A program made the translations under genes and the position numbers. Positions 1 through 37,230 of a stretch of DNA of 37,230 nucleotides are shown here, in pieces. Every line of letters starts with the position of its first letter. Position 1 is the first letter of the stretch. The notes under the pieces are model-generated. The model was not told where the DNA came from and made no database searches. It was given only the letters and a program-made list of their open reading frames with translations. The DNA is from Alphaproteobacteria bacterium (lineage in GTDB: Bacteria > Pseudomonadota > Alphaproteobacteria > UBA9219), in NCBI GenBank assembly GCA_028690155.1, contig JAQVBU010000007.1, positions 1 to 37,230 on the forward strand, written 5' to 3'.

Positions 1-204
1 ATATTCTTCCGGCTGGCGAACATCCAAAAGAAGAACGGCCTTCTTCTTTCTAAGAAGACGCTGTAAATCCTGAGCGTTAATCGTCGGCGCGGATTCTTGG
101 GAAACAATAGCGGGGCGATCTTCCGCGTTGGCTGATTGAGGCGGCAGTATCCCCCAGCAAAATGCGCAGAAAACGGGCAGAATTAAAAGGCGTAAAAAAG
201 ACAT
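1..204 (-). CDS. Rhodanese-domain protein with signal peptide (partial, C-terminus off the window)
   Basis: The 68 visible residues begin with a signal peptide (MSFLRLLILPVFCAFCWG, then AxA near residue 27), so the product should act in the periplasm. Residues 48-68 read as the start of a rhodanese domain, with LLLDVRQPEEY typical of its first strand. Rhodaneses move sulfane sulfur through an active-site cysteine; that cysteine would lie beyond the left edge and cannot be checked. The start is fixed by a strong GGAGGG Shine-Dalgarno just upstream of ATG at 204. It is the last visible gene of the minus-strand operon and lies 71 nt after a NifX-like gene, with an inverted repeat in the gap, so it may be co-transcribed or have its own control. 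Rhodanese domain: fairly sure. Link to the operon: inference. Confidence 0.75.
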   Translation of the reverse strand, partial: MSFLRLLILPVFCAFCWGILPPQSANAEDRPAIVSQESAPTINAQDLQRLLRKKKAVLLLDVRQPEEY

Positions 205-229
205 CGTAAACCCTCCATGATCGTGCCGC

Positions 230-258
230 AGAAACCTTTACTAATCTTCTAGGTTTCT
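230..258 (-). other. Inverted repeat between the NifX-like and rhodanese genes
   Basis: AGAAACCT at 230-237 pairs perfectly with AGGTTTCT at 251-258 across a 13-nt loop. No T run follows in the minus direction, so it is a poor intrinsic terminator. It may be a processing site or a protein-binding site in the only sizeable gap of this operon. Confidence 0.35.
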
Positions 259-275
259 TATGAACATTCAAGCAA

Positions 276-611
276 TTAATGATCGCAACTGTTCGAAGCC
301 GTTTGCAAAGTTCCGGCAAAATGCGCTGCGATAAGAGCCTCTGGCGTTTCAATGGGTGCGCCTGTGATAACGTCGATCCCTTTTTGCGCGAATAATTCGA
401 GAGCGCGCGGCCCCATACCGCCGCATAGGATCAGGTTGACGCCACGTTCATGAAGCCAGTTTGGCAACAAGCCGGGTTCGTGCGGCGGAGCGTCGATGTC
501 GCGTCGCGCGGTGATGGCGTTCTTGTCATCCGTTTGGATCAGAGCGAACTTGGCACAGTGGCCAAAGTGAGGGCTGAGCTTTCCGTCTTCGAGGGGGATG
601 GCGATCATCAT
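276..611 (-). CDS. NifX/NifB-type (dinitrogenase Fe-Mo cofactor family) small protein, copy 1
   Basis: This 111-residue protein has the single-domain fold of NifX, NafY and MTH1175-like proteins, which carry or bind iron-sulfur or Mo-Fe-S clusters. Visible signs are MMIAIPLEDGKLSPHFGHC at the N-terminus (family motif PHFGHC, Cys19), ILCGGMGPRA around residues 61-70 (Cys63) and a C-terminal tail with another Cys and His (SNSCDH) that could serve as ligands. The ATG at 611 overlaps the stop of the upstream ATPase gene as ATGA, which argues for translational coupling and against the longer open frame starting at 653. It is encoded with two ferredoxin-ATPases and a second NifX-like protein. No nitrogenase genes are in the window, so a nitrogen-fixation role is not supported; a cluster carrier or scaffold is the likely role. 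Confidence 0.85.
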   Translation of the reverse strand: MMIAIPLEDGKLSPHFGHCAKFALIQTDDKNAITARRDIDAPPHEPGLLPNWLHERGVNLILCGGMGPRALELFAQKGIDVITGAPIETPEALIAAHFAGTLQTASNSCDH

Positions 612-1489
612 GGTTGGTTTTCCTTTTCCATTTGTTGTTGAAAGTGTTTCCACAGGCCTTTGATGTCGGAAGCTGAGGGCGTATCGGTTTCAATCACGGC
701 CTTTGCCTGTTTTTGGGCTTGCGTGACGCCCTTGTCATAGCGAATGCGGCCAAGGACGGTTGCGCCGTTTGCTAAGGCTTGCTTTTCGATCTGCTCGGCT
801 TTTTCAGGCGCAATGTCCCATTTGTTGACGCAAATGAAGGCGGGAACCTTGAAATGCCGCGTCAGCTCCAAGGCACGCAAAAGATCGTGTTCGCCGCTTG
901 GCGTCGGCTCGGTCACGATCAGCGCGGCGCTTGCGCCTGAGATCGAGGCTATCACCGGACAGCCGATGCCGGGTGGGCCGTCGATCAGGATCATGTCGCG
1001 TTTTGTTTCTTCCGCCACGCGTCGCGCTTCCTGCCTCACCGTCGAAACTAGCCTGCCGGAATTTTCCGCAGCGATGCCCAGCCTTGCATGAACCATCGGC
1101 CCAGCGCGCGTGTCCGAGACCATCCATGCGCCGCACAGGCGTTTTTCAAGCCGGACTGCACCCTTAGGACAAAAACGGGCGCAAACGCCACAGCCTTCGC
1201 AAGCGGTCGGATCGATATGGAACGCGCCATTCGTTTCCTTGATCGCGTCAAACCGGCACAGATTCAAGCACGCGCCGCAGTTGGTGCAAAGCGCGGGGTC
1301 AATGATCGCTTCAACGCCACTCCAGAATTCATGCTTTTTTTGGATGTTTGGTGTGAGGATTAGATGCAAATCCGCCGCGTCCACGTCGCAATCGGCTAGA
1401 ACGGCGTTTTGCGCGAGAAGCGCGAAGCTGGCCGTCAAGCTCGTTTTGCCTGTTCCGCCTTTGCCGCTGATGATGACAATCTCTTTCAT
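608..1489 (-). CDS. MinD/Mrp-family P-loop ATPase with inserted 2x[4Fe-4S] ferredoxin domain, copy B
   Basis: A 293-residue cytoplasmic ATPase of the 'MinD superfamily P-loop ATPase containing an inserted ferredoxin domain' type (COG1149). The deviant Walker A motif SGKGGTGKT lies at residues 8-16, the switch-like DCDVDAAD at 33-40, and a Walker B/switch II region ILIDGPPGIGCP near 167-178. Between them lie two CxxCxxCxxxC motifs: Cys68, 71, 74 and 78, and Cys97, 100, 103 and 107, enough for two [4Fe-4S] clusters. The family is related to Nbp35/ApbC cluster carriers and is found in ORP complexes of anaerobes. The gene overlaps both neighbours by 4 nt and follows a paralogue, so the two ATPases may form a heterodimer (inference). 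Confidence 0.9.
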   Translation of the reverse strand: MKEIVIISGKGGTGKTSLTASFALLAQNAVLADCDVDAADLHLILTPNIQKKHEFWSGVEAIIDPALCTNCGACLNLCRFDAIKETNGAFHIDPTACEGCGVCARFCPKGAVRLEKRLCGAWMVSDTRAGPMVHARLGIAAENSGRLVSTVRQEARRVAEETKRDMILIDGPPGIGCPVIASISGASAALIVTEPTPSGEHDLLRALELTRHFKVPAFICVNKWDIAPEKAEQIEKQALANGATVLGRIRYDKGVTQAQKQAKAVIETDTPSASDIKGLWKHFQQQMEKENQP

Positions 1490-2316
1490 GCGGCCTCGCG
1501 GATTTTTTGCAGAAGCTTCGTGAAAACATCTTCATATTCTGGCAAGGCGTCGATGATTGTCTGTCCTTTGGCATAACTCTCGGCAATACGTCGGTCGTCG
1601 GGAATGGAGGCCAGAAGCGCGATCTTTTCGGCTTCAAGATAGGGACGAACAAGCGCGTCTTCCTTCTCGGCGCGATTGATGACAACACCAAAAGGCAAAC
1701 TTAGTTCGCGCACAACATCCACGGCAAGGCGAAGATCGTTCAAACCAAAGGGCGTTGGCTCAGTCACCAACACGACAAAATCCGCTTCGCGCAGCGTGGC
1801 TATAACAGGACACGAGGTTCCGGGCGGCGCGTCGATGATGACGAGATCACCTTGTGCCTCTTCTTTAACGGCGCGGATAAGCGGCGGAGCCAGCGCAACG
1901 CCAATATCGAGTTTGCCCTGAACAAGCGTGATCGTGTCGCAAGAGAAAGTTTCGACGACGCCAATTCGTTTATCAATTTCATGTATGGCTTTTTGCGGAC
2001 AGACGCGCATGCAGCCGCCGCAGCCGTGACACATTTCATGCGAGATCACCGGAACAGTCCCGAAAGAGACGATGGCATTAAAGGCGCAAAAATCGCTGCA
2101 CATGCCGCAGCCGTCGCATTTGGTCTCATCGACCTCAGGCACAGGAATTGTCACAATGTGTTGGCGCTTAAGATCGCCCCGCAAAAACAAATGCGCGTTC
2201 GGCGCTTCCACATCGCAATCCAACAGAAGCACAGGGCTTTTCGCCGCCAAGGCGAGATTTATCGCCAGCGTCGTTTTCCCTGTCCCGCCTTTACCGGATG
2301 CGACAGCAATCTTCAT
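1486..2316 (-). CDS. MinD/Mrp-family P-loop ATPase with inserted 2x[4Fe-4S] ferredoxin domain, copy A
   Basis: A 276-residue paralogue of the next gene. The Walker A motif SGKGGTGKT is at residues 7-15, DCDVEAPN at 33-40 and LVIIDAPPGTSCP at 158-170. The inserted ferredoxin domain has Cys67, 70, 73 and 77 and Cys96, 99, 102 and 106. ATP binding and ferredoxin clusters in one chain point to ATP-gated electron or cluster transfer; the partner is unknown. It overlaps the upstream NifX-like gene and the downstream paralogue by 4 nt each, so all four are expected in fixed stoichiometry. The CDVEAPN sequence (versus CDVDAAD in the paralogue) shows that the copies have diverged rather than being a recent duplication. 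Confidence 0.9.
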   Translation of the reverse strand: MKIAVASGKGGTGKTTLAINLALAAKSPVLLLDCDVEAPNAHLFLRGDLKRQHIVTIPVPEVDETKCDGCGMCSDFCAFNAIVSFGTVPVISHEMCHGCGGCMRVCPQKAIHEIDKRIGVVETFSCDTITLVQGKLDIGVALAPPLIRAVKEEAQGDLVIIDAPPGTSCPVIATLREADFVVLVTEPTPFGLNDLRLAVDVVRELSLPFGVVINRAEKEDALVRPYLEAEKIALLASIPDDRRIAESYAKGQTIIDALPEYEDVFTKLLQKIREAA

Positions 2317-2651
2317 GCCGAGGTGATTTCCGGCAGTTTTTCAGCTTCAAATGACGCCAAGGCTTCGGCCACAGAAACATTTTTGGCTGAATAGATTTTG
2401 ACGTGCGCCTGCTTCAATGCATTGAACGCTTTCGGGCCGCAATCGCCCGTCACCAGAACCGAGGCTCCGGCTTTAACAATGGTTTCCGCAGCCTTGATGC
2501 CTGCGCCTTGGCCTGCGTCGGCATAGGCGTTCTTGATCGCCTCAGTCGCTTTTGTTTCCGTATCATAGATCAAGAAGTACGCGGCGCGTCCAAAGCGCGG
2601 ATCCATCGGCGCGGATAAATCTTTGCCGGTTGTTGAGAAAGCAATTTTCAT
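2313..2651 (-). CDS. NifX/NifB-type (dinitrogenase Fe-Mo cofactor family) small protein, copy 2
   Basis: A 112-residue single-domain protein of the NifX/MTH1175 family. Diagnostic segments are MKIAFSTTGKDLSAPMDPRFGR at the N-terminus and LVTGDCGPKAF near residues 67-75 (Cys71). The ATG at 2651 is chosen because it overlaps the stop of the DUF134 gene (ATGA) and has AAAGGA about 9 nt upstream; a start 18 nt further up is open but less likely. It differs clearly from the other NifX-like protein of the operon and lacks its Cys-rich tail. As with ORP-type proteins, binding of a metal or iron-sulfur cluster is the probable role, supplied by the adjacent ATPases. The cluster type cannot be read from sequence. 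Confidence 0.87.
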   Translation of the reverse strand: MKIAFSTTGKDLSAPMDPRFGRAAYFLIYDTETKATEAIKNAYADAGQGAGIKAAETIVKAGASVLVTGDCGPKAFNALKQAHVKIYSAKNVSVAEALASFEAEKLPEITSA

Positions 2652-2971
2652 TTCTTTTTTCCTTTGCATGTTATGGGCGGTTCAATCCGCTCAAAATCGC
2701 CGCCTTCGATTTCCAGAGCGCCGCCCTCGATAATGGCCTTGGCAACAGCTTTGCGCGCGCTGGAGAGGATGCGCGAGAAAGTCGGGCGCGAGATGCCCAT
2801 TAACTTCGCAGCTTCTTCCTGCTCCATGTTTTTATAGTCGGACAGATGCAGGGCTTCGTATTCCTCATCCTTCAGCTTGACGACTTCCAGATCGCACAGC
2901 GGGATCCCGCGTGGCTTGAAGAACCGCGCCATCGGGCTTGATCGGACAAGGCGGCATTTGCGAGGGCGCAT
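2648..2971 (-). CDS. DUF134 family helix-turn-helix protein
   Basis: A 107-residue protein of the UPF0251/DUF134 family (COG1342). The N-terminal part has MRPRKCRLVRSSP and FFKPRGIPL, typical of the family. A predicted helix-turn-helix follows at about residues 50-75 (EEAAKLMGISRPTFSRIL), resembling a sigma-factor region 4 helix-turn-helix. Members commonly sit beside NifX-like and ferredoxin-ATPase genes and are presumed regulators, although DNA targets are largely unknown. Here it lies 3 nt after the CcdA-like gene and overlaps the NifX-like gene by 4 nt. It may control the operon, for example through the palindrome at 4395-4414, but nothing in the sequence proves that. The tail is lysine-rich. 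Confidence 0.85.
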   Translation of the reverse strand: MRPRKCRLVRSSPMARFFKPRGIPLCDLEVVKLKDEEYEALHLSDYKNMEQEEAAKLMGISRPTFSRILSSARKAVAKAIIEGGALEIEGGDFERIEPPITCKGKKK

Positions 2972-2974
2972 GAT

Positions 2975-3673
2975 TTAGATCCATTCCCCGATCATAGCGA
3001 CGCCGAGGCCAAGGATAAGCAAACCCGCAATCAGATGCAGATAACGAATGTTTTTATCCTTCCAATCCTGCACGTCTTCGACGCGGCTTAGACCCATATA
3101 AACCACCAGCGTAATCAGCAGCATCGGCGAGATGAAGATCACGTTGTAGAGAAGCAATGTCGGTAAGGTTTTGATGATATCCATCACGGACAACAATCCG
3201 CCCAAAATGATATAAGGGCCGATGGTGCAAGGCAGAAGAAACAGCGTGACCAAAAGGCCGACGACAAAAGCTCCCGCAGGCGACGTGACTTTTGCAATCA
3301 GTGCCTTGACCTTTGGCCGCCAACTGACGGGCATTTCTGTGCCAAAGCTGCCAACCTTGTAGGCGAAGAAATCCTTGATCTGAAGCGCACCCAAGATGAC
3401 AGCAACGCCGCCAAGCCCCTTATACAGGAACGGGCGTACCCATGTGATCCCCTGCACAAGTTGGAAGGACTTAATAATAAACAAGCCATAGATCAGATAC
3501 ATGATGAACACGGCCAAGCTGAACGAAAGCCCAGCCCAGATGATGTTCGCTTTCTTATGCGGATTATAGGCGATGATGGATACCAGCAGCATCGTCAGCA
3601 CCGCAAACTCGCAGGGATTCACCGCATCGACAAGCGCGAGCGAGATAACTTTTCCTAAAGAGACTACTTCCAT
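2975..3673 (-). CDS. CcdA/DsbD-type thiol-disulfide membrane protein
   Basis: A 232-residue polytopic inner-membrane protein with about six hydrophobic segments. Two cysteines sit in the family positions: NPCEF (Cys21) near the start of the first helix and LLPCTIGPY (Cys149) in a later helix. CcdA and DsbD carry electrons from cytoplasmic thioredoxin across the membrane through such a cysteine pair to a periplasmic thioredoxin-like acceptor. The gene just upstream encodes a secreted CxxC protein, the natural acceptor, 11 nt away. The operon therefore seems to include its own route for exporting reducing power. No cytochrome c maturation genes are nearby, so a standard ccdA role is less likely than a service to this operon (inference). 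Confidence 0.85.
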   Translation of the reverse strand: MEVVSLGKVISLALVDAVNPCEFAVLTMLLVSIIAYNPHKKANIIWAGLSFSLAVFIMYLIYGLFIIKSFQLVQGITWVRPFLYKGLGGVAVILGALQIKDFFAYKVGSFGTEMPVSWRPKVKALIAKVTSPAGAFVVGLLVTLFLLPCTIGPYIILGGLLSVMDIIKTLPTLLLYNVIFISPMLLITLVVYMGLSRVEDVQDWKDKNIRYLHLIAGLLILGLGVAMIGEWI

Positions 3674-3684
3674 AACAACCTCCC

Positions 3685-4362
3685 TTAATCACGCAGCAAA
3701 AGCCAACCGTTGAAGGCACAGGCCTTGGCAAAAACAACCTTGTCGTCCGACAGGGCGACCTCTTTTTCGGCAGATGGTGCACAACCTTGCGGCTCAGTCC
3801 CATCAACCACAAACGCTTTGATCGCGTTGCTTTCTTGTGACTCCATATTCTTACGAATAGCCACGCGGTTCTTGAACCAAATCTTTGGCAAACGCGGCAA
3901 ATCGGCTAAAGGCAGCGACATGAAAGGACGTGCCCCAGCAGGCAGCACCACACCGTTGCCCTTGTTTTTGGCAATTAGCGAATCCATTTTTTCCAAAATG
4001 GGCGTATCACCCACGACCGCGCCGCCTTTCTTGCCTTCGGTCACAACCATTGGCACACCAAGGCCTGTATCAAATTGCTTGTCATAGGCCATCAAAAGCG
4101 GAGCGTTCGCATTGTCGCGGTAAATCTCATATTCAATGACGAGAAGATTGCTTTGCCGAATTTTCTGTTTCAGCAAAACAGGATCGACATTCGCGCAATG
4201 GGGACAGCCGATGCCGGTGAAATAGACGAAAGACGTTACATCGCTCATCAAGGGCTTCGTAACGCTTGATGCCTGTGGTTCCGCCGCCTGTGCGCCACCA
4301 ACCGAAAAAATGAAGGACAAACACGCGCCAACAAGAACGTACCTGAAAGTCGACTTCCTCAT
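3685..4362 (-). CDS. Secreted thioredoxin-like CPHC protein
   Basis: A 225-residue protein with a signal peptide ending near AQA at residue 26. A thioredoxin-fold motif FTGIGCPHC follows, with the redox pair Cys53 and Cys56, and GVPMVV farther on supplies the expected cis-proline. The C-terminal third holds two more cysteines (PQGCAP and AKACAF), perhaps a second disulfide. ATG 4362 is preferred because a clear signal peptide and the sequence AAAGGATC lie there; the open frame extends another 282 nt upstream but that part has no protein-like character and crosses the promoter. It is the first gene of the operon and is likely the periplasmic partner of the CcdA-like protein 11 nt downstream. 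The substrate is unknown; the secreted rhodanese of the same operon is a candidate. Confidence 0.82.
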   Translation of the reverse strand: MRKSTFRYVLVGACLSFIFSVGGAQAAEPQASSVTKPLMSDVTSFVYFTGIGCPHCANVDPVLLKQKIRQSNLLVIEYEIYRDNANAPLLMAYDKQFDTGLGVPMVVTEGKKGGAVVGDTPILEKMDSLIAKNKGNGVVLPAGARPFMSLPLADLPRLPKIWFKNRVAIRKNMESQESNAIKAFVVDGTEPQGCAPSAEKEVALSDDKVVFAKACAFNGWLLLRD

Positions 4363-4394
4363 GCCCAAGATCCTTTCTTCACAATCAAACCCAC

Positions 4395-4439
4395 TTATGA
4401 ACAGGCGTTCATAATCGTCTTGGGCGTGTTCTTTGTCAA
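4395..4439 (-). promoter_or_regulatory. Promoter with palindromic operator for the NifX/ATPase operon
   Basis: On the minus strand TTGACA (4439-4434) is followed after 17 nt by GATTAT (4416-4411, 4 of 6 matches to TATAAT). A perfect 8-bp palindrome TTATGAAC-AGGC-GTTCATAA (4395-4414) overlaps the -10 and the expected start point. This is the layout of a repressor site, and its GAAC/GTTC halves resemble TetR-type operators. The leader to the first ATG is about 40 nt. The regulator is not identified. Confidence 0.6.
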
Positions 4440-4571
4440 GGTTCTGTTGTGAGGCCCGCAAAAGCACGGAAAGAAAGAGGGGATTGCAAGCAAATTTCTT
4501 TTGTGTCATTCTCACCAAACGATGAAAAACATTGCCACCCTCATTATTCGAACGACGCACACGTGCACGAC

Positions 4572-4618
4572 GACGGCCTAGGGCCGTCACATATTTCTGC
4601 GCCCGCATACGGGCTTTT
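4572..4618 (+). promoter_or_regulatory. Tandem hairpins in the thrS leader, possible attenuator
   Basis: GACGGCC (4572-4578) pairs with GGCCGTC (4582-4588), and GCCCG (4601-4605) pairs with CGGGC (4610-4614), which is followed by TTTT. A third weak stem, GTCC with GGAC, lies at about 4647-4659. The second hairpin looks like a short terminator about 110 nt before the thrS start. I see no T-box specifier or T-box consensus. Control of thrS by readthrough is a guess. Confidence 0.3.
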
Positions 4619-4726
4619 CCAACACATTGCTGACCGATCTCCACCGTCCTTACCGGACTGTTGGTGACGATCCTTTATTATTTCGCCGGAACGCAAGGCC
4701 GATCCGGCGCTGTTATGGAGATAAAA

Positions 4727-6511
4727 ATGTCCGAACAAAACGCCGATCTCGACCGCCTTCGCCATTCAGCCTCGCACGTCATGGCCGAAGCTGTTTTAAG
4801 CCTTTTCCCCGATGCAAAAATCGCCATCGGCCCCGCCATCGAAGACGGGTTTTACTATGATTTCGATCTTTCCCGTCCCTTGGTGCCTGAGGATTTGGAA
4901 GCAATCGAAACCAAAATGAAAGAGCTTCTCGCCAAGAAAAGCGCTTTCGTGGTCAACGAAGTCTCCCTTGCCGAAGCCCGCAAGCTTTTCGCCGATCAGC
5001 CCTATAAGCTTGAGATGATCACCGATCTTGCCGAAAAACAAGGCGAGGCACTGAAACTTTCTACCTACACCCAAGGTGGGTTCACCGATCTTTGCAAAGG
5101 CCCCCATGTGGCCAGCACCGACGAAATACCGGCAGAAGGCGTGAAGCTTCTCAGCATCGCAGGTGCCTATTGGCGCGGCGATAGCGCGAAAGCCATGCTG
5201 CAACGCATTTACGGAACCGCGTGGCCCAGCAAAGTTGAATTGGACGCTTATTTATTTCGCATCGAAGAAGCCAAAAAGCGCGATCACCGCATGCTCGGCA
5301 AACAGCTGGAGCTGTTTTCAACCAACGATCAGGTGGGCGCAGGGCTTATTCTCTGGCAACCGAACGGCGCGATGGTGAGGCACATCGCCGAAAGCTTCAG
5401 CAAAGAAGCGCATTTGCTGAATGGCTATCAGCTTGTCTATACCCCACATATCGGGCGCGCCAATTTGTGGGAAACTTCGGGGCATCTGAGTTTTTATCGT
5501 GACAGCATGTATCGCCCCATGCAGATCGACGAAGACGAATATTTCGTCAAACCGATGAATTGCCCATTCCACATGCACATTTATAAGAACCGCCCGCGCT
5601 CCTATCGCGAATTGCCGTTGCGCTTGGCCGAATTTGGAACCGTGTATCGCTATGAGTTCAGTGGCGCGCTGCACGGCCTGACCCGCGTGCGCGGCTTTAC
5701 GCAGGACGATGCGCACATTTTCTGCCGCCCCGATCAGGTTGACGCCGAGATTTCGCGCGCACTCGAATTCTCGCTTTATATTCTGCGCAGTTTCGGGCTT
5801 GAAGACTTCACGGCCTATATCTCGACCAAGCCCGAAGGCAAGTGCATCGGCGGCGATGATGATTGGGTCTTGGCGACCAAGGCGCTTGAAAAGGCGGTCG
5901 AGAAAGCCGGTCTTTCGTTCAAATATGACCTCGGCGGCGGCGCGTTCTATGGCCCGAAGATCGACTTGAAACTCAACGACGCGCTTGGTCGCCAATGGCA
6001 GCTCAGCACCATCCAGTTCGACTTCAACCTCTCGGAACGCTTTGAACTCGAATACATTGCGGAGGATGGATCGGCCAAACGCCCCTTAATGGTGCATCGC
6101 GCCCTTTTTGGAAGCGTCGAGCGCTTTATGGGAATCTTGATCGAACATTACGCAGGAGCATTCCCGTTCTGGCTCGCGCCGGTTCAGGCTGTTTTGGTTC
6201 CCATCACGGACGATGTGATGGACTATGCCCGTGATGTCGAGGAAGCCTTGATCGACGCAGGGATTCGCGTGGAGATTGACGCTCGCAACGACCGCATGCA
6301 GGCCAAGATCCGCGACGCGCAGATGAGGAAGATTCCAAAGATCCTTGTAATTGGTCGCAAAGAGGCGGAAGGAAAGCTTGTCTCATTGCGAGATCGCGAC
6401 GAGGGAGATTTGGGACAAATCAAACTGGACGCTTTAATCGCACAGTTTCAAACCGCCAACGCTGCCGGACGCCCAAAGCGTCTGGATAAGCGCCGAGTGT
6501 CTGAGCGGTAA
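4727..6511 (+). CDS. thrS: Threonine--tRNA ligase lacking the N-terminal TGS domain
   Basis: Charges tRNA-Thr with threonine. The 594-residue product starts directly with the editing domain: HSASH at 13-17 and CKGPH at 123-127 are the usual zinc-binding editing residues. The class II catalytic core follows, with zinc ligands in NCPFHM (Cys279), DDAHIF (His330) and VHRALFGS (His457), motif 2 (YRYEFSG) and motif 3 (GSVERF). A C-terminal anticodon-binding domain completes it. Typical bacterial ThrRS (about 640 residues) begins with a TGS domain of about 60 residues; none is encoded here in any upstream frame. ATG 4727 is chosen for GGAG at 4717-4720, 6 nt away; an upstream start at 4661 would add only unrelated residues. 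All catalytic and editing residues checked are present, so it should be functional. A tRNA-Thr gene lies downstream. Confidence 0.95.
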   Translation: MSEQNADLDRLRHSASHVMAEAVLSLFPDAKIAIGPAIEDGFYYDFDLSRPLVPEDLEAIETKMKELLAKKSAFVVNEVSLAEARKLFADQPYKLEMITDLAEKQGEALKLSTYTQGGFTDLCKGPHVASTDEIPAEGVKLLSIAGAYWRGDSAKAMLQRIYGTAWPSKVELDAYLFRIEEAKKRDHRMLGKQLELFSTNDQVGAGLILWQPNGAMVRHIAESFSKEAHLLNGYQLVYTPHIGRANLWETSGHLSFYRDSMYRPMQIDEDEYFVKPMNCPFHMHIYKNRPRSYRELPLRLAEFGTVYRYEFSGALHGLTRVRGFTQDDAHIFCRPDQVDAEISRALEFSLYILRSFGLEDFTAYISTKPEGKCIGGDDDWVLATKALEKAVEKAGLSFKYDLGGGAFYGPKIDLKLNDALGRQWQLSTIQFDFNLSERFELEYIAEDGSAKRPLMVHRALFGSVERFMGILIEHYAGAFPFWLAPVQAVLVPITDDVMDYARDVEEALIDAGIRVEIDARNDRMQAKIRDAQMRKIPKILVIGRKEAEGKLVSLRDRDEGDLGQIKLDALIAQFQTANAAGRPKRLDKRRVSER

Positions 6512-6521
6512 AGAATGCTTG

Positions 6522-6590
6522 TTTGTGCCTGATCCATAACAGAGCGACGCCCTGTGCCCTGGGTGCCGTCATCAATGGATCAGGCACAAA
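6522..6590 (+). terminator. Long perfect inverted repeat after thrS
   Basis: TTTGTGCCTGATCCAT (6522-6537) is the exact reverse complement of 6575-6590. The 37-nt interior contains a weaker GC-rich stem. TCTTTTT follows at 6591, so in RNA this makes a terminator-like structure beginning 10 nt after the thrS stop. Its 16-bp arms are unusually long for a simple terminator, so a remnant of a small mobile element is also possible. Confidence 0.6.
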
Positions 6591-6609
6591 TCTTTTTCAT
6601 GCAAGGGAC

Positions 6610-6633
6610 GGCGAAGAATCGCAATTCTTCGCC
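6610..6633. repeat. Perfect 10-bp hairpin downstream of thrS
   Basis: GGCGAAGAAT (6610-6619) and ATTCTTCGCC (6624-6633) flank the loop CGCA. It comes 19 nt after the long inverted repeat and may act with it as a terminator or transcript-stabilising element. There is no T run after it on the plus strand. Confidence 0.45.
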
Positions 6634-6770
6634 CTCAGATACTCGCTTGATTACGCTCTGGTTTTCAGCTTTTTGCTTCCACAGTGCTTCCACGAGATAA
6701 AATCGAGCTGAAATTAACGATTTTGACGCCAAAATGTGGCGCGTAAGTCTTTGAAATATAAAAGAATGAA

Positions 6771-6845
6771 TGGTGCTGCCGATAGGAATTGAACCTACGA
6801 CCCCGTCCTTACCAAGGACGTGCTCTACCCCTGAGCTACGGCAGC
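6771..6845 (-). tRNA. tRNA-Thr (anticodon GGT), CCA encoded
   Basis: On the minus strand the sequence folds into a complete cloverleaf of 75 nt. The acceptor stem is GCTGCCG with CGGCAGC, the D stem GCTC/GAGC, and the anticodon stem CGTCC/GGACG around the loop TTGGTAA. The T arm is GTAGG-TTCAATT-CCTAT, and ACCA closes the 3' end. Anticodon GGT reads ACC and ACT. The D-loop is short (AGGGGTA), hence 75 nt with CCA. It lies about 260 nt beyond thrS, convergent to it. Confidence 0.97.
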
Positions 6846-7048
6846 GTTTTCACGGGGTTCGGCCCGTTATAAAGCCGAGGCGGGCGTTGTGCCATACTCG
6901 CGGGCCGGACGCAAGAACCTGTCTCTCTTTTTCTTGCCTTCATCCGTCACTGCCGAGGGGACCCATAGAAAACTTTCGTCCGTCAAGGACGAGTCGGCAA
7001 CAGGATTTTTATTAATCCTTTGTTTTTGAATAAAAATTCAAGTGCCGA

Positions 7049-7975
7049 TCACGAAAACAGAAGTGAGGACAATCGACGCCGCGCTGAGACGGTTAGCGGA
7101 TCGTCATCGCCGAACGCTTCGAAGAAGGTTACAAGTTGCCGCCGTGCGGCGCCGTCGTTCCATGTGCGATTCCGCCTGACGATTTCGAGCAATTGGTCCA
7201 CCGCCGGTTCTTTTTTGCCGGTCGCATACAAAGCCAAAGCAAGATCAAAACGGGCGGCGCAATCGTCAGGATTTTTCGCCACAGCCTCTTTAAGCGCGGC
7301 CGTTTGCCCTTTGTTTTTCTCGGCTTGTTGAGCGAGATTGAGCGCCGCGCGCACTTTATCGAAGGCGTGATCCTTGGCTAGGGGTGCGGGCAAAGAGTCC
7401 AGGCTTTTCTTGGCTTGGTCTAGGGCGTTATCGGCGATCAGACAGGCAATAAACCCGGCATGGGCTTTGGCGTTTTCAGGATCGTGCCGAAGAACGTCGG
7501 CGTAAAGGCCCTGCGCCGTTTGTGCGTCGCCGTTTGCAAGACGTTCGTCCGCCTGCTCAAGCGCTTGTTCGAAAGAAGGCGAGGCGTTTTGTTTGATCCC
7601 CAGAGAGCCCAGCAGATGATCGCACCATGATTGAACTTGATCGTCCGGAAGCGCGCCGGCGAACGCATCAATAGGGTGGCCTTGGAAAAAGGCAAAGACG
7701 GAAGGGATCGACTGAACCCCAAGCTGAAGCGCAAGGGGTTTGTTGTGGTCGACGTCGACTTTTGCAACGATAATGGCGCCGTTCGACGCTTTTGCCGTTT
7801 TCTCAAGCGTGTCGGCAAGCGCGAGGCTTGCCGTGCTGCGCGGAGTCCAGAAGAAGACCAGCACAAGCTGATGCCCCGGCGCGTCGAGCACGTCGGCCTT
7901 GAACGAACTGAGATCGACGTCTTTGACGGCGTTCGAGGGGGACTCTAACGTGGGGGATGGTTCGTTGGGTGACAT
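7049..7975 (-). CDS. cnoX: CnoX/YbbN-type thioredoxin-fold TPR chaperedoxin, without the CxxC motif
   Basis: A 308-residue protein with an N-terminal thioredoxin fold (about residues 20-130) followed by TPR-like helices (about 135-300), the architecture of CnoX (YbbN), a cytoplasmic holdase that protects proteins from oxidation and hands them to DnaK or GroEL. At the active-site position the sequence reads FFWTPRSTASLAL, where an active thioredoxin has WCGPC. Both cysteines are gone, so thiol reductase activity is not expected; E. coli CnoX has also lost one. The cis-proline region SIPSVFAFFQG is kept. It lies 17 nt after a TPR lipoprotein gene on the same strand. A small stem (CGTCC/GGACG, 6977-6991) about 60 nt past its end might be its terminator. 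Confidence 0.85.
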   Translation of the reverse strand: MSPNEPSPTLESPSNAVKDVDLSSFKADVLDAPGHQLVLVFFWTPRSTASLALADTLEKTAKASNGAIIVAKVDVDHNKPLALQLGVQSIPSVFAFFQGHPIDAFAGALPDDQVQSWCDHLLGSLGIKQNASPSFEQALEQADERLANGDAQTAQGLYADVLRHDPENAKAHAGFIACLIADNALDQAKKSLDSLPAPLAKDHAFDKVRAALNLAQQAEKNKGQTAALKEAVAKNPDDCAARFDLALALYATGKKEPAVDQLLEIVRRNRTWNDGAARRQLVTFFEAFGDDDPLTVSARRRLSSLLFS

Positions 7976-7992
7976 AAGAGCGCTCCTGAAAC

Positions 7993-8775
7993 TTATTTAT
8001 ACGGCGTGCATGTAAACCCTTGGGGCGCGACGCGCCGACAGACGGCCTCCGGATCTTGGGTCTTCGCTTTGAGGGTGAACACAGGCGTTCCGCCGCTTAC
8101 CTGAACATCGGGTGTGAGGCTGAGCGTCAGGGATTTCAAGCCTTCAAGAAGCGGTTTGACGCGAGACAAATGCGCTTTTGCCAGCCCTTCGGTTGGAAAG
8201 GATCCGAGCGTCGCGTAAGCCATTTTCTTCCCTTGGATCTCAACGGCTTTCTTGGCGGGCTTTTCTTTTTTTACGGGAGGCGGCGCCGTCCGTTTCTTGG
8301 CGGGGGTTGCCTTTGCGGGCTTTGAAGCTGGCGCGCGGAGCAGGGTCTGGGCGCGTTCGTAATTTTGCCGCACGATGGAGGGGGCATTCTTGTCGTTTAT
8401 ATGCGGCGCAAGGAGTTTAAGGGCCTCGGCGGGGCGTCCATCTTCGAGATAAAGATGCGCCAGATTGTTGGCGACGGTTATATCATGCGGCAACAACGCT
8501 TGGGCGTGCTCGTAGGCGTCGCGTGCTTTAGCGCGGTCGCCCAGAAGATCATAGGCCACCCCCAATCCGTTCCATGCGCGCGCGTTGTTCTTGTCGCGGG
8601 CCAGCGCGCTTAGATAGATGTCGCGGGCTTCTTCCTTCTTGCCTTTGGACAGAAGGGCTTTGCCCTGCGCTGTCATGGCGGTCGTCATGGGTTCGTTTTT
8701 CGGCGCAGGCGCAGAGGCGCAAGCGGCGAGGCTGGCACAAAGAACGGTACAGGAGACAAGACGAAAAAGAGACAT
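7993..8775 (-). CDS. TPR lipoprotein with C-terminal SPOR-like domain
   Basis: A 260-residue envelope protein. The N-terminus MSLFRLVSCTVLCASLAAC ends in a lipobox (LAAC), so it should be lipid-anchored. Residues about 30-125 carry two to three TPR units (ARAWNGLGVAYDLLGDRAKA and similar), which mediate protein contacts. A Lys/Pro/Ala-rich linker (about 145-180) follows, and the last 75 residues (YATLGSF to EAVCRRVAPQGFTC) look like a SPOR domain, which binds denuded peptidoglycan at division sites. ATG 8775 is chosen over the longer frame at 8838 because the signal peptide begins there and GAGGA precedes it. The function is not known; the layout suggests cell envelope or septal work. It is divergent from the LdtR-like regulator, which fits a cell-wall theme (inference). 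Confidence 0.8.
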   Translation of the reverse strand: MSLFRLVSCTVLCASLAACASAPAPKNEPMTTAMTAQGKALLSKGKKEEARDIYLSALARDKNNARAWNGLGVAYDLLGDRAKARDAYEHAQALLPHDITVANNLAHLYLEDGRPAEALKLLAPHINDKNAPSIVRQNYERAQTLLRAPASKPAKATPAKKRTAPPPVKKEKPAKKAVEIQGKKMAYATLGSFPTEGLAKAHLSRVKPLLEGLKSLTLSLTPDVQVSGGTPVFTLKAKTQDPEAVCRRVAPQGFTCTPYK

Positions 8776-8868
8776 GGCAATCCTCGGTGAAAAAGGCCGA
8801 CTGTGAAGCCGCATGATACCTATTCTTCTGTTTACCAATTATTATTTTTCTTGGGAATATCTTTTGGC

Positions 8869-9372
8869 ATGGATGAACAGTCAAAAACGCCGCTTTGCAG
8901 CGAAAGACAAGCCGCTTTGGACCTTCCGCGGCAGGTTGAGCGCATGCACAGGCGCTATTTGGACGTTGTGCGGCTTCAACTCGATCGGCACGGTTTTCGC
9001 GATATAAACCCCGTTCAGGCCGTTATGTTGGAAACAATCGGCGGCGCGCAAGGATATGAGGCCCTTTCTGTCAGGGATCTGATCGAGCGAGGGTATTATT
9101 TGGGCTCGAATGCATCCTATAATCTAAAAAATCTTGTGGATGGCGGCTATGTTAACCGTCAGCTTCTCGAACGCGACCGTCGTTCGGCGCTTTTAAGCCT
9201 TTCGGATAAAGGACGGCTGGTTTTAGGGCTTTTGACGAGGATTAACGAAACGGTTTCGGCAGAAATTTTGAAGGATGACGGGGCCGCCCTTGAGACCACG
9301 TTTCGGATTCTTCGCGCGTTTGAACATCGTTGGGGCGAGGCGGTTCGCGACGGCGAAGACTTTTCGCCTTAA
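8869..9372 (+). CDS. ldtR: MarR-family regulator, LdtR-like
   Basis: A 167-residue winged-helix regulator. The segments LPRQVERMHRRYLDVVRLQLDRHG, RDLIERGYYLGSNASYNLKNLV (recognition helix region, about residues 75-95) and ERDRRSALLSLSDKGR (wing) match the alphaproteobacterial LdtR group, which in Liberibacter controls an L,D-transpeptidase and stress tolerance. The start is uncertain: ATG 8869 fits the family, but its Shine-Dalgarno is poor, and a GTG at 8803 would add 22 residues. It is divergent from the SPOR lipoprotein gene, with about 90 nt between the starts that must hold both promoters. Targets are not known. Confidence 0.75.
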   Translation: MDEQSKTPLCSERQAALDLPRQVERMHRRYLDVVRLQLDRHGFRDINPVQAVMLETIGGAQGYEALSVRDLIERGYYLGSNASYNLKNLVDGGYVNRQLLERDRRSALLSLSDKGRLVLGLLTRINETVSAEILKDDGAALETTFRILRAFEHRWGEAVRDGEDFSP

Positions 9373-9390
9373 CACGCGCTTTTCAAAAGG

Positions 9391-9466
9391 GGTCTCTGGC
9401 GGTTAGAGCCGATCGTGATAAGGTTGGCCGCAAAGGCCAACCTTTCCGAAAAAGGCTCTAGAGACC
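9391..9466. repeat. Nested inverted repeat between convergent genes; REP-like copy 1
   Basis: Three nested pairs are present: GGTCTCT (9391-9397) with AGAGACC (9460-9466), AGAGCC (9405-9410) with GGCTCT (9454-9459), and AAGGTTGGCC (9420-9429) with GGCCAACCTT (9435-9444). The whole can fold into a cruciform or bidirectional terminator between the ldtR-like gene and gloB, and its right edge lies inside the gloB 3' end. The 17 nt TAGAGCCGATCGTGATA (9404-9420) recur exactly at 14450-14466. Confidence 0.7.
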
Positions 9467-10255
9467 GTTTTGACCGAAGTGATCCTTGGCCGAGCGGAGC
9501 AACCCAAAAACGGCGGCGGGGTCGGCGTCTTCAGGCGCGATGCCTGCTGTGGCAAGGACTTTGCGAAAATCCGCGTTGTCCGGTCGCAGAAAGGGATTAA
9601 ACCGTTTTTCGTCGCCCAGAATCATCGGCACAGAGGGTTTCCCGGCCTTGCGTTGAGCCAGAAGGGTGGCCGCGCGCTTTTGAAGCTCGAAATTTTTCTT
9701 GTCGACAGATAAGGCGAAGGACACATTTTCTTCGGCGAGTTCATGACTCGCATAGATAAGGGTGTCGTCGGGAAGGTTGCGGATCAAGATCAGCGATTCC
9801 CACATTTGCGCGCTGTTGCCTTCGATCAGGCGGCCGCACCCAAGGGGAAAAAGGACGTCGCCCGAAAACAAAGCCTTGATTTGCGGAAAGTAAAACGAGA
9901 TGTGGCCGTCCGTATGGCCGTGGGTCGGAAGAACCTGCCCGCGCAACGTCGAAAAGGTGATGATGTCGTTTCGTGTCACGCCCCGAGAGATGCCGGGGAT
10001 AAGGTTTTTTTCCTCCAAGGGGCCGATGACCGGCGCGCCGAACTCCTGTTGAAGAAACTCGTTGCCCCCGGTGTGGTCGGGGTGGTGGTGCGTGTTGAGG
10101 ATAAGCGCGAGGTAGAGATCCCGCTTTTTAAGCGCCGTTGCGACTTGAGGCCCGTCGCTTGGATCGATGACCGTGGCAAGCCCCAAGTCAGGATCGCTGA
10201 GGAGGAAGGTGTAATTATTGCTGAGGGCCGGGAGAATCTCAATCGTGAAAGACAT
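9458..10255 (-). CDS. gloB: Hydroxyacylglutathione hydrolase (glyoxalase II)
   Basis: Hydrolyses S-lactoylglutathione to lactate and glutathione in methylglyoxal detoxification. The 265-residue chain has the metallo-beta-lactamase fold. THHHPDHTGG near residue 55 is the binuclear metal motif, THGHTDGH gives another ligand, and GDVLFPLGCGRLIEG and ASHELAEEN give the bridging Asp and the last His. C-terminal RFNPFLRPD is the usual glyoxalase II ending. ATG 10255 fits the family's start (MSFTIEILPALSNNYTFLL); an in-frame ATG at 10297 would add 14 residues. Neither has a clear Shine-Dalgarno. It is divergent from a methyltransferase-like gene. Confidence 0.93.
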   Translation of the reverse strand: MSFTIEILPALSNNYTFLLSDPDLGLATVIDPSDGPQVATALKKRDLYLALILNTHHHPDHTGGNEFLQQEFGAPVIGPLEEKNLIPGISRGVTRNDIITFSTLRGQVLPTHGHTDGHISFYFPQIKALFSGDVLFPLGCGRLIEGNSAQMWESLILIRNLPDDTLIYASHELAEENVSFALSVDKKNFELQKRAATLLAQRKAGKPSVPMILGDEKRFNPFLRPDNADFRKVLATAGIAPEDADPAAVFGLLRSAKDHFGQNGL

Positions 10256-10364
10256 GGTGCGTGAACTTTCGTTGACGTCAAAAAACGTTGGGTTCATGTG
10301 AACGTTGTTAACTGTTGCCGATTTGTGCTAAAAGACCGTTAACGCGGTTGTCTTTGCGGACGCG

Positions 10365-11063
10365 ATGGTCGTAACACCTTTTGATTATAAAGCTTTTTAT
10401 CAAAGCGCCTTGGGCCTCGCCGTTCTGGGCGTTCTTCGCTCCTGCGTGCGGAAGCTTTGGGGCGCTTGGGGCGGGGCTGACGAGCGGCGCTTGTTTCTGG
10501 GCTGCGGCGCGTTTGTGGATCCTCGGCAAAACGGCTTTTGTGGCCAGTTGACTTCCGTCGCGGATGAAACGTTTTCCTGCTTTGTCGGAGAGAACAAGAA
10601 ACCTTTGTCTGACGGCGGGTTTGATCGCCTTTTGGCTTTGCACGCTCTTGATGACGCGCTCAATCTCGAAGCGTTTGCTCGTGAGGCGTGGCGCGTTTTG
10701 AAGGGTGAGGGGCAGCTTCTTCTGATCGTCCCCAGACAGGGCAGCGCATGGGCCGAAAAGGATGGGTCTCCTTTTGCCGACGAGCCTGCCTTTACGAAGG
10801 CTTGGCTTCGCCAAGTTTTTAGGGCCCAAGGCTTTTCTTCCATTCGTATTCATCGCGCTCTTTATGCCGCGCCGCGCACGAGGGGACAAAACGCCTTTCT
10901 TTTTCGGATGGAGGCGCGGTTTCCCGTTCTCCTCGGCTTCGGCGGCGGCGGCGGCGTTTTCATTGTGGAGGCGAGAAAGACGCTCTTTGGCGCGATTCCG
11001 TGTGCAAAACGCTCTTCATCAAAGGATGCCGAAGCTCTTTTTGCAGCGCCTTTGCCTGTATGA
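10365..11063 (+). CDS. Class I SAM-dependent methyltransferase-like protein
   Basis: A 232-residue protein whose central part resembles a Rossmann-fold methyltransferase: RLFLGCGAF (a weak motif I), FDRLLALHALDDALNLEAFAREAWRVLKGEGQLLLIVP (motifs around the methyltransf_11 centre), then a region on residue access (FRAQGFSSIRIHRALYAAP). Motif I is degraded compared with the E/DxGxGxG consensus, so SAM binding is uncertain. A gene of this type beside gloB is a common arrangement in alphaproteobacteria, where its role is unresolved. The C-terminal 50 residues are rich in Gly, Ala and basic residues. The start ATG has no obvious ribosome binding site. Confidence 0.65.
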   Translation: MVVTPFDYKAFYQSALGLAVLGVLRSCVRKLWGAWGGADERRLFLGCGAFVDPRQNGFCGQLTSVADETFSCFVGENKKPLSDGGFDRLLALHALDDALNLEAFAREAWRVLKGEGQLLLIVPRQGSAWAEKDGSPFADEPAFTKAWLRQVFRAQGFSSIRIHRALYAAPRTRGQNAFLFRMEARFPVLLGFGGGGGVFIVEARKTLFGAIPCAKRSSSKDAEALFAAPLPV

Positions 11064-11214
11064 GGCTGGGGTTGTTGATCAAAAAAATCTCGAGCTTAAC
11101 TCTCGCTTTTCTTTGAAAAAGCTCGGTAACCTCTTGGTTTGAATCAGGTATTTTTGGACTTTTATGACGTTTAGGCCTATTCTGGAACGTCCAAAGAGGC
11201 GGAAGGGTATCTTT

Positions 11215-12114
11215 ATGTCTTTAAGAAAAACTGCTGTGAACCCCGACAAACAAGCGCTTGCCGACCTGCGCGCGCAGGTTGATAAAATCGATGCCGTGTT
11301 GCACGACCTTCTAAGAGAACGCGCCGAAGTCGTCACTCAGATCCGCAAAGTCAAAGGCAAACAAAGCCTTTACATTCGTCCGGGCCGCGAAGCCCAGATG
11401 TTGCGCGCTTTGGCCGGGCGGCCGCGCGGAAAAATTCCCGATGGTTTGATTGTGCGCTTGTGGCGCGAGATGATTTCGGCCTTCACTTTGGCCGAGGGAT
11501 CCTTCAGCGTAGCGGTCGTGTCGCCCCCGCGCGGCCCAGGCCTTTGGGACATGGCACGCGATTTTTACGGCTCGTTCACGCCTCTTATCAGCGTTCCTTC
11601 GGCTGTCGATGCGGTCAAGGCCGTCTTGGCCAAAAAGGCTGACCTCGCCGTCGTCCCTTTCCCTCAGGATGGGGATAGCCGGGATGCTTGGTGGCCTCTT
11701 TTGGCCAACGAAAAGAAAAACGGTTTGACCGTTTTTGCGACATTGCCCTTTGAGATGCCCAAGGCAGGGAGGTCGAATGCGCGCGACTCGTTGCCTCGCG
11801 GCCTTGTTTTGGGTCCCCTTTATCCCGATTTAACGGGCGATGATTGCAGCTTTCTTTCCTTAAAGTGCGTGCACGTGCCCGAAAGCGAAATGAAACGTCT
11901 TTTAGGCAAAGCCGGCTATAAGGTTCGGCAACTTTTGTTTCAATCCGTCGGCCGGGGCGCTTCAGCGCCTACGCTCTATATGGTCGAGACGGAAGGCTAT
12001 GTGGGGCGCGGCGATACACGTCTTTCTCGGTTGCGCGCCATGCTCGGCAGTCGTTTGCAGGCCCTCGTTCCTTTGGGAGGGTATGCGGTTCCTTTGAAAT
12101 GTGGGCGCAAGTAA
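11215..12114 (+). CDS. Chorismate mutase (AroQ type) with degenerate prephenate-dehydratase-like domain
   Basis: A 299-residue protein. Residues about 13-95 form an AroQ chorismate mutase helix bundle: LRAQVDKIDAVLHDLLRERAE, the following IRKVKGK, IRPGREAQML and LWREMISAF line up with the conserved Arg, Lys and Glu positions. The remainder (about 98-299) is alpha/beta in character, beginning FSVAVVSPPRGPGLWDMARDFYG, and resembles the prephenate dehydratase fold, but the catalytic TRF motif is absent. It should therefore convert chorismate to prephenate but not to phenylpyruvate; the second domain may be regulatory. AAGGG lies 8 nt before ATG 11215, which favours it over the frame beginning at 11164. 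The next gene, 9 nt away, looks like prephenate dehydrogenase, so the pair would serve tyrosine synthesis. Confidence 0.75.
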   Translation: MSLRKTAVNPDKQALADLRAQVDKIDAVLHDLLRERAEVVTQIRKVKGKQSLYIRPGREAQMLRALAGRPRGKIPDGLIVRLWREMISAFTLAEGSFSVAVVSPPRGPGLWDMARDFYGSFTPLISVPSAVDAVKAVLAKKADLAVVPFPQDGDSRDAWWPLLANEKKNGLTVFATLPFEMPKAGRSNARDSLPRGLVLGPLYPDLTGDDCSFLSLKCVHVPESEMKRLLGKAGYKVRQLLFQSVGRGASAPTLYMVETEGYVGRGDTRLSRLRAMLGSRLQALVPLGGYAVPLKCGRK

Positions 12115-12123
12115 GGAGGTCTT

Positions 12124-12873
12124 ATGTTTAAAGAATCCTTCAGCATCATCGGCGTCGGCTCGTTTGGCTCGTTTGCCGCCCAGTATTTGGCCCCTCATGT
12201 CGATCTCGTTTTGCACGACTGTGCGGCCGATGTTTCTTCTTTGTCGCGTCGGCTTGGCTGTTGTTCCGGCGATCTTGGCGCGGCGGCCGCTTGCGATGTC
12301 GTCATATTGGCCGTGCCCGTCCAAAAAATGCGCGCCGTTCTTCACGACATTGCGCCGAAGCTTAAACCCAATGCGCTTGTGCTGGATGTCGGGTCCGTCA
12401 AAATCAAACCTGTCGAGGCGATGAAGGAGATTCTGCCGCCGAGCGTGTCAATCGTCGGCACCCATCCTTTGTTTGGCCCGCAAAGCGGACGAGACGGTAT
12501 TGATGGATTGAACATCGCCGTATGCGAGGGGCGGGGAGGACGGGGCCCGGCTGTCGCGCGCTTTTGCGCCGAGAAACTCAAGCTTCACGTATGTGAGGTT
12601 ACGCCGGAAGAGCATGATCGCGAGGCGGCCTATGTTCAAGGCTTGACCCATATGGTGGCCAAAATCATTTTTGCGCTGAACCTACCGCCCATGCGCTGTC
12701 CTACAAAAACGTACGAATTAATGCAGCAAATGGTCGAAATGGTTCGCTATGACTCCGAAGAGCTGTTTCAGGCCATCGAACGGGAAAACCCCTTTGCTGA
12801 GGAAGCTAAACTGGCTTTCTTCTCGGCGGCCAAGGAGCTTGAAGACAAGCTTATGGACGAAAAAAAACCGTAA
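12124..12873 (+). CDS. Prephenate/arogenate dehydrogenase-like protein
   Basis: A 249-residue NAD(P)-binding protein of the TyrA family. SIIGVGSFGSF at the N-terminus is the GxGxxG dinucleotide motif, VVILAVPVQKM ends the Rossmann part, and LDVGSVK plus GTHPLFGPQSG match the TyrA catalytic region with its key histidine. The C-terminal helical part (AYVQGLTHMVAK and following) is shorter than in many TyrA proteins, so it is the minimal catalytic form. An AAGGAGGT ribosome site sits directly upstream of the ATG. It forms an operon with the chorismate mutase gene just before it, giving two successive steps toward tyrosine. Whether it prefers prephenate or arogenate cannot be told. Confidence 0.83.
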   Translation: MFKESFSIIGVGSFGSFAAQYLAPHVDLVLHDCAADVSSLSRRLGCCSGDLGAAAACDVVILAVPVQKMRAVLHDIAPKLKPNALVLDVGSVKIKPVEAMKEILPPSVSIVGTHPLFGPQSGRDGIDGLNIAVCEGRGGRGPAVARFCAEKLKLHVCEVTPEEHDREAAYVQGLTHMVAKIIFALNLPPMRCPTKTYELMQQMVEMVRYDSEELFQAIERENPFAEEAKLAFFSAAKELEDKLMDEKKP

Positions 12874-12918
12874 CAGCCTCTCCTGCAATGGGTTAGGGGG
12901 CCTTATCGAAATTAGTTC

Positions 12919-12948
12919 TTTACCTTGCTTGCCAAAAAGGCTTATACA
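12919..12948 (+). promoter_or_regulatory. Candidate guaB promoter
   Basis: TTTACC (12919-12924) is followed after 18 nt by TATACA (12943-12948), 41 nt before the guaB start. A GCC-AAAAA-GGC mini-stem lies in the spacer, and TTGCC is repeated on both sides of the -10. The -35 is weak. I see no riboswitch in the leader. Confidence 0.4.
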
Positions 12949-12961
12949 TGCTTGCCATTAA

Positions 12962-14450
<1,489 letters not shown>

Positions 14451-14452
<2 letters not shown>

Positions 14453-14508
14453 AGCCGATCGTGATAGGGCGGACCGCTTTGCGGTCGGCCATTCACGTGA
14501 AGCGGCTC
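14451..14508. repeat. REP-like inverted repeat at the guaB 3' end; copy 2
   Basis: GAGCCG (14452-14457) pairs with CGGCTC (14503-14508), CGTGA (14460-14464) with TCACG (14493-14497) and GACCGC (14472-14477) with GCGGTC (14481-14486). The guaB TAG stop lies at its left edge. The first 17 nt are identical to the element at 9404-9420, while the hairpin centre differs. It separates guaB from the convergent fzlA and may also terminate transcription. Confidence 0.7.
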
Positions 14509-14530
14509 GATAAACAAAAAACTCTGAAAA

Positions 14531-15217
14531 TCAGAAGTCGAGGTTGGCGTAGTGCGCGGGCGGAGGAAAGCCTGCCACATGGTCGCCCAGAAGGCTTCGG
14601 AACGAGGGACGTGACTTGAGCCGTGCGTACCAGTCTTTAGCCAAGGGAAAAGCGTTCCAAGGCACATCGCCCAGATAGTCGATGACGGAAAGTTGTGCGC
14701 CGGCGGCCAGATCGGCCAGAGACAACGTTTCCCCGGCCAGCCAGTTTCGCCTTTCGGTCAGCCAGCCGATGTAATCCAAATGTCCGCGGATGTTCGCGCA
14801 TCCCGCACGGATGATATTGCTGTCGGGTTCGCTGCGGCCCGAGAGGCGCTTGAGCGCCTTTTCCCCGACAAGGAGGTCCGTTGTTTCGCGGGCCATCTTG
14901 TGCAGGAACCAACCCATTAGCCGTCGCACTTCGGCTCTTTCAAGCGGGGTTTTCCCCAAAAGGCTTCCCGTGTGCGTTTCTTCCAAATACTCACAGATAG
15001 CTTGGGCATCGCAGAGCGACTGTTTGTCGCCGTCTTGTTCGATAACAAGAACCGGGACATCGGCGGCAGGGTTCAAGGAAAGGAGAACGGGGCTAGGAGC
15101 CCAAGGCTTTTCGAGAATCAGGGTGCACGCGACGTTCTTTTCGGCCAACGCCAAGCGGACAAGGCGTGCCGCGGGGCTGAGGGGATTGTGATAAAGATGA
15201 TAAAGCGCAGCCGACAT
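14531..15217 (-). CDS. fzlA: FzlA-like GST-fold division protein
   Basis: A 228-residue glutathione-S-transferase fold protein that matches FzlA of Caulobacter, which binds FtsZ, curves its filaments and is required for constriction. Resemblances that I recognise are the N-terminal LSPAARLVRLALAEK, ICEYLEETH, AEVRRLMGWFLHKM, HLDYIGWLTERRNWLAGE, LADLAAGAQLSVIDYLGDVPW and the end PPPAHYANLDF. FzlA is not known to use glutathione. The start could be ATG 15217 (MSAALYHLYHN), ATG 15235 or a TTG at 15247; none has a convincing Shine-Dalgarno. It lies downstream of rimI and a dnaQ-like gene on the same strand. Confidence 0.82.
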   Translation of the reverse strand: MSAALYHLYHNPLSPAARLVRLALAEKNVACTLILEKPWAPSPVLLSLNPAADVPVLVIEQDGDKQSLCDAQAICEYLEETHTGSLLGKTPLERAEVRRLMGWFLHKMARETTDLLVGEKALKRLSGRSEPDSNIIRAGCANIRGHLDYIGWLTERRNWLAGETLSLADLAAGAQLSVIDYLGDVPWNAFPLAKDWYARLKSRPSFRSLLGDHVAGFPPPAHYANLDF

Positions 15218-15285
15218 GGACGTTGTTTTTATCATGCTTGCGGCCAAAAAGCCAGATGGGACAGTTTGAGAATGATCGGTCGAAA

Positions 15286-15741
15286 TTACAACACAATTTC
15301 CATTGTAACCGCGTTGGCGGTGTGGCCAAGCCTTTTATAATAGCCTTTGCGTAAGCCGGTTTCGATAAAACCGGCTTTTTTGTACAGCGCGAACGCCGGC
15401 GCGTTGTCGTCGGCGACATCGAGCCTGAGGTAGTGCGTCCCTTTTTGGCGCAGCGTTTCGCGGAGCATGCGCAAAAGAGAGAGGCCCATCCCCTGTCGTT
15501 GGGAGTCGGGATCGATGCAAAGCGTCAGAATTTCCGCTTCCTCCCCGACGTGTTGGCACAAGACGACGCCGCACGGGGCGACCCCTTTTGAAACGGCGAG
15601 AGCGTACGTTGTGGCGAGGGAGAGGCTTTGGGCAAGCTGGTCCCGAGACCACGCCGCGGCACCAAAACTTTTTTTGTGAAGACGCGCCAAGGCGGGAAGT
15701 TCGTTCGCCGAGACTTCGTAGAAGTTGAGGGCGTCGGCCAT
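15286..15741 (-). CDS. rimI: Ribosomal-protein-alanine N-acetyltransferase RimI-like (GNAT)
   Basis: A GNAT acetyltransferase of 151 residues. It shows the acetyl-CoA loop in DPDSQRQGMGLSLLRML (Q/RxxGxG/A) and the C-terminal NAPAFALYKKAGFIETGLRKGYY, which is characteristic of RimI and its relatives. RimI acetylates the N-terminal alanine of ribosomal protein bS18. ATG 15741 overlaps the upstream dnaQ-like gene's stop as TGATG, suggesting coupling; an ATG 15 nt farther up (15756) is equally open. In many alphaproteobacteria rimI sits after tsaB, which is absent here. Confidence 0.82.
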   Translation of the reverse strand: MADALNFYEVSANELPALARLHKKSFGAAAWSRDQLAQSLSLATTYALAVSKGVAPCGVVLCQHVGEEAEILTLCIDPDSQRQGMGLSLLRMLRETLRQKGTHYLRLDVADDNAPAFALYKKAGFIETGLRKGYYKRLGHTANAVTMEIVL

Positions 15742-16421
15742 CACGATCGTTTCCATAGAGGATTCTTAAGCGTGTCGAGAAAGACGTCGTGTGCCGCGCG
15801 TTCCTCGGCGGGTACGGAAAAAACGCGCGGTTTGCGCGGCATTGCCGGAGCGCGCACAACCTCGCCGTTCTCCGAAGACTTTTGGGCGGACAGCATATCC
15901 AAGCCCGGTTGCCGCCCCCCGCGCAGTTCCAGATAGACTTCGGCCAAAAGTTGAGCGTCCAGCAAGGCGCCATGCAGCTGTCGTCCCGACGCGTCAATGC
16001 CGAACCTTTTGCACAAGGCGTCCAACGAGGCCGGGGATCCAGGAAACATTCTGCGGGCGATCGCCACCGTGTCGATGGCCCGTTCGGCCTCAAGCCTTTT
16101 GAATCCGCATCGCGTCAATTCAGCGTTGACGAAGTTCATATCGAAAGTCGCGTTATGCGCGACAAGCGGCGAATTCTCGATAAAAGCCAAAAAATCATCG
16201 ACTTTTTCGGCAAACAGCGGCTTGTCGGCTAAAAACTCATCCGTCAAACCGTGAACCATGGCGGCTTCAGACGGCATGGATCTTTCCGGGTTCAGGTAAA
16301 CCTGAAACGTGCGTCCCGTTGTCACGTGATTATGAAGCTCGACGCATCCGATTTCGACGATTCGGTCTCCACGAAGAGGTTCAAGGCCTGTTGTTTCTGT
16401 ATCAAAAACGATTTCGCGCAT
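15741..16421 (-). CDS. dnaQ: DnaQ-family 3'-5' exonuclease (DNA polymerase III epsilon)
   Basis: A 226-residue proofreading exonuclease of the DEDDh class. Exo I is VFDTETTGL (residues 5-13), exo II is AHNATFDMNFV near residue 90 and exo III is HGALLDAQLL near 150, with the catalytic His and Asp. The C-terminal 60 residues, after the exonuclease fold, would bind the polymerase alpha subunit, and the length suits a replicative epsilon subunit. It is first in a minus-strand set with rimI and fzlA, divergent from a glycosyltransferase gene with about 100 nt between. Confidence 0.93.
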   Translation of the reverse strand: MREIVFDTETTGLEPLRGDRIVEIGCVELHNHVTTGRTFQVYLNPERSMPSEAAMVHGLTDEFLADKPLFAEKVDDFLAFIENSPLVAHNATFDMNFVNAELTRCGFKRLEAERAIDTVAIARRMFPGSPASLDALCKRFGIDASGRQLHGALLDAQLLAEVYLELRGGRQPGLDMLSAQKSSENGEVVRAPAMPRKPRVFSVPAEERAAHDVFLDTLKNPLWKRS

Positions 16422-16523
16422 ATCGATATTATCCTTTTTTTGTTATATTATCAGGCCGGTTGGGGAAGGGGTAGCGATTCGCTTCTTGAAAAAGAACTTG
16501 TTGGCTAAAAAGAAAGTTTCGCC

Positions 16524-17456
16524 GTGACATCAGCGCGTGAACGCATTCTTGTTATTCGTTTAGGGGCCTTGGGCGACCTTATCTTTTGTTTCCGTGCCTT
16601 TCATGCCATAAGGCAGGCCCATCCGGAAGCCGATATCGCCCTTCTTACGCGTGCGCCTTTTGTCTCTTTCGCGGAAAAAATGCCGTGGTTCGATCGCGTG
16701 TTCGTCGATACACACCCAACCTTAAGAACGCCTTTTTCTTGGCTCCGTCTTCGCCGGACGATCCGGACCTTTGCGCCTGACCGAATTTATGATTTTCAAG
16801 GGAAGAGGCGGCAAAGCATTCTTTATATGTTGCTGGGCGGTCCGTGGGGGCCTGCGTGGTCGGGGGCGGCACCCGCGTGCCGTTATCCGCGTCCTTGGCC
16901 TCCTGCGCCGGGGATGAGCTTTCAATCTTTCACGATGGCTCAATTGCGCGCGGCGGGGGTCAAGGATGCCGGGGTTCCCGACGTATCGTGGCTTGACGCT
17001 CCGGTTGACCGTTTTTCTCTTCCCTCCCGTTATGTCGTTCTTCTTCCCGGCTGTTCCCCTCAAGCGCTTCATAAGAGGTGGTCGGCCGAGAAGTTTGCCC
17101 TTTTGGCCCGGGCTCTTCAAAAAAAAGGCATGGCGTGTGTTGCTCTGGGCACGAAAGATGATGCTTTGCCGATCGAGACCCTTTGTGCCGAGGCTCCCGG
17201 CACCATCAATTTATGCGGAAAAACCAATCTCTTCGAGGTGGCCGGCATTCTTCGCCGCGCTCAATGCGTCATTGGCAACGATACCGGACCCTTGCATATG
17301 GCTGCGGCCTTGTGTGTGCCGACGGTGGCTCTTTTTTCAGGACGCTCAAATCCTGTATGGTCGGCGCCTCCGGGCCCCAAAGTTTTGTGCCTTTGCCGCG
17401 ACTCGTTGGAGGATTTAAGTGTGCCCGATGTCTTGGCGGCTGTGGGGGGACTATAG
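16524..17456 (+). CDS. Glycosyltransferase family 9 (heptosyltransferase-like)
   Basis: A 310-residue GT9 enzyme, the family of ADP-heptose:LPS heptosyltransferases. The N-terminal RILVIRLGALGDLIFCFRAFHAIRQAHPEA is the standard opening; KRWSAEKFALLARAL and CVIGNDTGPLHMAAALCVPTVALFSG form the nucleotide-sugar site in the C-terminal half. It would act at the inner face of the cytoplasmic membrane in LPS core assembly, though the sugar cannot be told. It starts with GTG at 16524 after GAAAG. Its 3' end overlaps the convergent fliX by 6 nt. There are no other LPS genes here, so it is a single-gene unit. Confidence 0.87.
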   Translation: MTSARERILVIRLGALGDLIFCFRAFHAIRQAHPEADIALLTRAPFVSFAEKMPWFDRVFVDTHPTLRTPFSWLRLRRTIRTFAPDRIYDFQGKRRQSILYMLLGGPWGPAWSGAAPACRYPRPWPPAPGMSFQSFTMAQLRAAGVKDAGVPDVSWLDAPVDRFSLPSRYVVLLPGCSPQALHKRWSAEKFALLARALQKKGMACVALGTKDDALPIETLCAEAPGTINLCGKTNLFEVAGILRRAQCVIGNDTGPLHMAAALCVPTVALFSGRSNPVWSAPPGPKVLCLCRDSLEDLSVPDVLAAVGGL

Positions 17457-17873
17457 CGGCGCGTGCTTCGCCAGCTCGACTTGCGCTCGAAGGTCGATTT
17501 CGTCGAGAATTTCTGCAAGACGGGGGTCTTGAACCTGGGCCCGCCGCGTTTGGACTACATGGGCCAATTGTAAAAGTTTGTCGCGCGAAACCCCGCCATC
17601 GAGAAGGTCGAGTCTCAGATCGTCAAGGCGATCCAAGATATCTTCGGCGCGCAGTTTGCCTTTCGACGCTCGTGCCAACGCGTCATCCACTTCCTGAAGG
17701 CCTAAAATGCCGGAAACGCCTGCAGAACTGGCGACAGTCGAGGGGGCGCTGGTCTCCTCGCTTTCTCCGAGTTCTTCGGCAAAGGAAACCCCGCCGGACG
17801 ACGAGGGTCGCGCGACGCGTTTGATCGTTTGGCTTGTTCTTATCTTTCCTAAACCGTCAATTTTGTCGATCAC
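17451..17873 (-). CDS. fliX: Flagellar assembly regulator FliX
   Basis: A 140-residue protein matching FliX, the alphaproteobacterial trans-acting factor that links completion of early flagellar structures to activation of sigma-54 genes via FlbD. It has a Ser/Gly-rich N-terminus and a helical C-terminus (VDDALARASKGKLRAEDILDRLDDLRLDLLDGG and ILDEIDLRAQVELAK). As in Caulobacter it is divergent from flgI. The start is GTG at 17873; the ATG just upstream runs into TGA. GGAAGGGA lies about 11 nt before. FlbD is not in the window. Confidence 0.8.
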   Translation of the reverse strand: MIDKIDGLGKIRTSQTIKRVARPSSSGGVSFAEELGESEETSAPSTVASSAGVSGILGLQEVDDALARASKGKLRAEDILDRLDDLRLDLLDGGVSRDKLLQLAHVVQTRRAQVQDPRLAEILDEIDLRAQVELAKHAPL

Positions 17874-17896
17874 GAGGCTTTCATCCCTTCCTTATT

Positions 17897-17931
17897 AGGC
17901 AAATTATGCCTTCTCTAAGATATAGCTTAGA
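17897..17931. promoter_or_regulatory. Two adjacent palindromes upstream of fliX
   Basis: AGGCA-AATTA-TGCCT (17897-17911) is followed 2 nt later by TCTAAG-ATATAG-CTTAGA (17914-17931). Both lie 24-58 nt upstream of the fliX GTG, where its promoter should be, and about 80 nt from the flgI sigma-54 site. They may be binding sites for an activator such as an FlbD- or CtrA-like protein. No exact CtrA box (TTAA-N7-TTAA) is visible. Confidence 0.4.
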
Positions 17932-18009
17932 TCCGAAGCTGTTCAAAGGAGATTGGAAAAAATAATTTCAGAACAACCTATTACGATGAAAAAGCCTTGT
18001 AGGCGCTGT

Positions 18010-18026
18010 TTGGCACGACTCTCGCA
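18010..18026 (+). promoter_or_regulatory. Sigma-54 promoter for flgI
   Basis: TTGGCACGA-CTC-TCGCA matches the RpoN consensus YTGGCACGrNNNTTGCW with one mismatch (TCGC for TTGC). The GG and GC doublets are separated by the required 10 nt. The start point would fall near 18037, about 37 nt before the flgI ATG. Confidence 0.75.
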
Positions 18027-18073
18027 ACAAAGAGACGGAAAAACTTGCCGCGTTCGGGAAAGCAGAGAGGATT

Positions 18074-19243
18074 ATGCGCCGTCCAAAGTTTCATCTTTTT
18101 CTTTCGTGCCGTATACGCCATGCCGTTGTTTGCGCTGCCGTTTATGCCGTCGCTGCTGGGGTAGGACTTCTTTTCTCCCAGCCTGCTTTGGCCGCTTCGC
18201 GAATTAAGGACATCGTTAACGTCGAGGGTGTGCGCGATAATATCCTTGTCGGTTACGGTCTTGTGGTTGGGCTTAATGGAACGGGCGATTCGTTGACTAA
18301 CGTTCCGTTCACCGCCCGCAGCCTTGTGGGTATGTTGGAACGGTTGGGAATCAATTCTCGTGAGGATTTGGATAGCCTCAAGACCAAGAATATTGCGGCC
18401 GTGATGGTTACGGCGACGCTGCCGCCTTTTTCCGCTCAGGGATCGCGCGTGGACGTTGTCGTTTCGACCATGGGCGACGCCAAGAGTTTGCAAGGAGGAA
18501 CGCTTCTTGTTACGCCTTTGCAGGGCGCTGATGGCGAGGTTTACGCTGTGGCGCAAGGTTCTGTCGCTTCAGGGTTCAGCGCTTCGGGGCAGAGCGGATC
18601 CAGCATCACCAAAGGTGTGCCGACGTCGGGGCGGATTCCGTCCGGAGCGATTGTCGAAAGAGAGGTCCTCTTCCGTCTTTCGGCGTTGCAGACCATGCGC
18701 CTTTCGTTGCGCAACCCGGACTTTACGACCGCCAAGCGTGTGGCGGATGTCATCAATGGCCATGTCAAGACACGGGTCGCTGACGCGTTAGATCCCGCGA
18801 CAATCCGGCTTACCGTTCCGGAGGCGCGGCGTCCCGATCTTGTCGGTTTCATGACTGAAATCGAACAGCTTAAGGTCGTTCCTGACGAGATCGCGCGCGT
18901 TGTTGTGGATGAGCAGTCCGGCATTATCGTGATGGGTGAGGCGGTGCATATCAATACCGTGGCGATCGCGCAGGGCAATTTGACCATTAAGATCAGCGAA
19001 ACGCCCTATGTATCCCAGCCCTTGCCGGGGGCGCGCGTCGGAACGACACAGGTTGTGCCCCAGACGGACATTGATATCGACGAGGGCGCCGGGAAAAAGC
19101 TTGCGTTGCTGCAGGGCGGCGTCAGTCTTCAGGATCTTGTGCAAAGCCTTAATGCGCTCGGTATCGGTCCGCGCGATATGATCCAGATCTTGCAGTCGAT
19201 CAAGGCCGCCGGGGCGCTTCAGGCCGAGTTGGAGGTGCTGTGA
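18074..19243 (+). CDS. flgI: Flagellar P-ring protein FlgI
   Basis: Forms the P-ring around the flagellar rod in the periplasm. The 389-residue precursor has a signal peptide ending near QPALAA (about residue 40), then ASRIKDIVNVEGVRDNILVGYGLVVGLNGTGD, an unmistakable FlgI opening, and the family's long conserved beta-rich core through VVPQTDIDIDEGAGKKL and the C-terminal LVQSLNALGIGPRDMIQILQSIKAAGAL. AGAGAGGATT precedes the ATG. A sigma-54 site lies upstream. flgH and flgA are not adjacent. The stop overlaps the next gene as TGATG. Confidence 0.97.
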   Translation: MRRPKFHLFLSCRIRHAVVCAAVYAVAAGVGLLFSQPALAASRIKDIVNVEGVRDNILVGYGLVVGLNGTGDSLTNVPFTARSLVGMLERLGINSREDLDSLKTKNIAAVMVTATLPPFSAQGSRVDVVVSTMGDAKSLQGGTLLVTPLQGADGEVYAVAQGSVASGFSASGQSGSSITKGVPTSGRIPSGAIVEREVLFRLSALQTMRLSLRNPDFTTAKRVADVINGHVKTRVADALDPATIRLTVPEARRPDLVGFMTEIEQLKVVPDEIARVVVDEQSGIIVMGEAVHINTVAIAQGNLTIKISETPYVSQPLPGARVGTTQVVPQTDIDIDEGAGKKLALLQGGVSLQDLVQSLNALGIGPRDMIQILQSIKAAGALQAELEVL

Positions 19244-19719
19244 TGGATGGGGTTCTTCCTTTATCCTCGACTTTCGATGCGGCGCTGTCTTCGGCAAACG
19301 TTTTCTCGGCCATGACGTCGCGTCCTGCAACGCGCGCTTCGGTCGACGCGGCGGCTCGGGAATTTGAGGCCATGTTCGCCAGCCAGCTTGTCAAGCCCAT
19401 GTTTGATACGGTTCCGGTCGACGATAGGTTCGGCGGCGGGCAGGGCGAAGAAGTGATGCGCGCTCTTTTGGTTCAGGAGTACGGCCGGGCCATCGCGCGG
19501 ACCGGCACTTTGGGCATCGCCTCTCAGGTCAAGGAGGTCATGCTGAAGGCGCAGGAGGCCCCTGGAACCCGCAGGGCCCTGACGAAAAGCAAAGAGATTG
19601 AAAAAGCCGAACGCAAGGATTCTTTCTATGAACCGCCTTTGACCGACGGCCTTTTTGCGTCGTCGTCCGCCTCATTCGACGATCGTGTAACGAAAGAAGG
19701 ACTCGATGTTGCCTATTGA
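19243..19719 (+). CDS. flgJ: Rod-binding protein, FlgJ N-terminal type (CheL)
   Basis: A 158-residue protein with only the rod-binding domain of FlgJ: AAREFEAMFASQLVKPMFDTV and FGGGQGEEVMRALLVQEYGRAIAR at about residues 36-90. The muramidase domain of enterobacterial FlgJ is missing, as is usual in alphaproteobacteria, where the protein is called CheL. It would act as a scaffold for rod assembly in the periplasm. The last 55 residues are polar and apparently disordered. ATG 19243 overlaps the flgI stop (TGATG); a GTG one codon earlier is possible. The 3' end overlaps the next gene by 14 nt. Confidence 0.88.
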   Translation: MDGVLPLSSTFDAALSSANVFSAMTSRPATRASVDAAAREFEAMFASQLVKPMFDTVPVDDRFGGGQGEEVMRALLVQEYGRAIARTGTLGIASQVKEVMLKAQEAPGTRRALTKSKEIEKAERKDSFYEPPLTDGLFASSSASFDDRVTKEGLDVAY

Positions 19720-20185
19720 TAAAAATCTTGTTCGCGTCCTTGACGGCGCTCCGCACATTGTCGTTTCGACCATGGCGTTGATGGAGGAACTGGTTCAGGT
19801 TTTAGGCCGGGAAGAAACCGTCGTCACAAAAAGACTGATGGAAGAACATGCGGCCCTTTTGAAGCGCAAGCAATGGTTGGCTGCGAATTATAGGGCCAAC
19901 ATGACATCGATTCTCAAGAACCCTTCGCTTGCTAAGGGGCTTTCCGATGAAGCCAAGGCTGCGGTGCGCGAAATGTCCGATCGCTTAACCAAGGCGGCCG
20001 CATCGAACGCGCGTATGCTTAAGGCGGCGTCCGAGGCAACCTGTCGTTTGGTTCAGAACGTTATGGCGATGGTTAAGCGCGAAACGTTGCCTCAGCAGGT
20101 CTATAAAAACCACGCCAAAGCTCATTTGCATCTTGGTCGCCACAGCCCCTCCTGTCGGGCCGTTGCTTTTAGTCGTATCGTTTAG
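19706..20185 (+). CDS. flgN: FlgN-like flagellar chaperone
   Basis: A 159-residue, mostly helical protein in the position and with the character of FlgN, the cytoplasmic export chaperone for the hook-filament junction proteins FlgK and FlgL. The helical part is MALMEELVQVLGREETVVTKRLMEEHAALLKRKQWLAANYRANM and the following coiled region to about residue 130; the C-terminal tail is basic. GAAGGA lies 5 nt before ATG 19706. It overlaps flgJ by 14 nt and precedes fliK by 11 nt. FlgN sequences are weakly conserved, so the call depends partly on context. Confidence 0.72.
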   Translation: MLPIDKNLVRVLDGAPHIVVSTMALMEELVQVLGREETVVTKRLMEEHAALLKRKQWLAANYRANMTSILKNPSLAKGLSDEAKAAVREMSDRLTKAAASNARMLKAASEATCRLVQNVMAMVKRETLPQQVYKNHAKAHLHLGRHSPSCRAVAFSRIV

Positions 20186-20196
20186 GGGGGATGCCT

Positions 20197-22008
20197 ATGA
20201 TTCAGGCCGGGGCTCTGTCGCAAACATCCACTCATACCATGGCAAGCTCCGCTTCGTCGTCGAAACAGAACGGGGATGACGGTTCGCTGTCGGCTCTGTT
20301 TTCGAGTTTGGTCGATGCGGGATCTTTTGATCAAGGCGAGAAGCCTGCGGTAGGCGCGCCTTCTGACGAGGCTTGTGCGGAAGGGACGGGAGCCTTTGGC
20401 GATGACGCGCGGTGGAGGACGGTTTTGAATGACATGGTCGCGCTTTTTCGACAAAACGCCGACATGGGTCGCGTGCCGACGGATTCAGGCAATGGCGGAG
20501 ACGAGGGCGTCCTCGCCGTCCAGAGCGAGGAGGGCCGGCTCGACGATTCCGAAGAAGAGAAAAAAAAAGACTCATCGGACAATGGGATTCTTGATGCGTT
20601 TGCCGGACTCTTTACCTTGATGCAACAAGGTATACGCGAGGACGAGGCTTCTCGCCGGATAGCGATGGGCGATGGAGAAACGGGTGCTTTGACGGAAGTG
20701 GATTCGGCGGCCCATACGCAAGGCTTCTTCGGGCGGACATTGGAAGAAGGATATGAGAGCGAAGATGCGGCAACGTTGAGGGATTTTTCTGCCCTGATGA
20801 AGGGTGGCGATGCCGATGACAACGATTTTTTTCTTGCGTTGGATTCTCTGGCATTGGATTCGGATCATGAAGAATTTTTTGACGTTGCGGCGTTATCGAT
20901 CGAGCCCAAGGCGACGGCTGCCGAGGGTTTGACCGGCTTGGAAGAGAACGCGGTCGACGCGGGTGTTTCGACGCCCTTTGATGAATCGATCGCCGCCCAA
21001 GGCTTTTTGACGCAAGCCCAAAGCGGCAGGCAAAATAAGAAGACGGGGGGCGCCGATGGCGAGGCCTTGACGCGACTTTCTTCGTCGAGCCTAAAGGAAC
21101 AAGGCGCGGCGGGGGGGGGGGAAAGTTTTGATGATTTATCCTCTGCCGAGGAAGACGACGCGGAGGCGTCGGACTTTGCGGATAGAGATATCTTCGGAGA
21201 GGCGGCGCGCGAGGCGGCCTTGCGGACGCTTTTGGCCAAGACAACGCAGACCAAGACGGCGACGGCTTTTCATGCCCCTGTTTTTTCCGGAACGATTCCG
21301 TCCGGGCCGAATGAGAAACCCGGCGCGATTTCGATGCTGCCGGATAACACGGGGGATGCTTCGACGGCGGACGATTCCGTTCTCGATGAGGGGCTGGCGA
21401 AGACGGATTCATCTTCAGGATCCCCTTTATCCTCTGGTTCGGCACAGGCTTTGGGAAGCATGGCCGATGGGGCGCGGGCGGAGGGAACCTCGCCGTTTGC
21501 GAATGCGCTTTCCTTCGCGCGTCAAAAGGGGGCTTCTCAGACGCCCAGTTATGCGGAAACGACACGGCAGGTGATCGTTCAACTCCGTCAGAATATCAAA
21601 AACGGGCAGAGCGTTATGGCTATTCAGCTTAGCCCTCGCGAGTTAGGGGGCATCGCGGTTCGGCTTTCTTTCGGATCGAATGGGCATGTGCGGGGCTCTG
21701 TTACGGCGGACAATCCTGAGACGCTTGAGCTCCTTAAAAAAGATTCCGATGCGCTGATCCAATGCTTGCAGGATGCCGGTCTTCATGCCGAGACAGGGTC
21801 CCTTGATTTTGGTCTGGGCGGCCAAGATTCGGGCGCAGGGCAGACAGCCTATGACTCGGGAGAAGGGGTCGCGTCCGTTGAAGAATCTGGCACAGAATCT
21901 GCATTGTTTTCGGATGTCGGGGTCGACAATTCGGAAAAGGGGTCGGACACGGCGGTGGTTTCAGAGACCTATTACATTACGCCCAATGGCGTGAACATTC
22001 GCGTGTAG
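20197..22008 (+). CDS. fliK: Flagellar hook-length control protein FliK
   Basis: FliK measures the hook and switches export from hook to filament. The 603-residue chain is long and acidic, rich in Ser, Asp, Glu, Gly and Ala (residues 1-450, low complexity as in FliK rulers). A folded C-terminal domain occupies about residues 455-545: VIVQLRQNIKNGQSVMAIQLSPRELGGIAVRLSF followed by GSVTADNPETLELLKKDSDALIQCLQDAGL. This matches the Flg_hook domain. ATG 20197 is chosen because the GGGGGG Shine-Dalgarno ends 6 nt before it, whereas the ATG at 20191 directly abuts that run. The coding region holds an 11-G tract at 21111-21121, which must stay at this length modulo 3 to keep the C-terminal domain in frame. 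Confidence 0.88.
   Translation: MIQAGALSQTSTHTMASSASSSKQNGDDGSLSALFSSLVDAGSFDQGEKPAVGAPSDEACAEGTGAFGDDARWRTVLNDMVALFRQNADMGRVPTDSGNGGDEGVLAVQSEEGRLDDSEEEKKKDSSDNGILDAFAGLFTLMQQGIREDEASRRIAMGDGETGALTEVDSAAHTQGFFGRTLEEGYESEDAATLRDFSALMKGGDADDNDFFLALDSLALDSDHEEFFDVAALSIEPKATAAEGLTGLEENAVDAGVSTPFDESIAAQGFLTQAQSGRQNKKTGGADGEALTRLSSSSLKEQGAAGGGESFDDLSSAEEDDAEASDFADRDIFGEAAREAALRTLLAKTTQTKTATAFHAPVFSGTIPSGPNEKPGAISMLPDNTGDASTADDSVLDEGLAKTDSSSGSPLSSGSAQALGSMADGARAEGTSPFANALSFARQKGASQTPSYAETTRQVIVQLRQNIKNGQSVMAIQLSPRELGGIAVRLSFGSNGHVRGSVTADNPETLELLKKDSDALIQCLQDAGLHAETGSLDFGLGGQDSGAGQTAYDSGEGVASVEESGTESALFSDVGVDNSEKGSDTAVVSETYYITPNGVNIRV
21111..21121 (+). repeat. G11 homopolymer inside fliK
   Basis: Eleven consecutive G occur within the fliK coding sequence, encoding part of AAGGGES. 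It is by far the longest homopolymer that I saw in the window. Slipped-strand mispairing here would remove the C-terminal export-switch domain. Sequencing error in run length is possible, but the frame is open as given. Confidence 0.9.
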
Positions 22009-22024
22009 AAAAGAGGGGGGAACA

Positions 22025-22786
22025 ATGTCCGTCGGAGCCGTAAGCAGCCTTACAACCCTTGCCTCGAACACGGCCAGTTCAGCGTCGAGCGCGGCGAGCC
22101 AAGCGTCGTCTCTAAGCCTTGATTTTCAAACATATCTTGAAATTCTGACAACCCAACTTCAGCATCAGGACCCCACAAACGCGACGGATCCGAATCAATT
22201 CACGCAAGAATTGATTATGATGGAGCAGGTGCAGGCCCAGATTAACAACAACGAGGCTATCGAAAATCTGACCGAGGCGACCACGTCCAGCGCTCTTGCT
22301 TCCGGGGTCGGCTTTATCGGTAAATATGTCCGAGCCGCAACGGAAAATGGCGATTTCTCGCTGAAGGACAGTTCGGCCGAAATCGGCTATACGCTCGACG
22401 AGATGGCCAGCTCCGTCACCGTTACCGTCAAGGATTCCGACGGCAACACCATAACGTCCTTCAGCGGCGGCACCGCGGTTGGCGATAACTATGTTACATG
22501 GGACGGCACGCTCGAAGACGGAAGCGTGGCTGAAGACGGCGCTTATACCTTCTCGGTATCGGCAACCGACAGCACAGACGACGATGTTGACGTCAAGAAT
22601 CTTACGGCTCTTTTCAAAATCACGGCCGTGTCTTCGGCCAGCAATCAGGATGGTGTTTTGGTGCTCGATTCCGATTCCTTGAGCCTTTTGTCGACCGATG
22701 TGACAGGCATTTACACCGATGCCACAAAACCGGCATCGACTACGGCAAGCTATGCCTCGGCTGAGGATACGGCGACAGAGGGTTGA
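22025..22786 (+). CDS. flgD: Flagellar hook-capping protein FlgD
   Basis: A 253-residue hook assembly cap. The N-terminal part DFQTYLEILTTQLQHQDPTNATDPNQFTQELIMMEQVQAQI (about residues 35-78) is the FlgD signature; the FLGD Ig-like and Tudor-like region follows, with VTVTVKDSDGNTITSF and YVTWDGTLEDGSVAEDGAYTFSVSA. The N-terminus is Ser/Ala-rich, as in exported rod/hook proteins. It begins 16 nt after fliK with GAGGGGGGAACA before the ATG, so it shares the fliK transcript. flgE is not next to it; dnaJ follows. Confidence 0.93.
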   Translation: MSVGAVSSLTTLASNTASSASSAASQASSLSLDFQTYLEILTTQLQHQDPTNATDPNQFTQELIMMEQVQAQINNNEAIENLTEATTSSALASGVGFIGKYVRAATENGDFSLKDSSAEIGYTLDEMASSVTVTVKDSDGNTITSFSGGTAVGDNYVTWDGTLEDGSVAEDGAYTFSVSATDSTDDDVDVKNLTALFKITAVSSASNQDGVLVLDSDSLSLLSTDVTGIYTDATKPASTTASYASAEDTATEG

Positions 22787-22858
22787 TTTTAGGCTTATTA
22801 ACCATTGTATTTAGCTTTTCCTGACCCTATATAACGGGAACGTTTAGAGGTTTGGGGT

Positions 22859-23989
22859 ATGGCTAAAGAAGATTATTACGACCTATTGGGTGTTTCCCGC
22901 GACGCTTCGGCGGACGCGCTGAAAAAGGCTTATCGTAAGCTCGCCATGAAATATCATCCGGATCGCAACCCGGGGGATAAAGAGGCTGAGTATAAATTCA
23001 AAGAAATTAACGAAGCTTATGACGTGTTGCATGACGATCAACGTCGTGCGGCTTATGACCGCTATGGCCATGCGGCCTTCGAGCAAGGCGGTGTGGGCGG
23101 CATGGGGGGCTTCGATTTCGGCGCGGGCTTTTCGGACATTTTCGACGAGATGTTCGGCGAAATTTTGGGGGGTGGACGCCGTCGTTCCCGGAACGAAGGC
23201 GGCGCTCAACGAGGCGCCGATTTGCGCTATGATATGGAAATTTCTTTGGAAGAGGCTTTTTCCGGCATCACCAAGAAAATTACGATCCAAAGCGCTGTGG
23301 CCTGCGAAGCCTGTCATGGCACAGGGGCGACCCCGGGAACGTCGCCCGTCGAATGCCCCACATGCAAGGGACGGGGACGTGTGCGCGTGCAACAGGGCTT
23401 CTTTACGGTCGAGCATACGTGTCCGGCGTGTCATGGCGTGGGACGGATCATCAAGAACCCATGCAAGGAATGCGGTGGACAAGGACGCGTGCATAAGCAA
23501 AAGACATTGGCGGTTGAGATCCCGGCCGGGGTTGAGGACGGCATGCGTATCCGGCTTTCCGGCGAGGGAACGGCGGGCATTCGCGGGGGGCATGCGGGCG
23601 ACCTTTATGTTATTTTGAACGTCGAACCCCATAAAATTTTTCAGAGGGACGGCGCTAACCTTTACTGCCGAATTCCCATTTCGATGACCGAAGCGGCTTT
23701 GGGCGGCGTTGTCGAGGTTTCAACCATCGACGGCGATTCGGCCAAGGTGACCATTGAGGCGGGAACGCAATCGGGGCATCGCAGTTGCCTGAAGCGCAAG
23801 GGCATGTCCGTTTTGCATAGCGCGTCTCGCGGCGATCTTTATGTCGAGGTTATGGTCAAGACCCCGACGCGCCTGACTGAACGGCAGAAAGAGCTGTTGG
23901 CCGAGTTTGCCGTCGAGGCCGAGAAGAACAAGGACGAAGGCGAGGGATTCTTCTCGCGCGTCAAGGACGCCTTGGGCGGGCATAAATGA
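22859..23989 (+). CDS. dnaJ: Chaperone protein DnaJ
   Basis: The Hsp40 co-chaperone that stimulates DnaK ATPase activity and binds unfolded clients. The 376-residue chain has the J domain with HPD at 33-35, a Gly/Phe-rich linker ([21 protein letters not shown]), four zinc repeats ([32 protein letters not shown]) and the C-terminal substrate domain. The AGAGG upstream supports ATG 22859. dnaK is not next to it. A TATATA box lies about 24 nt before the start in the 72-nt gap after flgD, so it may have its own promoter; I see no clear heat-shock promoter. Its stop overlaps the ATG of a broken transporter gene (ATGA). Confidence 0.97.
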
Positions 23990-24883
23990 GCTAGGCCTGC
24001 GCCCTGTCTGTCGCGTTGGCTGCGTATTTCATATGGGGTCTGGTCGATACGGCCATAACATTTTCCGCTCAAGGGCCGATGGAGCCGTCGTTCGTTCTGA
24101 TGGCGCTCGGTCTTATGGGGGCTTTGAGCCTTTTCTCTTTCCTGGCGTTGCGTCGGAGACTGGCCGTGTTGCGCCCCCGCCACCCCCGCAGTCTAATTGC
24201 TATGGGCGTGTGCTATACGTCGCTTAACTATCTGAACATCATTGCGCTGAAGCACCTGACGTTGACGATGTTCTACGTCATCGTTTTTGATGACGCCGTT
24301 CATCATCGCCCTTCTGTCGCTTGTGTTGAAGCACGAAAGCATGACCGTCAAAAAGGTTTTATGTCTTCTCGTCGGCTTTTCGGGAGTCGTTTTGGCGTTG
24401 GGGCTTGACGGCGGCGGCGACATGATCGGCTATCTGGCCGGGTTTGCCAGCATCACGTTCTTTGCCGTCAACACGATTCTGATGCAGCAGGTGTCGCGGG
24501 GCGACGCGGCGGAATGCATCCAGTTCTATAACGCCCTTCTGTTTGCTACGGTTGGCGCGGTTGTTGTGCTGGCGCAGCAGGCTTTTGCGCCCGTCGATTG
24601 GGTTCTGGCGCTTATTCTGGCGGCAGGCGTGATCAATATCGCGGGGTCAGTCTTTTATAACGTGGCCATTCAAAACACCGGTTCGATCAACGTGGCCCAG
24701 CTTCATTATACCCAGATTATCTTCGGCGCCGTCTTTGGCTATTTCTTGTGGGGCGAGATTCCGACGTGGGGGCTTGTTCTTGGCACCGCTCTGATTATCG
24801 GGTCGGGGCTGGTCGTGGCTGTGCAGGCTCGCCGTGAAGTGCTTTGGAAGCCCCAAGAGATTTATGTCGAAGACAGCGATTGA
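23986..24883 (+). pseudogene. EamA/DMT-family transporter, disrupted by an early amber codon and a frameshift
   Basis: The two reading frames together encode a roughly 298-residue ten-helix drug/metabolite exporter-type protein. The apparent original start, ATG 23986, overlaps the dnaJ stop as ATGA, but its third codon is TAG (23992-23994). The same frame then reads ALSVALAAYFIWGLVDTA and six helices up to ALKHLTLTMFYVIV. At the T5 run 24284-24288 the frame shifts; removing one T would join it to MTPFIIALLSLVLKHESMT and the second EamA half, which stays open to 24883. Two independent lesions point to a decaying gene, although the rest is well preserved. A shortened protein could still start from TTG 24016 or within the second half. 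The 3' end overlaps pth by 22 nt. Confidence 0.78.
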
Positions 24884-25443
24884 GCGTAAGCGGCCCCGTT
24901 TCCGTCAAGCAGCGTATCGATTTCGGCCGCCGCTTTGTCGAGCAGGGGCTCAAGCCACGTGGCGTCCGCTTTGGCAAACGCGTGGAGGACATAGTTCGTC
25001 ACGGCGTCGCCTTTGACGGGAACGTTCTGTTCGGTCATTGGTCTTCCGATGCCTAAACGCACACGCCAATAATTCGGCCCGATATGCGCATCCAGCGATT
25101 TCAGTCCGTTATGACCGCCCGTGCCGCCGCCTTGTTTGACTTTGACGTGGCCGGGTAAGAGGTCCAGATCATCGTGGAAGACGATGACGTTTTCGGGTTT
25201 CAATTTGTAGAACGTCAGCGCGTCAAGAGCCGCCTCGCCGGACAGGTTCATGAACGTCTGGGGCTTGAGAAGCAAAAAATCGTCCGCATGGGTGATAAGG
25301 CCTTTGAACTTCTTCTTCCACGGCGGACAGCCCTTCTTTAGGGCTAACGCGTCGGCCACCATAAAGCCGATATTGTGTCGTGTACGCGCATAGTCTTCGC
25401 CCGGATTGCCGAGCCCGATGATGAGGTGCGAAAAAGCGGCCAT
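24862..25443 (-). CDS. pth: Peptidyl-tRNA hydrolase
   Basis: Releases peptides from prematurely dropped peptidyl-tRNA. The 193-residue enzyme has LIIGLGNPGEDYARTRHNIGF with the catalytic His23, LLKPQTFMNLSGEA, VFHDDLDLLPGHVKVKQGGGTGGHNGLKS and YWRVRLGIGRP, all Pth signatures. It lies 112 nt after rplY on the same strand, the standard rplY-pth pair, with a strong hairpin between them. Its 3' end overlaps the convergent broken transporter gene by 22 nt. Confidence 0.97.
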   Translation of the reverse strand: MAAFSHLIIGLGNPGEDYARTRHNIGFMVADALALKKGCPPWKKKFKGLITHADDFLLLKPQTFMNLSGEAALDALTFYKLKPENVIVFHDDLDLLPGHVKVKQGGGTGGHNGLKSLDAHIGPNYWRVRLGIGRPMTEQNVPVKGDAVTNYVLHAFAKADATWLEPLLDKAAAEIDTLLDGNGAAYAQSLSST

Positions 25444-25493
25444 GGCGGAACGTGTTTAGAAGAAAGCGTCTTGAAAAAGAGTAGCATTCCGTT

Positions 25494-25524
25494 GCCGGGA
25501 AAGAAAAAGAATTTCTTTCCCGGC
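25494..25524 (-). terminator. 13-bp hairpin between rplY and pth
   Basis: GCCGGGAAAGAAA (25494-25506) pairs perfectly with 25512-25524 around a 5-nt loop. It lies just after the rplY stop in the minus direction. No T run follows, so it may be a partial terminator or an RNA-processing site that sets the rplY:pth ratio. Confidence 0.5.
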
Positions 25525-25555
25525 GCAAACGGAGATAACCGACCGAAACGGTCGC

Positions 25556-26242
25556 TTATTTCTTGGCTTCCGGAGCCTTGGCGGCGTCGGCCGGTGCCGC
25601 CGGAGCCGCTGCCGAAGCTTCGGCCGCTGCCGGAGCCGCCGTTGCGGTCGCGGCGGCTTCGTTTTCGGAGCGAATGGCCGAAGGAACCGCGATTGTGGCG
25701 ATGGTAAAGTCTCTTTCGCGTGTCGTCAGGGAGACGTCCTTGGGCAGGTTCAGCGCGCTTAAATGGACCGCTTCGTTGATCTGAAGTCCTTCCAAGCTGA
25801 CAACAAAATTCGACGGAATTTTGTCGGGCGCGCACAACACTTCGATCGAATGGTGCACGACGTTCAGCGTGCCGCCGCGCTTGATGCCCGGAGACTTTTC
25901 CGCATTTTGGAACAACACTGGCACGGCAACGCGAACGCGCGTTTTGGCGGAGACGCGCAGAAAATCGACGTGTATCGGACGATCCGTCAAAGGGTCAAAC
26001 TGCACGTCGCGAGGAAGGACGCTATGCTTCTTGCCGTCGATATCCAGTTCGATAACGTGGGTCATAAAGCCCGGCTGTTCGAGTTGACGATCGAGAATTT
26101 TGTTGTCAAGCGTCACGAGCGCGGGTTCCTTTTTGTCGCCATAGATCACGGCGGGAACGAGGCCTTGGTTGCGCAGGGTTTTTACCCCGCCCTTTGTGGT
26201 TTTGTTTCGTGCGCTTGCAGGAAGAACGGTTGTTTTTGACAT
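25556..26242 (-). CDS. rplY: 50S ribosomal protein bL25 (CTC form)
   Basis: A 228-residue protein of the general-stress/CTC type, which binds 5S rRNA in the large subunit. The N-terminal L25 domain (ASARNKTTKGGVKTLRNQGLVPAVIYG to about residue 95, with FLRVSAKTRVRVAVPVLF) is followed by the TL5 beta domain (LEGLQINEAVHLSALNLPKDV) and an Ala/Pro-rich acidic tail, common in alphaproteobacteria. AAAGGAGAGAGAG precedes ATG 26242. It is paired with pth downstream; its promoter should be in the gap before it, upstream of 26243. Confidence 0.95.
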   Translation of the reverse strand: MSKTTVLPASARNKTTKGGVKTLRNQGLVPAVIYGDKKEPALVTLDNKILDRQLEQPGFMTHVIELDIDGKKHSVLPRDVQFDPLTDRPIHVDFLRVSAKTRVRVAVPVLFQNAEKSPGIKRGGTLNVVHHSIEVLCAPDKIPSNFVVSLEGLQINEAVHLSALNLPKDVSLTTRERDFTIATIAVPSAIRSENEAAATATAAPAAAEASAAAPAAPADAAKAPEAKK

Positions 26243-26561
26243 CTCTCTCTCCTTTTAAGGGCCGGGTTCGACGCGGGGGGAGAGAAGCAAGAAAGTGCGA
26301 ACGCTTTGGATGAGCGTCGCATCGTCCAAGCTGTCCCCTGACAACGAAGAAAAAACGGCCGTTTTTGAAACGGGAAAACCGGATTTTGTTAATCCAGACG
26401 ATAAGGGCCTCCAGGGGTGCCCGTTCGCGAGACGTGTGATAGCAAAAAATTTCGTTTTTGTGCGAGTCTTTTTTTCTTTTCAAAGCTCCCAAAGCGTTCG
26501 CGCCCATTCTTTAGGAGGCTTTTTAAGGGATTTTTGAATATTATCTATTGATTTTAATGAG
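26243..26561. other. 319-nt gap between parC and rplY with long inverted repeats; no gene seen
   Basis: GCGAACGCTTTGG (26297-26309) is repeated inverted and exact at 26489-26501. Between them lies the perfect palindrome AAAAACGGCCGTTTTT (26351-26366), which on the minus strand continues as TTTTTT and may end the parC transcript. Short open frames in this gap have no ribosome sites or recognisable protein character. It should also hold the rplY promoter. A structured RNA or small mobile-element remnant is possible. Confidence 0.45.
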
Positions 26562-28820
26562 TTATTCAAACCGATTGTTGCGATTAAACCCTGTCGGCGC
26601 AAGGCGGCCGGCTTGAGCTCGGGAGCCTTGCCAGTTGCGCAGGTCGGTTTCGGTTCGTGTGCGCGAACCCGATTGCCAACTTAAGCCATCCTTGGCGACG
26701 AAGGTTTTGATGTCCGACAGCGTGCCGCCATTGTATTTTTGAAGAATAACGCCTCTTCCCCTTGTCATTTCGGGCAGTTCATTAAGCGGGAAGAGCAACA
26801 GCTTGCGGTTTGTTCCGATCACGGCCACGGTATCGCCTTCGATAACTTCGAACGTTGAGGCTTTGACCGAACCCGCGACGTTCAAGATTTGCTTGCCGTT
26901 TTTGGTTTGGGCCAAGACGTTTTCGGCTTTGATCATGAAGCCTCGTCCGTCCGTCGAGGCGACAACGAATCTTTGTTCCGGTTCATAGATAACCATGCCA
27001 CGGATGTCGTCGCCGTTCGGCAGGTCAATCATAAGCTGAATCGGCTCGCCGAAGCCTCGCGCCGAAGGGAGCTTGTCGCAGGCGAGCGTATAAAAACGGC
27101 CGTTGCTGGCAAACACAAGAAGCTTGTTGATCGTTTCGGCGTTAAGGCAGAATGCTTCTTCGTCGCCTTCCTTGTATTTGATCGAGGCGCGCGCTTTTTC
27201 ATCCGATGCGTAGTGTCCGCGCATGGCTCGAATCCAGCCTTTGGCCGAGCAGACAATCGTAATGTTTTCGCGTTCGATGACGGCATCAAGCGGCACATCG
27301 ACGTTTTGGGGCGGCTTGCCCAGTTGTGTGTGCCGCGCTCCAAGAGGCGTGTTTTTCCCAAAGCGTTTCTTCAAGGCGGCGACTTCGCCGTCGATGACAC
27401 CCCACTGCGCGCTTTCGTCCTTCAAAAGTTTTTTCAGATCCTCCTGCTTTTTCTTCAGCTCCTTTTGCTCGCCTCGGATCTGCATTTCTTCCAGCCGACG
27501 CAGCGCGCGCAGACGCATATTCAAGATGGCTTCGGCTTGCGCATCCGAGAGTTTGAACGTTTTCATCAAGACGGGCTTGGGTTCGTCTTCCTTGCGGATG
27601 ATCTTGATGACTTTGTCCAGATTGAGAAAGGCCGTCAAATAGCCGTCCAGCATCTCCAAGCGGCCTTCGATCTGGGCCAGCGTGTAGGCCGATCGGCGGA
27701 CAAGAACGTTTTGACGGTGGGCAAGGTAGGCGCGCAACACCTCGCGCAGATCCATGACGCGCGGCACGCCGTCTTTGTCCAGCACGTTCATGTTCAACGA
27801 AAATTTGATTTCCAAGTCCGTTTGGCGGAAAAGCGATTCCATCAACACCGCCGGATCGACGTTGCGATTTTTGGGGACAAGGACGACGCGTACGTCGTCC
27901 GCAGATTCATCCGTCACGTCCGCGAGGAGGGGCAGCTTGCGCGCTTGAAGAAATTCGGCCATCTTTTCGATCAGCCGCGACTTTTGAACCTGATAGGGAA
28001 TTTCCGTGACGACGATTTGCCACATTCCCTGCTTGAGATCCTCCTTATTCCAGCGCGCGCGCACGCGGAACGATCCTTTGCCCGTGCTGTAAGCCTCAAG
28101 GATGGCTTGCCGTTCTTCGACTAACTCGCCGCCGGTCGGAAAGTCGGGACCCGGAATAAAATCGACCAGCTTTTCAATGCCCGCATTCGGCGTTCCGATC
28201 AGATAGTGCAGCGCGTCGCAGATTTCTGCGACGTTATGAGGCGGGATGCTGGTTGCCATGCCGACGGCAATGCCGCTTGTTCCATTGGCCAGAAGATTGG
28301 GAAAAGCGGCGGGAAGAACGACGGGTTCATTTTCGCTGCCGTCGTAGGTTGGGCGAAAATCGACGGCGTTTTCGTCCAAGCCCTCCAGCAGAAGAAGGGC
28401 GACTTCCGTCAAACGCGCTTCAGTGTAACGCATGGCGGCGGCGCTATCGCCGTCGATGTTGCCGAAGTTGCCTTGGCCGTCAACCAGCGGATAGCGCTGG
28501 CTGAAATCTTGGGCCAAACGCACCATCGCGTCGTAGACGGCCGTGTCGCCGTGAGGATGAAACTTGCCGATGACGTCGCCGACCACGCGGGCCGATTTTT
28601 TGGGAGGAAGGGTCGGGCTTAATTTCAGCCCGCGCATGGCGTACATCAAACGCCGATGCACCGGTTTCATGCCGTCGCGCACGTCGGGAAGCGCGCGGTC
28701 CATGATGGTCGAGAGCGCATAGGAAAGGTACCGTTCCGATAGCGCTTCGCGCAGCGGTTTGTCCATAATGTCTTGCGTGTCTTCGCAAGGAAAATCGGGA
28801 GAAGAGCTTTTTTTCGTCAT
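26562..28820 (-). CDS. parC: DNA topoisomerase IV subunit A
   Basis: With ParE it decatenates daughter chromosomes. The 752-residue subunit begins [38 protein letters not shown]. The quinolone-region sequence is [20 protein letters not shown] (Thr93 and Asp97 at the usual resistance positions), and the catalytic tyrosine is Tyr132 in MRYTEARL. A coiled-coil region (about 430-490, [20 protein letters not shown]) and C-terminal beta-pinwheel blades follow, ending in the ParC-type [17 protein letters not shown]. That ending and its short pinwheel favour ParC over GyrA. ATG 28820 has no evident Shine-Dalgarno. It is transcribed alone. Confidence 0.95.
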
Positions 28821-28987
28821 GCGGTTCAGTTATCAGCAAAAATGATTCTGGGGAAGGCTTTTAACCCCGTTTTTTCTGAAAGAATAGCGTTCTGCTGTTG
28901 GTTTTTTATTTTTTTGTTGGGCCTTTTTGTGCCGGGCGGTGTTAACCATGGCGTTGTAATGTTGTCCTTATCTTGAGGCGAGAGCGC

Positions 28988-29677
28988 TTAGTAGCGACGG
29001 ACTCGTCGACCGAAGGTTGCCATTTCGCCGTGGCAGGCCTTCGAAAGACGCTCATATTCTTCCTTGGTGTCGATTTCCTGCTCCATGGTGTTGCAGACGA
29101 TAATCAGATTTTGGCTGAGCGTGTTGATAAAGTCGCCGACGGTTTGTTTGATGTAGTTCCGCGCTTCGGCGCTCGATTGGGTGTGAATCATGCCGATGCC
29201 GTCGATCAAACGCTTCAGTTGCCGGGTTGCCGGAGCGACGGCGCCGTCTAGGAAGCGTTGGGCCGTGTGGACGTGCTTCATCTCGTGGTCGAGAATTGTT
29301 TTGTAACTGCACGTTCCCATCGGAAGCTCGGACGCGACATGGACGGTTAGGTTTTCGATGGCCAAGGTGAGAGTGATGTGTGAAACTTGAGCGCAAACGC
29401 TTCCATCCGGCTGAGTTGCTTCCCTAAATTCATAGGCGCTTTTTATGTTTTGTCCGAACGTCGTTAGGCCCGACGGAATTTCTTCGTGTTGATAGCTTCC
29501 CGTTTTGTACTGAAGCGCTTCGAGTTGCCTCGCCGAATAGGCGCTGTTCAAATTCGGCGTCGCCATAGAGGGGATGACCTCGATTTCAGGCTCGATATAA
29601 GCCGGACAGGCTTGGGTTTGGTGCGCAAATAAAAAGGCAATAACGGGCAATGCGCGGATAAGGCGGGCGAAGGTCAT
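28988..29677 (-). CDS. Secreted HExxH protein, putative zinc metalloprotease (DUF922-like)
   Basis: A 229-residue protein with a signal peptide ([23 protein letters not shown]), so it is probably periplasmic. HEMKH at residues 131-135 is an HExxH zinc motif, in the setting CSYKTILDHEMKHVHTAQ; this resembles the DUF922 group of predicted secreted zinc proteases. Cysteines near 24, 95 and 123 and in the C-terminal part (IIVCNT, SKACHG) could form disulfides. Its ATG overlaps the yejF stop by 4 nt, so it is made together with a peptide ABC transporter; a role in processing or releasing peptides for or from uptake is an inference. I could not place it in a named family with certainty. Confidence 0.7.
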   Translation of the reverse strand: MTFARLIRALPVIAFLFAHQTQACPAYIEPEIEVIPSMATPNLNSAYSARQLEALQYKTGSYQHEEIPSGLTTFGQNIKSAYEFREATQPDGSVCAQVSHITLTLAIENLTVHVASELPMGTCSYKTILDHEMKHVHTAQRFLDGAVAPATRQLKRLIDGIGMIHTQSSAEARNYIKQTVGDFINTLSQNLIIVCNTMEQEIDTKEEYERLSKACHGEMATFGRRVRRY

Positions 29678-31311
29678 CGTGGGGGCTCCGTGCTTTTTTC
29701 TTGGGGATCAAAATGGAGCGCGGCCGCTAGAAGCGTTTTTGTATAGGGGTCTTTGGGGTTTTCGAACAAGGGTTCGGTATCGTTTTGTTCGACGATCCTG
29801 CCGCGATGCATAACCATGACGCGGTGTGCCAAAGCCCGTACGACTTTCAGATCGTGGCTGATGAACATAAACGCGATTTTGTGCCTTTGCTGGACCTCGC
29901 GCAAGAGCGTCACGACCTGCGCCTGAACCGAGCGGTCGAGTGCCGAGGTCGGCTCGTCCAGAACGATGAATTTAGGCTTTAAGATAACGGCGCGGGCCAC
30001 GGCAATCCGCTGCCTTTGTCCGCCCGAAAATTCATGGGGAAAACGGTCGCGCAGGGCGGGGTCGAGGCCGACCTCTTGCATGGCGTCGTCCAGTCGTTTC
30101 CGCCGTTCGATCGGATCGGGGGACAGACGGTTAATGGTCAGCCCCTCGGTGATGATTTCCCCGGCCGTCATGCGTGGGCTCAGGCTTCCGAAGGGATCCT
30201 GAAAGACGATTTGCATCGCCGGGCGCAGCGCGCGCAGATCTTTCCGGCTTATGGCGTCTAACGCACGCCCCAGAAACGCCACATGCCCTTCGGCTTTGAT
30301 GAGCCGTAGCAGTGCCAGTCCCAGCGTGGACTTCCCCGACCCGGATTCGCCGACGACACCTAGCGTTTCGCCTTCCCGTATGGAAAGCGAAACATCGTCC
30401 ACCGCGCGGATAAAATCCTTCGGCTTCCCGAACAGGCCCGTCTTGATGGGAAAGCGCACGTTAAGATGATTGACCGACACCACCTCGGGCGCATCCAGAT
30501 GAATGGGTGTCGTTGTGCCGGAAGGTTCGGATTCCAGAAGCATTTTGGTGTAGGGATGCTTGGGCGCCGCAAAAACTCCCCGCGTTGGACCGTGTTCGAC
30601 CAGCGCGCCGTTTTGCATCACATAAACCCGGTCGGCGATTTTTTGGACAATGCCCAAATCATGGGTGATCAGGAGCATCGCCATGTCCAAACGCTTCTGA
30701 AGATCTTTTAGAAGGGCCAAAATTTGCGCTTGAACCGTTACATCCAACGCGGTGGTCGGTTCGTCCGCAATCAGCATATCGGGATCGTTCGCCAAGGCCA
30801 TGGCAATCATGACCCGTTGGCGCTGTCCCCCGGACAGTTCATGGGGGTAGGCATGAAGCCTTTTTTCCGGCTCCGGTAGGGCAACAAGATTTAAAAGATC
30901 GATGATGCGCCGCTTGGCGGCTTCGCCTTTCAAGTTCTTGTGGATGAGAAGGACTTCGCCGATCTGCTTTTCGATTGTATGCAGCGGGTTCAACGAGGTC
31001 ATCGGCTCTTGAAAGACCATGCCGATGCGGTTTCCTCGTATTTGGCGCAGCGTGTTTTCCCGGGAGGGGATGGCCTTTTTCAAAATGTCCTGTCCGTCGA
31101 ACACGATCGAACCTTGGGGATGGCACGCCAAAGGATAGGGCAGAAGCTGCAATACCGAAAGCGCCGAAACCGACTTGCCCGATCCGGATTCGCCGACCAG
31201 AGCCACCGTTTCGCCGCGATCGATGGAAAAAGAAACGCCGCGCACGGCTTCGACGGCGTTTTCACCGTGCCCGAAGGTGACGCTCAGATCCGTGACGTCA
31301 AGAAGACTCAT
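29674..31311 (-). CDS. yejF: Peptide ABC transporter, dual ATP-binding protein (YejF type)
   Basis: Energises import of oligopeptides (microcin C-type in enterobacteria). The 545-residue chain has two ABC domains in tandem, each with Walker A ([12 protein letters not shown] near residue 37 and [14 protein letters not shown] near 325), signature LSGGQRQRV and FSGGQRQRI, and Walker B followed by DEPT. The oligopeptide-type extensions (YTKMLL and YTKTLL) end each half. It overlaps yejE upstream and the HExxH gene downstream by 4 nt. In Escherichia coli yejF is last of yejABEF; the binding protein and first permease are missing here. Confidence 0.92.
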
Positions 31312-32357
31312 AGCTTCCTCCCGTACGTCTTGCGCGGATCAAACGCGTCGCGGATGGCTTCCCCCACAAAAATAAGCAACGTCAGCATCAGCGCCAGCAC
31401 GCAGAAGGCGCACAGGCCGAGCCAAGGAGCCTGAAGGTTGTTTTTCCCCTGATTCAGCAATTCGCCGAGCGACGGCGAGCCCGGAGGAAGACCAAAACCA
31501 AGAAAATCCAAGGCGGTCAGCGTGGTGATTGACTGATTCAACACGAAGGGGAGAAAGGTCAGCGTCGCGACCATGGCGTTGGGAAGAATATGTTTGATCA
31601 TGATGCGCGTGTCGCTGGCCCCAAGCGCTTTGGCAGCGCGGACGTAATCGAAATTGCGCGCGCGTAGAAACTCGGCCCGGACGACGCTGACCAGCGACAT
31701 CCACGAGAACAAGAGCATAAGAGAAAGCAGCCACCAGAAATTCGGCTGGACCAAACTGGCCATGATGATCAAAAGATACAACACGGGCATGCCGCCCCAG
31801 ATTTCAATGAAGCGCTGGGTGATAAGATCAACTTTTCCCCCGAAATAACCCTGAACGGCACCAGCGGCGACGCCAACGATCGACGAAAAAAACGTCAACG
31901 TCAGGCCGAACAGAACCGAAATCCGAAATCCGTAGATGACGCGGGCCAAAACGTCGCGCCCTTGATCGTCGGTGCCCAGCCAGTCGTTGCGGTCGGGCGG
32001 CGAGGGAGCGGGGCGTTCCAGATTGTAGTTGATGGTGTTATACGAATAAGGGATCAAAGGCCAAATCATCCAACCCTTGGCGTCGATCAGCCCTTGGACG
32101 TACGCGTCGCGATAGTCGGCTTCGGTTTCGAATTCGCCGCCAAAGAGCGTTTCCGGATAGGTTTCGAAAATAGGCGTGTAGAAACGGCCGTCGAAGCGGA
32201 TCAGAAGAGGTTTGTCGTTGGCGACAAACTCGGCGCCGAGCGTTAACAGAAAAAGGGCAAGAAAAATCCATAACGACCAAAAGCCGCGCTGGTTGGCTTT
32301 AAAATTAGCCCAGCGTCTTCGGTTCAAGGGCGACCACGATTGTGGGTTCAAAGACAT
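31308..32357 (-). CDS. yejE: Peptide ABC transporter permease (YejE type)
   Basis: A 349-residue inner-membrane permease. The N-terminal LNRRRWANFKANQRGFWSLWIFLALFLLTLGAEF is typical of YejE, followed by a long periplasmic segment (about 45-135) with NYNLERPAPSPPDRNDWLGTDDQGRDVLARVIYGFR. The EAA-like loop that meets the ATPase is AAKALGASDTRIMIKHILPNAM. About six transmembrane helices are visible. ATG 32357 fits the family start; a frame to 32375 is open. It lies 40 nt after cobT and overlaps yejF by 4 nt. Its usual partner permease YejB is not in the window. Confidence 0.9.
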   Translation of the reverse strand: MSLNPQSWSPLNRRRWANFKANQRGFWSLWIFLALFLLTLGAEFVANDKPLLIRFDGRFYTPIFETYPETLFGGEFETEADYRDAYVQGLIDAKGWMIWPLIPYSYNTINYNLERPAPSPPDRNDWLGTDDQGRDVLARVIYGFRISVLFGLTLTFFSSIVGVAAGAVQGYFGGKVDLITQRFIEIWGGMPVLYLLIIMASLVQPNFWWLLSLMLLFSWMSLVSVVRAEFLRARNFDYVRAAKALGASDTRIMIKHILPNAMVATLTFLPFVLNQSITTLTALDFLGFGLPPGSPSLGELLNQGKNNLQAPWLGLCAFCVLALMLTLLIFVGEAIRDAFDPRKTYGRKL

Positions 32358-32397
32358 GGAAATCGTTCCTACCATCAGGCTTGTTCTTTGTAAAACG

Positions 32398-34197
32398 CTA
32401 TTCCTTATCGAAAAGAGCGCCGAGTTGCTCGGCCATAACGGGCGCGAGATGCTCGGAGTCCGCGATCATGACCGCCCGACGGTAAAGGCGGGTAACGTCA
32501 TGGCCGATTCCGATGGCCGTGAGCTCAAGATCGGTCCTCTTTTCAACCCAGTCGATGGCGGCCGCCAAGTGCCGGTCGAGATAATTGGCCGGGTTGGCTG
32601 CAAGCGTCGCGTCGTCGACCGGCGCGCCGTCCGAGAGAACCATCAGAATTTTCCTCTGTTCGGGCCGTCCAAGAAGGCGCTTGGCCGCCCAGAGCAGGGC
32701 TTCGCCATCGATGTTTTCCTTGAGCAGTCCTTCGCGCAGCATAAGCCCGAGATTTTTATGCGCGTGCCGCCAAGGCTGATCGGCGCTTTTATAGACGATG
32801 TGGCGAAGTTCGTTCAGCCGACCGGGTAGGGGCGGGCGACCAGCCTCAATCCAGGCGTCGCGCGCCCGACCGCCGCGCCAGGATCGCGTTGTGAACCCCA
32901 GAATTTCAACTTTGACACCGCACCGCTCAAGCGTGCGGGCAAGGATATCGGCGCTCATTGCCGCGAGCGTGATAGGCCTTCCGCGCATCGATCCCGAATT
33001 ATCTAAAAGCAGGCAAACGAGCGTGTCTTTAAAATCGGCGGGCTTTTCGTGCTTATACGATAACGGATGCGAGGGCGACACAACCACGCGCGCCAGTCGC
33101 GCCGCGTCCAGAAGCCCTTCTTCGAGGTCGAATTCCCAGTGCCGCATTTGTCGTGCCATCAAGCGGCGCTGAAGGCGATTAGCCAGCCGCGTGATCAACG
33201 TTTGCATCGGCCCGATTTGCCGATCCAACATCGCGCGCAGACGCGTCAGCTCAGCAGGATGAGCCAAGGCGTTCGCCTCGACGGTTTCGTCAAAGGCGGT
33301 CGTGAAGGCGCGATAGGTTGTGACGAACCCTTCGGCGTCAAGAGGAACTATGGGGCTTCGATCTTCGGCGGCGGTGTCGCCGCGTCCGCTTAGTCCTTCC
33401 GTGTCGGAGTCCCCCGTCTCTTCGTTCATCTCGTCGTGACGGTCTTCTTGCTGCGGGGGCGGCGCGACGGGCGTATCCTTTGGGGGCGTTTTTTGAGGTT
33501 CGTCTGGGAGTGCGTCATCCTCTTTCAGGGCTTTCCCCTTCGAGGAAATTTTTTCTTCCGGCTCTTTGGGAGAAAGGTTTAACACCTCGATTAAGGCCAA
33601 GGCCTCTTGGGCGTAGGCCTTTTGATCGGCGGCGACGGCCGCCAATCTCGGCCAAAAGGATGCCGCGCTTTCTTCCAGCGACGGACGCCAAAGGGCCAAG
33701 ATTTTTTCGGCGTTTTTAGGGAGCGTTAGGCCATTCAGTTTTTCCAGCGCTAAAAGATAAAGAGCTTCTTCCCGTCGCGGTGTTTTTTGGATTTCAGCAA
33801 GAGAACAGAAAGGCGCGGCTTCGGAATCAATCAGCGCGGCGATGTTTTGTTTTGTTCCGCGCAACAGGCGCATGCCCAGTGTTTCATAACGGGCCTGCTC
33901 GAGCCGGTCGAAAAAATTTTTACCTTTCCTCGGCGCGTTGGCGCGGTGCACGTCCTCATCATGGTAGCGCAGACGAAGCGCGGCGGTGTCGGCTTGCCCA
34001 CGCACACGCGCGCATGGAGGCTTGTTTTCATCGGGCGGCAGGGACAGAATGAGCCTCAGCCCTTGGGGCGGCGGCATGGCATGGTTGTCGGTAAATCCGA
34101 TTTCAAGGTCCGCCCGTTGTCCGATGGCTTTGACGGCTACGGCCGTTGCGCGCTTGAAGATATCGATAAACGAGGGTGTTGGCATCATTCTATCCAT
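32398..34197 (-). CDS. cobT: Cobaltochelatase subunit CobT
   Basis: CobT with CobS (AAA+) and CobN inserts cobalt into hydrogenobyrinate diamide in the aerobic B12 route. The 599-residue protein has the CobT N-terminal helical domain with family sequences ([25 protein letters not shown]), an acidic linker (about 205-285: [11 protein letters not shown] to DSDTEGLSG), and a C-terminal VWA domain with the MIDAS motif LLLDNSGSM (Asp399) and [10 protein letters not shown]. No cobS or cobN is next to it. The start is uncertain: ATG at 34197, 34188 or 34185, the last two with GGATAG just upstream. Many alphaproteobacteria keep CobS/CobT pairs for related MoxR-VWA functions, so cobalt chelation is likely but not certain. 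Confidence 0.87.
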
Positions 34198-34199
34198 TC

Positions 34200-34231
34200 T
34201 GTACTGTAGCGTACAACCACTATTCTTGACA
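34200..34231 (+). promoter_or_regulatory. Palindrome and -35 element between cobT and the PTS genes
   Basis: TGTAC-TGTAGC-GTACA (34200-34215) lies 3 nt upstream of the cobT start and 10 nt before a consensus TTGACA (34226-34231) on the plus strand. The -10 is weak (TACCTT after 16 nt). This 122-nt divergent gap must drive both cobT and the EIIA gene. Confidence 0.35.
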
Positions 34232-34319
34232 GTTTCTTTAATAAGGGTACCTTCCGGACAGAGTCCAGCCTTCCAGCGAACGAGTTCGGAAAGAGGTTTG
34301 TAAAAGTGGGGAAAAGTCG

Positions 34320-34733
34320 ATGATTGGTCTGGTCCTTGTTACGCACGAATGCATTGGAGCCGAGCTTTTGACGGCCGTCAACGCCATTGTCGGTCCGCAG
34401 AAGCAGATCGAGGCCATCACCATAGGCCCAGATGATGAGATGAACGTTTGCCGAGACCGAATTTTCTCGGCCATCAAAGCGGTCGATTCCGGCGATGGTG
34501 TTATTCTTCTTGTCGATATGTTCGGCGGAACGCCCAGCAACTTGGCGATCGCGTCGATGCCTATGGGGCATGCCGTTGTCTTGGTCGGCGTCAATTTGCC
34601 TATGTTGATCAAGTTGGCCTCGGTTCGGGGAAGTTTGTCTTTGTTTGATGCCGCGCATGAAGCCGAAAGCGCGGGACGCAAGTACATCCAACTAATTTCG
34701 GAAAATCTCGCGGCGGGAAACTCGAATGAGTAA
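34320..34733 (+). CDS. PTS mannose-family EIIA domain protein
   Basis: A 137-residue single EIIA-Man domain. [17 protein letters not shown] contains the phospho-accepting His9, and [15 protein letters not shown] is the characteristic central motif. In alphaproteobacteria such a free EIIA receives phosphate from HPr and serves signalling (for example the HprK/ManX/HPr relay) rather than sugar transport. It is the first of three plus-strand genes with ptsH and ptsI, spaced 8 nt from ptsH. hprK, which often comes just upstream, is not present; cobT is there instead. Confidence 0.92.
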
Positions 34734-34741
34734 GGTTTTTA

Positions 34742-35029
34742 ATGAGTAGGGCTTTTAAGGTCGTTTGTACGACAGCCGTTATTTCCAATAAACGAGGCCT
34801 TCACGCCCGCGCGGCTGCTAAGTTTGTGAAGTTGGCCGAAACGTTTTCGGCGGAGATTATTGTTGCTAAAGATTCTATGCGTGTATCCGGCCGGTCGATT
34901 ATGGGGTTAATGATGTTGGCGGCCGCAATTGGATCAAGCATTACGATTTCTGGAACCGGTGTTGATGCGCCAAAAGCGTTGAACGCGTTAGAAGGTTTGG
35001 TGAGACGGAAATTTGATGAAACAGAATAA
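34742..35029 (+). CDS. ptsH: Phosphocarrier protein HPr
   Basis: A 95-residue HPr. The phosphorylated His21 lies in KRGLHARAAAKFVKL, and SGRSIMGLMMLAA carries Ser52, equivalent to the regulatory Ser46 of other HPr proteins. Ser phosphorylation would need an HprK, which is outside the window if it exists. HPr passes phosphate from EI (next gene) to the EIIA (previous gene). Its 3' end overlaps ptsI by 14 nt. Confidence 0.95.
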   Translation: MSRAFKVVCTTAVISNKRGLHARAAAKFVKLAETFSAEIIVAKDSMRVSGRSIMGLMMLAAAIGSSITISGTGVDAPKALNALEGLVRRKFDETE

Positions 35030-36776
35030 CGAACAAAAGAAAATTTCGGGAATCGGCGTTGCACCGGGCGTGGCGATCGGGCCTGCGTACATCATCGAAC
35101 AAAGCGGCATACCTGTTCCGGAATACACGATTGACGAAGATCAGACCGAGGCTGAAATCAAACGGCTTCAGGGGGCCATCGTCAAGGTTCAACGGCACTT
35201 AGGCCAGTTGCGCAAAAAGGCTGAGACGCTTCCGACAGGGTCGGAAGACATGGTTTTGCTGTTGGATGCCTATAAAGGCATGTTATCCGGCTCGCGGCTT
35301 GTGCGCGGTGTGGAAGAAATCATTACCAACCAGCACATAAACGCCGAAGCGGCCATTCAAAAACAAATCAACGCGCTTAAGGCTGACTTTGCGGCCATGA
35401 ACGATGCGTATTTGGCGGCGCGCGCCGACGATGTCGGCGAGGTCGGATCAAGGCTTTTGCGCAGTCTGCTTCAACAAAACTACAATCCTTTTGCCGAAGC
35501 GCCCGAAGGATGCATTATTTTGGCGGATGAAATTACGCCTGCGGATGCGGCTCTTTTGGACCCGGGTCGTGTTGTTGGCTTTGCGACGGTTCTTGGCGGT
35601 GCTGAAGGACACGCGGCGATCATCGCTCGCGCTTTGGGCCTTCCGGCCATTTCCGGCGTCGGCGCGTTAACGCATGGCATTCATTCCGGCGACATCGTTA
35701 TCATTGACGGACGCAACGGCGAACTGATTGCTCGGCCCGATGTTCAGACTTTGGTTGCCTATAAACGCGCTGTTGCTCGTAAGAAGCAGGAAGAGAAACG
35801 GTTGCGTGCGTTGCGCGATCTTCCCGCCGAAACGATCGACGGCAAGCCGATTTCCTTGCAGGCCAATATGGAGCTTCCGCGCGATATCGACGCCGTGGAC
35901 GATGCCGGCGCTTCGGGCGTTGGCCTCTTGCGCACCGAGTTCATGTTTATGAATCGTTCGACCTTGCCGGACGAAGAAGAACAATATCAAACCTTAAAGA
36001 CTATTCTTGAGCGGCTCGACGGGAAACCCCTGACGATTCGAACCTTGGATGTCGGAGGCGAGAAAATTGCTTCGGCTCTTGGCGGCGCTGTGGGCGAAAG
36101 CGTTAACCCGGCCTTGGGGCTCCGAGCCATTCGTTTGGGGCTTAAAAGAGCCAAACTTCTTGATACACAGCTGGCAGCAATCCTTCGCGTCAGCGTGCAT
36201 GGGCCTGTGCGCATTCTTATTCCGATGGTGTCTTCGGTTACTCAGATCAAGCAAGTCCGTGCGCATCTTATTCAGGTTGAACGGCGACTTCATCGTCGCG
36301 GGATTAAACTGAGGGGGCTTCCACCGTTAGGGGCCATGATCGAAATCCCGGCGGCGGCTTTGGTGGCGGATTCGTTGGCTCGGGTTTGCGATTTCTTTTC
36401 GATCGGCAGCAACGATTTGACCCAATACACTATTGCGATCGATCGCGGCGATGATTCCGTCGCGGACCTTTACGATCCTTTCCATCCGGCCGTTCTGAGG
36501 TTGATCCAATTCACGGTGGCCGCCGCGTGGCGGATGAATATCCCTGTTTCGCTGTGCGGCGAAATGGCGGGCGACGCGCGGGCGACCGCGCTGCTTCTTG
36601 GTTTGGGCTTGCGCGAGTTGTCGATGTCGCCCCTGCGATTACCGGCCGTTAAAAACGAGATTATGAAAATCTCTTTGCCCGATGCCAGCGATTTTGCCGA
36701 GACAATCTTAAACAAAACGGATCACGACAATATTCTTGCGGTTCTGCAAGCCCATTTTGCAGACTCGAGGGGATAG
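35016..36776 (+). CDS. ptsI: PTS enzyme I (phosphoenolpyruvate-protein phosphotransferase)
   Basis: Starts the PTS relay by moving phosphate from PEP to HPr. The roughly 586-residue chain has the HPr-binding helical part, the swivelling domain with GGAEGHAAIIARALGLPA (His199 phosphorylated) and the PEP-binding barrel (GVGLLRTEFMFMNR, FFSIGSNDLTQYT, SLCGEMAGD with Cys514). There is no GAF domain, so it is not the nitrogen-type PtsP. ATG 35016 overlaps the ptsH stop by 14 nt. No sugar-specific EIIBC is nearby, so the trio likely has a regulatory role. Confidence 0.96.
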   Translation: MKQNNEQKKISGIGVAPGVAIGPAYIIEQSGIPVPEYTIDEDQTEAEIKRLQGAIVKVQRHLGQLRKKAETLPTGSEDMVLLLDAYKGMLSGSRLVRGVEEIITNQHINAEAAIQKQINALKADFAAMNDAYLAARADDVGEVGSRLLRSLLQQNYNPFAEAPEGCIILADEITPADAALLDPGRVVGFATVLGGAEGHAAIIARALGLPAISGVGALTHGIHSGDIVIIDGRNGELIARPDVQTLVAYKRAVARKKQEEKRLRALRDLPAETIDGKPISLQANMELPRDIDAVDDAGASGVGLLRTEFMFMNRSTLPDEEEQYQTLKTILERLDGKPLTIRTLDVGGEKIASALGGAVGESVNPALGLRAIRLGLKRAKLLDTQLAAILRVSVHGPVRILIPMVSSVTQIKQVRAHLIQVERRLHRRGIKLRGLPPLGAMIEIPAAALVADSLARVCDFFSIGSNDLTQYTIAIDRGDDSVADLYDPFHPAVLRLIQFTVAAAWRMNIPVSLCGEMAGDARATALLLGLGLRELSMSPLRLPAVKNEIMKISLPDASDFAETILNKTDHDNILAVLQAHFADSRG

Positions 36777-36795
36777 AGCTTTTCAAAAAGAGGGG

Positions 36796-36939
36796 CTAGG
36801 CCGCTTCAAGCTCGGCCAACATGGAGGCCAAAAACATTTCAAGATGTTCGCGACGAGCCAAATCGGCCTCGATCCGCGCTTGTTCGGCAGCGACCTCAGC
36901 CTTTTCCATCTCGACATAATGAACGAAATCGATAACCAT
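36796..36939 (-). CDS. Small helical protein of 47 residues
   Basis: ATG 36939 has a strong GGGAGGTCGTT site in front (GGAGGT 5 nt away), and a TATATT box lies about 28 nt farther up. The product MVIDFVHYVEMEKAEVAAEQ and its continuation is a single amphipathic helix, rich in Glu, Ala and Arg, with hydrophobic residues at heptad-like spacing (coiled-coil potential), ending LAELEAA. It has no signal peptide or cysteine. I do not recognise a family. The gene is convergent to ptsI, 19 nt from its stop. The long open frame extending to 37221 is not coding beyond this start. Confidence 0.65.
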   Translation of the reverse strand: MVIDFVHYVEMEKAEVAAEQARIEADLARREHLEMFLASMLAELEAA

Positions 36940-37209
36940 AACGACCTCCCAATTCATTAATAAACAATATACCCTATTTTTTATCGTTAAGAAAGCATGA
37001 AACCGCAAGAGATTGTCAACCTCTTGGAAAGATTGTTTTATTTTTGCATCGCCGCATGGACGGTTCAAGCTGTCGGGGGCAAATTGGCGCTTTTTATGCC
37101 GTAAGTGGGGACTGCCCGGGCTTGCTTGAGAATTTTCGATAGCGGTTTGAAGAATGATAAGTGGGAATAAATTGGAAGATTCTCGAAAAAGAGATGCCTT
37201 AGAGCCCGG

Positions 37210-37230
37210 TGGTGGGCGCAACAGGGCCCG
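37210..37230 (-). tRNA. tRNA 3' end (partial, runs off the right edge)
   Basis: On the minus strand the last 21 nt read as a T-arm 3' half and acceptor: loop end GGGC, CCTGT (stem), TGCGCCC (acceptor 3' strand), A, CCA. The expected 5' strand would be GGGCGCA, a match to the tRNA-Lys(CTT) acceptor of many alphaproteobacteria. The anticodon is outside the window, so isotype is a guess. The 270 nt between it and the small-protein gene hold no gene that I can see. Confidence 0.6.

Follow-up and report, generated by a model that had tools for sequence, protein, structure and literature searches.

The window is a 37,230-nucleotide stretch of an alphaproteobacterial genome that begins at the start of contig C30. 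Eight ORFs lie on its minus strand between positions 1 and 4440 and were all confirmed by ORF calls. In order of transcription, they encode CPHC, a CcdA-like protein, DUF134, NifX1, ATPase1, ATPase2, NifX2, and a rhodanese-like protein. The features of the locus are as follows.

4411..4439, minus strand: sigma-70-like promoter, TTGACA-17-GATTAT; conserved with unchanged spacing at the C23 module and in both G017 and G024
4395..4414, unstranded: candidate DUF134 operator over the -10 box; a perfect 20-bp palindrome, TTATGAAC-GCCT-GTTCATAA as read on the minus strand
3685..4362, minus strand: CPHC, predicted secreted thioredoxin-like protein, 225 aa, with a signal-like N-terminus and a CPHC motif
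2975..3673, minus strand: CcdA/DsbD-like membrane protein, 232 aa; its Cys21 and Cys149 are unchanged in all 20 relatives compared
2648..2971, minus strand: DUF134, predicted helix-turn-helix regulator (PF02001, 93.7 bits against a cut-off of 27)
2313..2651, minus strand: NifX1, ORP-like (PF02579; match to 2wfb)
1486..2316, minus strand: ATPase1, MinD-type with an inserted 2[4Fe-4S] ferredoxin (PF01656 and Fer4 in Pfam)
608..1489, minus strand: ATPase2, MinD-type with an inserted 2[4Fe-4S] ferredoxin (PF01656 and Fer4 in Pfam)
276..611, minus strand: NifX2 (PF02579; C-terminal domain of the MrpORP model; Di-Nase motifs)
1..204, minus strand: incomplete start of a rhodanese-like gene (ORF call, 68 aa), probably outside the system

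The original prediction had described eight same-strand genes with four 4-nt overlaps and a 3-nt gap between the CcdA-like gene and DUF134, and all of these were found. The overlaps join DUF134 to NifX1, NifX1 to ATPase1, ATPase1 to ATPase2, and ATPase2 to NifX2, the last with an ATG at 611. At a threshold of 0.01, Pfam assigned PF02579 to two of the eight ORFs, PF01656 with Fer4 to two, and PF02001 to one; neither CPHC nor the CcdA-like protein nor the 68-aa rhodanese-like piece matched a Pfam family at this threshold. The rhodanese-like ORF begins 71 nt past NifX2 and is incomplete because the window begins where contig C30 does. It was named solely from LLLDVRQPEEY, which we take to be a rhodanese sequence. 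By tblastn, no rhodanese was found adjoining the module in G017 or G024, the closest relatives, and the rhodanese-like gene probably does not belong to the system. Purifying selection is seen, and the CcdA-like gene has the lowest dN/dS of the seven genes (0.025 against G017).

The ORP-type parts that had been claimed are present. NifX1 matches the D. gigas ORP 2wfb (E 6.1e-19), NifX2 aligns with the C-terminal domain of MrpORP (model positions 260-365, E 1.1e-35), and two ATPases carry ferredoxin inserts. Against the full MrpORP model, NifX2 scores 123.7 bits, where the cut-off is 450. The operon holds no two-domain MrpORP, and no other Mrp-type NTPase was found among the eight genes. A Mo-Cu sulfide cluster on the ORP protein is a further trait of ORP complexes. 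The MrpORP Di-Nase motifs given in the available text of PMC6345978 are CXHFGHCE, TPPPHXPGXXP, and CDH. By that text, NifX2 has their counterparts in SPHFGHC (the first Cys is Ser), APPHEPGLLP, and a C-terminal CDH. The counterpart of SPHFGHC is CQHFGHC in G017 and CSHFGHC in G024.

As far as the available text of PMC6345978 describes it, the Desulfovibrio ORP complex (Orp3, Orp4, Orp5, Orp8, and MrpORP) resembles the window in that two ferredoxin-containing ATPases are encoded with an ORP-like NifX, and the window NifX2 domain is that of MrpORP. Divergent operons with a sigma-54-dependent promoter are a trait of that complex in the same text, and its role is unsettled there, being called putatively involved in cell division. 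The window differs in lacking a two-domain MrpORP, in having DUF134 in place of the sigma-54 activator, in its sigma-70-like promoter and palindrome, and in the CcdA/CPHC pair placed ahead. It also resembles MrpORP and Mrp/NBP35 Fe-S carriers, with NifX2 as the Di-Nase half and an NTPase half found in G173 beside a Trx-CcdA fusion and DUF134. Unlike those carriers, its halves are unjoined, the Mrp-type NTPase is absent, and both ATPases have ferredoxin inserts.

A single promoter had been proposed for the operon. One sigma-70-like site was found in positions 1-4700 against a shuffle mean of 3.5, which alone is not above chance. The pattern TTGAC[AT]-17-[GC]ATTAT is present at the promoters of the C30 and C23 modules of the same genome (G000) and in G017 and G024, and the G173 promoter reads TTGACA-17-TATATT. 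The window promoter gains support because the -35/-10 pattern is conserved across all five promoters looked at. No match to the sigma-54 pattern TGGCAC-N5-TTGCW with up to two mismatches lies between 2756 and 5152, and 15 such sigma-54-like matches occur across the window against 17 expected by chance.

The candidate operator has the general form TTATGAAC-N4-GTTCATAA and covers the -10 box. When up to three mismatches are allowed, the window has no other match (0.06 expected). Two perfect palindromes exist in the genome, one for each module (C30 and C23), and the same kind of operator precedes both the window operon with its CcdA pair and the CcdA-less C23 module. Of 25 genomes of the family, 7 carry the palindrome, at 8 promoters in all, and the gene behind each promoter is CPHC, DUF134, or DUF5320. 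In G007 the site precedes DUF5320, and no DUF134 turned up in the 12 kb examined there.

Six modules were identified in 34 genomes of the order. CPHC-CcdA is present in three (the window, G017, and G024) and absent from three: the second module of the same genome on C23, which has neither gene, and the modules of G009 and G018, the latter on a contig that ends within ATPase1. The eight genes are therefore not a fixed unit, although the overlaps had been taken to show a conserved one. In G173, a member of another alphaproteobacterial family, DUF134, a Trx-CcdA fusion, and an Mrp/NBP35 ATPase are consecutive, and CcdA and DUF134 were joined there independently of the window lineage. Of 19 loci outside the order, 6 place CcdA next to DUF134, NifX, or ATPase genes. 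In the same genomes, 5 of 15 DUF134 copies lie within 4 kb of CcdA (0.12 expected). The CcdA pair recurs with DUF134 or NifX genes in other phyla.

The linkage was also counted in two archaeal phyla, with expected values that assume random placement. In Diapherotrites, 13 of 32 close CcdA relatives have a DUF134 or NifX (PF02579) gene no more than 5 kb away (0.6 expected), 4 of the 77 search matches having been left out as second halves or fragments. In Nanoarchaeota, where DUF134 only was counted, the value is 12 of 37 (0.3 expected). The cut-off for a close relative was 1e-50 in the former and 1e-70 in the latter, which was fixed after the list had been viewed; with the cut-offs swapped, the counts are 12 of 52 in Nanoarchaeota and 12 of 25 in Diapherotrites. 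Linkage among weaker homologues is 1 of 11 and 1 of 30 in Diapherotrites and 0 of 58 and 6 of 54 in Nanoarchaeota. The strong matches are not all independent, since close relatives are included (G087, G088, G089, and G091 share one layout).

Of 78 archaeal DUF134 genes, 48 are preceded by a near-copy of the palindrome at two mismatches (shuffled-arm controls: mean 0.45, maximum 4), with the T/A inner letters of the arm allowed only after archaeal sites had been viewed; the other 30 have no site at this level. The sample consisted of 80 loci, all 46 matches of one search and the best 34 of 74 of another, with two left out of the 78 for insufficient upstream sequence. Excluding loci already viewed, the site is present in 37 of 61 at two mismatches. 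At three mismatches, the strict alphaproteobacterial arm gives 41 of 78, and 23 of 80 within the nearest 400 bp (200 unfiltered shuffled arms: mean 0.66, maximum 19). Either arm gives 52 of 78 at three mismatches (control mean 4.6, maximum 18).

A further set of 19 loci contains both CcdA and DUF134. The two genes are on the same strand in 17, and the operator is present in 15 and missing from 4 even at three mismatches. This set informs strand and operator rather than linkage frequency because it was mostly chosen for CcdA linkage; G173 came from a CcdA search, and L040 is a repeat. Among CcdA loci without DUF134, 2 of 16 have a site, not adjoining CcdA. The pairing of putative metal-sulfur cluster proteins with a likely membrane thiol relay, behind a similar site, is found again in tiny archaea and hints at a single shared control system. 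Neighbours seen at other loci are a CDF protein with a fused NifX domain, a ZIP protein, ferritin-like proteins, superoxide reductase, and peroxiredoxin.

The second Cys of the CcdA-like protein aligns with that of DsbD. Both motif Cys of CPHC are invariant in 8 of 8 sequences (CPHC, CRHC, or CSNC), and CPHC is fused to CcdA in one protein in L021, L022, L023, L029, and L032. In profile scans, the 20 CcdA relatives matched SfLAP (13) and ArsG (8); for the DsbD models, one scan gave DsbD_2 (4) and DsbD_TM (1) and the other DsbD (6), with scores under those models' cut-offs. The window protein matched no curated family at 0.01 in Pfam or the other curated models, and fold searches did not confirm the CcdA fold or settle CPHC. 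The pair resembles CcdA/DsbD relays in its two invariant Cys in a membrane protein and its secreted thioredoxin-like partner, adjacent or fused. It differs in that the window protein falls below every curated model and is encoded beside a NifX/ATPase/DUF134 module. The clusters that join DsbD to flavinylated proteins, as described in the available part of PMC8238504, are a different partnership.

Gene content, order, recurrence, the palindrome, and purifying selection can be read directly from the sequence. The window is read, with somewhat more confidence than doubt, as a DUF134-controlled metal-sulfur (probably iron-sulfur) homeostasis operon built on an ORP-like module, in which CcdA/CPHC would send electrons outward. 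DUF134 would occupy the palindrome at the -10 box, holding the operon off until its signal comes. In the cytoplasm, the two ferredoxin-ATPases would load or repair clusters on both NifX proteins. CcdA would relay thiol electrons through the membrane, and CPHC, on receiving them, may hold a sulfur species, a metal site, or a protein thiol outside the cytoplasm in reduced form. We infer the binding and repression by DUF134, the direction of the electrons, the loading of clusters, and the choice of iron. Counting against this reading are the three modules of the order without the pair, the absence of a curated family for the window CcdA-like protein, whose relatives match SfLAP and ArsG more often than DsbD, the fold searches, the DUF134 loci without the site, and the G007 site.

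An operon for resistance to metalloids or soft metals is an unlikely alternative. In it, the CcdA-like protein would be an exporter of the ArsG type or the LysE superfamily, aided by CPHC as thiol partner, and NifX/ATPase would buffer the metal. The ArsG matches (best E 2e-7), the SfLAP match of L021 above its cut-off (35.5 against 35 bits), and ArsP_1 permeases 2-5 kb off in G017 and G024 and within the L028 cluster point that way. However, the likeness to the ArsG efflux permease (NF040495) is a weak profile match, with scores among relatives scanned singly of at most 29 bits (L107) where the cut-off is 200, and the gene neighbours differ. The window protein has no ArsG match, the permeases of G017 and G024 are under the SaoE and Cu/Zn efflux cut-offs, and the invariant transmembrane cysteines and the thioredoxin-like partner fused in five relatives also argue against export. 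The same parts could instead serve stress rather than supply. Cluster damage by oxygen or oxidants would relieve DUF134, and the operon would repair Fe-S proteins, with CcdA/CPHC mending thiols outside the cytoplasm. This too is unlikely. Superoxide reductase is near the cluster in L022 and L107, a peroxiredoxin follows CcdA in L026, and ferritin-like proteins occur in L014, L098, and L103, but each such gene is in few of the inspected loci and none is in the window operon.

The original prediction itself had named variable CcdA and CPHC passengers beside an ordinary ORP module as grounds for refutation; as passengers, the two would be a thiol-disulfide or cytochrome c system of general use. 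The refutation proved half right, because the pair is variable in the order, being absent from three of six modules, yet is a non-random addition that recurs in other phyla. The linkage in two archaeal phyla is well above random placement, joining occurred independently in two alphaproteobacterial lineages, and the pair sits behind the candidate operator. Chance does not explain the presence of the CcdA pair, and the passenger explanation is highly improbable.

Beyond the homeostasis operon, a wider regulon is offered tentatively and with doubt prevailing. DUF134 may govern a metal-sulfur regulon of ancient origin that uses a single operator, TTATGAAY-N4-RTTCATAA, in both alphaproteobacteria and DPANN archaea. 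Cytoplasmic cluster biogenesis would be coupled to transmembrane thiol electrons that mobilise outside sulfur or metal for ORP/NifX clusters.

Judged by its sequence, the CcdA/CPHC pair with DUF134 and the palindrome on an ORP-type module would be a variant of the ORP kind. The recurring thiol relay and the conserved palindrome are handles on the DUF134 signal and its target genes, and on whether anaerobes depend on electrons supplied beyond the membrane to assemble clusters. DUF134, a Pfam family of unknown function, gains a candidate binding site that is testable in vitro, and several unannotated DPANN archaeal genes gain a proposed function.

The window operon is encoded on the minus strand and occupies the beginning of contig C30 in a 2.1 Mb genome. 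Its eight predicted open reading frames and the four 4-nt overlaps were all found in the sequence. Pfam bears out the ORP-type parts named in the original prediction, giving two PF02579 proteins (NifX1 and NifX2), a pair of ATPases that carry ferredoxin inserts, and DUF134. NifX1 is ORP-like, matching 2wfb with an E value of 6.1e-19. The last ORF, truncated where the contig ends, comprises just the first 68 aa of a putative rhodanese, so named by a motif only. All seven genes are under purifying selection (dN/dS), with the strongest constraint on CcdA (0.025 against genome G017 of the same order). Adjoining the operon is a divergent threonyl-tRNA synthetase gene (identified by eye, window 4661-6511), and beyond it is a tRNA-Thr GGT gene (6771-6845).

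The genome carries a further such module (C23:96038-98757), which reads DUF134-NifX1-ATPase1-ATPase2-NifX2; no CcdA, CPHC, or rhodanese was found in it. Of the 34 genomes of the order searched, five contain modules recognised by an ATPase2 relative of at least 63% identity, six modules in total. The predicted conserved unit holds in part: CPHC-CcdA precedes the module, with unchanged gene order, in the window, G017, and G024, but is absent from the modules of C23 and genome G009. In genome G018, the contig end falls inside ATPase1. Neither G009 (79% complete) nor G018 (62% complete) gave a CcdA match in any part of the assembly. In a tree of 12 ATPase2 sequences, the CcdA-bearing modules (window, G017, and G024) group as a single clade (support 0.918) among those of the alphaproteobacteria, so a single gain of CPHC-CcdA in this lineage would be the simplest account. 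About 2-5 kb past the G017 module (L122:1-3242, contig C38), genes for an ArsR-like regulator, an ArsP_1 permease (the only label tested there), a CDF-like transporter, and a small redox-disulfide-like protein stand in a row. Next to these comes part of a NifX2 copy (65.6% identity over 64 residues), in no clear gene.

Outside the order, the proposed co-occurrence was found in part of the loci. A scan of genomes with a CcdA alignment gave 21 loci: G017, G024, and 19 others, from eight DPANN archaea, one further archaeon, one Altiarchaeota, two methanogens, three CPR bacteria, and four other bacteria. In 6 of the 19 (L022, L024, L026, L028, L030, and L031), CcdA has DUF134, NifX, or ATPase genes close by. 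CPHC and CcdA are fused into one protein in five loci (L021, L022, L023, L029, and L032), a hint of joint action. DUF134 is present in 12 of the 19 genomes as 15 copies, five of which are within 4 kb of CcdA, versus 0.12 expected. Among 87 genomes from the phylum of one Diapherotrites MAG, 13 of 32 close CcdA matches (1e-50 or better) lie no more than 5 kb from DUF134 or PF02579 (0.59 expected); the weaker classes have 1 of 11 and 1 of 30 linked. Among 237 genomes from the phylum of one Nanoarchaeota MAG, 12 of 37 close matches (1e-70 or better) have DUF134 at a distance of 5 kb or less (0.34 expected), with 0 of 58 linked in the middle class and 6 of 54 in the weaker class.

A CcdA match at 1e-10 is present in 8 of 289 genomes of the alphaproteobacterial class. 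One of these eight, G173, from another alphaproteobacterial family, has in a row a 74-aa ORF rich in glycine and cysteine (DUF5320-like by eye), an Mrp/NBP35 ATPase (PF10609, E 2.3e-96), a Trx-CcdA fusion, and DUF134. Against the MrpORP model, this ATPase has an E value of 4.8e-106 and 355 bits, below the cut-off of 450. Because the G173 CcdA is placed far from the window CcdA in the tree, CcdA and DUF134 genes were joined at least twice in the class. A similar-looking threonyl-tRNA synthetase gene (by eye, L107:2683-4479) lies near the G173 operon.

The CPHC genes of the window, G017, and G024 are each preceded by a perfect 20-bp palindrome, TTATGAAC-N4-GTTCATAA, which overlaps the -10 box of a promoter of the form TTGACA-17-[GC]ATTAT. 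At the C23 module it is embedded in a 32-bp perfect palindrome, and G009 has two near-copies. With at most one mismatch, 10 sites occur in 7 of 25 family genomes, and a reversed control pattern gave no site in the same genomes at that threshold. The 10 sites represent eight promoters: three of CPHC (window, G017, and G024), four of DUF134 (C23, G009, G019, and G021), and one of DUF5320 (G007). In G021 (L121:5215-5838), DUF134 and DUF5320 are one ORF with the palindrome in front; the search of the order's genomes found no ATPase2 module there. In G007 (L119:5990-6362), two sites 55 bp apart precede DUF5320 alone, with no DUF134 match within the 12-kb stretch examined; the G009 pair has a like spacing of 56 bp. 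The G173 palindrome has T/A as its inner letters.

Archaeal DUF134 genes have an upstream site at two or fewer mismatches in 48 of 78 loci, while 200 shuffled arms averaged 0.45 and never exceeded 4. The site is present in 37 of the 61 loci first seen after the motif was fixed. In G128, a copy with one mismatch (L097:5660-5679) lies inside the cluster, immediately 5’ of a Trx-CcdA fusion, and suggests separate control of that relay. Operons behind the site occur with or without CcdA and with or without the ATPases, so the gene that normally accompanies it is DUF134, or DUF5320. The palindrome is a candidate operator that DUF134 would bind, and its place over the -10 box makes DUF134 a predicted repressor.

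ORP operons, MrpORP, and CcdA/DsbD relays all belong to described types. An ORP operon contains a two-domain MrpORP, whereas the window operon lacks it and has a promoter of another type, which rules out identity. The reading of a function like that of an ORP module stands. In the ORP complex, Fe-S clusters go from MrpORP to Orp3-Orp4-Orp8 in vitro, according to the portion consulted of PMC6345978. The portions consulted of the open-licence PubMed Central literature, including PMC6345978, PMC8238504, and PMC9144182, contain no description of the gene combination or of the palindrome. DUF134 or COG1342 is mentioned only in passing in the corresponding portions of PMC7565180, PMC8347963, and PMC3622292.

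All 20 of the relatives compared retain both membrane cysteines of the CcdA-like protein. The second of these falls opposite the second cysteine of DsbD in an alignment, but with a probability of only 39.7. Given the invariant cysteines and the CPHC fusions, the natural reading is that the CcdA-like protein and CPHC would form an outward electron relay. A transporter remains a rival, because the curated models are equivocal: among CcdA relatives, matches to SfLAP and ArsG are as frequent as those to DsbD.

Neighbours in other loci include CDF transporters with a C-terminal NifX domain, ZIP, ferritin-like proteins, superoxide reductase, peroxiredoxin, and ArsP_1 permeases, and point to metal and oxidant handling. 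In two Diapherotrites-phylum genomes (L095:5397-6614 and L096:8507-9724), PF01545 with a C-terminal PF02579 is encoded inside a DUF134/NifX/ATPase cluster. This cation diffusion facilitator-NifX fusion links NifX domains with metal transport. With the proposed outward relay as its thiol arm, the window operon is, on balance, somewhat likely to be a DUF134-controlled operon for metal-sulfur homeostasis.
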